From an uncultured bacterium (lineage in GTDB: Bacteria > Cyanobacteriota > Vampirovibrionia > Gastranaerophilales > Gastranaerophilaceae): 64,000 nucleotides of DNA. The DNA lies in NCBI GenBank assembly GCA_902777385.1, contig CACYTP010000001.1, forward strand, positions 186,001-250,000, read 5' to 3'. Shown one piece after another: positions 1 through 64,000 of the stretch; positions within the stretch are counted from its first letter, which is position 1, and each line of letters starts with the position of its first letter. The translations under genes and the position numbers were made by a program. Under the pieces are notes generated by a model, which was given only the letters and a program-made list of their open reading frames with translations, was not told the origin of the DNA and did not search any database.

Positions 1-138
1 AGCTTCTTCTAGCGAATGCATCTGTGGCATCAATAGTGTTATTAGCACTTAATTTGTTTGCTCGTTGATAACCGAGAACAGCGCTCGGACTCGCAACTTG
101 CCTCAATCGGAACATCCTGTCTAATCCAAAACATCCCC
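1..138 (-). ncRNA. ssrA: tmRNA (ssrA), 5' part, cut by window start
   Basis: Read on the minus strand from 138, the sequence opens GGGGATGTTTTGGATTAGAC and continues AGGATGTTCC, matching the canonical tmRNA 5' end (GGGG, then GGATTCGACAGGG in Bacillus). It continues through TTGCGAGTCCGAGC...CTCGG, the pseudoknot-1 region of known tmRNAs. A resume codon GCT at 46-44 then starts an open tag frame reading ANNTIDATDAFARRS up to the window edge; cyanobacterial tags also begin ANN. The tag stop, later pseudoknots and tRNA-like 3' end lie outside the window. It rescues stalled ribosomes together with SmpB. The 5' end is placed by similarity; the mature end could differ by one or two bases. Confidence 0.92.
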
Positions 139-166
139 ATAGAGTTTATTCTTAGTTGTATCTATG

Positions 167-194
167 ATTATAACCCAATTTCAGGATTTTTCAA
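167..194 (-). promoter_or_regulatory. Sigma-70-type promoter of ssrA
   Basis: On the minus strand a TTGAAA (194-189) is followed after 16 bases by TATAAT (172-167). The predicted start near 160 is about 20 bases upstream of the mature tmRNA 5' end, which fits a precursor trimmed by RNase P. Confidence 0.6.
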
Positions 195-205
195 CCCCTT
201 ACCTT

Positions 206-1198
206 TTAATATTCTTCAAATATTATCTTATATCTGAAATCAGGATATACAGGAATATTTCTGTTCGGATGATGTTTATACAGCTCCATAGATATTTCCG
301 CAGGTAAATCCTTTATCTGAAATTCTAATTCACTCTGTCTTGGAGAAATATTATTGCAACCTCCCTCTGCACCACAGCTTCCGCCTACATGTATATAATC
401 CTGAAATTCATGTATATTCTCTGCCGCATTCGGAGATGTTCTCATACCTATGTTTACAAGTTTTTGAATCTTTACATATCTGTATCCGAAATCTTTTGCA
501 TTCATTCCTACAAGCATTAAATAATGCGGATGCTCTCCGTCACTATACCCTTGCAGATTATCAATTATAAATCGTCCCATCTTATATCGGGCAGTGATTA
601 TTTTGTTTTTAGCATCAAAATACGCTTTATATGGCATAAAATTAGCAAATTTAGAATTACAAAATTCTTCCGTTTCCGGTTTATGTTTGAAAATATATAC
701 GCTCATAAATGTTACAAGCAAATTCGGATTATTTATAAATCTGCTCATCGCAGAAATTCCGGTGGTATTGTCTTCCCCTGATATGCAGATGGTATGTTGT
801 AAACCCCACCATGGCTTTCCGCTCTGAATTTGTCCGAAAATTTCGTTACTCGGTTCGTAAAGTGGTGTCCAAAATAATGATTTTTTTACATAATTCTTTC
901 TGATACTGTATATTTCATCTTTTGAAAGATAATTATATTCCTGTAAAGGGTTAATTTTTATGTATTGTGAGGTATCTAAATTGCTTTGCGAGGTTTTATC
1001 ATTAGAAGTTTCGTTTTCGGTATATCTTCTCTGCTCTGTGTTGTAGCTCTGTGGAGGCTCTGCCCTTTTTTCAGCCCGAATTTCCTCTATATCGCCGTAA
1101 TATCTCTGTGCTATAAAGTAAAAACCAAGTAACACAAATGCAGACAATAATAAAATAAGCGTTTTCTTATTATCAGATTTTTTTAAATTATCACTCAT
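206..1198 (-). CDS. Membrane-anchored protein of unknown function
   Basis: 330 residues. A short Lys-rich N-terminus (about 1-12) precedes one hydrophobic helix (about 13-30, LILLLSAFVLLGFYFIAQ), so the rest is predicted to lie outside the cytoplasm as a signal-anchor protein. Residues 31-85 are a polar, low-complexity linker. The C-terminal 240 residues look folded and contain four Cys residues, including a C..C pair near a Gly-rich GGSCGAEGGC segment that could form disulfides. I recognise no family. The ATG at 1198 has a GAGG-type ribosome binding site just upstream. It is the last gene before ssrA on the same strand; no terminator is obvious between them. Real gene: likely. Function: unknown. 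Confidence 0.75.
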   Translation of the reverse strand: MSDNLKKSDNKKTLILLLSAFVLLGFYFIAQRYYGDIEEIRAEKRAEPPQSYNTEQRRYTENETSNDKTSQSNLDTSQYIKINPLQEYNYLSKDEIYSIRKNYVKKSLFWTPLYEPSNEIFGQIQSGKPWWGLQHTICISGEDNTTGISAMSRFINNPNLLVTFMSVYIFKHKPETEEFCNSKFANFMPYKAYFDAKNKIITARYKMGRFIIDNLQGYSDGEHPHYLMLVGMNAKDFGYRYVKIQKLVNIGMRTSPNAAENIHEFQDYIHVGGSCGAEGGCNNISPRQSELEFQIKDLPAEISMELYKHHPNRNIPVYPDFRYKIIFEEY

Positions 1199-1211
1199 AA
1201 AATCCTCAGAT

Positions 1212-1688
1212 TTATTTAAGTATAATTAGATTATTTAACAAATATATGTGAAAACTTAATGCAAATAATACACCAAATATTGCACCGACAAAGACCTCTA
1301 ATGGAGTATGTCCCAAAAGTTCCTTTAATTTTCCGCCGATTGCCTGCACATCATGTTTATAAAAATCGGCCATCATTCTGTTTAAGCAGGCAGCTGTTTT
1401 CCCTGCCGCACGACGAATTCCTGCCGCATCATACATTGTAACAAGTGAAAATCCCAATGCCACCGCAAATATTATTGAATCAAATCCGGATATTAAACCT
1501 ACAGACGTAGATAAACCCATTACGCCTGCTGAATGAGCACTTGGCATTCCGCCGGTTGTTGTAAAAATTTTAAAATTTATTTTTTTTGATTTGATTACAA
1601 ATATACAAAACTTTATTACCTGTGCAAAAAATGCAGATAATAATCCTGTTGTTAAAACTTCTAAACTGTTACCTTGTAAGGCTATCAT
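1212..1688 (-). CDS. DUF212 / divergent PAP2 family membrane protein
   Basis: 158 residues with three to four hydrophobic segments. The motif GGMPSAHSAGV (about residues 46-56) and the later DAAGIRRAAGKTA stretch are characteristic of the DUF212 (YuiD-like) family, described as related to acid phosphatase and vanadium-dependent haloperoxidase (PAP2) proteins. The PSAHS motif corresponds to the phosphatase histidine signature. The gene starts inside the end of ispA, with a 20-base overlap, so the two are translationally linked. That coupling to prenyl diphosphate synthesis makes an isoprenoid phosphate or diphosphate substrate plausible, but this is inference; no substrate is established for the family. 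Family assignment is firm, activity is not. Confidence 0.85.
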   Translation of the reverse strand: MIALQGNSLEVLTTGLLSAFFAQVIKFCIFVIKSKKINFKIFTTTGGMPSAHSAGVMGLSTSVGLISGFDSIIFAVALGFSLVTMYDAAGIRRAAGKTAACLNRMMADFYKHDVQAIGGKLKELLGHTPLEVFVGAIFGVLFALSFHIYLLNNLIILK

Positions 1689-2580
1689 TTATACCCACTC
1701 TCTTTTTAATACCCGAAATAATCTCTAATAACGATTCTGATTTAATATTGAATGATTTTATAATATCACAACATTCATCTAAAAGGCAAGCCAATTTACA
1801 TTTAGAGGTATCCAAGCCATATAATGTTACATAAGTTAATTTATCGGCATTACTGTCTTTGCCTATCGTTTTACCCATTTCTTCGAATGTTGAAATTACA
1901 TCTAAAATATCATCACTTATCTGAAATGCTACTCCAAGTTTCTGTGCAAGTTCTGATATTTTTTCAATTTCTTTGTCGCTCGCTCCGGCAATAATGGCTC
2001 CTGCTCTGAGCGGCAGCCTGAATAAATCCGCTGTTTTATGTGTGTGGATAAATTCCAGTAATTCTTCCGGTTGTAAACCAAATATGTTATTTTTCCAATT
2101 TTTTTCAGCTTCGATATCGGCAACCTGTCCGCCTATTACTCCATAAGCTCCTGCATATTGCATGTATTCTTCCATAATTTTAACTAATTTTTCCGTACCT
2201 AAATTTTTTGAATGTTTAAGTATTATTTGAGGTGCAAAACTAATCAGTGCATCTCCGGCAAGGACTGCATTTGCTTCCCCAAAAACTTTGTGGTTGGTCG
2301 GTTTTCCACGGCGGAAGTCATCATTATCCATACACGGTAAGTCATCGTGTATAAGAGTTTGAGCGTGCAGCATTTCTATTGCACATGCTGTCGGAATTGC
2401 ATCTTCAATATTTCCGCCAAAGATGCGGCAGCTTTCCATACACATAATCGGGCGAAGTCTTTTACCGGGTAGTGTTACGGTGTATTTCATTGATTTAAAA
2501 ATATCTTGCGGAAAATCATTTTCCGGCATAAATTCATCAAGTTTTTTATTTATAAGTTCTATGTATTCATTCAGGTTCAT
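1669..2580 (-). CDS. ispA: Short-chain polyprenyl diphosphate synthase (farnesyl/geranylgeranyl)
   Basis: 303 residues, the usual length for bacterial farnesyl or geranylgeranyl diphosphate synthases. The first Asp-rich motif is DDLPCMDND (about residues 80-88), a DDxxxxD form typical of IspA-type enzymes. The second is DDILD (about 218-222). GKRLRP near residue 40 and GGQ/VADI segments are also typical. It condenses IPP with allylic diphosphates in the cytoplasm to supply quinone, undecaprenyl and other isoprenoid chains. The ATG overlaps the rsgA stop by four bases (ATGA), so the two genes share a transcript. Product chain length cannot be decided from sequence alone. Confidence 0.93.
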   Translation of the reverse strand: MNLNEYIELINKKLDEFMPENDFPQDIFKSMKYTVTLPGKRLRPIMCMESCRIFGGNIEDAIPTACAIEMLHAQTLIHDDLPCMDNDDFRRGKPTNHKVFGEANAVLAGDALISFAPQIILKHSKNLGTEKLVKIMEEYMQYAGAYGVIGGQVADIEAEKNWKNNIFGLQPEELLEFIHTHKTADLFRLPLRAGAIIAGASDKEIEKISELAQKLGVAFQISDDILDVISTFEEMGKTIGKDSNADKLTYVTLYGLDTSKCKLACLLDECCDIIKSFNIKSESLLEIISGIKKRVGINDSLTR

Positions 2581-3578
2581 AATCTGTCTTCTTCCTCAAT
2601 TTCTTTATAAACTTGTTGTTTAAGATTATTTCTGGCACTCAAACGTTTGCGTTCAGAAATTTTTGCAACTGATTTGTTGTTTATTAGTTTTTTATTATGT
2701 TCAACTTTTTTGCCTTCATATTTTATTTTTTCTTTGTATTCCTTTGCCTCTTTTACAAATTCAAGGTAGCTTTCATATCTTGAGTCATCTATATCTGCGA
2801 AATGCTCAAGAACATTACAACCGTCTTCATTTATATGTAAGCAATCCCCGTATTTACATCCATCTCTTAGCCCTATCATTTCGTCAAACAGCAAATCAAC
2901 ATCTGCAGGTAAGATAAAATCGAATTTTACGTTACTAAATCCGGGAGTATCAACTATACTTGAGTATTCATCAATCTTAATTATTTCACAGTGTCTTGTT
3001 GTGTGAGTTCCTCGTTGCAATTTCTCACTTACGGATTTTGTTCTGAGATTAAGTTCAGGATTTATTGCATTAATAAGACTTGATTTCCCGACACCTGAAT
3101 TTCCGCATAAAACACTTATTTTACCTTTTAATAACTCTTTAAAAGCATTTATTCCCTGATGTTCTGTTGCAGATGTGAATACTATTTTAAACCCTAATTT
3201 TTCATATATTCCAAAAATCTGATTAATAAGATTTTCCTCAAAATCAAGATCTTCCTTATTAAAGCATAATATTGTCGGAATTTTATAGTACTTTGCAAGT
3301 GCAATATATCTGTTAAGCTGTATAAGATTTAAATCAGGTTGTTTTAAAGCACTTACTATAATAATTTGGTCAATATTGGCAACACTCGGACGTGCAATAA
3401 AATTTTTGCGTGGAAGGATTTTTTCTATGTATCCGTTGTTAAATTCAACAAAATCTCCAACCAGTATTTTTTCTTTCTGCTTTTTTAATACTTCTCTGAC
3501 TTTACATTCAAAAACCTCCGCATCTGCGGTTACATAGTAAAAGTCTGAATGAATTTTGTATATCTGTCCTTGTGCCAT
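2577..3578 (-). CDS. rsgA: Ribosome small subunit-dependent GTPase A (RsgA/YjeQ)
   Basis: 333 residues with the circularly permuted GTPase order of RsgA. An N-terminal OB-like domain (1-65) is followed by the G4 motif (NKED, about 104), then G1 (GNSGVGKSSL, about 157), then G3 (DTPG, about 210). A zinc-binding Cys/His segment follows (C-x4-C-x-H-x5-C, near 241-253). A basic tail of about 50 residues ends the protein. RsgA is a late-stage maturation factor of the 30S ribosomal subunit. It is the upstream gene of an overlapping rsgA-ispA-DUF212 run. Confidence 0.95.
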   Translation of the reverse strand: MAQGQIYKIHSDFYYVTADAEVFECKVREVLKKQKEKILVGDFVEFNNGYIEKILPRKNFIARPSVANIDQIIIVSALKQPDLNLIQLNRYIALAKYYKIPTILCFNKEDLDFEENLINQIFGIYEKLGFKIVFTSATEHQGINAFKELLKGKISVLCGNSGVGKSSLINAINPELNLRTKSVSEKLQRGTHTTRHCEIIKIDEYSSIVDTPGFSNVKFDFILPADVDLLFDEMIGLRDGCKYGDCLHINEDGCNVLEHFADIDDSRYESYLEFVKEAKEYKEKIKYEGKKVEHNKKLINNKSVAKISERKRLSARNNLKQQVYKEIEEEDRL

Positions 3579-3619
3579 ATAAGAAGAATTTTACAAAAAA
3601 TAAATCTGCTTTGCAAATC

Positions 3620-4708
3620 TTATTCTATAAAATCGGCAAGTATGTAATTACTCAAAAGTACTCCCTCTGTTGAAAACTTGTATCCGTATTCGGTTTTTAT
3701 TAAATGCCCGCTGTCCAGATATTTTTTTATAATAATTTTATATTTATCATTAAAATCAATATTATATTTTGAATTAATTAAATTTACGTTTATCCCTGCC
3801 ATTCTCCTAAATCCCAAAAATATTTCTTCTTCAAGTTTTTCTGACTCGGTTAATTGTTTTTGTTCGGCAGGTATGGCAGGGTTGTTAAAATAATTTTTAA
3901 AAGTATTCGTATTTGAATATCTTATTCCGCAAATATAACCGTGTGCAGCTATTCCAAAACCATAGTATGTATTATTATTCCAATAATTCAGATTATGTTT
4001 CGAGTAAAAATTTTTTAATGCAAAATTACTTATTTCATAGTGTTCAAAATTCTTTGAGGTCATTATTTCAATTGCTTTTAAGTACATATCTGCCTGTAAA
4101 TCTTCATCCGGCAAATTTTTCGGATAGTGGCTCTTAAAATAACATCCGTCATCAATTTTTAATCCGTATAACGAAATATGCTGAATACCCAGTTTTGTTG
4201 CTGTAATTAAATCATTTTCAAAATCTTCGCACTTTTGTTCCGGCAGTCCGTAAATAAAATCAAGGCTGATATTATCAAATCCTGCTTTTTGTGCCTCTGA
4301 AACAACGATTTTTACTTGTTTTGAAGAGTGTTTTCTTCCTATTATTTTTAAAATATCATCATTAAACGTCTGGCATCCGATGCTAATACGATTTATACCT
4401 GTTTCTTTTAAAGCTTTTAAATATTCGTATGATAAATTTTCAGGATTAAGTTCAGCTGTTATTTCAGTATTTTCAGAGACATTAAATAGATTAATTAAAT
4501 GTTTGAATTCTTCAGGAGTCAGCAGAGATGGGGTTCCGCCGCCAAAATACAGGGTATCTAATTCTTCATTCTTGTACCTGTACTGAATTTCTTTTGACAA
4601 ATTTTTTAAATAGGGTTCTTTGTATTTGATTTCAGGAAATGAAACAAACGAACAGTAATTACATTTTTGTCTGCAAAAAGGAATATGTATGTAGGCATTT
4701 TTTGTCAT
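3620..4708 (-). CDS. hemW: Radical SAM heme chaperone HemW-like protein
   Basis: 362 residues from the ATG at 4708. IHIPFC-x3-C-x2-C near the N-terminus is the radical SAM [4Fe-4S] motif in the context shared by HemW and HemN, followed by the YFGGGTPS box and an IS-IGCQTF segment. The C-terminal part has the HemN-type helical domain. The length fits HemW, a heme-binding chaperone often misannotated as coproporphyrinogen dehydrogenase; true HemN is about 450 residues. An ATG at 4726 would add six residues. I prefer 4708 because a TATAAT lies exactly six bases upstream, which suits a leaderless mRNA, and neither start has a Shine-Dalgarno sequence. Confidence 0.88.
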   Translation of the reverse strand: MTKNAYIHIPFCRQKCNYCSFVSFPEIKYKEPYLKNLSKEIQYRYKNEELDTLYFGGGTPSLLTPEEFKHLINLFNVSENTEITAELNPENLSYEYLKALKETGINRISIGCQTFNDDILKIIGRKHSSKQVKIVVSEAQKAGFDNISLDFIYGLPEQKCEDFENDLITATKLGIQHISLYGLKIDDGCYFKSHYPKNLPDEDLQADMYLKAIEIMTSKNFEHYEISNFALKNFYSKHNLNYWNNNTYYGFGIAAHGYICGIRYSNTNTFKNYFNNPAIPAEQKQLTESEKLEEEIFLGFRRMAGINVNLINSKYNIDFNDKYKIIIKKYLDSGHLIKTEYGYKFSTEGVLLSNYILADFIE

Positions 4709-4714
4709 AAGATA

Positions 4715-4742
4715 ATTATAAATCATATTTTTGATTTGCCAA
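4715..4742 (-). promoter_or_regulatory. hemW promoter, probably leaderless
   Basis: On the minus strand TTGGCA (4742-4737), 16 bases, then TATAAT (4720-4715). Six bases separate the hexamer from the ATG at 4708, so the predicted first transcribed base is the A of the start codon. Confidence 0.5.
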
Positions 4743-4788
4743 TAATGTTTTTTTTGATATCATTAATTTAAGAAGAGGGTAAGGGATT

Positions 4789-6333
4789 ATGTGTATAAAG
4801 AAAATTTTATTGACAGTTTCTGCATTAATGCTTATGTGTACTCAAACAAATGCAAAGCAGTTTTGGGATAATCATTTGCGTACGGATTTTTTGAATAATT
4901 CAACAGTAATATATGCCATAAATATTCGTACTTTTAATGCAAAAGATACGGATAACAACGGTATAATAGATTTTTCCGAGGGTGAAGTTTCAGGTAATTT
5001 TATAAATGCTATCAGCAGACTTGATGAACTTCAGCAGCTTGGAGTTAATACTATTCACATGTTACCTGTAACACCGGTCGGTAAAATAAAAGCTCTAGGT
5101 ACTGCAGGTTCTTTGTATTCAGCCGCAGGGTTTAATTCAATTAATCCGCAGTTGCAGGACCATACTTTACCATTAACGGCAGAACAACAGGCGAAAAAAT
5201 TTGTAGAAGCAGCCCATAGCAGAGGGATTTCCGTAATTGTTGATGTTCCGGCATGCGGCTCTTATGATTTATTTTTGCAGCGTCCCGAATTATTTGTGAA
5301 GGATGCGTCAGGACAGCCTGTTATTCCGTCAGACTGGACAGATGTAAGGCTTTTAAATACCGGTGATGAAAATAGTATTAATCCTGACGTATTGAAATTG
5401 TACAAAGAATTTGTTGACATGGTGCAAGACATGGAAATTGACGGTATCAGGGTAGATGTAGCTCATTCAAAACCTGCTAAATTCTGGAAAGAATTAATTG
5501 ATTATTCAAGGAAGAGAGATCCTGAATTTTTATGGCTTGCGGAATCTTCTGATTCTTGGAAGGATGCTGTTTCGCCAAAAGCTGTTTATACACCTTATGA
5601 CAAACTTTTGGAGGCAGGATTTGACGGATATTACGGCAGCTATTTCAATTTAAAAAACTGGACTACAGCTAAAGAATTAAAGGAGCAAGTAAATTTAAAT
5701 CTGTCATTAGAGAAAAAATTAGGTACAAAAAAAAGTGTTATCGGAAGTTTTACTACACATGACGAATTAAGTCCGATGTTGGAAAAAGGCAGAAACTACA
5801 GTAAAATGATTATGTGGCTTAATGCAACATTGCCTCTAAATTCATATTTTGTAGACGGATTTGATACCGGAGATAATTATATTTATTTCTGGGCAAATAA
5901 AAAAGCGGATACTACTTATACTGATGATGAATATTATTTTGTACACAAAGGGAAAATAGATATTTTCAATTTTTCACGCAAGCCGGGTGGATTTGACAGT
6001 AAATTACAGCAAGAATTTGTAGTGTCAAATCATATAAAACGGTTATTACTTCCTGTTTATAAAAATGGCGAATTTAAGTTTTTATCTTCCGCAAATTCAT
6101 CTGTATTTGCCTATGCAATAAGTAATTCTGAAATGACAGTTATTGTTATCGGAAATCTGAATTTCAAATCGGAAGAAGTTTCAAAAGTTTCTGTTCCGAA
6201 ACTGAAAGCAGAAACCCCTGTTATGCCAATGACTTTTAACAGTATTCCTGTGATTAAGAACGGAAAAATAGAATCAAAAATGGCTCCCGGAGAAATTCAA
6301 GTATTAATTTTTGATAATTTTTCTATACTATAA
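4789..6333 (+). CDS. Exported GH13-family glycoside hydrolase (alpha-amylase-like)
   Basis: 514 residues. Residues 1-22 form a Sec signal peptide (KKILL...TNA), so the enzyme is exported. The body is a GH13 TIM barrel: YAINIRTFN at strand 1, a calcium-site-like DTDNNGIIDF insert, LGVNTIHMLPVTPVG, then VIVDVPACGS. Catalytic candidates are D223 in GIRVDVAH (nucleophile), E252 in LWLAESSD (acid/base) and D325 in TTHDELSP (stabiliser), so the triad appears intact. A beta-rich C-terminal domain of about 90 residues follows. It probably cleaves alpha-glucans outside the cytoplasmic membrane. The exact specificity is unknown, and the neighbours are not sugar transporters. Start chosen at the ATG with an AGGG-containing ribosome site. 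Confidence 0.85.
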   Translation: MCIKKILLTVSALMLMCTQTNAKQFWDNHLRTDFLNNSTVIYAINIRTFNAKDTDNNGIIDFSEGEVSGNFINAISRLDELQQLGVNTIHMLPVTPVGKIKALGTAGSLYSAAGFNSINPQLQDHTLPLTAEQQAKKFVEAAHSRGISVIVDVPACGSYDLFLQRPELFVKDASGQPVIPSDWTDVRLLNTGDENSINPDVLKLYKEFVDMVQDMEIDGIRVDVAHSKPAKFWKELIDYSRKRDPEFLWLAESSDSWKDAVSPKAVYTPYDKLLEAGFDGYYGSYFNLKNWTTAKELKEQVNLNLSLEKKLGTKKSVIGSFTTHDELSPMLEKGRNYSKMIMWLNATLPLNSYFVDGFDTGDNYIYFWANKKADTTYTDDEYYFVHKGKIDIFNFSRKPGGFDSKLQQEFVVSNHIKRLLLPVYKNGEFKFLSSANSSVFAYAISNSEMTVIVIGNLNFKSEEVSKVSVPKLKAETPVMPMTFNSIPVIKNGKIESKMAPGEIQVLIFDNFSIL

Positions 6334-6385
6334 CAGCAAAAAAAATATTTTACGGGTTTTAAACCGTCAGACAGGAAATTAAGGT

Positions 6386-7504
6386 ATGGCAAGTTTACTT
6401 CAAAATGTACAATCTGCAACAGTTAAAGCTTCTGAAAATCATGCCGGCGGAAATTCGGAACATGCATCAGTTGTTTCTTCTGAAATAAAATCTAATGTAA
6501 AGGATGAACAATCCGTAAGCGAACAGGTTATTAATAAACCAAATTCAAAAAACTATTTCAACAAAAAAACTATTTTGGGGAGTCTTGCCGGATTAGCTGT
6601 ACTGGGCGGCTCAATTCTTGCGGTTAAAAAATATTCTTCAAAAGCTGTCGCACAGGAGAGTGAAAAATTAACACCTGAAATTATAAAAAATAAAATAAAT
6701 AGTACGGAAGCCCGTGTAGCAGAACTTAGAGAGATAATAAGAGAAAATTACCTGTCAAAGAAAAACCATATTATAAAAGAATTAAATCAGTTTGGAGAAT
6801 TTGACTATAAAGTTCCGTTTGAGAATGCAAAGCAGCTGAGAGAAAAAATTGAATTACTGGAAAAAAATTCAGCTTCAAGTGTAGAAAATTCAACAAAAAT
6901 AATAAACGAGAATAAAGCAATAATAAATTCCAAAATGGAAAAATTATCGTCAAATGAGCGTTGGAATAGATTAAATCAGCTAAGAGAACAGTTAAGAAAA
7001 ATTTTAGATGATAAATCTGCTTCTGTGGAACAAAAAAATATTGCAAATGAGAAAATTCCGCTAGTAAATGATTTACTCATAAATATGATTTATCCTGAAG
7101 AAGCTGCTGCATATAAGGGAATTTACGGTTTGACAGACAAACAAACCTATGAACTTGTAACTACGGAATTCCCTACGGGAGATGCGTTTATGAAAGAATT
7201 TGACCGAATTAAGGATAAAGAAATACCGTTCAGTTTTGATACTATGGAAAAAAGATTTTCACATAACGGCAGCTTATCTGAGCATGATTTATTCCCTGAA
7301 GAAACAGAAACAATACAAATAAATGAAAAACGAATTAAAGATATAAATGTTGCAATAAAAACTGCAAAAGATTTATACGAAAAATACTCCGGAAAAATTA
7401 AAGCACTGGCAAATGAATTCAGACAGATGCCTGAAACACAGGAATTAAAATCTTTGACAAAACAGATTAAGGAATTAAAAAATTCACTAAGTGAAGCTGC
7501 TTAA
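6386..7504 (+). CDS. Single-pass coiled-coil protein, unknown function
   Basis: 372 residues. A Ser/Glu-rich N-terminus (1-52) is followed by a basic patch and one Gly-rich membrane helix (about 58-78, LGSLAGLAVLGGSILAV), then YSSKA. Two coiled-coil stretches (about 90-215 and 305-370) are rich in Glu, Lys and Leu heptads. No enzymatic motif is visible. The layout of polar tail, KK, Gly-rich helix, then charged domain recurs in the proteins at 16122-18227 and 26190-26630, which suggests a lineage-specific family. The ATG at 6386 follows TTAAGGT. An inverted repeat ACGGGTTT/AAACCGT sits just upstream at about 6353-6367. Confidence 0.7.
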   Translation: MASLLQNVQSATVKASENHAGGNSEHASVVSSEIKSNVKDEQSVSEQVINKPNSKNYFNKKTILGSLAGLAVLGGSILAVKKYSSKAVAQESEKLTPEIIKNKINSTEARVAELREIIRENYLSKKNHIIKELNQFGEFDYKVPFENAKQLREKIELLEKNSASSVENSTKIINENKAIINSKMEKLSSNERWNRLNQLREQLRKILDDKSASVEQKNIANEKIPLVNDLLINMIYPEEAAAYKGIYGLTDKQTYELVTTEFPTGDAFMKEFDRIKDKEIPFSFDTMEKRFSHNGSLSEHDLFPEETETIQINEKRIKDINVAIKTAKDLYEKYSGKIKALANEFRQMPETQELKSLTKQIKELKNSLSEAA

Positions 7505-7570
7505 TTATTTAAAAACAAAATTAATTGTGATATTATAAACAAAGAGGTAACTTTAGGAGAGTTTTTAAAT

Positions 7571-8017
7571 ATGAATATTTCCTTAATGAAATTGATAACA
7601 ATGTTGAGCTGTTTTATCGGTGTTGTATGTGCATTTTTATCTCTGCTGCCATATATAGGCGGCGTGGTATTTTTTGTACTTATTTGTTTTACGGCAGTAA
7701 TTGTAATTTCATTATTGATGAAGGCTAAGGTATTGCAAATAGAATCTGTACAGGAAAGTCTTGCTATCGGAGGTATTTGCGGATGTCTTTCTTCTCTTGC
7801 ATTTACATTGATTTATATTCCTATGGTAATTATTCTTGCAAGAGTTTTTCACTATTTTACAAATTATGGCGTTGCTCTGTTTTTTGGACATGCAAACCTT
7901 TTTGTAATAATAATACTTTCTGTGTTTTTGGCAATTATTAGTGCTACAATTAATGCTTTTACGGGCTTTGGAGTTTATTATTTAACAGAACTTTTTAAAA
8001 ATATGAATAACAGATAA
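7571..8017 (+). CDS. Small polytopic membrane protein, unknown function
   Basis: 148 residues, almost entirely hydrophobic, with four predicted membrane helices (about 8-28, 30-50, 65-92 and 112-140). There is a short basic-polar C-terminus. Gly and Cys are frequent (GGICGCLSS). An AGGAG ribosome site lies eight bases before the ATG. It ends one base before an alternative mtnA start and is probably co-transcribed with mtnA. No family recognised. Confidence 0.7.
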   Translation: MNISLMKLITMLSCFIGVVCAFLSLLPYIGGVVFFVLICFTAVIVISLLMKAKVLQIESVQESLAIGGICGCLSSLAFTLIYIPMVIILARVFHYFTNYGVALFFGHANLFVIIILSVFLAIISATINAFTGFGVYYLTELFKNMNNR

Positions 8018-8030
8018 TATGGAGAAAATT

Positions 8031-9089
8031 ATGGCAGAATTTCATTCAAAAATCAGAACTATACAATGGACGGATAATTGTTCAAGAATGGTTGATCAGA
8101 CTTTGTTTCCTTATGAATACAAATATGTTGATATCAAAGGTGGTCAGCAAATGTTTGATGCAATCAGGAATATGATAGTCAGAGGGGCTCCGGCTATTGG
8201 TATTGCAGGTGCTCATGGTATTGTTTTATATGCTATGGAAATAGCTAAAGAAACTTCTTCAAGGGAAGAATTTATTACAAAGCTTCTTGAAAAAGCAGAT
8301 TATATGAAGACTTCACGTCCGACTGCCGTTAATCTTATGTGGGCAGTCGAAAAGCAGAAAGAAATTATAAAAAATTCCAAGTCAGATATAAACGGTATAA
8401 TTGAAGAATTAAAACAAAACGGTATAAAACTGGAAAATGAAGATATTGAAATAAATAAAAAAATAGGGAATTACGGTGCAGAGGTTGTTCCTAAGGGTGC
8501 AACAATTTTAACTCACTGTAATGCCGGAGCATTGGCAACTGTAGGATACGGAACCGCATTGGGTGTTGTTCGTTCTGCTTATGCAAAAGATAATACCATT
8601 CAAGTGTTTGCAGATGAAACAAGACCAAGACAGCAGGGTGCGAGAATTACAACACTCGAACTTACAATGGACGGAATTCCGACAACTTTAATCACTGACG
8701 GTATGTGTTCATATTTTATGAAAAAGGGTATGATTGATATGGTTGTTGTAGGTGCGGACAGAATTGCGGCTAATGGTGATGCTGCAAATAAAATCGGTAC
8801 TTATACAGTTGCAATTGCAGCAAAGTATCATAATGTACCGTTTTATGTTGCAGCTCCTTTATCAACAATTGATACAAGTATTAAAACAGGTGATGAAATT
8901 GTTATCGAAGAACGTTCAAGAGAAGAAGTTACACATATAAACGGAAAAACAATTTGTGCAGAAGGAGTAAATATTATAAATCCGGGATTTGACGTAACTC
9001 CTCATGAATTAATAGCAGGTATTATAACAGAAGTCGGTATATTAAGACCTGATTATAATAACTCAATTAAAAAAGCATTTGAACAATAG
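8031..9089 (+). CDS. mtnA: S-methyl-5-thioribose-1-phosphate isomerase
   Basis: 352 residues, the normal MtnA length. The N-terminal RTIQW and the VRGAPAIG box, THCNAGALATVGYGTALGV (containing the catalytic Cys region) and VVGADRIAANGDAANKIGTY (containing the catalytic Asp) are all family signatures. They distinguish it from the eIF2B subunits of the same superfamily. It converts methylthioribose-1-phosphate to methylthioribulose-1-phosphate in methionine salvage. An ATG at 8019 would add four residues. I chose 8031 because GGAG (8021-8024) is spaced correctly for it. No other salvage genes are adjacent. Confidence 0.95.
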   Translation: MAEFHSKIRTIQWTDNCSRMVDQTLFPYEYKYVDIKGGQQMFDAIRNMIVRGAPAIGIAGAHGIVLYAMEIAKETSSREEFITKLLEKADYMKTSRPTAVNLMWAVEKQKEIIKNSKSDINGIIEELKQNGIKLENEDIEINKKIGNYGAEVVPKGATILTHCNAGALATVGYGTALGVVRSAYAKDNTIQVFADETRPRQQGARITTLELTMDGIPTTLITDGMCSYFMKKGMIDMVVVGADRIAANGDAANKIGTYTVAIAAKYHNVPFYVAAPLSTIDTSIKTGDEIVIEERSREEVTHINGKTICAEGVNIINPGFDVTPHELIAGIITEVGILRPDYNNSIKKAFEQ

Positions 9090-9155
9090 TATTTCTGTTG
9101 TGTTCGTGCTAATATTTTGTTGTAAAAGGTACATTTAAGAAAAAGGAAGAGAAAT

Positions 9156-10838
9156 ATGACAAAACTTTCACCATTACAAGAAGAAAGATTAAAGTATCAA
9201 CCGAAACTTCCTCAAAGCCTTTCTCAGGGGATTAACTCTTTAGAAATGACTGAAGGTTCGGCTACTCAATCTGTTAGAGATCAGGAACAAATAAAAGCAT
9301 TGTTCTCTAATACATACGGTAAACCTGTTGTTACATTCAAAGTTTCAGGTTCTTCAAAAGCATCTGAAGCTAAAAATGTAGGTGTAATTCTTTCAGGCGG
9401 TCAGGCTCCCGGCGGACACAATGTTATTGCGGGTTTGTATGATGCCCTGAAGAGTGCTAATCCTGCTAATAAATTGTACGGATTTTTAGGTGGTCCGAGC
9501 GGTATTATTGATGGTAAATATGTAGAATTTACTGATGAATTCATCAATGATTACAGAAATACCGGTGGTTTTGATATTATTGGTTCAGGCAGAACTAAGT
9601 TAGAAACAGAAGATCAGTTCCAAGAATCATTAAAGGTATGTAAAAAATTAGGCATTTCTGCAGTTGTAATTATCGGTGGTGATGATTCAAATACCAACGC
9701 TGCACTTTTGGCTGAATGGTTTGTAAAAAACAATACCGGTATTCAGGTTATCGGATGTCCTAAAACTATTGACGGTGATTTGAAAAATGAACAAATCGAA
9801 ATTTCTTTCGGTTTTGATACAGCTACAAAAACTTATGCTGAATTAATCGGTAATATTCAGCGTGATGCTAATTCTGCAAAGAAATACTGGCACTTTATTA
9901 AAATTATGGGAAGAAGTGCATCACATGTTGCATTGGAAGCTGCTCTTCAAACTCAACCGAATATTACATTGATTTCAGAAGAAGTTGAAGCAAAACAAAT
10001 GTCTTTAGATTCAATTGTCGGTTCTATGGCTGACATTATTGCAAAACGTGCCGCAAACGGCAAAAATTTTGGTATAGCAATTGTTCCGGAAGGTTTAATT
10101 GAATTTATACCTGAAATGAAGACTATGATTGCTAATCTTAACGATATAATGGCTGAACTTGAAAATGATTCAAGCTATATTGCAGCTACAAGCATGCATG
10201 ATAAATTTGAAATTGTTGAAAGAAGACTGGATGATGTTAACGCATCTGTATTCAGTTCACTTCCGGCAGGTATAAAGGCTCAATTGTTAGCTGACCGTGA
10301 TCCTCACGGAAATGTTCAGGTATCAAAAATTGAAACTGAAAAACTTTTAATCGAAATGATTTCATCAAGATTAAATGAAATGAAATCTCAGGGACAGTTT
10401 GTAGGTAAATTCTCAGCACAATCTCATTTCTTCGGTTATGAAGGCAGATGTGCTTTCCCTTCAAATTTTGATGCTGATTATTGTTACTCATTGGGTTACA
10501 ATGCTTTTGCATTAATCAACAACGGTTTGACAGGTTATTTATCATCTGTAAGAAATCTTACAAAACCTGCTTCTGAATGGATTGCAGGCGGTATTCCTCT
10601 TACGATGATGATGAATATGGAAAAACGTCACGGTGAAATGAAACCGGTTATTCAAAAAGCACTTGTAAAATTGGATGGCCCTGTATTCAAACAGCTTAGG
10701 GATAACAGAGAAGACTGGGCTATGAATGACAGATATTTGTTCCCTGGTCCAATTCAGTACTTTGGACCTTCAAGTGTTTGTGATATTACAACAAGAACAT
10801 TACAGCTTGAAAGAGCTAAAGAATTGGTTAATGCGTAA
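9156..10838 (+). CDS. pfp: Diphosphate-dependent 6-phosphofructokinase (long type)
   Basis: 560 residues, the size of the long, plant-like PPi-PFK group rather than ATP-PFK (about 320). [16 protein letters not shown] near residue 80 is the phosphate-binding loop. [10 protein letters not shown] carries the Asp at the GGDD position associated with PPi use instead of [13 protein letters not shown] contains the catalytic Asp. [11 protein letters not shown] and [10 protein letters not shown] follow as in this group. It interconverts fructose-6-phosphate and fructose-1,6-bisphosphate using pyrophosphate and is reversible, which suits fermentative growth. It stands alone with its own terminator, and a ribosome site AAGGAAGAG precedes the ATG. 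Confidence 0.94.
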
Positions 10839-10862
10839 ACATTAATTTAAATAATGATAAAG

Positions 10863-10893
10863 AACGCTGTTTCCTTTTGGGAGCAGCGTTTTT
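10863..10893 (+). terminator. Rho-independent terminator after pfp
   Basis: Stem AACGCTG (10863-10869) pairs with CAGCGTT (10884-10890) across a 14-base loop and is followed by a T run. Confidence 0.85.
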
Positions 10894-10982
10894 ATACATT
10901 ACTTATTCTTTATTTTCCGCACTTTTCATATCATAATGTGATATTATATTTTGTACTTAATTACAATAGAAAAATGGTTATA

Positions 10983-11987
10983 TTATTCAAATCTTCCGTC
11001 ACATTTTGTGCCGCAGAATGTACAGTTCCCTCCGAGGGTTAAGTTGTACTGTAACAACTTATATCCATTACGGATAATAATTGGTTGTCCGCAATTTTTG
11101 CAGTAGGTACTTGATGTTTCCTGGTTAGTTAAATTTCCCGTATAAACATATTTTATACCGGCTGAGTGTGCAATATTGTACGCTTTTATAAGAGTATTAA
11201 AGCTTGTTGAATTTGTCTGACGCATTTTGTAGTTAGGGAAAAACGCACTAAAATGCAGAGGAACGCAATCTCCTATATTATCAATTATCCATTGACATTC
11301 TGCTGTTAAATCTTTTTCGCTGTCATTTTCTCCTTCAATAAGTAGTGTAGTTAATTCTATATGGCAATCTGTTTTATTGCAGGCATACTTTATCGTATCC
11401 AAAATCGGTTGAAGTTTTGCCAGACAGTTTTTCTTATAAAAATTTTCGCTAAAACCCTTTAAATCAATGTTTGCTGCGTCCATTGAATTAAAAAATTCAA
11501 CAGCAGGTTCAGGGTTTATAAAACCTGAGGTGACAGCGACAGTTTTAATCCCGTTTTCATGACATAATTTTGCCGTATCAATTGCATATTCAAAAAATAT
11601 TACCGGTTCATTATAAGTAAACGCTACAGATTTGCAATTATAATTTTGGGCAATTTGTACAATTTCTTCCGGTGACGATTTATTACATTGTGTGCAATCA
11701 CTTTTATTTTTTGTAGTTTGCCAATTTTGACAGAATTGGCATCCCATATTGCAACCCAGTGTTCCAAAGGACAGGATTCCGCTTGTCGGATAAAATTGAT
11801 ATAGAGGTTTTTTCTCTATCGGATCAATTGCAAGTCCTGTATTATATCCGTATGTTTCGAGTGAGATGTTTCCATTAATGTTCCTTCTTACATGGCAAAA
11901 TCCTCTCTGACCATTTTTTAAAATACATTGGCGTGGACAAAGTGTACATTGAATTTTACCGTTTGTTAACAAATTTTGATATTTCAT
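10983..11987 (-). CDS. amrS: AmmeMemoRadiSam system radical SAM enzyme
   Basis: 334 residues. An N-terminal zinc-like Cys segment (CTLCPRQC...GFC) precedes the radical SAM motif C-x3-C-x2-C in TLGCNMGCQFCQNWQ. AFTYNEPVIFFEYA and the IDLKGFSENFY segment are typical of the AmrS/PflA-like group. A second set of Cys pairs near the C-terminus (CKNCGQP and CTFCGTKCDGRF) probably binds metal. AmrS belongs to the three-part AmmeMemoRadiSam system; the other two parts are encoded by the divergent neighbour at 12009. The biochemical role of the system is unsettled. Its ATG lies seven bases downstream of a palindromic -10 shared with that neighbour. Confidence 0.93.
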   Translation of the reverse strand: MKYQNLLTNGKIQCTLCPRQCILKNGQRGFCHVRRNINGNISLETYGYNTGLAIDPIEKKPLYQFYPTSGILSFGTLGCNMGCQFCQNWQTTKNKSDCTQCNKSSPEEIVQIAQNYNCKSVAFTYNEPVIFFEYAIDTAKLCHENGIKTVAVTSGFINPEPAVEFFNSMDAANIDLKGFSENFYKKNCLAKLQPILDTIKYACNKTDCHIELTTLLIEGENDSEKDLTAECQWIIDNIGDCVPLHFSAFFPNYKMRQTNSTSFNTLIKAYNIAHSAGIKYVYTGNLTNQETSSTYCKNCGQPIIIRNGYKLLQYNLTLGGNCTFCGTKCDGRFE

Positions 11988-11993
11988 GAGATG

Positions 11994-12003
11994 TATTATA
12001 ATA
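11994..12003. promoter_or_regulatory. Symmetric -10 element shared by amrS and amrB-amrA
   Basis: TATTATAATA is a perfect ten-base palindrome. On the plus strand its TATAAT (11997-12002) is six bases from the ATG at 12009. On the minus strand its TATAAT (12000-11995) is seven bases from the ATG at 11987. Neither gene has a Shine-Dalgarno sequence. A plus-strand TTGATA at 11976-11981 gives a short 15-base spacer. Confidence 0.5.
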
Positions 12004-12008
12004 CTGTC

Positions 12009-13379
12009 ATGGAAAAAATTAAAGAACCTTCAATTGCCGGAACGTTTTATCCGGATGATGCAATAAGTTTAATAAATTTGATTGAATCATTTAAGCAGGA
12101 AAGCAGAAATTATTACGACTACTCTACCCGTGCAGTAATTGTTCCCCATGCTGGGTTGGTTTTTTCAGGCAGACTTTCTTATGAGGGTATAAATCAGCTT
12201 GATAAGAATATAGAGAATATTTTTATAATAGCTCCTGCTCACAGAATTAGTTTTGAGGGAATTGCTCTTACAAGTTATGATAAGTGGAAAACTCCTCTTG
12301 GTGATATAGAAGTTAATCAGGATATAAACAAAGAATTAGAAGCGGAATTTGGAGCCTTATACAGGGATGATACAATTTCACCTGAACATTCGTTAGAGAT
12401 TGAAGTTCCTGTTATTCAGTCAGTTTTCGATAAAGTTAAAATAGTTCCTATACTCATAGGTGGTCATGTGCGTCCGCATGACATTTCAAAAATTATATCA
12501 AAATACTATACAGACAATAAAAACGGGTTTGTAATTTCATCCGATTTAAGTCATTTTCTTGATGAGAATAAAGCAAAAGAACTTGACCAAACTACTGCTC
12601 AGATGATTGAGACCGGAAATATAAGAAATTTCCAATACGAGATGGCATGCGGTGCAATAGGTATAACAGGGCTTGTAGAATTTGCTAACCAAAATCAATT
12701 TACTATGATAAGAATTGATATGGCAAATTCAGGTGATGTTAACGGCGATAAATCCAGAGTTGTAGGATATGGTGCATGGTTCTTGTATGAGGGGGATAAA
12801 AACGAATTTATTAAGATATATCATTCGGATTTTGTAATAGGTTTATGCAAAACAGTAATTAAATCTGTATTTGATAAAAAACCTTTGACAATATTGTATC
12901 CACAGGTTTTTGATGAGTTGGGTGCGTGTTTTGTAACATTGGAGCAAAACGGACAACTCAGGGGATGCATAGGTTCACTTATTGCTCACAGACCTTTAGT
13001 CAATGATTTAGCGGAAAATGCAAAAAATGCAGCATTTAACGATACAAGATTCAGACCCGTAAATGCAGATGATGCAAACCATTTAAAAGTAAATGTTTCA
13101 TTGTTAAGTAATCCAAGACAAATTACTTTTAGCGGAGAAGAAGATTTGCTTGAAAAAATTACACCTTATCTGGACGGTATAATCATAAGAGATGGTAACA
13201 GGCAGTCTACATTTTTACCATCGGTGTGGGAACAGATACCTGATAAACAAGAATTCTTAAAAGCATTGAAACAAAAAGCAGGCTTCTCTGCGGATTATTT
13301 TTCACCGACATTTGAAGCCTACCGTTATGAAACTATTTATATTAAAGAAGACGATTTGGAATCTGAAGCAGAAATTTAG
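12009..13379 (+). CDS. AmrB (Memo-like) - AmrA (AMMECR1) fusion protein
   Basis: 456 residues. Residues 1 to about 265 are a Memo domain: SIAGTFYPDD, VIVPHAGLVFSG with metal-ligand-type His, and the later SSDLSHF and RIDMANSGDV segments. Residues about 280-450 are an AMMECR1 domain: GACFVTLEQNGQLRGCIGS (the conserved LRGCIG motif), NDTRFRPV, and VSLLSNPRQI. The two are often separate genes; here they are one polypeptide beside amrS, so the whole AmmeMemoRadiSam set is present. A TTG at 11976 would extend the frame into the divergent gene. I chose the ATG at 12009, which fits a leaderless mRNA. Function within the system is not established. Confidence 0.9.
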   Translation: MEKIKEPSIAGTFYPDDAISLINLIESFKQESRNYYDYSTRAVIVPHAGLVFSGRLSYEGINQLDKNIENIFIIAPAHRISFEGIALTSYDKWKTPLGDIEVNQDINKELEAEFGALYRDDTISPEHSLEIEVPVIQSVFDKVKIVPILIGGHVRPHDISKIISKYYTDNKNGFVISSDLSHFLDENKAKELDQTTAQMIETGNIRNFQYEMACGAIGITGLVEFANQNQFTMIRIDMANSGDVNGDKSRVVGYGAWFLYEGDKNEFIKIYHSDFVIGLCKTVIKSVFDKKPLTILYPQVFDELGACFVTLEQNGQLRGCIGSLIAHRPLVNDLAENAKNAAFNDTRFRPVNADDANHLKVNVSLLSNPRQITFSGEEDLLEKITPYLDGIIIRDGNRQSTFLPSVWEQIPDKQEFLKALKQKAGFSADYFSPTFEAYRYETIYIKEDDLESEAEI

Positions 13380-13579
13380 TCACTTTCAGCAATTACTGTT
13401 GTAATTAATTCACCGTAATTGTTAACATGACCGTCTGTTTCCTCTACAATATATCTGAGTTCAGGTCTGTTTTCGATACATTTTCTTGCTTTTTCCATAG
13501 CTTCTTCAAGATCAGTAAATTCACCGACCAAAGTTTTTGAAAATTCTGAATAATCCTTTTCTGTGTAAACGTGATACAT
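13376..13579 (-). CDS. Small acidic protein, unknown function
   Basis: 67 residues, MYHVYTEKDYSEF... with an amphipathic helix around 24-38 (DLEEAMEKARKCIEN) flanked by beta-like segments. It looks like a small folded cytoplasmic protein. A strong AAAGGGGGA ribosome site lies nine bases before the ATG. The stop overlaps the end of the convergent amrB-amrA gene by four bases. No family recognised. Confidence 0.7.
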   Translation of the reverse strand: MYHVYTEKDYSEFSKTLVGEFTDLEEAMEKARKCIENRPELRYIVEETDGHVNNYGELITTVIAESD

Positions 13580-13648
13580 AATTTTTCCCCCTTTGTAATT
13601 TTATGATACTACAAAAAAATTCAGGCGAAGAAAATATTTGTCGGATTT

Positions 13649-14899
13649 TTATATCAAATCTTTGTGATGAAATTCCTTTAAGCCGTCGGCATAATCTCCG
13701 ACAATCTGTCCGTTACCGATAAGTTTGTATTTATAAATAGTTAATCCTTCCAGTCCTACAGGTCCTCTGGCATGAGTTTTGTTTGTGGAAATGCCGACTT
13801 CTGCACCAAATCCATACCTGAATCCGTCTGCAAACCGTGTTGAGGCATTCAGGTAAACTCCTGCCGAATCAACTTTATTCATAAATTTTTCCGCATTATC
13901 GTGGTCTTGGGTAATTATGGCATCAGTATGTCCTGAACCGTAAGTATTTATGTGGTTAATTGCTTCTTCTACATCATTGACGAATTTATATGCCAAAATT
14001 TTGTCACCGTACTCAAAAGCCCAGCTATCAGGGTTTGGAATAAGTTTTATTTCGGATAATTCAAGTGAACCTAACAGCGGTTCAATTTGCGGGAAATCTT
14101 TATGTATCAAAAGTGTTTCAACAGAATTGCAAGCACTTGGATATTGAGTTTTGGCATCAGTTACAATTTTTTGTGCCATTGATAAATCTGCAGATTTATC
14201 GACAAATATATGACAAATGCCGTCAGCGTGGCCAAGAACAGGGATTTTGGTATTTTCTTTTATAAACTTTACCAGACGGCTGCCTCCTCGTGGAATTATG
14301 AGATTTATGTATTTGTCACACTTGAGCATTTCCCCTACATCATCACGGGTAAATACCTGATTTAGCACATTTTTTGGGAATTCTTTTATTTCATCAAGTG
14401 CCGAATTTATGACAGACATAATTTTTTTGTTTGTATTAACGGATTCTTTGCCGCCTTTAAGGATTACAGCATTTGAAGATTTTATTGCCAGAGCTGAAAT
14501 CTGTGCAATAACATCAGGGCGTGCTTCAAAAATTATACCCAATACCCCTATAGGACAAGATATTTTGTACAAAGTCAAATTTTCGTCCAGCTCTCTTACT
14601 AAAAGTTTTTTGTTAACCGGATTAGGGAGTTTTGAAATATCTCGGATGCCCTTAACCATATCTCTCAGTTTATTTTCATCAAGTTTAAGTCTGTTGAATA
14701 CGGATTTTGTAATTTCACCTGAGTTAACAAGTTCCTCGGCATTATGCAAATCTTCTCTGTTAGCTTCAAAAATTTCTTCTTTATCAGCTTCAATTTTATC
14801 GGCTATTTTTATAAGTGCCTGATTTTTAATTTCATCGCTCAAATCTGCAATTTCAAGACCGGCAGCCTTTGCGTTTTTGGCAATTTGAATAAAATCCAT
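13649..14899 (-). CDS. proA: Gamma-glutamyl phosphate reductase
   Basis: 416 residues, the typical ProA length. The aldehyde dehydrogenase fold is recognisable from GVLGIIFEARPDV, NAVILKGGKES, the IPRGGSRLV segment and the catalytic Cys in QYPSACNSVETLL. The C-terminus has NASTRFADGFRYGFGAEVGISTNKTHARGPVGLEGL, cited here by its core GFGAEVGIST. It reduces glutamyl-5-phosphate to the semialdehyde with NADPH in proline synthesis. It lies nine bases downstream of proB, forming a proBA operon. Confidence 0.96.
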   Translation of the reverse strand: MDFIQIAKNAKAAGLEIADLSDEIKNQALIKIADKIEADKEEIFEANREDLHNAEELVNSGEITKSVFNRLKLDENKLRDMVKGIRDISKLPNPVNKKLLVRELDENLTLYKISCPIGVLGIIFEARPDVIAQISALAIKSSNAVILKGGKESVNTNKKIMSVINSALDEIKEFPKNVLNQVFTRDDVGEMLKCDKYINLIIPRGGSRLVKFIKENTKIPVLGHADGICHIFVDKSADLSMAQKIVTDAKTQYPSACNSVETLLIHKDFPQIEPLLGSLELSEIKLIPNPDSWAFEYGDKILAYKFVNDVEEAINHINTYGSGHTDAIITQDHDNAEKFMNKVDSAGVYLNASTRFADGFRYGFGAEVGISTNKTHARGPVGLEGLTIYKYKLIGNGQIVGDYADGLKEFHHKDLI

Positions 14900-14908
14900 A
14901 ATTTCTCC

Positions 14909-16051
14909 CTAAAGTATAGTTATGTTGTCACGGGTAATAATCGCATCATAGTTTTTGTAGCCAAGTATTTGCATAATATCATCCGAATGTGCACCGATTA
15001 ATTTTGTGCAATCTTTTGAATCGTAATTCACAATACCCCTTGCAAATTCTTCGCTATTTTCGTCCAGAATTGATACTACATCACCTTTGTTAAATTCATT
15101 TGTAATACTCATTACGCCAATTGGAAGAAGGCTTTTTTCTTCATTGATAAGTGCATTTTTTGCACCGGAATTTACGGTAATTTTACCCAGAATATTTGTC
15201 GCATATCCAATCCAGCGTTTTTTACCCGATAAAACTTCTGTTTGCGGTAAAAACATTGTTCCATAGTCTTCCCCGTTAAATATTTTCTTTATAATGAAAG
15301 GTTCTTTGCCGTTTGCAATTAAAACTTTTCCTCCAAAACGTGTAACCATTCTGGCAGCTTCGAGTTTTGTCCTCATTCCGCCTCTGCCGCCTTCCGAAGC
15401 ATCAGTTCCCATATTAAATATTTCATCGGTAACTTCCGGAACTTCACGGATAATTTTTGCATCGCTAAACTCTTTTGGATTTTTGTTATACAGCCCGTTT
15501 ACGTCTGAAAGAATTACGAGTAAATCAGCGTCTAATTCGCTTGCTACAAGTGCTGACAATTTGTCGTTATCGGAAAAAGCCACCTGCATATCTGCAAACC
15601 TCGGAGAAATTTCGACGGTCGATACTGTATCGTTTTGATTGATAACGGGAATTGCACCAAGCTCCAAAAGTTTGTTAAATGTTGTTCTCAGACTTAAATA
15701 TCTTTCACGAACGGAAAAGTCGTCTTCCGTTAATAGAATTTGAGCGGCTACAAGTCCGTATGTGTCAAATCCTTCTTCGTATATTGACATTAACTTACTC
15801 TGACCGATTGCGGCACAGGCTTGTTTTAATGCAGTACCCTCAGTACTGTCCAGACCCAATCTTTTTTTACCAAGTCCTACCGCACCTGATGTTATAACAA
15901 TAACTTCTTTCCCGTTGTTTACGAGGTTTGAAATATCTTCAATAAACGAGAATATTCTCGGCAGAGAAACATGACCGTCATCTCCTCTGAGGACATTTGT
16001 TCCGAGCTTTATGACAATTCTCTTGGCGTTAATAAAATCTCTTCTTTCCAT
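14909..16051 (-). CDS. proB: Glutamate 5-kinase with PUA domain
   Basis: 380 residues. An amino acid kinase domain (about 1-255) contains VIKLGTNVL, VITSGAVGLG, INQNDTV, SDNDKLSA and GTDASEGGRGGMRTK-type segments. A PUA domain follows (about 275-370, KGDVVSILDENSEEFARGI), as in full-length E. coli-type ProB. It phosphorylates glutamate, the feedback-controlled first step to proline. It is first in the proBA pair. Confidence 0.96.
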   Translation of the reverse strand: MERRDFINAKRIVIKLGTNVLRGDDGHVSLPRIFSFIEDISNLVNNGKEVIVITSGAVGLGKKRLGLDSTEGTALKQACAAIGQSKLMSIYEEGFDTYGLVAAQILLTEDDFSVRERYLSLRTTFNKLLELGAIPVINQNDTVSTVEISPRFADMQVAFSDNDKLSALVASELDADLLVILSDVNGLYNKNPKEFSDAKIIREVPEVTDEIFNMGTDASEGGRGGMRTKLEAARMVTRFGGKVLIANGKEPFIIKKIFNGEDYGTMFLPQTEVLSGKKRWIGYATNILGKITVNSGAKNALINEEKSLLPIGVMSITNEFNKGDVVSILDENSEEFARGIVNYDSKDCTKLIGAHSDDIMQILGYKNYDAIITRDNITIL

Positions 16052-16121
16052 AATCGGATTATATCATAAAAAATAATCCGATTACAGGGTGTTTTGCTTA
16101 ACTTATATTTTCCGAAAGGAT

Positions 16122-18227
16122 TTATCCGAAGAAGTCTCCGCCAAAATCATCAAAACTGCTTGTTATATCATCAATATGGCTGTCAAATTCGTCCATACCG
16201 AAATTATTACTGTTAAAATCAGCTTCTAATGAACCGTCCGGATCAATATCTTTCAGAATATTATCAATATCATCTTCATAAGAAGTTAATTTAGGTTCTT
16301 CAAATTCTAATTTTGGAGTTTCCGCAAAATCTGTTACCTCATCTGTGACGCTTGTTGATTTTGGTTTAACAGGGTTATGTGCAAATAATTCATCTCCTGC
16401 TTTTGGTCCAAACAAATCTTCTGCAGCTTGTGCAGCGTCTTCAGCAACTTCATTAGGTTTTTTAAATTTCAATTCTTCTGCCAAATCTTCGAAAGCTTGT
16501 CTTGGAATTGTAATAGGTTCAGGTTTTAGAGCCTGACCTGCGGCTTCTGCAATTCTACCTGATGCTTCGGAAATTGCAGGATCTGCCAGTACTGCTGTAG
16601 TTGCAATGATATTATTTGTTTCATCTTGTTGTCTTTGGATAGCTTCCTGCTGACGGTTTAATTCTTCCTGCTGTTTTGCAAAATCATCTTCCGGTTTCTG
16701 TTCGGGTTTTTTTTCAGCAGGTTTTTCATTTTTATTGTTTGGTTTAGCTGTTTCAGTTTTTCCTTGTTTTGGAGTTTTAGGCTGAACACTTCGTTGGTTG
16801 CTACGTTGTGCAGTTTCTCTAAGTATATCTGTAAAAGATGTTGTTTGAGGTGTTTCAGGTTTCTTAACCTCAAAGAATTTCTTGTGAATACTTCCTGTTG
16901 TGTTATCTGTAATAGAGCGGACCTGACCGTGTTGAATTTCAAATGTTCTGAACGGAGCAATTGAATTTGGGGCATATTCTGATATATGGGTAATTTGCTG
17001 ACCGTTTACGATATTATAAACACGGTCGGTTTTACCGTCAGGCGATTTAATTGTATATCTTTTGCCGTAAATAGTACCACCCTGCTCTGCTTTTCCGTTT
17101 TTAATAATCTGAGTGACATCAAGTTCCAAATCTTTTGGAATTTCAAATATTTGTTCTTGCGGAATAGGAGATTTTGGATGAATACTTGTTTCAGCCTTTG
17201 GTTTTACTGTTTCAGATTTTGGAGCTTCAGTCTTTGGAGTTTCAGCTTTTGGCTTTTCAGTTTTCGGAGTAACTTTTGGAGCTTCAGGTTTTAAGTCAGT
17301 TATAACGTCTTCCATGCCGTCAATTTTGTTGATAATTTTTGACGGTTGTCCGGTTTGTTTGTCAAATCTGATTGTTCTAAACGGTGTAAAATCAATTTGT
17401 CCGTTTTCTAAAATATTAAAATCTTTTACTTTTTCAATTTTAGTTTTATCTGCATTCAAATAGTAGTGGCGAGTGAAACCATCGTTAGTCTTAACTATTA
17501 CAAGTTTGCCGCCGAGTTCACTTTGTCCCATTGCGGTAATTTTTTTCACATCTGTTTCCAAATCTTTTGGTAACTGCCCAATTTCTTCTTTCGGGATAGG
17601 CGATTTAGGAGTCTTTATTTCAGGTTGTTTATGCACAGGTTTACCTGTAATAACAACTTCTTCTTCAGAAATTTCAGTAACAGGTGTTTCAGATTTTGGT
17701 TTTACAGCTTCAGTTTTAGGAGCTTCAGCTTTTGGCGGTTCAACAATATGTTCATTTTTACCGCCGTTTTTCATGTGTTGAGTTGCTTCATCAAAAAGTT
17801 CCTGACCTTTTCTTTCAACATTCTGGGCAGCTTTAGACCACCATTTGCCTCTGCCGAAAAAGTATAAGCCCGTTCCTATTACGGCAAGAGCTCCTGCACC
17901 TGTCAACAAATATTTTTTTAAGTGACTCGGTTTCTCTTCAGTTTCTTGAGCAGCCTCTGCTTTTGCAGTTTCGGGTTCAGTGGCTGTTTTTTCAGGTTGT
18001 CCGCTAAATTGTACCGTATCTTTTTTAGGAGTACGAGCTAAATCTACCTGCGGCAAATCAGCGACTAATTGTTTCATAAAATCGTTTAAAGGAACTTGTC
18101 TTACACCGTTTTTATCACCAACGACCGTAACAACGCCGTTATTTTTTGTTGCTGTGCATTTTTCTCCGTCTTTTGTAACATATTTAATAGTTGTAAATTG
18201 CTCCGGAGTAGAATGTATTTCTGTCAT
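16122..18227 (-). CDS. Long Pro/Lys/Glu-rich anchored protein with duplicated domain
   Basis: 701 residues. Residues 1-80 form a small globular region. A membrane helix follows (about 108-124, LTGAGALAVIGTGLYFF) just after a basic KKY. Two homologous copies of a domain of about 95 residues (about 215-310 and 350-450) each begin KSPIP-x-E and contain LPKDLE/IPKDLE, a GG site, Y-N/L, then PFRT. They are separated by PKTEKPKAETPKTE-type linkers. A Gln/Lys-rich coiled coil (about 500-545) precedes an acidic tail rich in Asp, Phe and Gly. No known family. The architecture resembles the anchored proteins at 6386 and 26190. A GGTGG ribosome site precedes the ATG. Confidence 0.7.
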   Translation of the reverse strand: MTEIHSTPEQFTTIKYVTKDGEKCTATKNNGVVTVVGDKNGVRQVPLNDFMKQLVADLPQVDLARTPKKDTVQFSGQPEKTATEPETAKAEAAQETEEKPSHLKKYLLTGAGALAVIGTGLYFFGRGKWWSKAAQNVERKGQELFDEATQHMKNGGKNEHIVEPPKAEAPKTEAVKPKSETPVTEISEEEVVITGKPVHKQPEIKTPKSPIPKEEIGQLPKDLETDVKKITAMGQSELGGKLVIVKTNDGFTRHYYLNADKTKIEKVKDFNILENGQIDFTPFRTIRFDKQTGQPSKIINKIDGMEDVITDLKPEAPKVTPKTEKPKAETPKTEAPKSETVKPKAETSIHPKSPIPQEQIFEIPKDLELDVTQIIKNGKAEQGGTIYGKRYTIKSPDGKTDRVYNIVNGQQITHISEYAPNSIAPFRTFEIQHGQVRSITDNTTGSIHKKFFEVKKPETPQTTSFTDILRETAQRSNQRSVQPKTPKQGKTETAKPNNKNEKPAEKKPEQKPEDDFAKQQEELNRQQEAIQRQQDETNNIIATTAVLADPAISEASGRIAEAAGQALKPEPITIPRQAFEDLAEELKFKKPNEVAEDAAQAAEDLFGPKAGDELFAHNPVKPKSTSVTDEVTDFAETPKLEFEEPKLTSYEDDIDNILKDIDPDGSLEADFNSNNFGMDEFDSHIDDITSSFDDFGGDFFG

Positions 18228-18460
18228 ACCTTAACCACCTTAAAATAATTTTTCTTACCTACATTATACATAAATAAAAAATCGTAAAGAAAAAATATTG
18301 CCATGAAAAGATTATTTAAGGTTACAAATCTTCATACAAATTGGTTTTTATAAATAGCATTAGCCTTGCGAGTGCAGAAAATAAAATTGAGTTTATGAAA
18401 CTCAGATTTTAGATAGAGGTTTTTGTGCTAGAATATATTTATCAAAAAGGAGAGTGTATT

Positions 18461-18970
18461 ATGATTAGCGAAAAAATGGAAAAGGCATTTAATGATCAAA
18501 TTAATGCGGAACTTTATTCTGAGTACTTATATCTTTCTATGAAAGCATATTTTGAAACTTTAAATCTTAAAGGTTTTGTAAACTGGATGGATATTCAGGT
18601 AAAAGAAGAACACGCTCATGCAATGGGAATGTTTGATTATGTAAATGCAAGAGGCGGAAGAGTTATTCTTAAAGCTATTGATGCTCCTGAAACTGATTGG
18701 GCATCACCTTTGGCAGTATTTGAACAAATCTTGAAACACGAAGAACATGTTACGGCTTTGATTAACGGTTTGGCAGATGTTGCTGATGAAGTAAAAGACA
18801 GAGCTGCTTTAACTTTCCTGAACTGGTATATTAAAGAACAGGTTGAGGAAGAAGAAAGTGTAGGCGGTGTTCTTGCTACATTAAAGCTTATCGGTAACGA
18901 TTCTCAAGGATTGTTGGCTTTAGACAAAGAGTTGGCAGCAAGAGTGTTTAATCCGCCTGTAATCGGATAG
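18461..18970 (+). CDS. ftnA: Non-heme ferritin
   Basis: 169 residues with the ferritin four-helix bundle. INAELYSEYLYLSM carries the first ferroxidase Glu, VKEEHAHAMGM the ExxH pair, and LKHEEHVT and EQVEEEESVGG the later metal ligands. The length matches bacterial non-heme ferritins; no heme-binding Met of bacterioferritin is apparent. It stores iron and detoxifies Fe2+ in the cytoplasm. A GTG at 18425 would add 12 residues. The ATG at 18461 is preferred for its AAGGAGAG site at 18447-18454. An extended -10 (TGCTAGAAT, 18426-18434) precedes it, and a hairpin GAGTTT-ATG-AAACTC lies at 18389-18403. Confidence 0.95.
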   Translation: MISEKMEKAFNDQINAELYSEYLYLSMKAYFETLNLKGFVNWMDIQVKEEHAHAMGMFDYVNARGGRVILKAIDAPETDWASPLAVFEQILKHEEHVTALINGLADVADEVKDRAALTFLNWYIKEQVEEEESVGGVLATLKLIGNDSQGLLALDKELAARVFNPPVIG

Positions 18971-18993
18971 ATTATAAATTTAACAGATTAGTT

Positions 18994-19082
18994 TTCTAGG
19001 GTTCCGCACATAGTTATGTGGCAGGTCCGAGAGAAAACGCCCGTTTTTTAAGGGTACACGGAAGGATAAAAGCCAGGGAGAT
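18994..19082 (+). promoter_or_regulatory. Guanidine-I (ykkC) riboswitch aptamer
   Basis: The sequence contains the conserved ykkC-class blocks in order: CTAGGGTTCCGC (18996-19007), then GGCAGGTCCGAGAG (19020-19033), then ACACGGAAGGATAAAAGCC (19056-19074). The next gene encodes a Gdx/SugE-type exporter, the classic partner. Binding of guanidinium should favour the aptamer fold and prevent the overlapping terminator, turning export on. Confidence 0.92.
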
Positions 19083-19107
19083 TTTTATAAATCTCTTTGG
19101 CTTTTTT
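19071..19107 (+). terminator. Regulatory terminator of the guanidine riboswitch
   Basis: AGCCAGGGAGAT (19071-19082) pairs, with G-U wobbles, with ATCTCTTTGGCT (19091-19102), followed by a T run. Its 5' arm reuses the conserved aptamer 3' end, as expected for an expression-platform switch. Confidence 0.85.
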
Positions 19108-19125
19108 AGTATAAAGGGAAAAATT

Positions 19126-19443
19126 ATGGCATGGATATATTTATTGATAGCAGGTTTATTTGAAGTATCATGGGCAATCGGACTTAAAATGTCGCACGGG
19201 TTTACGCATTTGTATATAAGTATTTTTACGGTAATAGGTATGATTGCAAGCTTTTATTTTTTGGCACTTGCATTAAAAAATATTCCTCTTGGGACGGCTT
19301 ATGCTATATGGACAGGTATCGGTACCATGGGAACTGTTATTCTTGGAATTATACTTTTTAAAGAACCGGCAAGTGTGATGAGATTCGTTTGTATAACCCT
19401 TATTCTAAGCGGAATAACAGGGTTAAAATTATTGTCTGCCTAG
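19126..19443 (+). CDS. gdx: Guanidinium exporter, SMR family (Gdx/SugE)
   Basis: 105 residues with four membrane helices, the SMR size. MAWIYLLIAGLFEVSWAIGL carries the membrane Glu of helix 1 in the SugE/Gdx-type context (FEVSWAIGLK). Helices continue through YAIWTGIGTMGTVILG and a final GITGLKLLS. The Gdx subgroup exports guanidinium in exchange for protons as a dual-topology dimer. The riboswitch directly upstream supports this rather than a broad drug-export role. The ATG at 19126 follows AAAGGGAAA; the longer open frame upstream lies inside the riboswitch. Confidence 0.93.
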   Translation: MAWIYLLIAGLFEVSWAIGLKMSHGFTHLYISIFTVIGMIASFYFLALALKNIPLGTAYAIWTGIGTMGTVILGIILFKEPASVMRFVCITLILSGITGLKLLSA

Positions 19444-19505
19444 TTGTAAATCTTGCTTTGGAATTATTCTTATGTGTATAATTAAAAAGCAAAAGAGATT
19501 TTATT

Positions 19506-20171
19506 ATGGATAATGATTTTTATAAATACAAAAAACCTGATTATGAAAAGTTGGTTAAGTACGGTTTTATAAAGAAAAAAACAGCCTATGAATATTCAAC
19601 CGATATTGTAGACGGGGAATTTTGTATGACCGTAAAAATAAATAATAACGTAATAAAAACTTTTGTTACCGAGAAAGAAACAGGAGAAGAATATACTTTA
19701 CATCTGACAAATTCTGAGGGGACATTTATAGGTCGGGTGCGGGATGAATATAATTCCGTACTTCAGGATATTGCTGAAAATTGTTACAATATAGGTGTTT
19801 TTAGATTTGAGTATTCTTATAAAGTTATAGATTATGTCCGCCAAAAATATGGTGATGAAGTTGAATATTTGTGGGAAAAATTCCCAGATAATGCTGTTGC
19901 TCGAAGAAAAGATAATTCAAAATGGTATCTTGCAATTTTGACGGTAGGTCGAGATAAACTCGGATTTAAAAGTAAAGAAAAAGTTGAAGTCATTGATTTA
20001 AGGGCTGATGCAGATGAATTGCAGGAGATGATAAAGCAGGAAAATATTTTTCCGGGATATCACATGAATAAAAAACATTGGATTACTTATGTTCTTGACG
20101 GTTCCACAGATATAAAAGAAATTTATAAAAGAATTGATGATAGTTATAAATTAGCAGGCAAAAGGAGTTAA
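19506..20171 (+). CDS. MmcQ/YjbR-type protein with N-terminal extension
   Basis: 221 residues. The C-terminal 120 residues match the YjbR (MmcQ-like, CyaY-fold) family: VIDYVRQKYG, WYLAILTVGRDKLG, EVIDLRADADEL, then FPGYHMNKKHWITYVLDG and a final helix with IDDSYKLA. The first 100 residues are an additional beta-rich region (DGEFCMTVKINNNVIKTFVTE) that I do not recognise but that often accompanies this family. The fold suggests DNA binding; the role is unknown. It is six bases upstream of the next gene, so probably co-transcribed with it. Confidence 0.8.
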   Translation: MDNDFYKYKKPDYEKLVKYGFIKKKTAYEYSTDIVDGEFCMTVKINNNVIKTFVTEKETGEEYTLHLTNSEGTFIGRVRDEYNSVLQDIAENCYNIGVFRFEYSYKVIDYVRQKYGDEVEYLWEKFPDNAVARRKDNSKWYLAILTVGRDKLGFKSKEKVEVIDLRADADELQEMIKQENIFPGYHMNKKHWITYVLDGSTDIKEIYKRIDDSYKLAGKRS

Positions 20172-20176
20172 AAGTT

Positions 20177-20812
20177 ATGAAAGTATTGTTATTTAACGGT
20201 TCACCTCACAAAAATGGTTGTACTTATACTGCATTAAAAGAAATTGAAAAAACCTTGGCACAAGAGGGAATTGGCTCAGAAATCTATCAAATTGGAACTG
20301 AACCGATTGCGGCATGCAGAGCGTGTTATGCCTGTAGTAAACTTGGCAGGTGTGTAATAAATGATAAAGTAAATGATTTTGTCGAATATGCGAGAGATTT
20401 TGACGGATTTATATTTGGTTCTCCCGTTCATTATGCTTCCGCTTGCGGCGGTATAACCGCATTTTTAGACAGGGCATTTTTTGTAGCTGCCCGTTCTCAA
20501 GGTAAACCTGTATTTCTGCATAAACCCGGTGCGGCAATAGTCAGTGCAAGACGTGCAGGAACAACGGCAACACTTGATCAGCTGAACAAATATTTTACTA
20601 TAACTCAAATGCCTGTAATTTCAGGACGGTATTGGAATATGGTTCATGGTAAATCTCCGGAAGAAGTTTTACAGGATGAAGAAGGCTTGCAAAATATGAG
20701 AATACTTGCGAGAAACATGGCTTGGCATTTAAAATGTCGTGAGGCCGGTGAAAAGGCAGGTATTCAAGTGCCTGAGACAGAAGACGTGATTATGACGAAT
20801 TTTATAAGATAA
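20177..20812 (+). CDS. Flavodoxin-like NADPH-dependent FMN reductase
   Basis: 211 residues. LFNGSPHKNGCTYTAL is the FMN phosphate-binding loop. CRACYACSKLGRCVINDK is the Cys-rich segment of the iron-sulfur flavoprotein / multimeric flavodoxin subgroup; the Cys pattern is reduced compared with a full [4Fe-4S] site. GFIFGSPVHYASACGGITAFLDRAF is the flavin-binding loop. It likely moves electrons between NAD(P)H and small acceptors in the cytoplasm. AAAGGAG precedes the ATG, and the gene ends at a strong terminator. Confidence 0.88.
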   Translation: MKVLLFNGSPHKNGCTYTALKEIEKTLAQEGIGSEIYQIGTEPIAACRACYACSKLGRCVINDKVNDFVEYARDFDGFIFGSPVHYASACGGITAFLDRAFFVAARSQGKPVFLHKPGAAIVSARRAGTTATLDQLNKYFTITQMPVISGRYWNMVHGKSPEEVLQDEEGLQNMRILARNMAWHLKCREAGEKAGIQVPETEDVIMTNFIR

Positions 20813-20825
20813 TTTATTAAATAAT

Positions 20826-20854
20826 AGCTCTTTCAAATCTGAAAGAGCTTTTTT
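20826..20854 (+). terminator. Rho-independent terminator
   Basis: AGCTCTTTC (20826-20834) pairs perfectly with GAAAGAGCT (20841-20849), followed by six T. It separates the flavodoxin gene from the convergent emrB. Confidence 0.88.
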
Positions 20855-20855
20855 A

Positions 20856-22415
20856 TTATGCATGTTTTTTATTATTCAATAATAACAGTAACGGAATTAT
20901 TACCAAACACATCAGCCCGAATATTCGGAAAGCATCCATAAATGCCCATAATGTAGCCTGTTTAATCATCTGTCCGTACATAGAATACTGAGCCATATAT
21001 GTTGCAACCGAAGGATGAATATATTGCATTATCGCTCCGCTCGTTGCCTGTAATCTTTCGATATAAGCAGGATTTAAATCGTTAAGCTTACCTACCATCA
21101 TATACTGATGAACTTGTGCAAACCTTGTTAACATTGTTGCAACAAGAGATGTACCAATTGCACCGCCTATGTTTTTTAACAGGTTTTGAATACCCGATGC
21201 GTTTGTCATCTGTTTATTTGAAATTGTATCAAGTGACAGGTTTATTATAGGAACCATTGATAATCCTATACCAAATCCCATAAAGTAATTCGGTATCATG
21301 ATATTTATATTTGCAATTTGCAGATTTAAAAATCCGAAAAACAACCCTGCACCACCAAGGAAACATAAACCAATTGCTACAAGTAATCTTTTATCAACCT
21401 TATCTGCTATTAATGCACAAATAACAGTAGCTGTTAAGCTGCCCAATCCTCTTGGCATCATTGATCTTCCGCTTAAAAATGCAGTGTATCCCATCATACT
21501 CTGTAAAAATTGCGGCAATATTGCAATGGATGCATACAGTACAGACTGCATTACAACTTGGATAAACGTTCCTAATATAAAATTCTTATCTTTAAAAACA
21601 CTTAAATCAATTAATGTATTTTTTCTTTTCCATTGTGATATGAAGAAACATACCATTGAAAGCATTGATATTGCGAAAAGCCATCTTATCCAAGCTGCGT
21701 TAAACCAGTCAGCATTATTTCCCTTATCAAAAAATACCTGTAAGCAACATAACCATAAAATAAGGAAGAAAAATCCCAACCCGTCTAATTTTACGCCTTT
21801 TTGACGTCTTGAATACGGTGGATTAAACAGTAATTTTGAAGCAAGTACCGCAGCTATACAACCAAGAGGGACATTTATGAAAAATATCCAAGGCCATGTC
21901 CAATTATCTGTAATCCATCCGCCTAATACCGGTCCTATGATTGGTGCAATAATTACACCCATCCCGAATATTGCCATCGCAGTCCCACGTTTTTGTTTAG
22001 GGAAACTTTCCATCATTATTGCCTGTGATAGCGGTACTATACCGCCGCCGCCCGCACCCTGCAATATTCTGAAGAACACCATTTGCCCCAGATTTTGTGC
22101 CATTCCGCATAATAAAGAGGCAAATGTAAACAGCAAAATACTTATTACATAAAAGTTTTTGCGTCCGAAAAACTTACTGAAAAAATCTACTGACGGAATT
22201 ATAATACCGCTTGCAATCAGGTAACTTGTCAAAATCCACATTGATTCATCTCTTGTTGCTGAGAAGCTGCCTGCCATGTGCGGTAGTGCAACATTTGCAA
22301 TAGTACCGTCCAAAACAAATACTATTACGGCAATCATTACAGGAATATTGCATACCCAAGGATTTTCGGGTAAATATTTCTCTTCTTCACTTATTTCAGT
22401 TGTTTGTGCGGACAT
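20856..22415 (-). CDS. emrB: EmrB/QacA-type 14-helix MFS multidrug exporter
   Basis: 519 residues with about 14 hydrophobic helices, the DHA2 layout. Family motifs include VFVLDGTIANVALPHMAGS in helix 1 (the D-x-TIVNVALP motif), a GRKNFYV loop between helices 2 and 3, and GAGGGGIVPLSQA plus GPVLGGWITDNWTWPWIFFINVP (motif C region, quoted by its core GPVLGGWITD). It pumps drugs across the inner membrane using proton flux. It is downstream of emrA and marR in one operon, with the outer-membrane channel divergently encoded at 24040. Confidence 0.94.
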   Translation of the reverse strand: MSAQTTEISEEEKYLPENPWVCNIPVMIAVIVFVLDGTIANVALPHMAGSFSATRDESMWILTSYLIASGIIIPSVDFFSKFFGRKNFYVISILLFTFASLLCGMAQNLGQMVFFRILQGAGGGGIVPLSQAIMMESFPKQKRGTAMAIFGMGVIIAPIIGPVLGGWITDNWTWPWIFFINVPLGCIAAVLASKLLFNPPYSRRQKGVKLDGLGFFFLILWLCCLQVFFDKGNNADWFNAAWIRWLFAISMLSMVCFFISQWKRKNTLIDLSVFKDKNFILGTFIQVVMQSVLYASIAILPQFLQSMMGYTAFLSGRSMMPRGLGSLTATVICALIADKVDKRLLVAIGLCFLGGAGLFFGFLNLQIANINIMIPNYFMGFGIGLSMVPIINLSLDTISNKQMTNASGIQNLLKNIGGAIGTSLVATMLTRFAQVHQYMMVGKLNDLNPAYIERLQATSGAIMQYIHPSVATYMAQYSMYGQMIKQATLWAFMDAFRIFGLMCLVIIPLLLLLNNKKHA

Positions 22416-22433
22416 TTTAAACCTTTCCTGTAA

Positions 22434-23441
22434 TTATTTTATATGAACTTTCGGTACAACAGACATTCCAGGAACTATATTGTATTCGTTAGGATCTATT
22501 TTTTCCGTAAATACAATTTTAACCGGAATTCTTTGTACAATTTTTACGAAAGAACCTACAGCATTTTCAGGTGGAAATAAGCTTGATTTTGCACCGGAAC
22601 TTCTCTGAATACTGTCAATTTTTCCTTTGAATACTTTATTTGGATATGTATCAACTTTAATATCAACATCCAATCCCGGTTTCATACCTTTTAGCTGATT
22701 TTCCTTGAAGTTTGCAACAACCCATACTTCGTTAGGAACGATTACGCAAAGTGGGCTGCCCACACTCACATACATACCTTTTTCAACTCTTCTGTTTGCA
22801 ATTGTACCGTCTTGAGGTGCAATAATTTTTGTATATTCAAGATTTTTCGAAGCTTGATTTTTTGCAGCTTTTAAAGCTCTTAAATCAGCATCCGCAACTT
22901 TAGCATCACTATCCGATAAAATAGCTTGTTCCGCATTCGTTAAATTTGCCTGAGCGGCATCATATTTTGCCTGTGCAGCGTCCAAAGTTTGTTTTGATAC
23001 AGCACCTTCTTCATACAATTTTGTATATCTGTCCAAATCTTTTTTGGCAAGTGCAATATTTGATTTTGAAGCCGTTAAATTAGCTTTTGCATTCTGCTGA
23101 TTTAAAAGCATTCTTTCGTAAGCTGCATCAGCTTTGTCTAATGCAATTTCGTAATCAGTAGCATCAATTGTTGCGATTAAATCACCTTCTTTTATCGGTT
23201 GATTATCTTTAATATAAACTTCTGTTATATGACCGCTAACTTTTGGTGCGACAGAAACGGTTGTTGTTTCTACATAAGCATCATCCGTAGATTGGTATTT
23301 CATTGCATCGATAACAAAGTAGCATACGCCTGCAATTATACCTGCTAAAAGTATCAAACCTATGGTCCTTTTTATACCCTTTTTCGGTTTTTTCTTTTCA
23401 TTTGTTTCTTCTGTTAATTCAGTGTTTTGCTGTTCTTCCAT
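22434..23441 (-). CDS. emrA: EmrA/HlyD-type periplasmic adaptor protein
   Basis: 335 residues. A cytoplasmic Lys/Glu-rich N-terminus (1-24) leads into one membrane helix (about 26-46). YQSTDDAYVETTTVSVAPKVSGHI is the typical biotinyl-lipoyl entry of EmrA, cited by its core DDAYVET. A long alpha-helical hairpin follows (about 80-200, with the Ala-rich KYDAAQANLTNAEQA), then the barrel-sandwich return APQDGTIANRRVEKG. It bridges EmrB to an outer-membrane channel. Confidence 0.94.
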   Translation of the reverse strand: MEEQQNTELTEETNEKKKPKKGIKRTIGLILLAGIIAGVCYFVIDAMKYQSTDDAYVETTTVSVAPKVSGHITEVYIKDNQPIKEGDLIATIDATDYEIALDKADAAYERMLLNQQNAKANLTASKSNIALAKKDLDRYTKLYEEGAVSKQTLDAAQAKYDAAQANLTNAEQAILSDSDAKVADADLRALKAAKNQASKNLEYTKIIAPQDGTIANRRVEKGMYVSVGSPLCVIVPNEVWVVANFKENQLKGMKPGLDVDIKVDTYPNKVFKGKIDSIQRSSGAKSSLFPPENAVGSFVKIVQRIPVKIVFTEKIDPNEYNIVPGMSVVPKVHIK

Positions 23442-23450
23442 TTTTACCTC

Positions 23451-23924
23451 TTATATTTTGTTTTCAATGTGTTTTTCTATATTTTGTCTTAGTTGTTTAA
23501 TTGATTGTTTTACTGATTCAAATTCCTCATGTGGAATTTTTTTCGCAATTTCAGTGTATTTGTCAATTATTTTTTTATTTATTTCATCAAGTTTTTTTAT
23601 TCCTTTTTGCGTAATTACAACCTTCTTAATTAATCTGTTATTTTTTGTATCCACAGATCGCTTAATTAATTTTTTTTCCTCCAGTTTATGTAATATTCTT
23701 CCTGTATTTGCTCTGTCAAGCAGTAACAATTTCGCCAAATCTCTCTGGCATAAAGAAGGATTACACATAATTGTATCAAGAGTGGAGTATTCTTCCGGCA
23801 CTAAATCAATATTTAATAATGTAAACTGCTGAGCTGCATGAAATTTCATAATTCTTGCAGTCTGTTTCAGCTCGTAAAATATACTTTCAGTATAATGTGG
23901 TATTTGATTTATGTTTATCATCAT
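23451..23924 (-). CDS. MarR-family transcriptional regulator
   Basis: 157 residues with a winged helix-turn-helix: CNPSLCQRDLAKLLLLDRANTGRILHKLEEKKLIKR, cited by its recognition segment DRANTGRILHKLEE, then the wing with NRLIKKVVITQKG. N- and C-terminal helices would make the dimer. It is first in the marR-emrA-emrB operon and divergent from a TolC-type gene, so it most likely represses both units in response to a small molecule. ATG codons at 23924 and 23921 are both possible. Confidence 0.92.
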   Translation of the reverse strand: MMININQIPHYTESIFYELKQTARIMKFHAAQQFTLLNIDLVPEEYSTLDTIMCNPSLCQRDLAKLLLLDRANTGRILHKLEEKKLIKRSVDTKNNRLIKKVVITQKGIKKLDEINKKIIDKYTEIAKKIPHEEFESVKQSIKQLRQNIEKHIENKI

Positions 23925-23948
23925 TTTATATTTATTATTCCAAATTAT

Positions 23949-23979
23949 GTTGTAAAAAAAATGTGTTGCATTTACAACA
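23949..23979. promoter_or_regulatory. Probable MarR operator (inverted repeat)
   Basis: TGTTGTAAA (23949-23957) and TTTACAACA (23971-23979) are perfect inverted repeats of nine bases with a 13-base spacer, in the gap between marR and the divergent channel gene. A candidate promoter for the channel, TTGCAT (23966-23971), 17 bases, TAACAT (23989-23994), overlaps the right arm. Confidence 0.55.
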
Positions 23980-24039
23980 ATATTATGCTAACATACTGAT
24001 ATAAAAATTGCAAGCAGAATATTATAAGGAAATAAAACA

Positions 24040-25431
24040 TTGAAAAAGACTTTAGCAATAGCACTTTTAATAAGCATGATAGGTATGAATGTTGCCCCCG
24101 TTTTGGCTGCTTCAAATAATCAATCATCGCCAAAAACATTTAAGAGTATGATTAAGAAAAGTAAGAAGCAAAAATCTAATGATTATAAATACGAATATAT
24201 CAATATTGATTGGTGGAAGAATTTTAATGACAGCAATTTGACAGGGTATATAAATAAAGCAATTGAGAATAATTATGATTTAAAAATAGCAACACTTGCC
24301 GTAGAAGAATATTATCAGACAACGAAATTGCAATTGGCAAATGAATTGCCGACAATAGGTGCAGGTTTTTCTCCGGCTTTTGCAAAGATGCCGGGACAAA
24401 CACGTTGGGATTGGTCTTTCGCTACACCTGCTTATGTTAATTATGAATTTGATATTTTCTTAAAAAACAGAGATAAAACTCGTGCTTCAAAAAAAAGATA
24501 TGAGGCTTCCAAATTCGACGAAAGAGCTGCTTATATTGCTATAGCAGGTGCTGTGGGTACAACTTATCTCAATATTGTAAGACTTGATAAAATTATTGAA
24601 CTTCAAAAGAAAATAGTAAACGTAAGACAGGATATATATAATTTGATGCTTGTAAGTAATCGTGAAGGTTTAATCTCGACATCAGATACGATAAAGGCAA
24701 ATAAGGCACTTGTTGCAGGACAGCTTGAATTGACAGAATATCAAAAACAAAGAGAAAAATTACTTCATGCTTTAGCTGTTTTGATTGGTGAAAGTCCTGA
24801 TAATATCAATAATCTTGCAATTACTCCTTATGAAAATATTAATTTTACCGGCGTAATTCCGGAAGAAATCGCCTCAGATATTATTATACAAAGACCGGAT
24901 TTTTTGAGGGCTGAGACAATGGTTGAAAAAGCAGGAATTGATGTAAGAGTTGCAAGAAAAGAATTTTTACCTACAATAAACTTGACGGGTTTGGCTTTGT
25001 TCAATTCAAATAAAATAGGCAGTGCTTGGTCTACAAAGGGTATGCTTGCAGGTATAGCTGCAGGTGCAATGCTTCCTATTTTTACGGGTGGGGCAAGAAT
25101 TGCTAACCTTAAAATTAAAAAAACCGAATATGAAAGACTTTTACAAGATTATTATAAAACTAATTTAACAGCTATTCAGGAGATTAATGATGCATTAGTT
25201 TCCGTAAAAAAGGACAAAGAAAAGCTTGCATCTACGTTAAAACAAGCTGAACTTGAAAAATCTGATTACAATTATACATCTTTAAAATATAACGAGGGTA
25301 TAATTTCAAGATTGGATTTAATTCAAGTTCAGGAAAATATTTTGACTATCGACAAACTTGTTGCACAACAGAATATTGAGTGTATGGTCGATTACATCGG
25401 CTTGTACAAAGCTGTTGGCAGCAAACTCTAA
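24040..25431 (+). CDS. TolC/NodT-type outer-membrane efflux channel
   Basis: 463 residues. A signal peptide (1-23, KKTLAIALLISM...VLA) is followed by two outer-membrane efflux protein repeats, with long helices and the conserved IPEEIASDIIIQRPDFLRAE element near the middle, cited by its core RPDFLRAE. WWKNFND near residue 52 is typical of the NodT subgroup. The start is a TTG at 24040 preceded by AAGGA with nine bases spacing. It completes a tripartite pump with EmrA and EmrB. A second TolC-family gene lies at 55749. Confidence 0.9.
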   Translation: MKKTLAIALLISMIGMNVAPVLAASNNQSSPKTFKSMIKKSKKQKSNDYKYEYINIDWWKNFNDSNLTGYINKAIENNYDLKIATLAVEEYYQTTKLQLANELPTIGAGFSPAFAKMPGQTRWDWSFATPAYVNYEFDIFLKNRDKTRASKKRYEASKFDERAAYIAIAGAVGTTYLNIVRLDKIIELQKKIVNVRQDIYNLMLVSNREGLISTSDTIKANKALVAGQLELTEYQKQREKLLHALAVLIGESPDNINNLAITPYENINFTGVIPEEIASDIIIQRPDFLRAETMVEKAGIDVRVARKEFLPTINLTGLALFNSNKIGSAWSTKGMLAGIAAGAMLPIFTGGARIANLKIKKTEYERLLQDYYKTNLTAIQEINDALVSVKKDKEKLASTLKQAELEKSDYNYTSLKYNEGIISRLDLIQVQENILTIDKLVAQQNIECMVDYIGLYKAVGSKL

Positions 25432-25484
25432 TTCCGTAAAACATTAATAATCATCATCTCTTTACTTGTAAACAGTAAAGTATT

Positions 25485-25510
25485 ACCGGCAAATAAATTG
25501 CCGGTTTTTT
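25485..25510 (+). terminator. Rho-independent terminator after the channel gene
   Basis: ACCGGCAA (25485-25492) pairs with TTGCCGGT (25498-25505), followed by a T run. Confidence 0.85.
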
Positions 25511-25637
25511 ATATTATTTTTATTAATTTTTGTAATGAAAATAGGTATTCTATTCGGCTGCTATTTACAAAAAAAAAATTCTTTTAGTATAATTGAGGTA
25601 TATTGTTTTAATATTGATAATAAATAAGGAGAGTAAT

Positions 25638-26108
25638 ATGGCAGAATACTTGATTTTAGCAGAAAATGTAATTTTTAAAAATGACAAATTAACTTGTATA
25701 AACATTTATGATAAATTTACAACTGTTGCAATGCCGGCAGAATTCAGATTTGATTTGGCAATCTTATGCGGTCCTAACTGGTCAGTAGGTGAACATAAGC
25801 TTACTGTTAAAGCAAAAGGCAGTAACGGTAAGGAAGTATCTATCGGTGAACTGACCGTAAATATTCCTAATGAAAATTTTGTATATAACGCTTATGCAAA
25901 TGACCTGAAGATAATAATGGACTATAGTGTTTCAGATATAACAATTTTTGTCTATGATAATGATAAAGAAATTATTTCAAGAACTTATCCGGTAATACCT
26001 ATGCTTGTTCCTCAAAAGCAAGAAGCAAAAGCTGCCGAAGCCGAAAGTGCTGAAGATAAATCGAAACCGGAAGAAGAAAAAGCTGAAACTTCCAACAAGA
26101 AAAAGTAA
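25638..26108 (+). CDS. Beta-rich protein with Lys/Glu tail, possibly DUF6941-like
   Basis: 156 residues. Residues 1-118 are a beta-sandwich-like domain (LILAENVIFKNDKLTCINIYD, cited by LTCINIYDKF, then FDLAILCGP and GEHKLTVKAKG). The pattern recalls DUF6941-type proteins, but I am not certain. The last 35 residues are a Lys/Glu/Ala-rich disordered tail. An AAGGAGAG site precedes the ATG at 25638; a longer frame from 25593 lacks one. It is a single gene between terminators. Confidence 0.7.
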   Translation: MAEYLILAENVIFKNDKLTCINIYDKFTTVAMPAEFRFDLAILCGPNWSVGEHKLTVKAKGSNGKEVSIGELTVNIPNENFVYNAYANDLKIIMDYSVSDITIFVYDNDKEIISRTYPVIPMLVPQKQEAKAAEAESAEDKSKPEEEKAETSNKKK

Positions 26109-26139
26109 TGGTATAAAATTTTAGCAATACAACAAATAA

Positions 26140-26173
26140 AAAACCCGATTATCATTTTAGATAATCGGGTTTT
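26140..26173. terminator. Bidirectional terminator
   Basis: AAAACCCGATTATC (26140-26153) and GATAATCGGGTTTT (26160-26173) form a 14-base-pair perfect stem with A/T ends. It can stop transcription from both the plus-strand gene before it and the minus-strand gene after it. Confidence 0.88.
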
Positions 26174-26189
26174 AGTTTATTTATACCTT

Positions 26190-26630
26190 TTATTTTGTGA
26201 GTTCTTCAGCCGAATTAATAATGTCTTCCATGTCTATTTCTTCATTAGCTGCTTCTTTGATATTTTGTTTGCTGCGAGAGAATAATTTTTTTACAATATT
26301 CTCATCAATCCATTCGCCCGGTTTTGCACACGCATTTTTGATTTTTTCTGTTGTACTTACAGCATTTTTATTTATCCATTTAGCACCTTTACTGTAGTAT
26401 ATTCCCCACGCTGCACCACCAAGAACAAGAATTCCGCCTGCCAGTTTTGCAATTGTTTTACCGATACTATGTTTCTTTTTTGGTGCATCAATATCGGATT
26501 TATTAATTTCTACTACGTCATTAGGTTGTTCATTCAACGGTGTACTAAACTTTCCGGGCGAATTAAATAATTCTTCACTGCCTCTGAAGTTTACCTGTGA
26601 GCCGTTGTATATTTGTACAGGATTGACCAT
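26190..26630 (-). CDS. Small single-pass protein, lineage-specific family
   Basis: 146 residues. The N-terminus carries VNFRGSEE, followed by a polar region and a Lys-rich KKKHSIGK. A Gly-rich membrane helix follows (about 61-79, LAGGILVLGGAAWGIYY), then SKGAKWINKNAV and a helical, charged C-terminus. The organisation matches the proteins at 6386 and 16122. Function unknown. Its ATG has an AGGAGG-type ribosome site upstream (complement of ACCTCCTTT). Confidence 0.7.
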   Translation of the reverse strand: MVNPVQIYNGSQVNFRGSEELFNSPGKFSTPLNEQPNDVVEINKSDIDAPKKKHSIGKTIAKLAGGILVLGGAAWGIYYSKGAKWINKNAVSTTEKIKNACAKPGEWIDENIVKKLFSRSKQNIKEAANEEIDMEDIINSAEELTK

Positions 26631-26793
26631 TTAGATACCTCCTTTGTTAAACACTGTTATTCAAAAACGACCTTTTTCTTTATTTTGCGGAAAAATTTTT
26701 TCTTTTTCAATTATTGTTACAAAAATTTACAAAAAATTTGGAATAATTTAAAATCGTGCGTACTCTATAAGAGTAGAAGGAGAGTTATGGGAT

Positions 26794-29700
26794 ATGGAAA
26801 ATACAACTTTAATTATAGATGAAAAAGAAAAAGAAAACGCAAAAGCACTTTCTCAGAGTTTTGTAAAGACTGATGTTAAGAGCAGAGCATATATTAATGC
26901 ACTTGGTGCAGAGGTTTGCTTAAAATATTTGAAGGATGAGCAAATTGTTTCTGAAAATGTTTATAATATGCACAATATAAGAAAAATTTTAGAAGAATTT
27001 GATATTTCTGATATTATGCTTTCTAATATTCATCTTGATGTAAGAGTTGTTTATGATGAAGACCGGATTTTTATTCCAAAATCCCATTTTGAATATAATA
27101 TTACGCCGGATATTTATGTTGTTTTAAAAATGGAAAAAGACTGTTCAAAAACAGAGTTATTGGGCTTTTTTGAACCTAAAATGATAAATAAAAACAATTC
27201 AAATGACGAATATTATTTTATGGAAAAAGAAAAACTCTCTTCGCCTGTTGATTTAAAAAGTTTTATAAACAACTTTGAAACAAAGTTTAATAATGAATAT
27301 GATGAGAAATCCATTGAAGATGCGGAAATTTTGATGGTTTCTGTTGCTGATAATGATATTACTGAGCAAGATAAGAAAAAACTTCTTGATTATTTAAAAA
27401 ATAGTGCGGAGTTAAGAGATAAGTTCATTGAATTTGAAAATTTTGAAATGATTTCATATCAGGCAGCTAATACTGTTGATTTTGAAAATAAATTTTATTC
27501 TGCGGAAGATACCGAGATTACTGAAGATACTACAGAAACTTCCGAAGAAGAAGTAATTGGAGCTGCTGATGTTGATATAACAGAAGGTGCTGTTGATGGA
27601 ATCGGTTTAACTGAGGAAACTACCGTTGAAGAAAATGTAGAAAATGCTATATCTGACTTGTCTGGTGAAGTTCAGACAGCTGAAACAGATTTTCAGGAAA
27701 CTTTTGGCAGTGCTACGGAAGAAACAGATATGTCAGATCTTTTTGGTGAAGAAGATAGTAGCCCAACTGAAACGTTAGAAACCGAAACAGTTGGAGATGT
27801 GGTTTCAAATAGTGATAATAATGATGACGACGGACTGTTTGAAGATATGCTAAATGGGCTTGCCGTCGGAGGTGCTGAAATAGCGGGTTCAGCTGTTGCT
27901 TCAGCTGCATTATCAGGAGCTGAAGCCGGAGCAGAAGTTGTTAAAGATACCGCAGAGGCTATTGATGGTCTTACAGGAATTGCAGATAGTTTGGATAATC
28001 CTGCTGAAACTCCTGCCAAAAATGTGTCACAAAGTGAATCTTTATTAAATGATGCTCTGAATTCATTACTTGGACAAGACGAACAGTTACCTGTAAATAC
28101 ACCTTTCGGATATAATACAGGAAATACTTCTTCTGATGCGGATTCTTCATCGGATGATTTAGTATTTTCTAATAATGACGATTATGATGATATTATATTT
28201 GAGAATGATGACAATTATGATCACGGTTCAGGTGGTGGTTCTACCGGAAGGGCATATTTGCCGTCAAATTCAACAAGTAAGCCGGCTATATCAACTGTAA
28301 TCAATACTCCTATATCTGAGGCAACGGATTTAATTTCGATGGAAAGTCTGGAGATGGGTAACATTCCGCCATTAGATGTTCCAAAAGCAGATAACATTGA
28401 TATGATGCAGATGGATGAGTTCCAAAATCTTGTGGATAATTATGTTCCTCAGAAGATTAAAGATGAGTCCGTATGTGTTGATTTTAATGCGATAAATTCA
28501 GAAAGTAATACTTCTGCTGATGCTAAACCACAGTCAATAAAGAGTTTTTCAACTGATAGTCTGATGAAACCTAAGAATGATAATGGTATTGAGTCTGACG
28601 AGTTTGTAGAAGAAATGCCTGATACTGTCACCCCATATATCAGTGCTACTGCTGATACTGTTACATCAGACGAATTTGTGGAAGAAATGCCTGATGAAGT
28701 TGCTCAAAAAGAATTTACCGAGGAAGATAAATTAAACTCTGACAGTTTTGTTCAGGATTTACCGGAAGAGGTACCTCATAAAGAAATAAGTCAGGAAGAT
28801 AAATTAACTTCTGATGATTTTGTTCAGGATATGCCTCAAGAAGAAGTTTCGGATTCAATTTCGAATATGGAAACCAAATCTGAGGATATGGATATGAGTT
28901 TAGCCGTTGATGAAGATTTATTTGGAGAAGAGCTTGGCGGTGCTATTGAAAATGAATTGACACTGGATGAAAAAGCCTTTGACGGATTTGGAAATGTTCC
29001 GTCTATTGGTGAAGATATAACCGGTGAATTGAATGATGAAATTGATATGCCGGATAATATCTCAGATTCAATTGATATGTCGTCTATTGATAATCATGTA
29101 GCAGATTCCTTAAATACAGGTGATTTAACACTTTCCGGTGATGAAACTGATTCTGCAAGCTCAACTCAAACCGAAGAAGTTTCCGCAGTAGATGACAGTA
29201 TGAATTCTTCTGACAATGTTGTATCTGATAATACTGTTCAGGATACGCAATCAGATGAAACATCTTCTGATAATGCTCCTGCTTATGATGAAGTATCAGA
29301 TTTATCTATTTTAGATGAACTCTCTGCATTATCAGGTGAGGATGGTGTTTTCGAATTTGGTAATGAAACGGAAGAGTCTAAGGAAGAACAAGAAATGGGT
29401 CTGTCTGAAGAAGAGGAAGCTGCCGTTCTTGAAAATGTTAATGAAGAAGGAAATAATCTCACGGCTGAGCCTGAAATGCATGCCGAAGATACAGCTGTTT
29501 CTGAAACAGCTGAAAGTGAAGAATCTGCCATGACTCCTTCAGATATTAGTGGGCAGGAAATAGAAATTTGTGAAGAAGAAAATCCGGAAGATGTTGGGTC
29601 TATTCAAGATATTAACTCTATTGAGGATGTTGAATCAATTGATAATATGTCCCAAGATGAATATGATACAAATTCTGAAGAAGACCGTGTGCAAAATCAG

Positions 29701-30528
29701 TCTTTAGGAATTTTGTACAATAACTCTAATACACAGGGTTTGAATAACACTATAATGAATGCAGAAGAAGACTCTTATGATTTTAAACCTAAAAAATCTT
29801 CATCTAAATTAGTACCGATATTTGGAATTTTGGCAATGGTTATAGTTGTAGGTGCAGTTGTTGGTTTTATGATTAAGAGCAAGAACAGTGTCGAATCTGA
29901 AACTCTTATCAGTTCAAATCCTGAAACAAATACTCTGGCAAGTCCGGAAACCGATAACTCAGGTATTTTATCAAATGATAACAACGGTATAGAACCGGCT
30001 ATTCCAACGGATTTATCTCCATCTGCTCCTGCACCGAAAGCTAATCAATCTGCATCACAAGAGCTTTCTAAAGAAGCAAAACAGGCTGCAGTAAAGAATA
30101 CAAAAGAAGCTATTAAAAATACTCAGGAAGCTATTAAAAAACAACAGGCTGCTGCAGGACCTAAGAAACCTATTAATGCAAGCAAGACAATAACTTTGCA
30201 AAAAGTTGCTTGGGAAGTTCCTGATTATTTGTCATACAGTGATAATATGAGAAAGTATTTGCAAACCGCAGGTAAGAGTATCAAGTTAACATTATCAAGT
30301 GATTTGTTATTGACCAGTGATTATATTTATTCAAATCAGGTAAAAGTGAGCATGAAACTCTCTAAAGATGGTACAATACAGAATGCTCAGATTACAAAAT
30401 CAAGTGGTTCAAATCAGGTAGATAATATTGTGTTACAAACTGTTAAAAATACACTAAATGCTGTAAAACCAGCACAGGGCGAGGTTCCGACACCTAACTA
30501 CAATTTAGGTATTATCATTTATCTATAA
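26794..30528 (+). CDS. Giant acidic transmembrane protein: DUF1822-like start, TonB-like end
   Basis: 1244 residues. Residues about 28-130 (SRAYINALGAEVCLKYL, then FEYNITPDIYVVLKM and LLGFFEP) resemble the cyanobacterial DUF1822 family by pattern; this is from memory and needs a profile search. Residues 230-1000 are a very acidic Asp/Glu/Ser/Thr linker with an Ala-rich helix (about 350-400) and four SDxFVxxMP-type repeats (about 600-690). One membrane helix follows (about 1004-1028, IFGILAMVIVVGAVVGFMI). The C-terminal 75 residues (VKVSMKLSKDGTIQNAQITK, then VDNIVLQTVKN) look like a TonB C-terminal domain, so the N-terminus is predicted cytoplasmic and the TonB-like end periplasmic. Sigma factor and ATPase genes follow in the same direction. 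Confidence 0.8.
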   Translation: MENTTLIIDEKEKENAKALSQSFVKTDVKSRAYINALGAEVCLKYLKDEQIVSENVYNMHNIRKILEEFDISDIMLSNIHLDVRVVYDEDRIFIPKSHFEYNITPDIYVVLKMEKDCSKTELLGFFEPKMINKNNSNDEYYFMEKEKLSSPVDLKSFINNFETKFNNEYDEKSIEDAEILMVSVADNDITEQDKKKLLDYLKNSAELRDKFIEFENFEMISYQAANTVDFENKFYSAEDTEITEDTTETSEEEVIGAADVDITEGAVDGIGLTEETTVEENVENAISDLSGEVQTAETDFQETFGSATEETDMSDLFGEEDSSPTETLETETVGDVVSNSDNNDDDGLFEDMLNGLAVGGAEIAGSAVASAALSGAEAGAEVVKDTAEAIDGLTGIADSLDNPAETPAKNVSQSESLLNDALNSLLGQDEQLPVNTPFGYNTGNTSSDADSSSDDLVFSNNDDYDDIIFENDDNYDHGSGGGSTGRAYLPSNSTSKPAISTVINTPISEATDLISMESLEMGNIPPLDVPKADNIDMMQMDEFQNLVDNYVPQKIKDESVCVDFNAINSESNTSADAKPQSIKSFSTDSLMKPKNDNGIESDEFVEEMPDTVTPYISATADTVTSDEFVEEMPDEVAQKEFTEEDKLNSDSFVQDLPEEVPHKEISQEDKLTSDDFVQDMPQEEVSDSISNMETKSEDMDMSLAVDEDLFGEELGGAIENELTLDEKAFDGFGNVPSIGEDITGELNDEIDMPDNISDSIDMSSIDNHVADSLNTGDLTLSGDETDSASSTQTEEVSAVDDSMNSSDNVVSDNTVQDTQSDETSSDNAPAYDEVSDLSILDELSALSGEDGVFEFGNETEESKEEQEMGLSEEEEAAVLENVNEEGNNLTAEPEMHAEDTAVSETAESEESAMTPSDISGQEIEICEEENPEDVGSIQDINSIEDVESIDNMSQDEYDTNSEEDRVQNQSLGILYNNSNTQGLNNTIMNAEEDSYDFKPKKSSSKLVPIFGILAMVIVVGAVVGFMIKSKNSVESETLISSNPETNTLASPETDNSGILSNDNNGIEPAIPTDLSPSAPAPKANQSASQELSKEAKQAAVKNTKEAIKNTQEAIKKQQAAAGPKKPINASKTITLQKVAWEVPDYLSYSDNMRKYLQTAGKSIKLTLSSDLLLTSDYIYSNQVKVSMKLSKDGTIQNAQITKSSGSNQVDNIVLQTVKNTLNAVKPAQGEVPTPNYNLGIIIYL

Positions 30529-30562
30529 TTGTGATATAATGTTATAAGTTAGGGGAATATCA

Positions 30563-31135
30563 GTGGAATTAACACAAGACAAGATAAATCTGATAGAAAG
30601 ATTAATCAAGACAAATCGTAAATTTACCAATAATGAGGATTTATACGAGGATTTTTTTAATGAAACATGCAAACGTTCATTACCTATAATCAGTACAATA
30701 TCCTCAGATTCCACTTTGGAAGTCTATCTTAGAAAAGTTGCAACTTCCAGTATTTTGAATGTTTTAAAAGATTCAGGAAGATTAAGAAGAACCCATGACA
30801 GTTACGTTGCAACAAAAGAGGTTTCTTTGAATGCTCCTGAGCCATCATATTCAAATACATACAACAATATTAAAATAGAATATGAACCTATAGATTTTGA
30901 TAATGGTCCGGAGGATGTTGCAATAAAAAAAGAGGTTTTGACCTTTGTGTTGGATTCTCTGAATAATATCAACAGTCAAGATCCTGACAAACAGTATTTA
31001 GAATTGTACAGACTCCGTTATAAAGAGGGCATGACTCAGAGTGAAATTGCCCGTGAATTGAATTTATCTCAATCGGAAGTATCTAAAAGATTGTTCAAGT
31101 TAATGCAAAAAATTAAAACTTCTCTTAACGGTTAG
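30563..31135 (+). CDS. Small sigma-70-family (ECF-like) factor
   Basis: 190 residues. The C-terminus holds a clear region-4 helix-turn-helix: LYRLRYKEGMTQSEIARELN, then LSQSEVSKRLFKLMQKIK (about 148-187). The N-terminal half (LEVYLRKVATSSILNVLKDSGRLRR, cited by its core VATSSILNVLKDS) resembles region 2.3-2.4 in degenerate form. The start is a GTG at 30563 after an AGGGGAAT site, 34 bases downstream of the giant protein and 14 bases upstream of the ATPase. It probably directs RNA polymerase to a small regulon, with the membrane protein as its likely control partner (inference). Confidence 0.82.
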   Translation: MELTQDKINLIERLIKTNRKFTNNEDLYEDFFNETCKRSLPIISTISSDSTLEVYLRKVATSSILNVLKDSGRLRRTHDSYVATKEVSLNAPEPSYSNTYNNIKIEYEPIDFDNGPEDVAIKKEVLTFVLDSLNNINSQDPDKQYLELYRLRYKEGMTQSEIARELNLSQSEVSKRLFKLMQKIKTSLNG

Positions 31136-31149
31136 CAGAGATTATAATT

Positions 31150-34119
31150 ATGAAATGTCCGGTATGTAAAAAGATTATACCAAATGATTCTTTGAGGTGT
31201 CCTCATTGCAAGACCAGAACAGGTTTGATTTGTAAACATTGTCATACGGTTAATACTATATTTGATGTAGCCTGTAAAAAATGCGGAGAGGAAATACTAA
31301 AGCTGTGTCCGGAATGTAATTGTGTTAATTTCCCTAATACTTCTGTTTGCAGAAAATGCGGTTATAAATTTGAATCCGGTGAAAAAATGCACAGAATTGC
31401 ACCGGATAAAGTTAGAACTCATGTTGTAAATCCTAAATCTTTGCTGCAATACGAGGCAGAAAGTCTTTTAGAGCAAGCTTTATTGTCAGAAGAAAAGAAA
31501 ATTATTTCCCTAAGTGGTATAAGAGGAGTTGGGAAAAGTTATGTATTATCCCGTGTAATAAATAATCTTCAGGGTAATCAGTATGTATGGTTATACGGGA
31601 AATGTACTCCTATTACCCAGATGACTTCAGGAGGTTTGTTACAGGATATTCTGTTTAACCTGTATGACTTGCCTAATTTTTGTATAAATAGTGTAAAATT
31701 TGTAAAAGATGCAACAAAATTATTCAGAAATAAATTTCCGTATTTGAATAATGAAGAAATAAGTGATTTTTTGAACTTTTTGTATCCGTCAAAATTTGGG
31801 GTGTTTGAGGATATTGCAGTAAGAAAAAATAAAACATTCAGCTTGCTGAACAAAATATTTGATAATATAGTTATGTATTCCAAGTTCGTACTTGTTGCGG
31901 ATAATTTTGATTCCGTAGATGCTATGTCTTATGAATTTTTGCATAATTATATTAAGAAGGATACTGTATTTAAGGATTTAAAACTTGTTTTGATATATTC
32001 CGGTACAAAACCGTCAAAAGGCTACTTTAACTTTAGCAGTAAAGGCTGTGAAGATATTTATTTTGATATGCGTATTGCTCCGTTAGACAGAAAAGGAATG
32101 CTTGAATTTATCAAAAATAAAGAAGAAAAAGACTCAAATTTCCCAAAACTGGAGGATACCGAAAGAGAAATAATATTTGCCCAAAGTAAAGGTAATTGTG
32201 CTTATATCGAGCAGGCATGCGGTTTGAAAAAGGATTCTGAATTATGTAATACTCCGTTTGAACTGCCTGAATCTTATGAGGATTTAGTTGCCAAAAGAAT
32301 TTGTCTGTTGAGTGCTATAAATAAGGACGCTTATGATTTTTTGACAGCAGCATCAATTTTGGGTGACAAAATAAACCTTAATCTTGTAAAACAAATTTTT
32401 GAATATGATGATGTTACTTTTGAAAATATTATTGAATTTTTAAAGAAACTGAACTTTATAAGACCGCTAAATGAAATTTTTTACCGATTTAAGGATTTGT
32501 TGTTCTGGGAAACTATGCTTAACATAGCAAAAAATGATGCACAATATGTTGAATTAAATGCAAAAGTCTGCAATGCGTTAGAGAATTTTACCCCGAATTC
32601 CAATGCAATATTTGGCAGGATAGCTCAGAATATCAAAAATCCTAAATTGGCTCTTGATATTTGGACAAGAGGAACAAGGCTTGCGGCATATATTGGTGAT
32701 ACAAGTTTGTATTCATATTCTCAAAAGCAGTGTTTGGCGTTAGTAAATGAGTTGGATGAAACTTCTACACTGAAAATCAGATATAATATTTCTGAACGTT
32801 TAGGCAAATTGTTGGCAGAATATAGTCCTGAGGAGGCTATGGAGTACTTACCTGATGCTATAGCTAATGCAAAGGCTTTGAATGATGTTCCAAGAGAAGT
32901 CGAACTTTTAGGATATATGTCTAGATGTTGTTATGATACGGGTAATTATTTTGGCAATGTAGAATGCGTTGATAATACTCTGGAATCTTTGAGTGATGAC
33001 AAAAAACTTGAGATGGTTCTTGTAAAATGCTCTAAATTAAAGGCTTTACTCGCAATAGGAAATTGCGGTCAAATGGTAAATCTTATAGATAATGAAATTT
33101 TACCCGTATTTGATGAAATTTTATCTCAACAGTATGCAAGAGAGGATATTCCTTTGGCATTTGTCGTAGAAAGTTGGCTGAAATCTCATCTAATGCTTGC
33201 AGAAGCCTTAATAATGCAGGGTAACGACAGAGCATTTGAAGTTTTAACGAAATTATTTGATATTCTTGAAAGAAATAATATTCAGGATGAAGATTTTTCG
33301 TACCAGTGTAAATTAGCGTTGGCACAGGCAAATACTATGAAGGGTAATTATTCTGTTTCTGACAAAATACTGGAAGAGCTGATGAATTTACATGAACATC
33401 AGAATATGAGTGATAATTCTGTTGTCAGATGGAATTATATAAATATCATTAACAATCTTATGCGTCACAAATATAAAGATATTCAGGATGATTTGTTCCA
33501 TACGGTTACTTATGCGACAAATTGCGGTGATAATTTCACCAAAAATATCATGAAATCTTTGCTTGGCAAAGTATTAAAGGATAATGATAAGACAAACAAA
33601 TCAATGGATATTTATAATGAACAGATTGCATATTTTTCAAAAGAAAAAATGGCAATCGGAGCATTGTTAACATGGTATTTAATCGCAGATGCTAAATTAT
33701 CAACAGATATATACGAGGCTTCTGATATAGCACAGAAGGCTCTTGATGTTGCCCAAAATCCGAAAATAGATAACTATTTCTTTGGAGTATTACTCAGAAT
33801 TGTTATGGCAAAGGCTTCTTTTGCAACTTCTGATTTAGGTACAGCAAAAATACATATAACTGATGCGATAAAGATTGCAAAACAGTATGGCATGAACGAC
33901 TTGTTGAGTCGCTTATATCTGTTGTACGGAAAGTATTTTCAAGAATTAGGATTTAAAAAATCTCCGGAACAAAAGAAATATCTTGAAGGTGCGAAGAAAA
34001 TGTATGAACTTGCGGAAAACCTGTTCAAGCAAACAAGGAACACACACGTTCATATTGAAATTGAAGAAGCAAAAAGTACGCTAAAATCTGTTGCCGCAAA
34101 TAATGGTATAAAAATTTAG
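31150..34119 (+). CDS. Triple zinc-ribbon STAND-type ATPase with helical repeats
   Basis: 989 residues. Three zinc ribbons open the protein, each CxxC-N10-CxxC (C3/C6/C17/C20, C28/C31/C42/C45, C53/C56/C67/C70). An AAA/STAND NTPase follows, with Walker A GIRGVGKS near residue 125 and Walker B VLVADNFD near 247. A winged-helix-like part sits around 380-460. The remaining 500 residues are helical TPR-like repeats. This resembles the ATPase cores of signal-sensing regulators (AfsR, MalT, adenylate-cyclase-linked types) but with no recognisable output domain other than the zinc ribbons. It is third in a run with the giant protein and sigma factor. Confidence 0.82.
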   Translation: MKCPVCKKIIPNDSLRCPHCKTRTGLICKHCHTVNTIFDVACKKCGEEILKLCPECNCVNFPNTSVCRKCGYKFESGEKMHRIAPDKVRTHVVNPKSLLQYEAESLLEQALLSEEKKIISLSGIRGVGKSYVLSRVINNLQGNQYVWLYGKCTPITQMTSGGLLQDILFNLYDLPNFCINSVKFVKDATKLFRNKFPYLNNEEISDFLNFLYPSKFGVFEDIAVRKNKTFSLLNKIFDNIVMYSKFVLVADNFDSVDAMSYEFLHNYIKKDTVFKDLKLVLIYSGTKPSKGYFNFSSKGCEDIYFDMRIAPLDRKGMLEFIKNKEEKDSNFPKLEDTEREIIFAQSKGNCAYIEQACGLKKDSELCNTPFELPESYEDLVAKRICLLSAINKDAYDFLTAASILGDKINLNLVKQIFEYDDVTFENIIEFLKKLNFIRPLNEIFYRFKDLLFWETMLNIAKNDAQYVELNAKVCNALENFTPNSNAIFGRIAQNIKNPKLALDIWTRGTRLAAYIGDTSLYSYSQKQCLALVNELDETSTLKIRYNISERLGKLLAEYSPEEAMEYLPDAIANAKALNDVPREVELLGYMSRCCYDTGNYFGNVECVDNTLESLSDDKKLEMVLVKCSKLKALLAIGNCGQMVNLIDNEILPVFDEILSQQYAREDIPLAFVVESWLKSHLMLAEALIMQGNDRAFEVLTKLFDILERNNIQDEDFSYQCKLALAQANTMKGNYSVSDKILEELMNLHEHQNMSDNSVVRWNYINIINNLMRHKYKDIQDDLFHTVTYATNCGDNFTKNIMKSLLGKVLKDNDKTNKSMDIYNEQIAYFSKEKMAIGALLTWYLIADAKLSTDIYEASDIAQKALDVAQNPKIDNYFFGVLLRIVMAKASFATSDLGTAKIHITDAIKIAKQYGMNDLLSRLYLLYGKYFQELGFKKSPEQKKYLEGAKKMYELAENLFKQTRNTHVHIEIEEAKSTLKSVAANNGIKI

Positions 34120-34164
34120 TTATATGTCGGTTGAAAAATAAAATTTCCGGAGTAGGATATAGGT

Positions 34165-34581
34165 ATGAGAAATTTTATTATAAGAATAGCAACAATAGGG
34201 TTATTATTAACAGGCACAGCTTATGCGTGGGGTTGGAATGATATAAAAAAAGCCTATGCGGAAAGTGAAGCCCCTAAACTTACAAAAGTTGCAGCACAGC
34301 ATATATTGGTAAGAACTGCGTCTGATGCTGTTTCTATTAAAAAAGAATTGGATAAAGGCGGGAATTTTGAATATTATGCTCAAAAGTATTCAATATGTCC
34401 GTCAGGTAAAAATGGCGGTTACTTAGGCTATTTTGAAAAAGGTCAGATGGTTCCTGAATTTGAGAAAAAAGCTTTTTCAATGGAGGTTGGTGAAATTTCA
34501 AACCCTATCAGAACTAATTTTGGCTGGCATATTATAAGAGTTGTTGACAAGGTTTATGAAGAAAAATACGGTCGTGACTAA
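34165..34581 (+). CDS. Exported parvulin-type peptidyl-prolyl isomerase
   Basis: 138 residues. A signal peptide (1-21, ending in TAYA) is followed by a rotamase domain: AAQHILVRT, FEYYAQKYSICPSGKNGGYLG, cited by its core SICPSGKNGG, then GQMVPEFEKKAF and IRTNFGWHIIRV. These are the parvulin signatures. There is no SurA- or PrsA-like chaperone domain, so it is a minimal secreted isomerase. It lies 45 bases after the ATPase gene and may share its transcript, which would add a periplasmic component to that cluster. Confidence 0.9.
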   Translation: MRNFIIRIATIGLLLTGTAYAWGWNDIKKAYAESEAPKLTKVAAQHILVRTASDAVSIKKELDKGGNFEYYAQKYSICPSGKNGGYLGYFEKGQMVPEFEKKAFSMEVGEISNPIRTNFGWHIIRVVDKVYEEKYGRD

Positions 34582-35102
34582 TTTTTTAAAAACGTTATGT
34601 ATTTATCACCGTATTTTTTTTGCTTGATAATTGTATAGTTCCCAAAATCAACTTCTGTAACGTGTTCTAATATGATTACTCCGTCAGAAATTTGTTTTGC
34701 TGCCTCAAGAGCTTCTTCATAGACTCCGGAATAGTATGGCGGATCAATGTATATTACATTAAATTTTCTGTCGAATTTTGTTGTAATTTTCAGGCTGTCG
34801 CCATGTATCAAATTTAGTTCAAAATCAGAATTCATATATTTTTTATAATTATTTCTGATTACCTGAATAATTTTTGGATGTTTTTCTATTGCGACAGCAG
34901 TGGCAAATCCTCTGCTTATTGCTTCTAATGCCATAATTCCCGAACCTGCGAACATATCAAGAAAACTGCTTCCATCAAATTCTATTATCCCCTGCAAAGT
35001 ATTAAAAACACTCATTCTGACTTTGGATAGTGTTGGTCTGGTAATTTTTTCATCAGGTGCTGTAATTTTTTGTCCTTTAAATTTTCCTGCGGTAATGTTC
35101 AT
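34578..35102 (-). CDS. rsmD: 16S rRNA m2G966 methyltransferase RsmD
   Basis: 174 residues from the ATG at 35102. ITAGKFKGQKI and TRPTLSKVRMSVFNTL are the family start. FLDMFAGSGIMALEAISRG is the SAM-binding motif I, and IDPPYYSG the catalytic DPPY motif. It methylates G966 of 16S rRNA. A longer frame to 35318 would run into the divergent fixC and is rejected. The stop overlaps the convergent parvulin gene by four bases. A weak -10 (TAAAAT, 35115-35110) sits seven bases before the ATG. Confidence 0.93.
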   Translation of the reverse strand: MNITAGKFKGQKITAPDEKITRPTLSKVRMSVFNTLQGIIEFDGSSFLDMFAGSGIMALEAISRGFATAVAIEKHPKIIQVIRNNYKKYMNSDFELNLIHGDSLKITTKFDRKFNVIYIDPPYYSGVYEEALEAAKQISDGVIILEHVTEVDFGNYTIIKQKKYGDKYITFLKN

Positions 35103-35157
35103 ATTACATATTTTACAATGAACAAAATATATAGTATAATTTAGAACGAGGAGTTTT

Positions 35158-36465
35158 ATGAACGATAAGGGAAATAAAACAGATGTAATAATTGTAGGCG
35201 GTGGTCCGGCAGGTATATCGGCAGCGATTACTGTTGCCCGTGCAGGATATGAAGCTATTGTGATTGAACGAGGGAGTTTTGCCGGAAGCAAGAATGTTTT
35301 TGGCGGTGCAATATACACGGAATCAGTAAAAGAGTTATTCCCTGAGTTTGAAAAATCAGCCCCTTTGGAAAGAAAAAATATTGAACATAAATTCGCAATT
35401 CTCGGAGAAAATGACAGTACGATTGTTTCTTACAGAAATACTCCGGAAACTCCGGTAAGTTACAGTGTCATCAGAGGTAAGTTTGACCGATGGATGGCGG
35501 AAGAGGCAAAAAAAGAAGGGGTAATAGTTGCTGAAGAAACTGTTGTAAGAGAACTTATACAGGAACAAGGAAAAGTTATCGGTGTAAAGACCGAGTTGGA
35601 AGACTATTATGCAGATATTGTAATCCTTGCGGACGGTGTAAATTCACTTCTTGCAAAACAAATTGGTCTGAGAAAAGATATTGAGCCAAAAGATGTAGCC
35701 GTGTCTGTAAAAGAAGTCATAAAAATTGATAAACAAAAAATTAATGACAGATTTTTAATTAATGATGATGAAGGCTGTATTTACACTTTATTCGGAGGTT
35801 CAATGCTCGGTAAACTCGGGTTGGGATTTGTTTATACAAACAAAGACAGCATAAGTATCGGGTTAGGAATTACTCTTGACGAATTGAGCAGCACGGGCAT
35901 TAAGCCATACGAGCTTTTAGAAGATATAAAAGGTCATCCGTCAATTGCACCGTTGATTAAGGACGGGGAAATTGTTGAATATTCGGCACATCTTATTCCG
36001 GAGGGCGGATATAAGAAGATGCCTAAATTATTCTCTGACGGTGTTATGGTTGTTGGTGATGCCGCTATGCTCGTAAATAATATGCACTGGGAAGGGACAA
36101 ACCTTGCATTAAAAAGCGGAATTTTAGCAGGTGAAACTGCAATTCTTGCATTAAAAGAAAAAGATTTTTCAAAAAAATCTTTGAAGCGTTATGATAAAAA
36201 ATTAAAACAATCATTCGTTATTAAGGATTTGTACACTTACAGAAATCTTATGGATGTAATGCACAACAAGAGAAAAATATTTATGGATATTTATTTTAAG
36301 AAAATAAATGCTTTCTTTGAGATGTTTACATCTGTGAACGGTATTCCGAAACGTAAATTATATTGGCAATTTATTTGTGATTTTATAAAATCCAGAGGAA
36401 TTTGCGGTTTGACCTCTGATGTTTGGGCAGTAGTAAAACTTGTGTGGAGTGTATTAATAAAATGA
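35158..36465 (+). CDS. fixC: FixC-like FAD oxidoreductase (ETF:quinone oxidoreductase family)
   Basis: 435 residues. An N-terminal FAD-binding Rossmann motif (VIIVGGGPAGISAAITVARAG, cited by GGGPAGISAA) continues to GGAIYTESVKELFPEF, as in FixC. VMVVGDAAMLVNNMHWEGTNLA is the second FAD motif, with the FixC-specific NNMHWEGTN. A membrane-peripheral helical region lies around 340-430. FixC works with the ferredoxin FixX and with FixAB to pass electrons to quinone. Here only fixX follows, overlapping the stop. TATAAT at 35135-35140 and a GAGGAG site precede the ATG. Confidence 0.93.
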   Translation: MNDKGNKTDVIIVGGGPAGISAAITVARAGYEAIVIERGSFAGSKNVFGGAIYTESVKELFPEFEKSAPLERKNIEHKFAILGENDSTIVSYRNTPETPVSYSVIRGKFDRWMAEEAKKEGVIVAEETVVRELIQEQGKVIGVKTELEDYYADIVILADGVNSLLAKQIGLRKDIEPKDVAVSVKEVIKIDKQKINDRFLINDDEGCIYTLFGGSMLGKLGLGFVYTNKDSISIGLGITLDELSSTGIKPYELLEDIKGHPSIAPLIKDGEIVEYSAHLIPEGGYKKMPKLFSDGVMVVGDAAMLVNNMHWEGTNLALKSGILAGETAILALKEKDFSKKSLKRYDKKLKQSFVIKDLYTYRNLMDVMHNKRKIFMDIYFKKINAFFEMFTSVNGIPKRKLYWQFICDFIKSRGICGLTSDVWAVVKLVWSVLIK

Positions 36466-36737
36466 ATTTAGACAAAAATTTGGCAACATTAAAATATACA
36501 CCTGATACAAAATCTCATCTTCAACCTTGTAGTGAAGATTGCAGGGTTTGTAAAAACAGACCTTGCATAAATGCTTGTCCGGCAGGGGTTTATGAGTGGC
36601 TTGAAGATAAACAAAAATTACTTGTAAAATACGAAAATTGCCTTGAATGCGGTGCTTGTAGAATAATTTGTGAAAAAAAATCACTTAAATGGGAATATCC
36701 AAAAGGTACAAAAGGCGTAGTATTTAAAAAAGGATAA
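36462..36737 (+). CDS. fixX: FixX-like ferredoxin
   Basis: 91 residues, the FixX size. The C-terminal cluster motif CLECGACRIIC (C-x2-C-x2-C-x3-C) supplies one [4Fe-4S] site. An upstream Cys group (CSEDCRVCKNRPCINACPAG) matches the FixX pattern. The protein ends with the family's KWEYPKGTKGV segment. The ATG overlaps the fixC stop (ATGA), so the two are translationally coupled and form an electron-transfer pair. A longer frame starting at 36423 lies inside fixC and is rejected. Confidence 0.92.
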   Translation: MNLDKNLATLKYTPDTKSHLQPCSEDCRVCKNRPCINACPAGVYEWLEDKQKLLVKYENCLECGACRIICEKKSLKWEYPKGTKGVVFKKG

Positions 36738-36770
36738 ATTTATTTTATAAAACTATAAAGGAGAATAGGT

Positions 36771-37136
36771 ATGAAAGAACAGTACACAAATCAACACAGA
36801 AGATGGTATGACAAAGATCCGGTATTATCACAGGCAATTTCTACACTTGAACACAGTGATGATGAAACCCAGATTAAAGTCGCATTAAATCTCATTAAAA
36901 TCATTATTGAACACAATATTGAAGATGAGCAGTTTGAGGCAGTAGAAGATATTATTAACGCAGTAGGTTCAGGCTTGGATGATAACAGAAAAGGTCGTTG
37001 GTACGATATTGATTCAACAGTCAGAACTGCTATGAATATGCTTCAAAATTGTCCTGAGGCAACTCAGAGAATTATTGCTAAAGAAATGGCAAAAATGGTT
37101 GTCGATAAAATCAATGATGATGGTGAAGAAGCTTAG
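36771..37136 (+). CDS. Small protein with two RWYD repeats, unknown function
   Basis: 121 residues with an internal duplication. RWYD at 11-14 and again at 76-79 each open a helical unit of about 40 residues (RWYDKDPVLSQAISTLEH and RWYDIDSTVRTAMNMLQN) with hydrophobic residues at matching places. All-helical and acidic, with no Cys or membrane helix. A strong AAGGAG site is present. No known family; it is probably a lineage-specific protein-protein interaction module. Confidence 0.75.
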   Translation: MKEQYTNQHRRWYDKDPVLSQAISTLEHSDDETQIKVALNLIKIIIEHNIEDEQFEAVEDIINAVGSGLDDNRKGRWYDIDSTVRTAMNMLQNCPEATQRIIAKEMAKMVVDKINDDGEEA

Positions 37137-37159
37137 TTTTCTTCAAAAAGAGTTTAAAA

Positions 37160-37200
37160 ATTCCCCTCTACTGTGCAAACATGTGAAGGGAATTTTTTAT
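37160..37200 (+). terminator. Probable terminator
   Basis: AAATTCCC near 37162-37169 pairs with GGGAATTT near 37188-37195 around a partly paired loop, followed by a T run. The same motif ATTCCCCTCTAC occurs again about 205 bases downstream in the palindromic element. Confidence 0.6.
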
Positions 37201-37263
37201 TACACCTATTGAAGAACTGTAAAAAATATGTTAAAATAATAAAAAAACAGGAGGATTGAAACT

Positions 37264-37302
37264 ATGAGTATATCTATATTTAAACGTAGGGGGGGGGGGT
37301 AA
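37264..37302 (+). other. Short leader frame broken at a G11 tract
   Basis: An excellent ribosome site (AGGAGG, 37249-37254) precedes ATG 37264. The frame reads 12 residues, MSISIFKRRGGG, then stops at TAA 37300 directly after 11 consecutive G. With 12 or 9 G the frame would instead run open to 37520, through the segment FSGEGSDLSDSVKS that is also found ahead of the second pseudopilin. It therefore looks like the true translation start of this locus in another phase. Confidence 0.55.
37289..37299 (+). repeat. Homopolymeric G11 tract
   Basis: Eleven consecutive G in otherwise AT-rich DNA, eight codons after a well-placed ATG. Such tracts are classic slipped-strand contingency sites. It could also reflect assembly or sequencing uncertainty in length. 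Confidence 0.9.
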
Positions 37303-37372
37303 AATCCTCTCGTAGTAATGGTTTGCAGAGTTTTGTGGCTGAGAAGTTCAGCTATTTTGGAATAGGAAATTT

Positions 37373-37442
37373 CCCCTCTACCGTCGGGAGAGGGCAGAAA
37401 ATCGACTTTAGCAAAGCGAAAGTCAGATTTTCGGGTGAGGGG
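37373..37442. repeat. Palindromic repeat element upstream of pseudopilin
   Basis: Outer arms CCCCTCTACC (37373-37382) and GGGTGAGGGG (37433-37442), and inner arms AAAATCGACTTT and AAAGTCAGATTTT, fold into one long imperfect hairpin. A nested CCTCTACC/GGGAGAGG also pairs. GC content is far above the surroundings, like a REP/BIME-type element. It lies inside an open frame. Confidence 0.65.
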
Positions 37443-37468
37443 TCAGACCTTTCAGATAGTGTTAAATC
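37428..37468 (+). repeat. 41-base segment shared with second pseudopilin (copy 1)
   Basis: Identical over 41 bases to 51996-52036. It starts TTTTCGGGTGAGGGG, the right end of the palindromic element, and ends GTGTTAAATC. Confidence 0.9.
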
Positions 37469-38253
37469 CGCACATAGCTCAGTCCCCAAAGCCTCGTCGT
37501 GTCGCCTTTACTCTCGCTGAAGTTTTAATCACCCTCGGTATTATCGGTGTTGTTGCGGCAATGACATTACCTGCTTTAATACAGAATTATCAGAAAGGTG
37601 TTGCATTAAATCGTTTAAAACAAACCTATGCACAAGTTCAAACAGCTATAGATACGGTTGCAGCCAGAGATTTTGACGGACTTCCTTTACATCAGTGGAG
37701 TTGCGATGGTCAAACAAAGTTTAGTGGCGTAAGATCTTGGGGAGAAAGATATGGTGACGCTTGTCTTTATCTTGCAATACAAGAGATTGCCGTAAAAATG
37801 TATCCTCAACCTGACAGTATAGAACATGCAATGTGCTATGAAGAAGGTAGAGAGTATAGACCTTATACCGGACTTGGAGGAGGTACTTCTGAATTTAGCG
37901 ATGGAAATAAACTTTCTACAGCAGGTATATCAGCATTACTTCCTAATGGTGCTTGTGTTCGCTGGCATTGGGCTGCACATGCATTTAATGCAAGAAGTAC
38001 TATAGTATTTGATATTGATGGACCTTATTCCGGATATAATCAGTATGGAAAGGATGTTTTTAAGTATTATTACTCCACACCTAATACAGGAATAGGCAGA
38101 GGTGCAAATGGCAGACTTCTTGAAGCACATAATCAAGGAGCACGGAGATCAGACTTAAAAAATTATTGCAAAAAAAATCAAGATTGGGCAAATTCATGCG
38201 AAGCTCTAATATTAAACGACGGCTGGCAGATGAAGTCCGATTATCCGTGGTAA
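37435..38253 (+). CDS. Type II/IV pseudopilin-like protein; start uncertain, possibly frameshifted
   Basis: 272 residues as an open frame from GTG 37435. RRVA-FTLAEVLITLGIIGVVAAM is the prepilin cleavage and helix motif (cited by AFTLAEVLITLG), followed by PALIQNYQ and a variable secreted domain of about 200 residues with paired Cys. A prepilin peptidase would cut before FTLAEV. No ATG precedes the motif; GTG 37435 or GTG 37459 would give leaders of about 24 or 16 residues, neither with a good ribosome site. The well-initiated frame from 37264 is out of phase, so expression may need slippage or may be lost. The relative at 52107 ends with the same NDGWQ-K-DYPW motif. Confidence 0.75.
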   Translation: MRGQTFQIVLNPHIAQSPKPRRVAFTLAEVLITLGIIGVVAAMTLPALIQNYQKGVALNRLKQTYAQVQTAIDTVAARDFDGLPLHQWSCDGQTKFSGVRSWGERYGDACLYLAIQEIAVKMYPQPDSIEHAMCYEEGREYRPYTGLGGGTSEFSDGNKLSTAGISALLPNGACVRWHWAAHAFNARSTIVFDIDGPYSGYNQYGKDVFKYYYSTPNTGIGRGANGRLLEAHNQGARRSDLKNYCKKNQDWANSCEALILNDGWQMKSDYPW

Positions 38254-38270
38254 TATTTTTATTATTATGG

Positions 38271-38308
38271 AAAGCAGTAAACTGTCTATGTTTACTGCTT
38301 TTGATTTT
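38271..38308 (+). terminator. Rho-independent terminator after pseudopilin 1
   Basis: AAAGCAGTAAAC (38271-38282) pairs perfectly with GTTTACTGCTTT (38290-38301), followed by a T-rich tail. Confidence 0.85.
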
Positions 38309-38313
38309 ATAAT

Positions 38314-38790
38314 TTATTTATTTGCATATTTTAAAAACAGTTGAACTTTTGTCTGCATGAGTTCTTCTGTTATTTTCCATTCACCATTTGGTTGTTTTGT
38401 GATAATCATATAGCTGTTAAGCTTGTAACGTTCGCCTGAGGGCTGGCGAAGTGCGGAAATTTTATATCCGTCTGAAACTTTTTCTGCTTTAATATTTGAG
38501 TAAGTGTTTTTATATCGTCTGAATCTTGCCGTCATTTGTCCCATACGGAGCTGCTTAATATATGTTTCGGTATCCGTTTCCACATCAACTAATTCTCCGT
38601 CAGGCTTGATAACCTGACGTATTATTTTGGCATTTGGTGAATACATATCAAGCAGGGATTTATCGTAATTATTTGCAGCGTTGACATAATTTCTGAAGAA
38701 TTTAAGTGCCTCTGCCGTGCTGTCAGCAAAAGCGGTGTTTCCGAATAATATGAGTACGGAAAATATAAAAAGACAAATATTTTTTATCAT
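38314..38790 (-). CDS. Exported NTF2-like domain protein
   Basis: 158 residues. A signal peptide (1-22, ending in AFA) is followed by a SnoaL/NTF2-like fold pattern: a helix ALKFFRNYVNAANNYDKSLL, then MYSPNAKIIRQVIKPDG and strands ending in EWKITEELMQTKV. The domain usually binds small ligands or serves as a protein-interaction cone; there are no catalytic residues I can name. It is predicted periplasmic. The ATG has an AGGTTATT context, and the gene is convergent with pseudopilin 1. Confidence 0.75.
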   Translation of the reverse strand: MIKNICLFIFSVLILFGNTAFADSTAEALKFFRNYVNAANNYDKSLLDMYSPNAKIIRQVIKPDGELVDVETDTETYIKQLRMGQMTARFRRYKNTYSNIKAEKVSDGYKISALRQPSGERYKLNSYMIITKQPNGEWKITEELMQTKVQLFLKYANK

Positions 38791-38857
38791 AAATAACCTC
38801 CCATAAGTTTATTGTTTATTATGAGAGGTCATTTTTCATTATACTAAAGTCGAATTA

Positions 38858-41356
38858 TCAGAATTTTTTTAGTCTTGCATAAGAAGCGTCCATTGCTTTC
38901 TTACCTTGTTTACCAAAGTCAATAGTGTACATTGTACTTTCACCGACAGGTATAACCTCTAAGATATGCCCTATGCCTAGTTTATCGTGGAAAACCCTGT
39001 CACCTGCTTTAAATACATCTGTCACGATATCCGAACCCTCAATTTTACGTTCTCTTTCTTCTGCTTCCTGTGCTTTTTGGAAATCGTTTTTACGCTTTTC
39101 TTCAAGCATTCTTTTAATAGCATTATCCTTGAAAAATTCTTTTACTTTTTCTTCATCTTTTTGCTTATTTTCTTTTGATTTAACAAGAATAGTACGGGCA
39201 GGAGTGCGTCTTACGACAGATGTTGTTGTATTTTTTTTCTGCGGTGCGATAAATCCTTTTCCGAAACCTGTTGAAGGTTTTACATATCCAAAGCTGTCAG
39301 ACTGGGTAGAAATTGGTGAAGAATAAGAGTAATCTCGTTCTGATTTTGCCCTTGATACTGCATCTCTGAATGTTGAAGAACTGCCTGTACTGTTTTCAGA
39401 ACCAAGTCTGTTTAAAAGTTTCGGTGGTATTTCTTCAATAAAACGTGACGGGTTGTAGTATTTATATTCACCCCACATTTGACGGCGTTTTGCAGAGGTA
39501 AGGAACAATTTTTCTTCTGCACGGGTTACGCCTACATACATTAATCTGCGTTCTTCTTCAAGTTCTGACGGTATGTTGAATGTTCTCTGATGCGGAAAAA
39601 CTCCTTCATCCATACCTGCCAGAAATACTGTCGGAAATTCAAGACCTTTTGCGGCGTGTAAAGTCATAAGTGTAACATTATTTGCTATTGTATCCATATT
39701 ATCAATATCTGAGATTAATGATATTTGTGTTAAGAAATCTCCCAGAACATTATCATCATTTTCAGGTACAAATTCCTCTGCTACGTTTACAAATTCCTGC
39801 AAGTTTTCAATATCAGCTTCACTTTCAGGTGTATTTTGAAGCTGTAATTCATTCAGATAACCGCTTTTTTCAATAACAAGAGTTACGAATTCTCTCAAAT
39901 TGTACGAATTAATTGCATCACGGAATTTTTCTATTAAAGAAACAAAATCTTTTAGTTTGGTTTTTGTTTTTGCAGGAATTTCGTCATCTTCATCTACTCG
40001 TTGTGCGGCTTCAAACAGGCTTATATCATTCATATCGGCAAATAACTGTAGTCTTTTAACCGTAGTTTCACCTATTGCACGTTTCGGAACATTCACAATA
40101 CGTCTGAAGCTTTGCGAATCGTCAGGATTATATATTAATTTCAAATAGGCAATAATATCTTTTATTTCTTTACGGTCATAGAATTTCAGTCCCCCGTATA
40201 TTCTGTATGGAATACCGGAAGCCATACAAGCTTCTTCTATTGCACGGGATTGTGAATTTGTACGATAAAGAATTGCGTATTGATTGTAATTACCACCGCT
40301 CTCTTTTTTTATTGTACTTACAATGAAATTGGCTTCATCAGATTCATCCTGAGCTTCAAAATAATCAATAAGCTCCCCTTCGCCTTTGTTTGAATAGAGT
40401 ACCTTATCAACACGTTCTGTATTATTTTCGATAATTGCATTTGCAACATCAAGAATATTTGATGTGGAACGATAATTTTGTTCAAGCTTAATTAATTTTG
40501 TGTTTTTAAAATCTCTTTGGAAATTCATAATAATTGTATAATCTGCACCACGCCAACTGTATATAGATTGGTCAACATCACCTACGACACAGAGTGAACG
40601 TTTAGGCGGAATATCTTTTTGCAGATTTGTGTAGAGCATATTAACCAATTTGTATTGAGCAAGGTTTGTATCCTGATACTCATCAACAAGTATATGTTCA
40701 AATCTTTCATAGTAATATTCTCTCACATCAGGATTTTGCTCTAACAGTTTTACGGTCAGCATTAGCATATCGTCAAAATCTATTGCGTTGTTGTTATTGA
40801 GTGTATTTTCGTATTCTTCAAAAATCTGTGCAATTTTCTGTGATTTAAAATCTCTTGCAAAAGTTGCATAAGTATATGCGTCCTGCATTTTATTTTTAGC
40901 ATTGGAAATTACGGCTTTTACAAGTTTTGGTTGATAAATCTTGTCATCAACATTTAATTTTTTAATCGCTTGCTTTATAACTGCAGTTGTGTCATTGTCA
41001 TCATATATTGTGAAATTCTTATCCAGTTTTTTGCCGGATTGGAAGGTATATTTATCGACATTCTCTCTCAAAATTCTTCCGCAAATACTGTGGAAGGTTC
41101 CTATCCACATGTATTTGATAATATTCTCACCGACAATATTTCCGATACGAATTTTCATTTCTTTTGCCGCTTTGTTGGTAAACGTCACGGCTAGAATGCT
41201 TTTTGGCTTTATGCCATTTTGTATTAAGTATGCTATTCTTGAAGTTAAAACTTTAGTTTTTCCGCTGCCCGCACCTGCCAGTATAAGCAGAGGTCCTTTA
41301 GTTGTCTGAACAGCCTCTTTCTGTTCATTATTAAGATTTTCCAGTAGATTTTCCAT
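38858..41356 (-). CDS. pcrA: UvrD/PcrA-type ATP-dependent DNA helicase
   Basis: 832 residues. Superfamily 1A motifs run in order: LNNEQKEAV (Q motif), GAGSGKTKVL (Walker A), FTNKAAKEMK, DEYQDTN (Walker B), GDVDQSIYSWRGAD, LEQNYRST, TLHAAKGLEFP and YVGVTRAEEKLFLT. The C-terminal FKAGDRVFHDKLGIGHILEV is the PcrA-type RNA polymerase-contacting tail. It unwinds DNA 3' to 5' in repair and replication. The ATG at 41356 begins MENLLENLN, as in relatives; a TTG at 41371 would add five residues. Confidence 0.95.
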   Translation of the reverse strand: MENLLENLNNEQKEAVQTTKGPLLILAGAGSGKTKVLTSRIAYLIQNGIKPKSILAVTFTNKAAKEMKIRIGNIVGENIIKYMWIGTFHSICGRILRENVDKYTFQSGKKLDKNFTIYDDNDTTAVIKQAIKKLNVDDKIYQPKLVKAVISNAKNKMQDAYTYATFARDFKSQKIAQIFEEYENTLNNNNAIDFDDMLMLTVKLLEQNPDVREYYYERFEHILVDEYQDTNLAQYKLVNMLYTNLQKDIPPKRSLCVVGDVDQSIYSWRGADYTIIMNFQRDFKNTKLIKLEQNYRSTSNILDVANAIIENNTERVDKVLYSNKGEGELIDYFEAQDESDEANFIVSTIKKESGGNYNQYAILYRTNSQSRAIEEACMASGIPYRIYGGLKFYDRKEIKDIIAYLKLIYNPDDSQSFRRIVNVPKRAIGETTVKRLQLFADMNDISLFEAAQRVDEDDEIPAKTKTKLKDFVSLIEKFRDAINSYNLREFVTLVIEKSGYLNELQLQNTPESEADIENLQEFVNVAEEFVPENDDNVLGDFLTQISLISDIDNMDTIANNVTLMTLHAAKGLEFPTVFLAGMDEGVFPHQRTFNIPSELEEERRLMYVGVTRAEEKLFLTSAKRRQMWGEYKYYNPSRFIEEIPPKLLNRLGSENSTGSSSTFRDAVSRAKSERDYSYSSPISTQSDSFGYVKPSTGFGKGFIAPQKKNTTTSVVRRTPARTILVKSKENKQKDEEKVKEFFKDNAIKRMLEEKRKNDFQKAQEAEERERKIEGSDIVTDVFKAGDRVFHDKLGIGHILEVIPVGESTMYTIDFGKQGKKAMDASYARLKKF

Positions 41357-41439
41357 ATACCCTATTCCCAAAATTGAAATTTTATGTTATAATCAGCATA
41401 ATTAAAAAATACAATTATTGCAATGAGAAAGTAGGAAAA

Positions 41440-42036
41440 ATGGTAGAAGAAAAAATTAACATCACATTAAACAGTGATGGAAACGGACAAGAAGAACAAC
41501 CGTCAATTATGGTTCCTATCGATGATATGGATGTTGTCAAAGATAATTCTCCACATACGGTTGATGAATTAGCACAGGAATTGGCTACAATAAGACAGTC
41601 CGCAAAGAAAATTGCAATAATTGGCAGTCGTAATTTGCCGATTACACATCAGCAAATGATAGAAACTCTTGCTACGGCACTTGTCATGCAAGGTAATACT
41701 ATTATTACATCAGGAGGTTCTTCAGGTACAAATGCTGCGGCTATTCGTGGTGCGATGAAGGCTAACCCTGAAAAATTAAGAGTTATTTTACCTCAGACAA
41801 TCGGACAACAGCCAAGTGATGTTCAGGATCAGCTTATTGGGGTGCCCAATATTGTCGAACATTCCGACAGAGCTATGATGACTTTGGCTGATGCTTCCAG
41901 AGTTTGTAACAGAGAAATTATTGACGAATGTAATCAATTGATTTGTTTCTTATCTCATACGAGTAAAACTCTTCATAAGGCTGTTCAATATGCCGAAGAA
42001 GGTCATAAAGTTATTACAGTATTCTATTTAGATTGA
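41440..42036 (+). CDS. DprA/SMF-like Rossmann protein
   Basis: 198 residues from the ATG at 41440, which follows GTAGGAAAA. After a polar N-terminus (about 1-45), KIAIIGSRNLPITHQQMIE and TIITSGGSSGTNAAAIRGAM match the nucleotide/ssDNA-binding fold of DprA. The later HSDRAMMTLADASRVCNREI matches the conserved N-R-I region. It is shorter than full DprA and lacks SAM and winged-helix domains. Cyanobacterial relatives are commonly annotated DNA recombination-mediator protein A. The exact function is unproven. Confidence 0.8.
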   Translation: MVEEKINITLNSDGNGQEEQPSIMVPIDDMDVVKDNSPHTVDELAQELATIRQSAKKIAIIGSRNLPITHQQMIETLATALVMQGNTIITSGGSSGTNAAAIRGAMKANPEKLRVILPQTIGQQPSDVQDQLIGVPNIVEHSDRAMMTLADASRVCNREIIDECNQLICFLSHTSKTLHKAVQYAEEGHKVITVFYLD

Positions 42037-42239
42037 TGAATTTTATGAAGAAACGAATAATTAAAACAATACTTTATAGTATAGTCGGTGTTATTGCGGG
42101 TGTAATAGGGCTTTCCCTGTCAGATGCTTATACAGCTTATCTTCCGGTTAGTATTGCTTCAAGAATTGAGGTATTGCCATTTATAGGCTTTTTAGCAGGT
42201 CCTGTATATTATGTATTTGCAGGCAAACTGGATGAATAA
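42036..42239 (+). CDS. Small two-helix membrane protein
   Basis: 67 residues with two hydrophobic helices (about 8-27 and 42-62) and a basic N-terminus. The ATG shares its A with the TGA stop of the preceding gene, a translational-coupling arrangement; another ATG lies three codons in. No family recognised. Confidence 0.65.
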   Translation: MNFMKKRIIKTILYSIVGVIAGVIGLSLSDAYTAYLPVSIASRIEVLPFIGFLAGPVYYVFAGKLDE

Positions 42240-42318
42240 TTCATACTCTGTATTTAATTCTTTAAATTGCAGATTATAGTTGTTTATTGTAATATTAGGC
42301 TTACATAAGGAAAATATT

Positions 42319-43488
42319 ATGAGTGATGATTTAAAAAAACTTACCGGTAAAAATAAAAATGACTATGAACAGGTCGCAAAATCTCTTGTAGATAATTGTG
42401 ATGTGGAATTATTCAAAGAACTTGTTGAACAAGACGGATTTTTGTTTGATTTTATTAAACAAAATGTTGCACAGAGAATTTTTGATGCCTGTAATGAAAA
42501 TAATTACCGTAATTTATTATCATTCCTTAAATATTATTCACCGTCCTATGATGAGGCAATTGTTTCTGTGCTTGCAAAATATGCCGATGAAGATTTAACG
42601 GATGAGATGCTTGAATTGTTTGAGAACGGTAGTGAAGATGAAAAATGCTATTGTGCAAAATTTTTCTCATACATTCAGGATTCTCTGGCATTAGATTTAT
42701 TGAGAGAAAACTCATATACTGAAAATGAAAGCTTAAACGCTAATTGTGCTGCTACTTTAGGGATATTGAATGATAAACAGTCTTATGATGAGGCAATTAA
42801 AAAATTGAGCAGTGTTGATGAATTTGAGAAACTCAATGCGGTAAAGTTTCTTGTAATGTATGGTAATCCTGAAGCTTTGCAGAATATTATAGATAGTATG
42901 AAAAATTCTACTATGGCTGAAAATATAGCAGGATATATTCCTTATCTTATCAGTTTGCAGGATTTGCTGCAAAAAGATTATTCAAATGCCTTGCTTGTTA
43001 TAAACAATATTATAAACGGTCTTGGCGAAATATTGGGACTTTATGAGGTTATAAACTTTGAATTATATAATATTTTTGAATCACTTATTTCAAACCCGAT
43101 AAATAGTCAATCTGCCGTGGTACTCCTTAATGCGGAAGAAAAATTTAATATATTGACTGAAAATGATGAATATATGTTTGATGAGGACAAAAATACTCAG
43201 GCAGAAGTTAAAGATATAAAAAAGCTTTTAGGAAAAATTGATAAAAAACAATTAAAAAATATGATTACAAAAGAGTTAAATGAAAATAGTCCTTTTGTAT
43301 ATACGGCTTTGGATTATTCGGAAAATACAGAAGCTATAAAAGAATTGTTGCGTTGTGATAATCAAACAGTCATTCTTAAAACTGCAGAAGTGTTAAAAAA
43401 ACAGGGTGCTTTGAATGATACAGAAAGAACCGTTGCTTTGCTAAAAATTACGGATGAAAATATTAAATCTGTTCTGAGAGCTTTGTAG
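42319..43488 (+). CDS. HEAT-repeat-like protein, unknown function
   Basis: 389 residues, entirely helical and acidic, with regularly spaced helix pairs such as NCAATLGILNDKQSYDEAIKKL and KFLVMYGNPEALQNIIDSM, cited as core segments of HEAT-like repeats. No membrane or catalytic motif. The ATG at 42319 is preceded by AAGGAA; the longer frame from 42280 lacks a ribosome site. It sits just upstream of the flagellar operon and could act as a scaffold, but a terminator-like hairpin separates them. Confidence 0.72.
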   Translation: MSDDLKKLTGKNKNDYEQVAKSLVDNCDVELFKELVEQDGFLFDFIKQNVAQRIFDACNENNYRNLLSFLKYYSPSYDEAIVSVLAKYADEDLTDEMLELFENGSEDEKCYCAKFFSYIQDSLALDLLRENSYTENESLNANCAATLGILNDKQSYDEAIKKLSSVDEFEKLNAVKFLVMYGNPEALQNIIDSMKNSTMAENIAGYIPYLISLQDLLQKDYSNALLVINNIINGLGEILGLYEVINFELYNIFESLISNPINSQSAVVLLNAEEKFNILTENDEYMFDEDKNTQAEVKDIKKLLGKIDKKQLKNMITKELNENSPFVYTALDYSENTEAIKELLRCDNQTVILKTAEVLKKQGALNDTERTVALLKITDENIKSVLRAL

Positions 43489-43580
43489 TCAGTGAATTTA
43501 TTTATGATTTTAATTTTTTAATATACTATTTGACTTAGTGAAATAAATCATTAATGATATGACAGGTAGTATTATAAATA

Positions 43581-43616
43581 AAATCATCCGGTTTGTGTAC
43601 AACAAATGTATGATTT
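43581..43616 (+). terminator. Terminator upstream of fliE
   Basis: AAATCAT (43581-43587) pairs with ATGATTT (43610-43616), with an inner stem near TTTGTGTACAACAAA and a T run. It isolates the flagellar operon from the HEAT-like gene. Confidence 0.65.
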
Positions 43617-43680
43617 TTTACAGTATTGCCGACAAAATTTTTAAAAAACAGTTAGAATAGAAAATAGAGGAGGTATAAAT

Positions 43681-44019
43681 ATGTCGGGATTTTATCCGAG
43701 TTACGATTTACCGGGAAGAATACAGCATACCAAACTTGTAAACGGATTTGGCGGCATACCTTCTGCAAGACTGGACAGTATTGATACCAAAAAAACTGCA
43801 GATTTTAAAACCGTATTTGCAGGAATGGTAGATAACTTAAATCAGGAGCTGAATGCACCTGATGAATTGTTAAAGGATGTTATGTCCGGAAACAAAAATA
43901 TTGATGTACACGATGTTATGATTGCAATGTCAAAATCCGAAATCAGTATAAACGTTGCAACAACTGCGGTAGGTAAAGTTATTCAGGCTTATGATAAAAT
44001 AATGCAAATTCAAGTATAA
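43681..44019 (+). CDS. fliE: Flagellar hook-basal body protein FliE
   Basis: 112 residues. The C-terminal two thirds match FliE: DFKTVFAGMVDNLNQ, then IDVHDVMIAMSKSEISINVA, cited by DVHDVMIAMSKSEIS, and a final helix AYDKIMQIQV. FliE connects the MS ring to the rod and is an early secretion substrate. It opens the operon with a strong GAGGAGG site. Confidence 0.93.
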   Translation: MSGFYPSYDLPGRIQHTKLVNGFGGIPSARLDSIDTKKTADFKTVFAGMVDNLNQELNAPDELLKDVMSGNKNIDVHDVMIAMSKSEISINVATTAVGKVIQAYDKIMQIQV

Positions 44020-44053
44020 AATGGAATTATTTAATTAAACAGACGGGGATAAG

Positions 44054-45724
44054 ATGGATTTTCAAAAAATATTAGAGAATAAACCTTTATTAATAGGATT
44101 GATTGCGGGTGCAGTCGTTTTGCTGTTACTTGTGATAGCTGTTCCGATAATGGTACACTCATCATCAAATCAAAAAGGAGGAGTAACCTTATCAGAGCAA
44201 AAACTTACTACCGATGTGGATTTACTCACAACGGACAATTTAGGTAAGGCTATTGAAATACAGGCATTACTTGCGAGATATGGTATCGCTGTTTCAAGAG
44301 CATTAGACGGTACGAAATCAAGATTATACCTGAAAGCAGGTGATTGTACTACGGGCATGAAGAAATGTACAACCGCTCAGCGTGATGAAGCTTTAATTCA
44401 GATTGTACAAAGCGGTTTGATGGATCAAAATGTCGGTTTGGAAATTTTTGATAAAGGTGATTTTACTTCAACTAAAGAAGATAAAAAAATTCGTCTTACT
44501 CGTGCTGTTAACGGCGAATTATCAAGATTGATAAGAAAAATAAAACCTATAGAAAATGCTTCGGTATTTATTTCAATACCTGAGCAGTCAATGTTTACTT
44601 CTCAGCAGAAACCAATAACAGCTACTGTTCAGATTGTAATTCCATCAGGCGAAAAACTGGAACCGTTGAAGGTAAAAGCAATTACAAATCTTTTGCTTGG
44701 CAGTGTTTCAGGTTTGACTGCGGAAAATATTTCTATAACGGATACTAACGGAAATGTTTATCACAGTATTATGAATGCTTCCGATGAAATGCTTGCAAAG
44801 ATTGAAGAAAATGACAAATATATGCAGCAAAAAGTTATGCAGCAGTTAGACAGACTTATCGGTAAAGGTAATTATGTAGTTACGGTAAGTACATTTCTGA
44901 GAGAAACTCCTGCTGAAAAATATAGTACAATGTACGATCCTGACAGCAAGACTTCTGTTAACGAACAATCCTTTACAGAAGGGTTGGGAGATCAAACTCA
45001 GGATACAAATTCCTCAAGTAACGCAGTAAGTGTATATCTTCCTAACGGTATAGCTAATAATGGCAGTAATTCAAGCCAGAACAGGAGTTATTCACGTTCT
45101 GCAACAGAAACCCAATATGGTGTCAGCAAAACTCAGTTAAATGAGTACCTGAAACCGGGTATGATTGAAGAAGTAACAGTTGCCGTTACATTAGAGCGTT
45201 CAGCTATTCCGCCGGATACAACATTGCAGGAACTGAAACAATTGGTTGCAAGTGCGGCAGGTCCAAAGGCTGAGCCGGAAAATGTTTCAATTGCATTTTC
45301 AGATTCAGTTGATCCGTATCTTGCTTCCGGAAAACAGGCAAATTTACCAAAACCTGATGAAAGCGGTAATCCTTGGTGGCTTGCTGTAGCGTTGAGTGCA
45401 ATCGGTTTGATACTTGTGTTTAGAGTTGTTTCAGGAAAAGTTCGTCAGTTGCAGGAAGAAAATGCTATTGAAGTTGAACGTTTGAGACAGAAAGAAGCTG
45501 AACAGGATAGAGAACTTAGTGATGTTAATATGCGTGCTGCACAGCTTGCAGACAGACAATCAGAATTGGCTCAGGGCTTGTTAGAACAACAACAGCGTGA
45601 ATATCTCGGAGAAAGAAGTGAAGCGGATGTTATTGCAGCTTTGAGTAAAGTATCGGCAGATTTGGCTCAGGCTGATGGCGAAATTGCAGGTGAAAAAATT
45701 AAGAGTTGGATTGAAAACAGTTAA
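44054..45724 (+). CDS. fliF: Flagellar MS-ring protein FliF
   Basis: 556 residues. Two membrane helices (about 13-32 and 445-462) enclose a large periplasmic domain, as in FliF. The SpoIIIAG/YscJ-like ring domains include LLARYGIAVSRAL, the ITRAVNGEL-like ARLTRAVNGELSRLI region, and VFISIPEQSMF. The C-terminal cytoplasmic tail ends AEKIKSWIEN, the FliG-binding segment position. It forms the membrane ring on which the export gate and rotor assemble. Confidence 0.93.
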   Translation: MDFQKILENKPLLIGLIAGAVVLLLLVIAVPIMVHSSSNQKGGVTLSEQKLTTDVDLLTTDNLGKAIEIQALLARYGIAVSRALDGTKSRLYLKAGDCTTGMKKCTTAQRDEALIQIVQSGLMDQNVGLEIFDKGDFTSTKEDKKIRLTRAVNGELSRLIRKIKPIENASVFISIPEQSMFTSQQKPITATVQIVIPSGEKLEPLKVKAITNLLLGSVSGLTAENISITDTNGNVYHSIMNASDEMLAKIEENDKYMQQKVMQQLDRLIGKGNYVVTVSTFLRETPAEKYSTMYDPDSKTSVNEQSFTEGLGDQTQDTNSSSNAVSVYLPNGIANNGSNSSQNRSYSRSATETQYGVSKTQLNEYLKPGMIEEVTVAVTLERSAIPPDTTLQELKQLVASAAGPKAEPENVSIAFSDSVDPYLASGKQANLPKPDESGNPWWLAVALSAIGLILVFRVVSGKVRQLQEENAIEVERLRQKEAEQDRELSDVNMRAAQLADRQSELAQGLLEQQQREYLGERSEADVIAALSKVSADLAQADGEIAGEKIKSWIENS

Positions 45725-45743
45725 CGTGTAAAAGGAAAAATAA

Positions 45744-46817
45744 ATGACTATAAAAGATTTTGACTATAAAGGTTTTGCGGAAAATTTGGCGTCACAGGCG
45801 GCAGAGCTTGTACCTGCCGAATTTAATGAAAATGACAAAAATTATGTAACTAATACACTGTTGAATTTTTCTATGCTTGCTGGTGAAGCTTTATATCAAG
45901 ATCAGAAAAATTTAGGTTTTACTGCCGATCAGGCATCAATGATTACCCAAATTATTGCGGAATGGGCATTCCACAAATCTGTTGATTTAATAAAATCAGG
46001 TATTCCACAGCAATTTTGGGATCCTATTATGCAAAAAATTGCATTTACAATTTTCGAAATTGCAAAACAAACTTTTAAGCAAGGATTGCCTCAAGATCAG
46101 ATATTGCAGCTTATCGAACACCATGTTAAAAAGACGTACTTAGACAGTATTGCGGAGTTAAAAGAGAAAGGTGCAATTGATGAGGGCTTGATGGAAAAAG
46201 CTGCTTCTCAATCAAATATAGATGCAGTTATGCAGCAAATGGAAAATTCAGGCGAAATTCAGGCAGAACAAATGCAGGCACAGGCACAGGCTGCTATGCA
46301 GCAGCAAAATCCAAACATGCAGGCTCCCGTACCCCAACAGAATGCCGCTCCTGTCCCTCAGCAAGAGCAGATTAATATTGTAAACAAAACAGGTATAAAA
46401 TATGAACCGCCAAAATTATTAAAGCTTGTTACAGTTGCCTTACTGCTAAAGCGTATTGAGGATGAAGATCAGGTTCAGGAAATTTTGGAATGTTTTGACC
46501 AAACCGATGCAGGTACTGTTATCAGATATATGTATGCGGATGATGTTGAAAGAGAAATTAATCCGAATGCTACAATGAAGCTTCTTGAAGAAATTGCTAA
46601 GGATTTACCGGAAGCAACAGAAGTTAACAAAAAGAAAGTTATAGAAACTATAAAAGAAGTTGTTACCACGGTCGGCAAGAATACGATGGAAAGAAAATTA
46701 CAGCTTGAAAGGCATAAAGTTCGTCAGTTTGTATTTAATGCCATTGAGGGTGAGTATTATAAGATGCCTCCAAAAATTGCTAACATTATTGCCCAATACC
46801 TCGAAAGTATTGTATAA
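45744..46817 (+). CDS. FliG-position flagellar protein, highly divergent
   Basis: 357 residues. It occupies the slot between fliF and fliH where fliG is expected. An N-terminal helical domain (1-150) is followed by a Gln/Met/Pro-rich linker (about 155-215) and a C-terminal helical domain (215-357), beginning PPKLLKLVTVALLLKRIED and containing EDQVQEILECFDQTDAG. I do not see the usual FliG EHPQ or M-F-x-F motifs. A rotor protein rewritten beyond easy recognition is plausible; a lineage-specific replacement is the alternative. Co-translation with fliF (19-base gap) supports a basal-body role. Confidence 0.65.
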   Translation: MTIKDFDYKGFAENLASQAAELVPAEFNENDKNYVTNTLLNFSMLAGEALYQDQKNLGFTADQASMITQIIAEWAFHKSVDLIKSGIPQQFWDPIMQKIAFTIFEIAKQTFKQGLPQDQILQLIEHHVKKTYLDSIAELKEKGAIDEGLMEKAASQSNIDAVMQQMENSGEIQAEQMQAQAQAAMQQQNPNMQAPVPQQNAAPVPQQEQINIVNKTGIKYEPPKLLKLVTVALLLKRIEDEDQVQEILECFDQTDAGTVIRYMYADDVEREINPNATMKLLEEIAKDLPEATEVNKKKVIETIKEVVTTVGKNTMERKLQLERHKVRQFVFNAIEGEYYKMPPKIANIIAQYLESIV

Positions 46818-46828
46818 TATAATCAGTT

Positions 46829-47734
46829 ATGATCATACGCAAGAAGAATTTTGATAATAAACTGTCGAAGGGTGAGCAGCTTAATATTCAGCAGGAGAAT
46901 ACTCAGCAATATGATACTGCATCGGATTATTCTGCGGAAAATTCGTATAATGCAGAGAATGGCAATTATTCTCAAGAAGATGATAACATGCAGTCCATTC
47001 AGGGACAGGAATATAGCGAAAATAATTATTCCACAAATGATGCCCCAGCTGACAGTCAACCTGTACAACAGGTGTCTGAGCAGCATGTTGTACAGCCTGC
47101 CGGAAATGTTACTGCTGTTTCTGATAATGAAATTAATCTTTTTGATTTAGATAACATTGATTTCAGTCAGCGGCAAGAACGACGCAGAGGTGACAGAAGA
47201 AGAGGTTTTCGCAGAGTTGATGACAGAAATCTTGTGTCCCGTGCAAGAGAAGAAGCTGATGCTATCAGAGAATCAGCTATGAAAGAGGGTTATCAGGCAG
47301 GGTTAGAGCAAGCTCAGGCTGATATTGACGAGTTCAAAAATTCTTTAGGACAATTTATGAACGCTAAACAAGAGGTTTTTGAGTATATTGCACCCGATAT
47401 TTTAGAAATAAGTGTTGATATTGCGAAAAAAATCATTAAAAAAGAAATAGAACAAGATCCGCAGGTGTTATTTAATACAATAGTCGATGTATTAAAAACC
47501 CTGTCCAAAGAGGAGACAAAAGTTACGTTGCGTGTTAACCCTGCTGAGGTTAACGAAACCAAACAGGCTGTTCCCGATATGTTAAACATGGCAGGTATTG
47601 ATACAAAGGTAGTTGTACTTGCCGATGAAAACGTAAGTCAGGGCGGATGTCAGGTTACAACAACAAACGGTATAGTGGATGCAACTATAGAAACTCGTAT
47701 TGAAGTAGTAAGTAAAGCATTGAGGGAATTATAA
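46829..47734 (+). CDS. fliH: Flagellar export regulator FliH
   Basis: 301 residues. The N-terminal 115 residues are Gln/Asn-rich and disordered. RAREEADAIRESAMKEGYQAG, cited by EADAIRESAMKEGY, is the FliH helical region with GxxxG-like spacing. The C-terminal domain includes ISVDIAKKIIKKEIEQDP, VTLRVNPAEV and GGCQVTTTNGIVDATIETRI, all typical of FliH/YscL. It normally controls the FliI ATPase, which is not encoded in this window. Confidence 0.9.
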   Translation: MIIRKKNFDNKLSKGEQLNIQQENTQQYDTASDYSAENSYNAENGNYSQEDDNMQSIQGQEYSENNYSTNDAPADSQPVQQVSEQHVVQPAGNVTAVSDNEINLFDLDNIDFSQRQERRRGDRRRGFRRVDDRNLVSRAREEADAIRESAMKEGYQAGLEQAQADIDEFKNSLGQFMNAKQEVFEYIAPDILEISVDIAKKIIKKEIEQDPQVLFNTIVDVLKTLSKEETKVTLRVNPAEVNETKQAVPDMLNMAGIDTKVVVLADENVSQGGCQVTTTNGIVDATIETRIEVVSKALREL

Positions 47735-47735
47735 A

Positions 47736-49829
47736 ATGGCTCAAGGTGGAGGGGGTAATAATCCGATAAGTGAATTATTTTTAGCAGTGTTTGTATTGAC
47801 ACTGTTATTGATTTTGCTTGTAGAAATGCCGAATTGGGTTATAAACTTCTCTATTTGTTTAAATATTACACTTGGTATTGTACTGTTGATGTTTGGTTTG
47901 TATGTTCAAAAGCCGTTGGAATTATCTTCATTCCCTTCAATTATTCTTCTTGGTACAATGTTTCGACTGGTATTATCAATTGCATCAACAAGGTTGATTT
48001 TGTCTAAGGGTGAAGCAGGAGAGGTAATTCATGCTTTCGGAACTTTCGTTACCGGCGGTAATATGGTAGTTGGGGGCGTAATATTCCTAATTATTACTGT
48101 TGTACAGTTTATGGTAATTACAAAGGGTGCCGAACGTATTGCGGAAGTTTCTGCACGTTTTGCATTGGATGCTATGCCAGGAAAGCAGATGACGATTGAT
48201 GCAAATTTTAATGCAGGTCTAATATCCCCTGAAGAAGCTACAAAACAGCGTGAAGATTTATCCAGAGAATCAAGTTTATTTGGTAGTATGGATGGTGCTA
48301 TGAAATTCGTAAAAGGGGATACTATTGCAGGTATTATTATCGTATTAATTAATATTATAGGAGGCTTGTGTGTCGGATGTTTGATGAACCAGATGCAGAT
48401 TGAAGATGCGGTTTCAAAATATACGGTATTAACTATTGGTGACGGTTTGGCATCACAAGTTCCTTCATTGTTGATGTCAATTGCAGCAGGTATATTTATG
48501 ACACGTTCATCAGCTCAGAGTGCATCATTAGGTGCTGATGTTACAGGTCAGATTATGACAAAACCTTACGCATTATTTTTTGCGGCAGGATTTTTGGCAT
48601 TGTTGGCTGTTACAGGGCCTATTACAGGTTTACCTTGGTTTCCGTTCACATTGTTTGCGGTTGGTTTAGCAGTCGCAGGCTTCTCTGTATTAATCAATGC
48701 TGATGTTCAATCTCAGTTAGGACAATTGGAAAACGTAAGACAGAATATGCAAGACCTTGTTAATCCGAACCGTATGTATGAACGATTGGGTGTTGATGTA
48801 TTAAGCTTGCAGGTTGGTTCTAATTTGCTTGTGATTGCCGATCCTGATCAGGAAGGTCAATTACTTGCAAAGATTGCAGCGTTACGTCAAAGAGTTACTG
48901 ATGAATTAGGTTATATTATACCGAATATTCGTATTATGGACTCGTCAGCACTTGATGCTAACGAATATTTGCTTGCAATTCGCGGTAATACTGTCGCAAC
49001 AGGTTATGTATATCCGGGACGTGTTATGGTTATTGCCGATCAGTGGGATTCAGTAAAACAAGAAGTTCCTGAAGATGCAATAATAGGTATTGACCCGACA
49101 TACCAAACTCAGGCATACTGGTTAAAACCTGAAGATGCAAAAACGGCTCGTTCTGTGACGGCTGTTGATTCTACCGACGTAATTGTTACTCACTTGCAGG
49201 AATGTGTGAGAAAGCATGTTGACGAGGTTATGACAAAGACAGATGTCTTGAAGTTGATGGAACTTGTACGTTCTCAAGATCCTACGCTTGTTAATGACCT
49301 TGTTCCGACAATTATTTCTACGAGTGACTTGAGAAAGATTTTTGTAAACTTAATCAGAGAAAAAGTTTCGATTAAAGATATTATATTTGTATTTGAAAGA
49401 CTTTGCGATTATGCGAGATTTTCTAAAGAGCCTGATATTTTATCCGAGCGTTTGAGAGCTGCATTGGGACGTCAAATATGTTTGTCTAATGTAAGTGAAG
49501 ATAATATTCTTTATGCCTTGACGCTTTCTCCTGATTGGGAAAAGACTTTAGATGACAGCTGTCAGAGAACAGAGTTGGGTACAATGTTCCTGTTAAATCC
49601 TGTTCAGGTTCAGGAATTAATTGAAACTACTGCAAATACTCTTATGAGAGCTCATCAGACTTGCGGACAGCAGCCTGTAATATTATGTTCTCCAAGAATA
49701 AGACTTCCTCTTTATCAGTTACTTGAGCGTCACATTCCGACAATTGTCGTAATTTCATATTCAGAATTGATAACTGATATTAAAGTAGATGCAGTAGATA
49801 CTATTGGTGAAAGTTATACATTATCTTAG
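47736..49829 (+). CDS. flhA: Flagellar export gate protein FlhA
   Basis: 697 residues, the standard length. The N-terminal half has about eight membrane helices, with [32 protein letters not shown] and the FHIPEP-type loop [17 protein letters not shown], cited by [11 protein letters not shown]-like residues. The cytoplasmic half (about 340-697) includes [14 protein letters not shown] and [11 protein letters not shown]. It forms the export gate ring. It starts directly after fliH. Confidence 0.95.
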
Positions 49830-49831
49830 TT

Positions 49832-50038
49832 ATGAAACAAATAATATTATTTTTGATAAAAATATACCAGTCAATTTCAAAACATACTCCGCCGGTGTGC
49901 CGTTTTACTCCAACTTGTTCGGAATATACAAGACAGGCGGTTGAAAAATACGGAGTAATAAAAGGTCTGTGGCTTGGAATGAAACGTATTTCAAAATGTC
50001 ATCCTTGGCATGAAGGCGGTTATGATCCTCTGGAATAA
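49832..50038 (+). CDS. yidD: YidD membrane-protein insertion efficiency factor
   Basis: 68 residues. [19 protein letters not shown] and [20 protein letters not shown] match the YidD family nearly throughout, cited by their cores [10 protein letters not shown] and [15 protein letters not shown]. It assists YidC-dependent insertion. It starts two bases after flhA and ends at a strong terminator. Confidence 0.95.
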
Positions 50039-50051
50039 TATTTGGCATTAA

Positions 50052-50081
50052 AAAACGGCACCTGTGAAGAGATGCCGTTTT
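50052..50081. terminator. Bidirectional terminator between yidD and rpsO
   Basis: AAAACGGCA (50052-50060) pairs with TGCCGTTTT (50073-50081), with T runs on both strands. Confidence 0.85.
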
Positions 50082-50098
50082 ATTGTTTGTTTGAAAAA

Positions 50099-50368
50099 TT
50101 ATCCTCTGATACCTAATTTTTTAATTAAAGATCTGTAACCTTCCAAATCTCTTGATTTTAAGTAAGAAAGTAATCTCTTTCTTTTACCTACCATCATGTA
50201 AAGACCTCTTTTTGTAGCGAAGTCTTTTTGATTAGATTTCAGGTGTTCTGTTAATTCGGAAATCTTTTTGCTAAGCATAGCAATCTGAACTTCAGCAGAA
50301 CCGGTATCTTTTTCGTTAGCACCATATTCTTTAATGATGTCTTGTTTGTTTTTCAAGTTGATTGACAT
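50099..50368 (-). CDS. rpsO: 30S ribosomal protein S15
   Basis: 89 residues, the exact S15 size. [24 protein letters not shown] and [26 protein letters not shown], cited by [11 protein letters not shown] and [10 protein letters not shown], are diagnostic. It binds 16S rRNA helix h20-h22 and organises the platform. S15 often represses its own translation, and a structured leader precedes the gene. Confidence 0.97.
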
Positions 50369-50425
50369 AATAATTTTTCCTTTATTTCGTATGAGTACAA
50401 ATTGGCGTAAGCACTCTACACCCGT

Positions 50426-50454
50426 ATATTAATACGCTAAAAGAAAAATTGCAA
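50426..50454 (-). promoter_or_regulatory. rpsO promoter
   Basis: On the minus strand TTGCAA (50454-50449), a 17-base spacer, then TAATAT (50431-50426). The predicted leader of about 50 bases contains the stem GGTGTA/TACGCC around GAGTGCT, and ACTC downstream could pair with that loop as a pseudoknot. Confidence 0.6.
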
Positions 50455-50473
50455 TACATGATGTTAATAAAAA

Positions 50474-51067
50474 TTAAGTTATTCTGTGAGAAATGTCACC
50501 TGCAATATCCAAATATATGTCTGCATCAAGTTTTGCTTCAGAATAATCTTTGTATGCCTTATTGTAGTTTCCTTTTCTTACAGAACTGTCATTTGAGTTT
50601 TGGTATTCTCTTAGTAATCTTTCGCAAGTCTTTTTCAAATCTGCAGCCTGACCTTTTGCGAGCAAATATTTATTCCAGATTTCTTCAAATTCTGCCATCT
50701 TCTTTTCGTGACGTTCAATAAGCATATCTACAAATGCGTCAGATAAATTTCCGGCTTTTAATTCTGCCTGAACCTGTGCTCTGATTTTAGGATTTGAAAT
50801 TTTATCAAGCCTTTTATCAATTTTTTCCTGTTGTTCTTCTTCTTTTTTTTGTGCAGCAGAGTTTCTGTTTACATTATAAAATAAACTTACACCTTTTAAG
50901 TCAGGTAAAGCATTACTGCCTTGGGCTGCAAAATTAAACACGCCCAATTGATTTAGTCTGTTGAGCATGCTTGTTGCGTAGCGATTGTAATCACCGCCAA
51001 ACTCTGCCTGTAGTTTTGGATCGTTTTGAAATTCTTGTGGTGATACTATTCTGTTAACATCAGCCAT
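50474..51067 (-). CDS. Coiled-coil protein, unknown function
   Basis: 197 residues, no signal peptide or membrane helix. The N-terminus (SPQEFQNDPKLQAEFGGDYN) looks like a small domain. Residues about 85-190 are Lys/Glu-rich helices with coiled-coil character (KKEEEQQEKIDKRLDKI, then EKKMAEFEEIW). A GAGGAATTAC-type ribosome site is present. The opening MADVNRIVSPQEFQ suggests a lineage-specific family; no function can be given. Confidence 0.7.
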   Translation of the reverse strand: MADVNRIVSPQEFQNDPKLQAEFGGDYNRYATSMLNRLNQLGVFNFAAQGSNALPDLKGVSLFYNVNRNSAAQKKEEEQQEKIDKRLDKISNPKIRAQVQAELKAGNLSDAFVDMLIERHEKKMAEFEEIWNKYLLAKGQAADLKKTCERLLREYQNSNDSSVRKGNYNKAYKDYSEAKLDADIYLDIAGDISHRIT

Positions 51068-51241
51068 TGTAATTCCTCACATTCATATCCTATGTATATA
51101 TAAACGTTTTTTTTATAGGGAATTTTCTCATGTTTTTGGTTTTGTTAAAAAAACTTAACATGTTTCTGAATTTAATCAATTTTTGGCAGATGAAAAACTT
51201 TTAAAAAATACGGGGAATTTATACAAGGGGAATATTGAATT

Positions 51242-51982
51242 ATGGGTGACGGAAAAGTTGAATATGTAAATTTCGGCGGTGCTTTGGTACCTGAAAACAG
51301 CAGAAGGACGACTATACCTGATGAGGAAACAGGTAAAAAACTTTACTGTGTATTTTTGGATGATAAAGGAACAAAGATTACTTATCCCGAGCAAAATAAA
51401 AAACAGCCAAAACAGATTGAGTATGTCAAATTAACCTCAAGCAGAGCCAGTTTATTTGGGGGTGAGGCTACTGTACATGAAACAAATATAAGCAAGGCTC
51501 AATTTGATTCAATATGGGAAGATGCACGTTCATTTACTTCCTGTGAGAATTTAAACGCTAATAGTGTTAAATCTTACTATAAGGGTGATAATAATTTAAG
51601 ACATGTTGAGACCGGAACTAATACCGGATTAAAATGGTATTACGAAGGATTTGTTGATACTCAGCCAAAAGTTGAAATTCAGCAGGAAGGGTTGTTGTTC
51701 AATACTAATAAGATGAAAGTTTCAAACTTTAGTGGTGCAACTGTCAAGGGTTCTGAAGATGAAGATGATATTACCCTGCAAAATTCTGATAATTGTACAA
51801 TAGAAGTTGATTCAGATAACAACAACATACTGTTTTCCGATAATGTAAAAGTAGTTAACGGTTCAGGCAACAAGGTTGTTGCAGGTGATTATGACAAAAC
51901 TACATTTGCAAAATTTGATTACAATACTGCAAAAGAAACTGCCGTGAAACAGTATAAAAGTGAAGGAAAATATAAACAATAA
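51242..51982 (+). CDS. Beta-rich protein, unknown function
   Basis: 246 residues without signal peptide or membrane helix. VEYVNFGGALVPENSRRT opens the protein. The last third has short repeated strands with NNNIL, NVKVVNGSGN and SDNCTIEVDS that suggest a small beta-helix or beta-roll. One Cys occurs in ARSFTSCEN. AAGGGG precedes the ATG by ten bases. Its 3' end overlaps an open frame continuing into the second pseudopilin. No family recognised. Confidence 0.7.
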   Translation: MGDGKVEYVNFGGALVPENSRRTTIPDEETGKKLYCVFLDDKGTKITYPEQNKKQPKQIEYVKLTSSRASLFGGEATVHETNISKAQFDSIWEDARSFTSCENLNANSVKSYYKGDNNLRHVETGTNTGLKWYYEGFVDTQPKVEIQQEGLLFNTNKMKVSNFSGATVKGSEDEDDITLQNSDNCTIEVDSDNNNILFSDNVKVVNGSGNKVVAGDYDKTTFAKFDYNTAKETAVKQYKSEGKYKQ

Positions 51983-51995
51983 AGTTTTCTATTTA

Positions 51996-52036
51996 TTTTC
52001 GGGTGAGGGGTCAGACCTTTCAGATAGTGTTAAATC
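51996..52036 (+). repeat. 41-base segment shared with first pseudopilin (copy 2)
   Basis: Identical to 37428-37468. Here the left half of the palindromic element is missing, so only its right end (TTTTCGGGTGAGGGG) and 26 following bases remain. Confidence 0.9.
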
Positions 52037-52065
52037 TTTAGTATCAACAGTCGAAAAAACGGCTG

Positions 52066-52105
52066 GATTGCCGCGGTCGCAAGGCTACTTGCTCCCTCGC
52101 AATGA
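52066..52105. repeat. GC-rich palindromic element inside pseudopilin leader
   Basis: ATTGCCGCGGTCGCAAG (52067-52083) and CTTGCTCCCTCGCAAT (52088-52103) form an imperfect hairpin. It resembles dispersed ATTGC...GCAAT palindromes seen in other bacterial genomes. It is in frame, adding about 13 residues (GLPRSQGYLLPRN). Confidence 0.6.
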
Positions 52106-52106
52106 C

Positions 52107-52832
52107 ATGGGTAGTAAAGTCGCCTTTACTTTGGCAGAGGTTTTAATCACCCTCGGAATAATCGGAGTAGTTGCGGCAATGACTTTGCCTGCCTTAATTC
52201 AGAATTATCAAAAGGCACAGGCTGTATCTCAACTTAAAAGAAGTTATGCTGTTGTTCAAAATGCTGTAGAGTTTATAAGAGGTGAATATGACGGTATTGA
52301 TATGAATGCAATGCCATTTGTGCATATGGTAAATGGTCATCCAAAATATTTTGATATGGCAATGTTTGCCGATGAATTAAGTAAACATTTAAATTATTTA
52401 GAAAAAGGTTATCATAGTGCATATTCTGATGAAGTAAAAATGTGTTTACCGGAAAATACTGACAAAAGCTATAAATGGGCAAATGCTTCAAAGCAGACGG
52501 GTTGGGGTGTTGTAAGATATTGGTGGAAACTAAATGATGGCTCCTGTATAGGGTTTAATTCTCGTGGCAATAATCAAAATTGGGTAGAAGGTAATGATAA
52601 AGTGGTTCTCTTTTATATAGATATAAATGGAAGTGATAAAAATCCTAACCAATTTGGCAAAGATACTTTTGTTTTTGAATTGTTGCATAGTGGTAAAGTA
52701 ATACCATTTTTAGACAATAGTACAGATCATAGTTGTGCTTTAAATGGTTCGTCTGCATACAAAGGTTTGACATGTGCTAATAAAATTATAAATGACGGTT
52801 GGCAGATAAAGCATGATTATCCTTGGAAATAG
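52107..52832 (+). CDS. Type II/IV pseudopilin-like protein
   Basis: 241 residues from the ATG at 52107. MGSKVA is a short basic leader, then FTLAEVLITLGIIGVVAAM is the prepilin cleavage and membrane-helix motif. QNYQKAQAVSQLKRSY follows, then a variable secreted domain with at least four Cys and a terminal NDGWQIKHDYPWK. The frame is open back to GTG 51960, through the 41-base repeat and a palindrome, but a leader of over 50 residues would be unusual. No good ribosome site precedes either start. Probably part of a type II secretion or type IV pilus-like apparatus processed by prepilin peptidase. Confidence 0.82.
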   Translation: MGSKVAFTLAEVLITLGIIGVVAAMTLPALIQNYQKAQAVSQLKRSYAVVQNAVEFIRGEYDGIDMNAMPFVHMVNGHPKYFDMAMFADELSKHLNYLEKGYHSAYSDEVKMCLPENTDKSYKWANASKQTGWGVVRYWWKLNDGSCIGFNSRGNNQNWVEGNDKVVLFYIDINGSDKNPNQFGKDTFVFELLHSGKVIPFLDNSTDHSCALNGSSAYKGLTCANKIINDGWQIKHDYPWK

Positions 52833-52903
52833 TATTATATGCTGTCGGTTGTTCATAAGCTGATATTTTTATGTATGATATAATATATAAAAAGGTAAAG
52901 CTT

Positions 52904-53386
52904 ATGACGGATTACAAAACATATCTTGACAACGGAATAGAAGATATTAACAGCGGAAGATTTAACAGCGGAATTGATAATATCAATAAATCTCTCGAGT
53001 TAAAGCATGATTGGGCAATACCGTATTTTTACAGGGCAGTTGCTTATGATGCGTTGGAAGAGTTCAACGAAGCTATGCTCGATTATACAAAAGCTCTTCA
53101 GCTTGATGATAAGATGGCTGATGCTTATTATAACCGTGCAAGAATTATTCTCTCAAGAAAAGATATTGATAATCCAAAAATTGAAAATGCGGTTAAGGAT
53201 TTGGAAAAAGCTCTTGAACTTGATGACAAGTTTATAGATGCCCTGTATGCAATGGCTGCTGCCAAGAAGAAACTGGGTAATTACCATGAAGCACTGGTTT
53301 ATCTTGAAAGACTTTTGCAAATTCAGCCGGATTCTGTTTGGGCAAAAGCTCTGAAAAAACTTATTCTGCAAAAATATATTGTATAA
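52904..53386 (+). CDS. Tetratricopeptide repeat protein
   Basis: 160 residues with about three TPR units: WAIPYFYRAVAYDALEEFNEA, cited by YFYRAVAYDALEEF, ADAYYNRARIILSRKD and DALYAMAAAKKKLGNYHEA. No signal peptide, so it is cytoplasmic. The ATG at 52904 follows AAAGGTAAAG; the frame start at 52871 lacks a site. Likely a protein-interaction adaptor with unknown partner. Confidence 0.82.
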   Translation: MTDYKTYLDNGIEDINSGRFNSGIDNINKSLELKHDWAIPYFYRAVAYDALEEFNEAMLDYTKALQLDDKMADAYYNRARIILSRKDIDNPKIENAVKDLEKALELDDKFIDALYAMAAAKKKLGNYHEALVYLERLLQIQPDSVWAKALKKLILQKYIV

Positions 53387-53397
53387 TCCTAATATAA

Positions 53398-53420
53398 TAA
53401 AAAGACCGGTTGTACCGGTC
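53398..53420 (-). terminator. Terminator on minus strand, downstream of small gene
   Basis: On the minus strand GACCGGT (53420-53414), loop ACA, ACCGGTC (53410-53404), then five T. It faces the 44-residue gene at 53498-53632. The 53387-53797 stretch otherwise holds only that gene and a second hairpin. Confidence 0.75.
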
Positions 53421-53497
53421 CGAACCACATAATAAACTCTCTTTTAAAACACTCCTTAGAGAATCTCTTTCTCATAATCCCTATCAAACAGCTAAGC

Positions 53498-53632
53498 TTA
53501 TTTTTCGATAGCTTTTTCTGTTTTTTCAATCTCTTCAATAAGAAATCTTAGTTTATCTTTAAAAAATTCCAGAAATAAACCGATTTCATTCTTAAAACTG
53601 TAGGCACCGGGCCAAATTGCATATTTGTACAT
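53498..53632 (-). CDS. Small protein of 44 residues
   Basis: ATG at 53632, stop TAA at 53500-53498. The product begins MYKYAIWPGAYSFKNEIGLF and ends in a charged amphipathic helix (FFKDKLRFLIEEIEKTEKAI). CTAAGGAG lies nine bases before the ATG, and a minus-strand terminator lies about 78 bases past the stop, so it has its own transcription unit. There is no signal peptide. The function is unknown. Confidence 0.65.
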   Translation of the reverse strand: MYKYAIWPGAYSFKNEIGLFLEFFKDKLRFLIEEIEKTEKAIEK

Positions 53633-53742
53633 TATTATTTCTCCTTAGAATTTATCTAACCTTCGTATTTTTGTTTACGGTGTTTTAAATTTTTTCTTTA
53701 GAATTTTTATAATTATGTTAAGATTTTGTTACATAAAACAGC

Positions 53743-53769
53743 AAAAAAAATTCCGATTTTAATCGGAAT
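53743..53769 (-). terminator. Rho-independent terminator on minus strand
   Basis: On the minus strand ATTCCGAT (53769-53762), loop TAAA, ATCGGAAT (53757-53750), then seven T. It ends the 53798-54175 gene. Confidence 0.85.
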
Positions 53770-53797
53770 GGTGGACAGATAATATAATTTAGTTAGG

Positions 53798-54175
53798 TTA
53801 ATTATAAATTTTATTCATAGTTCTTCTGCTGTTTAAAACAAGTTGTGCAAGAATAAATAGCGACATAATATTCATCATATTTGTATATCCCATATATCCT
53901 ATCCATGCGATTACTCCGGTCAAAAATAACAGGAACATGTTTTTGCGGTTTTCAATTTTTCGGGATTGTTTTTTCAGTAAAATATTTAAATTTGTCTTAT
54001 AAACTTTGTTATCAGGATTGAACTTTAAGGCTTTGTTTAAATATCTGATTGCCATGATATCGTCTTTTCTGTATTTATTTAAAAATACCGCATAGTCATT
54101 GTATAAAGATGCATTTACCGGATTTAGTTTTATTGCTTTTATATATTCATGTTCTATTTTATCTGTTCTGTTCAT
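53798..54175 (-). CDS. TPR protein with C-terminal membrane helices
   Basis: 125 residues. Residues 5-65 contain two TPR-like units (EYIKAIKLNPVNASLYNDYA and AIRYLNKALKFNPDNKVYK). Residues about 80-115 form two membrane helices (MFLLFLTGVIAWIGYMGYTN and IMSLFILAQLVL), followed by a short basic tail. The TPR part is predicted cytoplasmic. GAGAAGGAG precedes the ATG. Function unknown. Confidence 0.75.
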   Translation of the reverse strand: MNRTDKIEHEYIKAIKLNPVNASLYNDYAVFLNKYRKDDIMAIRYLNKALKFNPDNKVYKTNLNILLKKQSRKIENRKNMFLLFLTGVIAWIGYMGYTNMMNIMSLFILAQLVLNSRRTMNKIYN

Positions 54176-54311
54176 TTGTCTTTCTCCTTCTCTTCTTTCT
54201 GATTACATTTTGATAATATAATTCAGATGCGTCAAAAACGGACGAATTAAAAAATACTTTTAATTTATTTAAAAAAATGTTAGAATTAATTTAACTAACA
54301 TAGGAGTTTTT

Positions 54312-55754
54312 ATGATAAATGCGGCTATAAAACAACTGATAACTTATGGAACAGAAAACAATCTGGTAAATAAACGGGATAAAAATTATATTATCAATAA
54401 AGTTTTAGAAATCCTTAAATTAAATGAATATATAGAACCTGCGGATGAATATAGTAATGTGTCGTTAGAGGATATATTTGATTTAATTACGGATTATGCA
54501 GTAAAAAATAACATAACAGATGGCAGCGATAAAGATTTAGGCTTGTTGAAATCCCGTATTATGGCTACACTTTTGCCAATGCCGCATGAAATAAATGACA
54601 ATTTTAAAAAGTTGTACAGAATTTCGCCTAAAAAATCTACTAATTGGTTTTATGAATTTTCAAAAGCTTCAAATTATGTTGACAAGTATCGTGCTGTCAA
54701 AAATGTGAAATGGAATGTATCTACCAAATACGGTAAAATGGATATATGTATTGATTTATTTGATAAAAGTTCTGATGACAAGTCAGGATATCCAAAATGC
54801 AAATATTGTCATGAAAATGAAGGATTTATGAGGGATGCAAATTTGAGAATGCTCCCTATAACTTTGAATAAAGAAGACTGGATGTTTTGGTATTCTCCGG
54901 AAGGATATTATAATGAGCAGTGTATCGCCTCAAATCCTGAGCATAAGACAGGCGATTTAAGCAGTGAAACTTTTACAAAGCTGTTTGAATTTCTGAATAT
55001 ATTTCCGCATTATTATATTGGTGCAGATTCTTGTATCCCGTTTGCAGATGATTATAAACCTGTGCATGAGGCATTTATCGGCGGAAATTACGAATTTGCC
55101 ATAAATCGTGCTGATGTTGAAAAATATTTTCAGGTTAAGCGTTTTGAGGATATTCAAATTGGTATTCTTAATTGGCCTTTATCTGTGATAAGGATAAGAA
55201 ACAATGACTACACTAAAATAGTAAAACTTGCCGAATATATATCAGGCAAGTGGAAAGTTTACCGTGATGATAGTATCGGACTTATTGAAAGTGCGGGTAC
55301 AGAACCTTGTAATACTATTGTACCTGTTGCCAGAAGGCTCGGTGATTTGTATGAAATTGATTTAATTCTGAGAAATAATATCAAAAATTCCGAGCATCCT
55401 TTAGGAGTATTTCATACTGATGAAAAGTATCATCACATTAAAAAAGAACATCTTACCGTAACTGATCTTATGGGAATGCTTATTCTGCCGGCTTCTTTAA
55501 ATGATGAAATGAAACTTCTTGCCGATAAAATTTTAGAAGGCGAAGATTTGAGAGCGGATGAAAGTACCGCAAAGCATGCACATTGGGTCGAACATTTTAT
55601 TATGGAATACGACGATATTTCTGAAGATAATATTATGGAAATTTTGCAGAATGAACTCGGACGCAGTTATATAGGTATGCTTGACAGTGCTGCCGTATTC
55701 AAACGTGATGATAACGGTAAAAAAGCATTTGACAGGTTTATTGAAACTTTATAG
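54312..55754 (+). CDS. galT: UDP-glucose-hexose-1-phosphate uridylyltransferase, class II
   Basis: 480 residues, close to the size of the Firmicutes-type (class II) GalT. The N-terminal helical region and MPHEINDNFKKLYRISPKKSTNWFYEFSKASNYV are characteristic, cited by SPKKSTNWFYEFSK. CKYCHENEGF holds the Cys pair, and PVHEAFIGGNYEF, the FPHYYIGADSCIP segment and a later HPLGVFHTDEKYHHIKKE are typical. It transfers UMP between glucose and galactose 1-phosphates. galK and galE are not adjacent. An extended -10 (TGTTAGAAT) and AGGAG precede the ATG. Confidence 0.92.
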   Translation: MINAAIKQLITYGTENNLVNKRDKNYIINKVLEILKLNEYIEPADEYSNVSLEDIFDLITDYAVKNNITDGSDKDLGLLKSRIMATLLPMPHEINDNFKKLYRISPKKSTNWFYEFSKASNYVDKYRAVKNVKWNVSTKYGKMDICIDLFDKSSDDKSGYPKCKYCHENEGFMRDANLRMLPITLNKEDWMFWYSPEGYYNEQCIASNPEHKTGDLSSETFTKLFEFLNIFPHYYIGADSCIPFADDYKPVHEAFIGGNYEFAINRADVEKYFQVKRFEDIQIGILNWPLSVIRIRNNDYTKIVKLAEYISGKWKVYRDDSIGLIESAGTEPCNTIVPVARRLGDLYEIDLILRNNIKNSEHPLGVFHTDEKYHHIKKEHLTVTDLMGMLILPASLNDEMKLLADKILEGEDLRADESTAKHAHWVEHFIMEYDDISEDNIMEILQNELGRSYIGMLDSAAVFKRDDNGKKAFDRFIETL

Positions 55755-57320
55755 ACGATATTCCTTCCTTATAGATTTTCGTTTCTCTTTTTCGTCACAA
55801 TTCATCCATTTTGTGATGTGTTTGAGCAGCTCGTCATTGTGGTAATGAATTGCGTGTTTTGATTTGTGGTGAATATCAATCAGGTGGCAGTGCATTGCCC
55901 GTTCTACATTGATTAAAGCAATATTATATTTGTATAAAGCGTCTATGTAGTTATTTAGTGATGTTTGGTATGCAGTTCTTGCAGATTGCAGTGCGACGTA
56001 ATCTTCTTTATCATTTTTGTAATCGTCCATAACAATTTTAAGGTGTGTATATGCGTTTGCTGTTGCTACCTGACATATAGGAAACTCCAATTCCGCTTTT
56101 TTTAAATCGGTTAAAGCTCGCTGAACTTTGAAATATAAATTCTTTTTAAATAAAACTATTTCGTTATCTGCAATATTCAACTGAGCGTCAGCACCTTTAA
56201 TACTGTGTTTCAAATTCATAAGATTTACGCTGGAATCAAGTGTAACCCCAACTTGAAGGCTGTTATCTCCTTTAAGATGGTTATTTTTGTAATATCCATA
56301 TCCTACACCTGCTTTTAAATCAGGGAAATATGTTCTTTTTATATAGTTTAGTGATTGCTCCATTGCTTTAAATGTTGCAATTAGAACTTTTAAATCAGGA
56401 CTGTTTTTGTACGCAATTTCTGCCGCATTTTTTTCATCAAATGGCAGTTCCTCAGGTATAAATTCTTTTGATGTTTCATTATCAATAAATTCATTATTGT
56501 ATGAATATGTGCTTGTGCTTTCTATTTCGTATGGTTCGGGTTTTTCCACAAACATTGCATTGTTAAGGTCGATTTTTGCGTTTTCAAAATCATTCACAGC
56601 CTGTAAATATCTTACCCTTGAAACGTTATAGTTGAATCTTGCACTTGATATATCAGAAATTCTTGTTGAATTTTTTGTGGCTAATTTTTCAGCCATATCA
56701 AGAAATTCCTCATTTAGTTCAAAATCTTTTTTTACGACTTCCATTCTGGATTTTGCAAGCAGAACTTTGTAATACTTTTCTTTTACGTCAAAAAGAGTTT
56801 CACAAAGGCTGTCTATAAATTCATATTCTGCACCGATTTTATAAAATTCTTCCATCTTTATATATGCGGTAGTTTTTCCAAAATTATAGACTAACTTGTT
56901 TATGGTAACGGCAACTTCAGGAAATTCCATTACATGGCTGTGATATTCTTCTCCGAATGAGTGATTGGTATTATGAAACCCTGCACCTGCACTAATTACA
57001 GGGAAATACTCAGATTTTGCAATTCCTACATTGCTTTGAGCAAGATCCAAATTGTATTTGTATTTTTTTATAACCGGACTGTTATGAAATGCTATCGAAA
57101 CACAATCGGTTATAGAAAGCACGTCATTTTTCTCTACAAATGCTTTTTTAAATAATTCTTCATGTTCATCATGCCCGTCGTGTTTTTTAACTTCTATTTT
57201 ATTATTTTGTTTTTTAACCTTAGCTTTTGATGTGATAGCAAAAGCTCCCGTTGCACAATTTGCACAACAAAACGCCGTTAATAAGACGATCAAGGTAAAT
57301 TTCTTAATTCGGTTAGCCAT
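55749..57320 (-). CDS. TolC-family outer-membrane protein
   Basis: 523 residues. A signal peptide (1-27) with a Cys-rich h-region end is followed by a Lys/His-rich segment (KKHDGHDEHEEL) and two outer-membrane efflux domains. These have long helices such as AQSNVGIAKSEYFPVISAGAGF and IAYKNSPDLKVLIATFKAMEQSLNYIKRTYFPDLKAGVGYGY, cited here by AKSEYFPVISAG and RTYFPDLKAGVGYG. The His-rich N-terminus and C-terminus (CHLIDIHHKSKHAIHYH) may bind metal, so heavy-metal efflux is a possibility. No adaptor or pump is next to it. It overlaps galT's end by six bases, convergently. Confidence 0.85.
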   Translation of the reverse strand: MANRIKKFTLIVLLTAFCCANCATGAFAITSKAKVKKQNNKIEVKKHDGHDEHEELFKKAFVEKNDVLSITDCVSIAFHNSPVIKKYKYNLDLAQSNVGIAKSEYFPVISAGAGFHNTNHSFGEEYHSHVMEFPEVAVTINKLVYNFGKTTAYIKMEEFYKIGAEYEFIDSLCETLFDVKEKYYKVLLAKSRMEVVKKDFELNEEFLDMAEKLATKNSTRISDISSARFNYNVSRVRYLQAVNDFENAKIDLNNAMFVEKPEPYEIESTSTYSYNNEFIDNETSKEFIPEELPFDEKNAAEIAYKNSPDLKVLIATFKAMEQSLNYIKRTYFPDLKAGVGYGYYKNNHLKGDNSLQVGVTLDSSVNLMNLKHSIKGADAQLNIADNEIVLFKKNLYFKVQRALTDLKKAELEFPICQVATANAYTHLKIVMDDYKNDKEDYVALQSARTAYQTSLNNYIDALYKYNIALINVERAMHCHLIDIHHKSKHAIHYHNDELLKHITKWMNCDEKEKRKSIRKEYRL

Positions 57321-57404
57321 ACCTTACATAGTATCACAAAAATAAAATATAGAAAGTTACAAGATAACATACAATGATATATTTATTGTTCCATTGTCGT
57401 GATT

Positions 57405-58043
57405 TTATATTCTTATAAATTTATCTTTACCCTGTTTGCATAAAGGACATACATAATCATCAGGCTCCTGTGTCAAATCCCCTTCGTATATATATCCGCA
57501 AATTTTACATTTATATCTTGGTTTACCGTCGTTATTTTCCTGTTTTGGCGTATCTTCAATAAATGTTGGTGCGGTTTTCGGGCTATTACCTTTTTTTACT
57601 TTGTGATAATAAGCATAAGACATTGGGATTTGCTCTTTCAGAGTGTCGCCGTCTGTAATTTTACCCAAAAATATTGTGTGAGTTTCTGTTTCCATTTTAT
57701 CAACTACTTCGCAAATTACATATCCGGTTGAATCTGATATTACATCCAGTCCGTTAATTTTTTTTGTTTCTACATTAACAAATTTGTCACGATCTCTTCC
57801 TGATGTGAAACCGAATACCGGAATAATATTGTCATTAACATCTACTCCAAGTATTGATATCGCAAATCTACCTGTTTTTTTGATACATTCATTTGTGAAA
57901 TTTTCGTGGTTAATACTTACGGCAATAGTATCATGAGTTACCTGCATGGCACTGTTTGCAATACATCCCGTTGATTTTTTATCACATAATGTTGACACTA
58001 CATAAACACCGTAAGACAGATTTCTTAAAACATTTTTATTCAT
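57405..58043 (-). CDS. High-molecular-weight rubredoxin (flavin reductase-rubredoxin fusion)
   Basis: 212 residues. Residues about 5-150 are a flavin reductase-like FMN domain (LSYGVYVVSTL, GCIANSAMQVT, then FGFTSGRDRDKF). The last 36 residues are a rubredoxin (YKCKICGYIYEG...CPLCKQGKDKF), giving the C-x2-C and C-x2-C iron site. This fusion is the Hrb type known to pass electrons from NADH to flavodiiron proteins for O2 or NO reduction in anaerobes. A -10 (TATAAT, 58070-58065) and AGGGGG site precede it. Confidence 0.9.
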   Translation of the reverse strand: MNKNVLRNLSYGVYVVSTLCDKKSTGCIANSAMQVTHDTIAVSINHENFTNECIKKTGRFAISILGVDVNDNIIPVFGFTSGRDRDKFVNVETKKINGLDVISDSTGYVICEVVDKMETETHTIFLGKITDGDTLKEQIPMSYAYYHKVKKGNSPKTAPTFIEDTPKQENNDGKPRYKCKICGYIYEGDLTQEPDDYVCPLCKQGKDKFIRI

Positions 58044-58064
58044 ATAACCCCCTAATTTTTTGTC

Positions 58065-58070
58065 ATTATA
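58065..58070 (-). promoter_or_regulatory. -10 element of the rubredoxin gene
   Basis: TATAAT on the minus strand, 22 bases before the ATG at 58043, with the AGGGGG ribosome site (58053-58048) between them. No clear -35. Confidence 0.4.
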
Positions 58071-58095
58071 CCATGAAATTATTTAAAAATTGATA

Positions 58096-58101
58096 TACAA
58101 T
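58096..58101 (+). promoter_or_regulatory. -10 element, probably leaderless start
   Basis: TACAAT lies six bases before the ATG at 58108, so transcription would start at the A of the start codon. No Shine-Dalgarno site is present. Confidence 0.4.
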
Positions 58102-58107
58102 AATTCA

Positions 58108-58902
58108 ATGGATAAATGTGTTATAAAATTAAATACTGCAAGAAACTGCCTCAGATATGTTATAAAGACTTATAATATAAAAGAAATTTTTATACCGTAT
58201 TATATTTGTCCATCGGTGTTGACAGCTGTCAGAAAGGAAAATTGCAGTATCAAATTTTATCATATAGATGAGAATTTTTATCCGGATATGGTGTTTGATA
58301 AAAATTCTTATATATTATATCCGAATTATTTTGGTATATGCTGTGAAAATGTTTTCAAACTGGCTGATTTATATCCGAATTTGATTGTGGATAATGCTCA
58401 TAACTTTTACATGCCTCATTGCGGATTAGCGTCATTTAATTCTCTAAGAAAGTTTTTTAACCTGAAAGACGGTGCTTTTTTAAATATTTCTAAAAATTTG
58501 GATGAAACTTTTGCCGTTGACACAAATTATTATCAACAATTTGATAAAATGAGTTATGAAGAAATGGTGTGCAATGAAAACAGGTTAAATAATCAGGATA
58601 TTAAACTTATGTCTGCCTGTACAAGTAATTATTTTGCACAAATCGATATAGAAAAAGAAAAAATAAAAAGGATGAATAAATTTAATGAGTTTCATAAACG
58701 CTTCGGGTATAAAAATATGCTAAAGCTAAATTTAACCGATTTTGATGTTCCTTTTGTGTACCCGTATCTGACTTATGATGATACAGAAGCAGAAATACTT
58801 GAAAAAGAGGGTTATTTGATATTAAGATATTGGAATTTTTTGCCGGATAATTTTCCGGAATACAAATTTTACAGACATCTTATACCAATACCACTGGTAT
58901 AA
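58108..58902 (+). CDS. Short DegT/DnrJ-like PLP aminotransferase-family protein
   Basis: 264 residues. LNTARNCLRYVIKTYNIKEIFIPYYICPSVLTAV, cited by FIPYYICPSVLTAV, and the SLRKFFNLKDGAFLNI segment follow the pattern of sugar aminotransferases (DegT/DnrJ/EryC1/StrS), where the Lys of S-x-RK would bind PLP. DNAHNFYMPHCG resembles the cofactor Asp region. The protein is about a third shorter than typical members (about 370), lacking part of the C-terminal domain. It could be a trimmed family member or a non-catalytic relative. A TTG at 58090 is an alternative start. Confidence 0.7.
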   Translation: MDKCVIKLNTARNCLRYVIKTYNIKEIFIPYYICPSVLTAVRKENCSIKFYHIDENFYPDMVFDKNSYILYPNYFGICCENVFKLADLYPNLIVDNAHNFYMPHCGLASFNSLRKFFNLKDGAFLNISKNLDETFAVDTNYYQQFDKMSYEEMVCNENRLNNQDIKLMSACTSNYFAQIDIEKEKIKRMNKFNEFHKRFGYKNMLKLNLTDFDVPFVYPYLTYDDTEAEILEKEGYLILRYWNFLPDNFPEYKFYRHLIPIPLV

Positions 58903-58907
58903 ATGCT

Positions 58908-59666
58908 TTAAACTGCTGCGTTCATGTCTTCCAGAGCGGTAGAAATTTCATCCAAGATAAGTTGAGCCGCTGCAACACGATTTTCGGCTGTTGTTATAGG
59001 TCGTCCGACAACCATATAATCTACACCTGAAAGGATTGCATCTCTTGGGGTATCAACACGAACCTGATCATTTACGGATGCCCATGTAGGTCTTGTTGCA
59101 GGACATACGATAATAAAGTTTTCATCATCAAGTTCTTTTCTAATCCTTTTAGCTTCTTCCGCACTTGCAACTACTCCGTCCAACCCGGCATCGTGAGCTA
59201 CTTTTGCAAGTTGAACAACATAATCTTCAATGCTTTTATCCACACATAATTCTGTTGTTAACGTTCTTTGTCCGAAACTCGATAATAATGTTACCCCAAG
59301 AATGACAGGAGGCTCTTTTCCCAGCCTTTTGGCTGCGGCTTTTACAGCTTTGACACTTCCTGCAATCATTTTTGAGCCGCCCTGAATATGTACGTTAAAA
59401 AAGTGTATATTGTTTTTTACAAGACTTATGCAAGCTTTTTGCACAGTGTTTGGAATATCATGGAATTTGCTGTCATAATAACATTTCCCGCCTAATTTTT
59501 CGATTAGTCTGACTGCTTCAAATCCGTAACTTACAATTAAAGGTAGACCTATTTTAAAGTATCCGACGTAATCTTTTAATTCATTTACAAGTTCTTCTAC
59601 TTCTTCTAAAGTTTCAACATCTAATGCCAAAATTATTCTGTCTTTTGGGGAAACAGGTTTTAACAT
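58908..59666 (-). CDS. pyrF: Orotidine 5'-phosphate decarboxylase
   Basis: 252 residues. ILALDV near the N-terminus, the catalytic DSKFHDIPNTV motif (D-x-K-x2-D), and late CPATRP and VGRPITTAENRVAA segments identify group 1 PyrF. It converts OMP to UMP in pyrimidine synthesis. No other pyr genes are adjacent. The ATG is preceded by GTTAGTGT, a weak site. Confidence 0.95.
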   Translation of the reverse strand: MLKPVSPKDRIILALDVETLEEVEELVNELKDYVGYFKIGLPLIVSYGFEAVRLIEKLGGKCYYDSKFHDIPNTVQKACISLVKNNIHFFNVHIQGGSKMIAGSVKAVKAAAKRLGKEPPVILGVTLLSSFGQRTLTTELCVDKSIEDYVVQLAKVAHDAGLDGVVASAEEAKRIRKELDDENFIIVCPATRPTWASVNDQVRVDTPRDAILSGVDYMVVGRPITTAENRVAAAQLILDEISTALEDMNAAV

Positions 59667-59826
59667 ACACTAACTCCATCCATCATTACCTATAGAGGTG
59701 TTATATCATATATGGCAGAATATTGCAAGTTTATGACATTTTTCAAAAAATTATTCGATTAGGCAATATGAATTTTCTCAAGATTATTTGAATATCATAT
59801 AGTAAATATTTTATGAGGATTTAACT

Positions 59827-60288
59827 ATGTATAAAAAATTAAGTGTTGCTATTTTGGTATCTGTAGGTTTTGCAATCGGTTATTCATTAAATAATATTGC
59901 CGTTTCCAATACAAATATTAAACTTGCTGTTGTTGATACCGCAAAAATAATTTCTGATTCTTCTGAAATAAAAACCCTAAAGTCAGAACAACAATCAAAA
60001 TTGAAAGCTATGCAAACTACACTGGAAAAAGCACAGCTCGAAATTTCAAAAGAAACTGATGCTGATAAGGCTGCAAAATTAGAGGAGAAATACAGAGAAG
60101 AAATTAATCGTCAAAAAATTGCGATGGATGAAAATTACAACAAACGAATTTCTGATTTGAATACAAAAATTCATACAGTTGTTGCAAATAAAGCAAAAAG
60201 TCAAAATTACGATTTAGTTTTGCCAAAAGATATTGTATTCTGGGGTGGAGAAGATATTACCGCAGATGTCGAGAAAGAATTGAAGTAG
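59827..60288 (+). CDS. OmpH/Skp-like periplasmic chaperone
   Basis: 153 residues. A signal peptide or anchor (1-25) precedes VVDTAKIISDSSEIKTLKSEQQSKL, cited by VVDTAKIISDS, and a long coiled-coil hairpin (about 50-125). It ends with a beta segment YDLVLPKDIVFWGGEDIT. The layout matches Skp/OmpH, which holds unfolded outer-membrane proteins in the periplasm. GAGGATT precedes the ATG. Confidence 0.88.
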   Translation: MYKKLSVAILVSVGFAIGYSLNNIAVSNTNIKLAVVDTAKIISDSSEIKTLKSEQQSKLKAMQTTLEKAQLEISKETDADKAAKLEEKYREEINRQKIAMDENYNKRISDLNTKIHTVVANKAKSQNYDLVLPKDIVFWGGEDITADVEKELK

Positions 60289-60343
60289 AAATAATTAACT
60301 AAAAAATTATATTAAGATATGTTACAAACATGCTTAACAGCCT

Positions 60344-60371
60344 TAAAGTTTTGTACCTAAAATACCGTAAA
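60344..60371 (+). promoter_or_regulatory. Possible sigma-28 (FliA-type) promoter
   Basis: TAAAGTTT (60344-60351) equals the FliA -35 consensus. After 12 bases ACCGTAAA (60364-60371) partly matches the -10 consensus GCCGATAA; the usual spacer is 11. It lies 56 bases before the ATG at 60428. Confidence 0.35.
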
Positions 60372-60427
60372 TTGACATGAACGACTAGGAAATGCTACTA
60401 AGAATTGAAAGGAATTAGGTCACAACA

Positions 60428-62146
60428 ATGGGTTTGGCAGCGTCACAAGCTAGATTATTAACCATAACAGCAAGGAAATCCGACTGTGAATACCAATCAA
60501 TGGCTTATTCACATCAGAAGATTGCTCTTGCTCGTGACATGAACATAGTTTCTGCCGAATATCAGGATGCACTTAATCAAACCAAAATTATATATGATTA
60601 CTATGGAACAGGGGACAAATCAACTTTATTGTCTTATGGTTTACTTATGTCTCCATCCCAGCTCAATAATTTTACTCCAAGTCCTGTTACGGATCCTTCA
60701 GGCAGAATTGTTCTGGACGGTGGCCTTGCGGCAGCTGCAAGAGCGGCAGGTATTCCGCAGGAAGGTCTTGGCTGTACTCCGTCATCAGATATAAGAAATA
60801 AATTTGTCCAGGGACTTGTTGATAACGGTGTTATCTCAAGAGCTACAGGTAACGGAGTTCAGAGTGTTCAGTATAATCCTAATGCAGGTCTTGGTACTGC
60901 AGAAATGGCATCTACCGCAACTGAGCAGATTACATTTGCAGACTTTATGAGAGATTATTTAAGTAAAATAGAACTTGATTTAACTGATTTAACACTGGAT
61001 TCAAGCGGTTCTCATCTGGTATTTTTTGATCATGCAACAAATAAACATTATGACGAACAGTATGTAATTAATCATCCAGATATCGATTGGGAAAATCCTC
61101 CGGATGAAGTTGGTATGCATGGAGCCGGTCAAGTTGATCCTACAAAATTAAAGTTATCGGATTTATTAACTCCTTCAAGTGAACATAATATAGCTTTATA
61201 TGGTTCTACATGGGATAAAGACGATGAACTTAATACATACGGCGGCAGAAACTGTGTTATTGATAAAGTCGGTTCATGTTCATTCTGGACTGAATTGGTA
61301 GATTCATTGGCTGCTTATATTCCATCAACAGATCAGTTTGCACAGGCTGCTATTGAATATGCAAAACAACAAACTTTAGAAAAAGTTGTCAGTTTAGGTA
61401 CTATACCGGAAGAATTAGATGCTTCTAATGCCGTATATAACAAAGAGGCAGAACATAAGAGTCAGGGCAAAGTTGAAGATGAAGCAAGAGATTTGTCATC
61501 TAATTATGTAGGTTATGTATACCTCCGTAACCCCGGACACAGAGATTATTTATACAATGATGGTTATAATATCAACCTTACAAATATGACAAAAGCCTTT
61601 TATACATACTTCGCAGCTTATATGCAGGGTTTGGCAACTACAAACTTTAAGGTAACAAAAGAAGCAAGTACATCAAACTTTGTAACAGATGATTTTAACG
61701 CATCAGATTTCGTATTTAACATTGAAGTTCCTGCAGATACTTCAGGTGACAATATGTTAATTGCAAACTTCTATGATACATTGTTTAACCAGATTGCTGT
61801 TAACGGCTGGGTTGAGAATAATAACGTTAATGATGAAGAATATATGGCAACAATGTTGAGAAATGGCAGTATGTATTTATCTGCAATGAGTGACGACTTT
61901 TATTATTATCAGGCAAATTATGCGTCACAAAATTATATCAAAGAAGTTACGGACGAAGAAGGCATTGCTGTTGCAGAAGCAAAATATATGAGAGAAAAAG
62001 CCAAAATTAATTCAAAAGAAAATATTTTGGATATGAAGATGAAAAATCTTGATACCGAAATAACGGCACTTACAACCGAGTATGATACTGTTAAGAGTGT
62101 AATAAATAATAATATTAAGACGGGATTCTCGCGGTATAAGGCGTAG
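60428..62146 (+). CDS. Large protein with helical ends, possibly secreted or flagellar-associated
   Basis: 572 residues, no Sec signal. The N-terminus MGLAASQARLLTITARKSD continues as a helix to about residue 75. The C-terminus (about 505-572, AKINSKENILDMKMKNLDTEI) is a second coiled-coil helix. The middle 400 residues are variable, with two Cys near 260-275. Helical ends around a variable middle is the plan of axial flagellar proteins, and a sigma-28-like promoter lies upstream, but I do not recognise a flagellin, hook or hook-associated family. AAAGGAATTAGG precedes the ATG. Confidence 0.75.
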   Translation: MGLAASQARLLTITARKSDCEYQSMAYSHQKIALARDMNIVSAEYQDALNQTKIIYDYYGTGDKSTLLSYGLLMSPSQLNNFTPSPVTDPSGRIVLDGGLAAAARAAGIPQEGLGCTPSSDIRNKFVQGLVDNGVISRATGNGVQSVQYNPNAGLGTAEMASTATEQITFADFMRDYLSKIELDLTDLTLDSSGSHLVFFDHATNKHYDEQYVINHPDIDWENPPDEVGMHGAGQVDPTKLKLSDLLTPSSEHNIALYGSTWDKDDELNTYGGRNCVIDKVGSCSFWTELVDSLAAYIPSTDQFAQAAIEYAKQQTLEKVVSLGTIPEELDASNAVYNKEAEHKSQGKVEDEARDLSSNYVGYVYLRNPGHRDYLYNDGYNINLTNMTKAFYTYFAAYMQGLATTNFKVTKEASTSNFVTDDFNASDFVFNIEVPADTSGDNMLIANFYDTLFNQIAVNGWVENNNVNDEEYMATMLRNGSMYLSAMSDDFYYYQANYASQNYIKEVTDEEGIAVAEAKYMREKAKINSKENILDMKMKNLDTEITALTTEYDTVKSVINNNIKTGFSRYKA

Positions 62147-62171
62147 CAAAATCATAATAATAATCATAAAA

Positions 62172-62201
62172 AACAGAGGGTACTGCACCTTCTGTTTTTT
62201 T
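62172..62201 (+). terminator. Rho-independent terminator
   Basis: AACAGAGGGT (62172-62181) pairs, with one G-U, with ACCTTCTGTT (62187-62196), followed by a T run. Confidence 0.85.
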
Positions 62202-62274
62202 ATGTAAAAATCCTTACATACTTGCATAATCCTTTAATTTAGGCTAAAATCATAGTGATAAAGGAGAAAGCATT

Positions 62275-62523
62275 ATGGCACAACAATTTAATCCTCAAAA
62301 TATTAAGAAAAAAACTTCTGTTCTTGTATTTTTAAAGGGTTCTACAGCCCCTCTTGTATTGTATGTTGAAAATCCGCAAGAGTTGTATGCAGAGTTAACT
62401 CAGCTTATAAAATCTGCTTCAAATGTTCTTGTAGAAAAGGAAACACAGGGACCTATAAAAAAAGTTTGTTTTGTAGCTAATCAGGTTGCTGCAGTTGCTA
62501 TGCAGGAAGAACAGTATGTATAA
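62275..62523 (+). CDS. Small conserved-looking protein, unknown function
   Basis: 82 residues. SVLVFLKGSTAPLVLYVENPQELYAELTQLIKSA, cited by FLKGSTAPLVLYVENP, suggests a small alpha-beta domain. An AAGGAGAAAG site precedes the ATG. It sits 16 bases ahead of yceD in what is probably a yceD-rpmF-plsX operon, so a role in translation or lipid synthesis control is possible but unsupported. Confidence 0.7.
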   Translation: MAQQFNPQNIKKKTSVLVFLKGSTAPLVLYVENPQELYAELTQLIKSASNVLVEKETQGPIKKVCFVANQVAAVAMQEEQYV

Positions 62524-62539
62524 ATTCGAGGTCTGAAAT

Positions 62540-63031
62540 ATGCAGCACATTGTCACCATTGATGAAATTGAAAATTCCGATAATAAGACTCTCTATTACA
62601 CTTTTGATGATGTAATTGAAGGTATTGATTCCGAAGGCCCGATTAAAGCTGATTTGGAAATTAAATCTCTTGGTGAGTTTATTGAAGTGTCCGGAAATGT
62701 TAAGGGAATTTTAAATTTAGAATGTGATTTGTGTCTTAAAAATTTCCGGTACGATTTGGAATTTAATCTTGATGAAATGTTTGCAAAATACGCTCTGCAA
62801 GATGAATACGGAAAAGAAACAGAACTTAAAGACGGGCAGTTCATGACAGACTTGAACGGTTCAAATGAAATTGATATTTATGACTTATTGTATCAATCTG
62901 TAATATTAAATTTACCAAATAGAAAAGTTTGTGGTATAAATTGTAATAGAGATGAATTTTTTATAGAAGAAGAAATCTCTGATTCGAGAATGGATGTATT
63001 TAAAAACATTCAAATACAACCGAAAAAGTAA
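62540..63031 (+). CDS. yceD: DUF177 / YceD family protein
   Basis: 163 residues. The family core is LNLECDLCLKNFRYDLEFNLDEMF, cited by ECDLCLKNF, followed by EIDIYDLLYQSVILNLPNRKVC and CGINCNRDE. Gene order yceD-rpmF-plsX is the widespread arrangement and supports the call. YceD homologs are linked to 23S rRNA maturation. Confidence 0.92.
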   Translation: MQHIVTIDEIENSDNKTLYYTFDDVIEGIDSEGPIKADLEIKSLGEFIEVSGNVKGILNLECDLCLKNFRYDLEFNLDEMFAKYALQDEYGKETELKDGQFMTDLNGSNEIDIYDLLYQSVILNLPNRKVCGINCNRDEFFIEEEISDSRMDVFKNIQIQPKK

Positions 63032-63063
63032 ATAGTAGACAGAAATAAAAAGGAAAAGGAAAA

Positions 63064-63429
63064 ATGGCAGTACCAAAGAAAAGAACAGGTCATTCCGCAC
63101 AAGGACACAGAAGAAGTAATTGGAAGGCAACAAAGCCTGAAACTACTAAATGCCCTAATTGTGGTGCAACAGTTTTAACTCATACTGTATGTACAGCTTG
63201 CGGAACTTACAAAGGACAACCGGTTAGCCTTAAAGACCGTAAAGAAGTTGAAGTAAAAGAAGAAAAGAAACCGGCTAAAAAATCAGCTAAAAAAGCTGAA
63301 AAAGAAGAAGCAACAACTGAAAAGAAAACAAAAAAAACAGTTGCAAAAGCTGAAAAGAAAGAGGCAGTTAAAGAAGTAAAATCTGAAGAAACTGCTGAAA
63401 CTAAAGAAGAAGCTAAAACTGAAGAATAA
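63064..63429 (+). CDS. rpmF: 50S ribosomal protein L32 with long charged extension
   Basis: 121 residues. Residues 1-60 are standard L32: MAVPKKRTGHSAQGHRRSNW, cited by AVPKKRTGHSAQGHRR, then the zinc-ribbon CPNCG...CTACG. The remaining 60 residues are a Lys/Glu/Ala/Thr-rich repetitive tail, roughly doubling the usual 57-60 residue length. The tail is in frame with no stop and has family-like codon use. AAAAGGAAAAGG precedes the ATG. Confidence 0.94.
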   Translation: MAVPKKRTGHSAQGHRRSNWKATKPETTKCPNCGATVLTHTVCTACGTYKGQPVSLKDRKEVEVKEEKKPAKKSAKKAEKEEATTEKKTKKTVAKAEKKEAVKEVKSEETAETKEEAKTEE

Positions 63430-63437
63430 AAAGTAAA

Positions 63438-63514
63438 TAAGTAACTAAGTAAATGAGGGATTAAGTGCTTACGTTATTTATGACGGCTTAATAACTTAAT
63501 AGCTTAGTTACTTA
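63438..63514. repeat. Inverted repeat between rpmF and plsX
   Basis: TAAGTAACTAAG (63438-63449) and CTTAGTTACTTA (63503-63514) are perfect 12-base inverted repeats. The intervening sequence also contains related ACTTAAT/ATTAAG pieces. No T run follows, so it is more likely an RNA hairpin than a terminator. Confidence 0.75.
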
Positions 63515-63542
63515 ATAACTTTTATGATATAGGGAGAGTGTA

Positions 63543-64000
63543 ATGACAAGAATAGCAGTAGATGCAATGGGTGGTGACCATGCTCCGCACGAAATAGTTG
63601 CCGGTGCAGTGTGGGCTGCAAAGGAATACGGTGTAGCAATTGAGTTGGTCGGTAAGCAGGACAGAATTGAGCAGGAATTAGATAAGATTACTCATGAAGG
63701 CTTTATGACCGATTTAGGAAAAGGTGGTCCCAGAAAATATCGTATAAAGATTGATACAAGCAAGCTTGATATCAAAATTACTCATGCATCTGAAGTTATT
63801 GAAATGGGTGAAGCTCCGGGGCAGGCTATTCGTAAGAAGAAAAAATCTTCAATTGTGCTTGCGGTAGATGCTGTTGCACAGGGCAGTTCTGATGCAGTTG
63901 TTGCTGCAGGTTCTACTGGTGCAGCTATGGCATCAAGTTTATTCGGATTAGGCAGATTGCCGGGTATTGACAGACCTGCAATTGCAGTTACTCTTCCAAC
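63543..64000 (+). CDS. plsX: Phosphate acyltransferase PlsX, cut by window end
   Basis: About 152 residues are visible. MTRIAVDAMGGDHAPHEIVAG is the canonical PlsX start, cited by IAVDAMGGDHAP. ASEVIEMGEAPGQAIRKKKKSSI and VVAAGSTGAAMASSLFGLGRLPGI follow as in the family, cited by AGSTGAAMA. It makes acyl-phosphate from acyl-ACP for phospholipid synthesis. GGGAGAG precedes the ATG. Confidence 0.95.
   Translation, partial: MTRIAVDAMGGDHAPHEIVAGAVWAAKEYGVAIELVGKQDRIEQELDKITHEGFMTDLGKGGPRKYRIKIDTSKLDIKITHASEVIEMGEAPGQAIRKKKKSSIVLAVDAVAQGSSDAVVAAGSTGAAMASSLFGLGRLPGIDRPAIAVTLP

Follow-up and report, generated by a model that had tools for sequence, protein, structure and literature searches.

The first two genes of a three-gene run in this DNA most probably encode a membrane-bound class I anti-sigma factor (P1) and the ECF sigma factor that it holds in check (P2). 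Judging from sequence and modelled structure, we put the chance that this reading is right as a whole, with an envelope signal, autoregulation of the operon and a switching role for the third protein (P3, a zinc-ribbon STAND-type ATPase), at roughly three in four. The layout appears to be a novel arrangement within an established type of envelope-to-gene signalling, that of membrane anti-sigma and ECF sigma factors, and almost all Gastranaerophilales, gut and rumen relatives of cyanobacteria, possess the two genes, often together with that for the ATPase.

The window, by which we mean the whole stretch of 64,000 nucleotides analysed, comes from a genome of 2.32 Mb; of the entries in the genome collection, those nearest to it are Candidatus Gastranaerophilales and rumen or gut MAGs. 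An earlier note, made from the letters alone, had described three co-directional genes separated by gaps of 34 and 14 bases and had interpreted them as a transmembrane anti-sigma-like relay. The strand (+) and both gap lengths were recovered from the open reading frames (Table 1), and the interpretation is supported by the comparisons below. The proposal that an exported parvulin encoded at 34165 might be a fourth part did not survive. Domain searches confirmed the gene as a parvulin, and no other ORF matched its profile in 61 sequences, 60 of which were loci around DUF1822 genes; its absence from the relatives' loci rules it out as a component of the system.

Table 1. Features of the P1-P2-P3 locus, in positions of the window.
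Feature	Position	Strand	Basis or remark
Tandem TTACA element GTTACAAAAATTTACA	26716..26731	+	5' of the promoter candidate; two copies about ten bases apart; once in the window
ECF-type promoter candidate TGGAATAATTTAAAATCGTGCGTACTC (-35 GGAAT / -10 GTMMTC)	26739..26765	+	Conserved 5' of P1
P1, 1244 aa	26794..30528	+	DUF1822, anti-sigma domain, acidic linker, one TM helix, TonB-like domain predicted to be periplasmic
DUF1822 domain, P1 residues 8-174	26815..27315	+	Pfam 34.8 bits (cut-off 25); hhalign; AlphaFold2
Class I anti-sigma domain, P1 residues 171-226	27304..27471	+	RsiW profile match, HMM, model helices; zinc ligands lost in the window's clade
Acidic low-complexity linker, P1 residues 236-1008 (~770 residues)	27499..29817	+	26% D+E, 3% K+R
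Single transmembrane helix, P1 residues 1009-1027	29818..29874	+	Hydropathy; one hydrophobic segment in P1
TonB/TolA C-terminal-type domain, probably periplasmic, P1 residues ~1137-1244	30202..30525	+	TonB_2, TIGR01352, AlphaFold2, Foldseek
P2, ECF-type sigma factor, 190 aa, GTG start	30563..31135	+	TIGR02937 71.9 bits; SigW 5wuq_A the best profile match
P3 (989 aa), STAND-type ATPase with zinc ribbons and TPR-like in its C-terminal half	31150..34119	+	DZR over cut-off; Walker A; 12 ribbon Cys

The resemblance of the start of P1 to DUF1822 (PF08852), first suspected by eye, was borne out by a Pfam match above the gathering cut-off, but just the first ~170 of the 370 family positions are matched. 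The second half of the family is absent from P1, and the anti-sigma domain and the remaining parts of the protein stand there instead. Alignment with cyanobacterial DUF1822 by hhalign gave 97% probability over columns 9-192 only, which makes the anti-sigma domain specific to the Gastranaerophilales protein. Residues 1-235 were modelled by AlphaFold2 at a pLDDT of 92.3. For the DUF1822 part of this model Foldseek returned no convincing fold match; the best, NaeI, was not accepted (E 0.016, TM 0.26, rmsd 18.9).

An anti-sigma-like role had been inferred from the company of the gene. A true anti-sigma domain is indeed present, but it is a separate domain that follows DUF1822 rather than DUF1822 itself. 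When an order-wide profile of P1 residues 1-235 was compared with all PDB sequences, the best match was RsiW (5wuq_C, E 1.5e-4, columns 175-221), followed by weaker matches to DdvA and 3hug_B (E 0.17-0.37). The corresponding best match of the P2 profile was SigW (5wuq_A, E 7.7e-5), RsiW and SigW being both members of one solved complex, entry 5wuq. As a positive control, the anti-sigma columns of the profile also picked out short proteins elsewhere in the class, and all six that we checked (6/6) lie directly beside ECF sigma genes. The AlphaFold2 model places helices at residues 171-185, 191-203 and 205-226, and Foldseek aligned it to one chain of the AlgU-MucA complex, 71 residues long and therefore presumed to be MucA, with an rmsd of 0.9 A over 50 columns; the E value of 4.1 is what one expects with a chain of this length. 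P1 thus has the three-helix anti-sigma domain of class I in its cytoplasmic part, and an ECF sigma gene adjoins it.

Zinc ligands are found in some of these proteins only. The motif HxxxCxxC occurs at residues 197-210 in 15 of 41 P1 homologues, from families f1, f2, f3 and f4, within the frame LFLSYLDNEIS..K.FLIKHL..C..CR..F, and Pfam zf-HC2 (cut-off 22.2) reaches 26.3 bits in one of them (L117), 22.0 in another (L083, just under) and lower values in others. It is absent from the window's P1 and from all 21 sequences of its clade, which has a branch support of 100/98 in a tree whose root is not known; their position on one supported branch points to one loss, if the motif is ancestral. Hx3Cx2C is optional in class I anti-sigma factors (ASDI), occurring in about half of the class, and zinc-binding and zinc-less members are mixed within groups, RskA and RseA being without zinc (PMC7406223). 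An HMM built from the 15 zinc-carrying sequences alone gave the window's P1 21.1 bits at residues 172-225, against 7.8 for the best of 520 shuffles. With the same HMM, 24 of the 26 zinc-less homologues outscored all 520 shuffles, and the 39 best matches over 2508 ORFs were all the DUF1822/anti-sigma protein. A profile of the window's zinc-less clade alone (A6) matched no solved structure in the PDB at E values up to 10, so the anti-sigma assignment in this clade rests on homology to the zinc-carrying relatives.

It is conceivable, though we consider it unlikely, that the domain of the window's clade is a decayed remnant, in which case P1 would serve as a scaffold or positive cofactor instead of an inhibitor of P2 and the STAND ATPase would do the regulating. 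Zinc ligands missing from a whole, well-supported clade, a clade-only profile that finds no anti-sigma structure, and cyanobacterial DUF1822 proteins that adjoin sigma genes with no anti-sigma domain would all fit such decay. Against it, the three-helix region has been kept and is modelled with high confidence, and at six of its positions (D186, L197, L207, R208, E213 and E218) no change occurs among 77 sequences.

Most relatives share the acidic bias of the P1 linker, and almost all complete ones have at least one hydrophobic segment. The far end of P1 had been likened to a TonB C-terminal domain, and two curated models agree above their cut-offs: TonB_2 with 28.5 bits over residues 1179-1232 (Pfam cut-off 22) and tonB_Cterm TIGR01352 with 31.3 bits (cut-off 27.1). 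AlphaFold2 modelled residues 1120-1244 at a pLDDT of 93.1, and the top 17 Foldseek matches of the C-terminal model in the PDB were all TonB/TolA family domains or complexes containing them, with modest scores (E no lower than 0.03, target TM-scores reaching 0.61 at most). Because of this domain content and the lysines before the helix, we infer that the N-terminal part of P1 is cytoplasmic and the TonB-like end periplasmic.

Such an end could also mean that P1 is mainly an envelope protein, either a TonB/TolA-like energy transducer or a structural tether, and that the sigma gene is merely co-transcribed with it. Besides the TonB_2 and fold matches, this would be in keeping with the ExbD pair and TonB_2 gene found elsewhere in the genome, through which an energised partner for P1 could exist; the same locus counts the other way as well, since a Ton/Tol-like system is then already present. 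P1 is also unlike whole TonB energy transducers, which are short, anchored at the N-terminus, devoid of a cytoplasmic domain and partnered by ExbB/ExbD: some 1000 residues precede its TM helix. TonB proteins generally have no cytoplasmic domain (PMC8262864), whereas the cytoplasmic part of P1 is large and includes the anti-sigma domain. Given in addition the order-wide link of P1 with the sigma factor, we allow this explanation a slim chance. The operon also differs from FecR-type cell-surface signalling systems, as no FecR domain matched in P1 and none of P1-P3 is a TonB-dependent transducer. Outside the window, a TonB_2 gene followed by two ExbD genes lies at G000:C7:20959-22801, and the genome has nine TonB_2 matches in all.

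P2, previously recognized as a small sigma factor, scored 71.9 bits with the sigma70-ECF model TIGR02937 over residues 14-187 (cut-off 42.9). Sigma70_r4 is over its Pfam cut-off, and region 2 was not among the 25 Pfam matches listed. The protein fits the build of an ECF sigma factor, a small protein of the sigma-70 family that has just regions 2 and 4. P3 had been read as a three-zinc-ribbon STAND ATPase with TPR-like repeats, of which the ribbons were corroborated by a double zinc ribbon (DZR) match of 29.4 bits (cut-off 27.3) and by 12 ribbon cysteines that are invariant in 21/21 relatives, while TPR stayed below cut-off in the window's protein. AAA_16 is likewise below cut-off there, and both domains pass in some relatives (AAA_16 in L119 and L085, TPR_12 in L115 and L118). 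The Walker A motif GIRGVGKS lies at residues 123-130 and D257 is invariant; as a P-loop NTPase with Walker motifs and superhelical repeats, P3 has the defining features of a STAND ATPase. Walker A is lost in the relative L120, so the predicted ATPase activity is not universal. In the relatives L085 and L115 the part between ribbons and ATPase looked to us like a decayed nucleotide cyclase, a reading that Pfam did not bear out. A second, distant P3-related zinc-ribbon protein of ~1186 residues is encoded outside the window (G000:C2:37294-40068).

The sequence before P1 contains a candidate ECF-type promoter. All of the loci (77/77) have TGGAAT, in most cases at a distance of 50-58 bases from the P1 start, and all 77 have the fuller consensus TGGAATA-W-TTT-N8, followed by G-Y-G-T-M-M-T-C or a close variant. 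With 0-1 mismatch the motif stands at P1 in 13/13 genomes of the genus, with one other 1-mismatch copy, in G003; further copies with 2 mismatches in these 13 genomes were nearly as rare as those of a reversed-pattern control, and an attempt to trace a regulon by the motif gave nothing clearly above this control beyond the operon itself. A motif that stands 5' of the first gene, essentially once per genome, points to autoregulation, and the simplest account is that it represents the -35/-10 pair read by P2. The GGAATA core also precedes the same gene in families f2, f4, f5 and f6, and the f3 and f7 loci that we inspected did not show it. All 77 loci of the window's family retain the tandem TTACA element with minor variation, and the repeats are absent upstream of the same gene in other families.

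Of the order's 286 genomes, 277 have a match to the DUF1822/anti-sigma profile (256 of the 261 good ones), mostly as a single copy per genome, and 283 have one to the P2 sigma profile, some of these matches being weak. One weak match (L259, genus g42) is a 476-aa sigma-like protein within the same operon. The earlier note had offered co-occurrence of the three genes in relatives as a test. In a neighbourhood survey of 80 loci from the named genome collection, in four of which the DUF1822 part lay beyond the fetched DNA and in four of which it was a separate ORF, the sigma and then the STAND gene followed 3' of the TonB-like gene in 80/80. Because this order is kept with similarly short gaps, mostly 32-40 and 4-18 bases, the run is more than chance. 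In-operon sigma proteins at L259:7842-9272 and L085:10914-11801 have long acidic inserts between their two DNA-binding regions.

In three of the four loci with a separate ORF (L179, L181 and L207), a DUF1822/anti-sigma protein of ~300 residues is followed by a separate linker/TM/TonB protein. The first gene is split in the same way in G028, of genus g17, and open frames of 308-341 residues in other g17 genomes suggest the same, which means that a covalent tether is not needed in every case. A natural split of this kind would suit a cytoplasmic fragment that acts after being cut from the membrane part, or two parts that reassemble. Linkage of the other genes varies among families. The zinc-ribbon STAND gene adjoins the sigma gene in families f1, f5 and f7; in most genomes of the other families a close relative of P3 is encoded elsewhere, unlinked, so that in all 55/57 relatives have the protein. 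P1 has no sigma gene beside it in genomes G013 and G032 or in family f6, yet in f6, with its sigma gene elsewhere, the GGAATA promoter core still stands 5' of the first gene. The unlinked sigma gene of three f6 genomes (L254, L255 and L256) is next to a metal-dependent-hydrolase-like gene and two regulator-like genes.

The earlier remark that cyanobacterial DUF1822 genes stand near sigma factors proved correct, with a sigma gene directly upstream in many of the loci that we sampled. In cyanobacteria and in the large-genome family f8 of the same class, DUF1822 is mostly a TM-free protein. The cyanobacterial loci resemble ours in having a homologous domain encoded directly beside a sigma gene, as do the EACC2-caspase systems, but the cyanobacterial proteins are of ~310-460 aa, have no anti-sigma domain, and in some loci are followed by a CHAT or CHAT-CHASE2 gene rather than by zinc-ribbon STAND ATPases. 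Since STAND ATPases are also known from immunity, one might suspect that the window's operon is a conflict or defence module, all the more as CHAT genes lie beside DUF1822 in the cyanobacterial loci and EACC2-caspase gene neighbourhoods of other bacteria carry an ECF sigma and a DUF1822 gene (PMC8195603). We regard this as having a slimmer chance still, as the genes are near-universal in the order and mostly single copy, unlike patchy defence genes, and no CHAT or caspase-like domain was recognized in P1-P3 or in the parvulin. PADLOC gave no match to a defence system for P1 or P3. In family f8 (L281-L283), TM-free DUF1822 genes are flanked on one side by the gene of an HHH_3 protein and on the other, in L281 and L283, by that of a double-zinc-ribbon protein, which is a second association of DUF1822 with zinc ribbons.

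Among described systems, SigW/RsiW and AlgU/MucA, which gave the profile and fold matches, are alike in pairing a sigma factor with a co-encoded anti-sigma factor with a single TM helix. In our operon, however, the anti-sigma gene comes first, DUF1822 precedes the anti-sigma domain, the acidic linker is inserted, the C-terminal domain is of TonB/TolA type, a STAND ATPase is the third gene, and the zinc ligands are lost in the window's clade. As to the earlier statement that no described system matches, our search of the open-licence literature turned up no anti-sigma factor whose periplasmic domain is of TonB/TolA type, but class I anti-sigma factors as such are described and neighbourhoods of sigma and DUF1822 genes are in print (PMC8195603). 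The PUMA3 cell-surface signalling pathway of Pseudomonas aeruginosa (VreA/VreI/VreR), likewise built on an ECF sigma factor, employs a TolA/TonB-like domain in the periplasm (PMC2729926). There the domain is part of VreA, a separate protein of the periplasm that is mostly soluble and also has a TonB-receptor signalling domain, whereas here it is fused to the anti-sigma factor. GltJ/AgmX of gliding motility offers a parallel in working, likened by description and not by sequence, with a cytoplasmic regulatory part, a TM helix and a TonB-like end; sigma, DUF1822 and an anti-sigma domain are not known there. Its C-terminal domain is similar to TonB (PMC8262864).

On the anti-sigma reading that we favour, P1 residues 171-226 would at rest keep P2 inactive on the cytoplasmic side of the inner membrane, tethered by the long acidic linker and the one TM helix. 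The TonB/TolA-type domain would sense conditions in the periplasm or at the outer membrane, probably via a binding partner there, and a signal at this end would free P2 through cleavage of P1 or a change in its shape. Released P2 would then direct transcription of the operon that encodes it, using the conserved site 5' of P1. For P3 the likeliest role is that of a cytoplasmic switch acting on the DUF1822/anti-sigma part or on the sigma factor. More speculatively, and with clear doubt, DUF1822 may be a sigma-control domain of the whole Cyanobacteriota lineage that in Gastranaerophilales became a one-protein line from the outer membrane to RNA polymerase, its TonB/TolA-type domain sensing attachment or force at the outer membrane, with the zinc-ribbon STAND ATPase as an obligatory switch that frees sigma. 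The anti-sigma proposal gives a DUF1822 protein, for the first time, a role that can be tested, names a near-universal, mostly single-copy candidate envelope signalling unit in an uncultured order of animal guts, and would add to the known anti-sigma layouts one with a TonB/TolA-type sensor end, a giant acidic linker and a STAND ATPase partner.

Several other genes of the window are worth recording. Divergent from the operon, at 26190-26630 (-), is a gene for a 146-aa protein with the N-terminal sequence YNGSQVNFRG and one hydrophobic helix, and most loci of the genus, as well as many in the family, have a divergent frame of similar size at this position. Judging from their translations, genes for a MarR-type regulator, a membrane-fusion protein, an MFS drug exporter and an outer-membrane efflux-like protein are grouped at 20856-25431, and 37435-38253 encodes a pilin-like protein with an N-terminal FTLAEVLITLGIIGVVAAMTLP segment.

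Follow-up and report, generated by a model that had tools for sequence, protein, structure and literature searches.

A run of eleven G residues lies directly behind a strong ribosome binding site and ahead of a pilin-like coding region in the window, that is, the whole 64-kb stretch of DNA from a member of the Gastranaerophilaceae that was analyzed here. Does the length of this tract switch a pseudopilin gene into and out of frame, as the original prediction proposed for the locus, and does the tract stand alone or belong to a family of such loci?

Results

Architecture of the Window Copy

Re-reading of the coordinates in the sequence bore out the predicted Shine-Dalgarno (SD) motif, the ATG at 37264, the G11 tract and the TAA that follows it directly at 37300 (Table 1). 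The eight codons said to separate start and tract required correction: the ATG is followed by seven codons, ending in CGT, and then by an A, and the tract begins inside a codon (AGG), 25 nt past the first base of the ATG. Four overlapping G8 matches were counted in the window against a shuffle mean of 0.17, a number that 0 of 100 shuffles reached, and since there is no other run of at least six G or C, the tract is not due to chance. Poly-G tracts of such length are hypermutable in the bacteria that have been studied, according to passages in PMC4235727 and PMC8224891.

With 9 or 12 G, frame arithmetic leaves the frame of the ATG open to the TGA at 37518-37520, as had been claimed, and gives 84 or 85 aa that include FSGEGSDLSDSVKS; the segment encoding it is also found, again as claimed, ahead of the second pilin, with 100% identity over 42 nt. 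The pilin motif is located in the 11-G frame, in which the stops at 37300 and 37363 are followed by an open stretch through FTLAEVLITLGIIGVVAA up to 38251. The earlier statement that full expression would need a further shift therefore holds, and the cause that it had missed is the out-of-frame fusion of two leader modules, A and B, at 37468/37469. Because the two modules stand in different frames, the ATG is never joined to the pilin at any tract length. The window copy is thus an OFF member, non-productive from its ATG at every tract length in this assembly, and tract length does not control the frame of its full gene. L065 is broken in much the same way.

Module A is a repeat of ~180 nt that occurs about 19 times, nearly complete or in part, in the genome that contains the window (G000), the copies being up to 94-98% alike by blastn. 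Alignment with the syntenic locus of G005 showed 372 nt in the window in place of 227 nt of other sequence, between flanks of 97% identity upstream (to about 37131) and 91.5% identity downstream (from about 37504). The G005 locus (L164) is compact, consisting of a start, G10, KSSHSKG and the pilin; the pilin ORF is open in one phase, which is not that of the start in the assembly.

The structure model of the window pilin (pLDDT 78, pTM 0.80) comprised a 50-residue N-terminal helix and a small sheet. No PDB entry matched this model in Foldseek at E ≤ 0.001, a type IVb pilus ranking second with E = 0.77, and Pfam and NCBIfam returned 0 families for the window fragment from the E of FTLAE, which lacks the first motif residues. 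Pilin C-termini, at 38210-38250 and at the ends of many relatives, share a conserved DGWxIKxDYPW, and this end is kept even in the truncated copy L023, where the middle of the protein is lost.

Table 1. Features of the poly-G locus and of its second leader copy in the window.
Feature	Position	Strand	Basis
Replaced segment, by comparison with syntenic G005/RUG10582 (rumen relative)	37132..37503	+	alignment
Shine-Dalgarno motif AGGAGG	37249..37254	+	sequence
Frame from the ATG through the tract to TAA (12 aa in the assembled, 11-G state)	37264..37302	+	frame reading
G11 tract, sole run of at least 6 G or C in the 64-kb window	37289..37299	+	run count, shuffles
Leader module A (KSS..AEKFSYFGIGN..FSGEGSDLSDSVKS)	37290..37468	+	blastn vs own genome
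Leader module B (HIAQSPKPRRVAFTLAEVLITLGII), a further repeat, joined to module A out of frame at 37468/37469	37469..37560	+	blastn, frames
Pilin-like coding region, FTLAEV to stop	37507..38253	+	frames; 244 aa from 37519 modelled
Second copy of the module A end, ahead of the second pilin ORF (51960-52832), without SD-ATG-tract cassette	51995..52036	+	sequence match

Copies in the Genome of the Window

The element at 37240-37560 gave 62 blastn matches in G000. This genome contains 36 runs of at least eight G, one of length 8 and the others of 10-13, and reading of all 36 revealed the same 5′ cassette at 34 of them, usually ahead of a pilin-like gene; L079 and L095, in which the ATG is lost, are among the 34. 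The two runs outside the cassette are L075, in frame in a TonB-like gene, and L083, a G8 elsewhere. An uninterrupted run of at least 10 G is present in 34 cassettes of this genome, and about seven interrupted ones were seen. At one interrupted tract, GGGAGGGGGG of L027 (G000:C12), which is out of frame with the ATG, the leader-plus-pilin frame is open over 412 codons, with a TTG in the pilin frame.

On the 3′ side of the cassette, a leader that often consists of repeats is followed by FTLAEVLITLGIIGVVAAMTLP or close variants, unless the gene is broken or cut by a contig end. The prepilin motif was examined in one relative: L154 of G005, which is in frame as assembled, matched PF07963 with 26 bits (cut-off 21.2) and TIGR02532 with 22.5 (cut-off 16.3) and thus carries the N-terminal cleavage/methylation motif, and a prepilin peptidase (PF06750, 122.8 bits) is encoded in G000 itself (G000:C21). 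Leaders in L061-L096, in other genomes and at 52040-52115 of the window resemble translated repeat DNA before the cleavage motif, as in RHPEDNMSLRGAESSATKQSS, CHPELVSGSSHSKTLGS and AGLPRSQGYLLPRNDM, and the frame is kept open. A double prepilin motif, e.g., FTLAEGATHVAQSAKPRRAAFTLAEVL, was seen in L070, L094, L150, L155, L162 and L163 and looks like a duplication of the cleavage region through recombination between copies.

Distribution Across the Family

A search pattern of SD, ATG, 10-35 nt, H and G8 was present in 87 of 288 family genomes, and its reversed form, used as control, gave 0-3 matches per genome; the most matches in one genome, 87, were found in G009, within about 2.3 Mb. Among 117 genomes sampled across the phylum, those outside the family had 0-4 matches, which by eye were not of the same kind. 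A contig scan for other strains of the window species yielded four loci only, from two rumen genomes; the named relatives are RUG10582 (G005) and RGIG6833 (G003, sheep rumen). The tract measures 8-15 G across the family, the sequence 5′ of it differs between genera, and 14-207 aa (median 54) precede the prepilin motif. Pairing of the SD with a downstream CCTCT was rejected as a general feature, the motif being absent by eye in several genera.

Seven non-pilin proteins after such tracts were scanned and comprised four acyltransferases (PF01757; L116 and three in a row in G197), two epimerases and one TonB-like protein. The three G197 genes (L340, L343 and L346 in G197:C60) are consecutive, with a G12 just past each start that in the assembly leaves one gene out of frame and two in frame, and at L120 (G037:C8) neighboring NAD-dependent epimerase genes carry G12 and G11 tracts. 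Acyltransferases and epimerases are classical phase-variable gene kinds.

Phase of the Tracts

A total of 277 tract loci were read in 21 genomes, most of which were sampled in part, the pattern being known in 87 of 288 genomes; entries required an SD-linked start, and a locus repeated identically was entered once. Loci were regarded as intact when the best phase gave at least 200 aa with the pilin motif and the next longest phase no more than 70 aa. By this definition, 205 of the 277 loci have a long pilin ORF in exactly one phase, so that tract length sets the frame of the gene. The remaining 72 include contig ends, broken ORFs, non-pilins and weaker motifs; L383 (G148, n = 15) is in frame and was excluded by the motif filter. 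Tract lengths among the intact loci range from 8 to 14.

Counted modulo 3, the start and the pilin share a frame at 22 of the 205 loci, whereas the tract exceeds the in-frame length by one base at 113 and falls short of it by one at 70. Against 68 in-frame loci expected at one third, the 22 observed correspond to a binomial p of about 1e-13 for loci that are not independent, and random frame choice was ruled out by this scarcity. ON loci were found in 11 of the 20 genomes having intact loci.

The phase was concentrated by genome, with a statistic of 101 against a maximum of 73 in 2000 permutations of 177 intact loci. Counts of in-frame, too long and too short tracts were 0/0/13 in G033 (13/13 in one phase, all n = 10), 0/1/11 in G237 and 1/0/8 in G208 (11/12 and 8/9 in one phase, n = 9), 0/8/0 in G231 (8/8), 0/6/0 in G130 (6/6), 0/16/4 in G148 and 1/16/3 in G000, and mixed phases were found in G142, G256, G005 and G008. 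The flanks of the tracts are only 33-72% alike within the near-single-phase genomes, so that, provided the tracts do slip, inheritance of one unchanged sequence hardly accounts for the shared phase.

ON and OFF Versions of Related Loci

L217 (G008) and L364 (G009) are 99.4% identical over 2.5 kb, and 12 of their 18 differing columns fall within a 79-column patch over the start and the tract, which has n = 10 in frame in one and n = 11 out of frame in the other. Orthologs of G000 and G005 are OFF and ON, respectively, at L084/L154, L082/L150 and L096/L160; other pairs agree, and L072/L158 are both OFF but in unlike phases. Identical tracts were observed in L218/L363 and in L225/L202. The leader also differs in L217/L364 and in the three ON/OFF pairs of G000 and G005, so that slippage alone may not account for these differences. 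In several pairs the flanks can be aligned while the 5′ part cannot, suggesting that exchange of the 5′ segment contributes. The proposed contingency switch is well supported as a class by dozens of copies here and in related genomes, by their position early in the ORF, mostly ahead of prepilins and at times ahead of enzymes of the surface-sugar type, and by the occurrence of both states at orthologous or near-identical loci; it does not apply to the window copy, in which no tract length joins the ATG to the pilin.

Discussion

We consider it probable, at roughly 60%, that the window G tract belongs to a large family of slipped-strand poly-G contingency loci that are mostly OFF. Each locus of this family would consist of a strong ribosome site, an ATG, about 6-12 codons, 8-15 G and a leader ending in a type IV prepilin cleavage motif. 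Slipped-strand mispairing would lengthen or shorten the tract by one G and in this way join or separate the start and the pilin frame, cells would differ in the pilins that they make with most genes OFF at any time, and the 5′ cassette of start, tract and leader may be exchanged between copies by recombination. The window copy would then represent an OFF member with a replaced 5′ segment and an out-of-frame fusion of its leader modules. Phase variation by slippage accounts for the existence of the tracts, for the pairs in ON and OFF states and for the kinds of genes involved. Against the simplest contingency picture stand the scarcity of in-frame tracts (22/205) and the several genomes that are nearly confined to one out-of-frame phase, and to account for the former, slippage needs either selection against in-frame alleles or sampled populations that were mostly OFF.

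The rates given for C. jejuni in part of PMC8224891 show an insertion bias at G8-G9 and a deletion bias from G10, so that tracts confined to the interval from one in-frame length to the next would accumulate at one end of it. Such a slippage bias fits many genomes, not all: phase was related to tract length per locus (p = 5e-7), and this significance was lost when loci were collapsed by genome (p = 0.7). By our own arithmetic from Table 2 of that source, about 36% of a {9,10} pair would be at 10, vs 13/13 in G033. Loss of MutL was ruled out as the reason for the tracts, since TIGR00585 matched in 271 of 288 genomes at E ≤ 0.001, 230 of them over the cut-off; G000 is included, which argues against a MutL-less mutator background in the genome of the window.

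Programmed recoding is the alternative that survives best, and we regard it as unlikely. Under this explanation the genes are purposely maintained out of frame at the DNA level, and ribosomal frameshifting or slippage of RNA polymerase on the G run yields pilin in a fixed proportion. The depletion of in-frame tracts, the concentration of one out-of-frame phase within genomes, the pilin ORFs that stay open, the five nearly phase-invariant genomes and the 0 in-frame tracts among 20 intact loci of G148, an assembly of about 10 contigs, all speak for recoding. However, the shift that it requires differs between genera, tracts being one base too long in G000, G009, G130, G231 and G148 and one base too short in G033, G237 and G208; tract lengths vary from 8 to 14 among the intact loci, in-frame loci occur in 11 genomes, and the same tracts are located ahead of acyltransferases and epimerases and in an in-frame TonB-like gene. 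Recoding explains the data in part: the fixed phases follow from it, but shifts needed in both directions, tracts of unequal length and in-frame alleles do not. prfB and dnaX are programmed frameshift genes. The loci described here resemble them in the out-of-frame junction within intact genes and in the nearly invariant phase of some genomes, and differ from them in having no single shift direction, a variable tract length and some genes that are in frame in the DNA. A classification table of programmed frameshift genes forms part of PMC3711429.

It is improbable that most tract genes are dead, or serve as recombination donors like silent pilin loci, with the tract as a leftover. The window copy and L063, L065, L072, L086 and L093, which yield no pilin at any tract length, speak for this reading, as does replacement of the 5′ segment between orthologs, but long leader-pilin ORFs are kept in one phase at 205 of 277 loci, and uninterrupted runs of at least 10 G in 34 cassettes of G000 stand against about seven interrupted ones.

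We give slightly less credit still to translation from another start codon in the pilin frame, by which the tract would have no control of expression. A TTG in the pilin frame before the tract was found at 12 of 19 intact out-of-frame loci of G000, where it is often available in the MIGFKH-type copies; L079, with its ATG lost, has such a TTG in frame with n = 10, L027 keeps its leader-plus-pilin frame open with an interrupted tract, and the window has GTG codons at 37435 and 37459 in the pilin frame past the second stop. On the other side, no obvious SD was seen by eye before these two GTG codons, and at 125 of 155 intact out-of-frame loci the stretch from the last stop to the tract contains no ATG, GTG or TTG in the pilin frame, which rules out an alternative start for most loci.

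Mis-assembly of the tract length or of the module junction in the window is the least probable of all, since, although module A is a repeat whose copies are up to 94-98% alike, several contigs end in such cassettes and short reads are reported in part of PMC4235727 to fail in poly-G/C of at least 8, the replaced segment is flanked on both sides by G005 synteny and tracts of this class are present in 87 of 288 family genomes, contiguous G148 included.

The proposed poly-G contingency loci can be compared with known systems. Pilin variation in Neisseria involves gene conversion between pilE and pilS and a poly-G tract in pilC. Pilus genes, recombination between copies and poly-G switching in the same organelle are common to both, whereas in the present loci exchange seems to affect the 5′ segment and not the mature pilin, and every gene has a tract of its own. 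The poly-G contingency loci of Campylobacter (the phasome) are alike in that G runs are located inside ORFs, are present in many copies per genome and control ON/OFF states through the frame. Unlike those of Campylobacter, the tracts described here belong mostly to one gene kind (prepilins) in a different group of bacteria, MutL is present, most loci are OFF, and the tract lies mostly 18-37 nt past the ATG, in a leader expected to be removed by cleavage. With type IV prepilins and pseudopilins (PF07963, TIGR02532) the products share the FTLAEVLITLGIIGVVAA-type motif and the long N-terminal helix, and they differ from the usual members in the 14-207 aa that precede the motif and are frequently encoded by repeat DNA. 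Searches of the open-access literature on phase variation in Melainabacteria and on pili or phase-variable genes in Gastranaerophilales found no report of poly-G pilin switches, and more general searches, judged by title, gave none in this group. In metagenome-assembled genomes, these pilins are probably cut short or overlooked by gene calling.

As to the standing state across the family, we put forward only tentatively that dozens of pilin genes per genome are held one base out of frame at a poly-G tract, to be expressed by recoding on the G run or from an OFF state one slippage from ON, with start-tract cassettes traded between genes and in-frame alleles selected against. If the poly-G contingency reading is true, the repertoire of the family, at up to 87 pattern matches per genome, would rank among the larger of its kind known (5-81 phase-variable genes per strain are given for Campylobacter in a passage of PMC6321876), and most of the tract genes read would belong to one surface organelle, in a lineage with rumen relatives. 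The hundreds of natural tracts would then provide a test set for the factors that determine tract length and for the reason why in-frame tracts are avoided.
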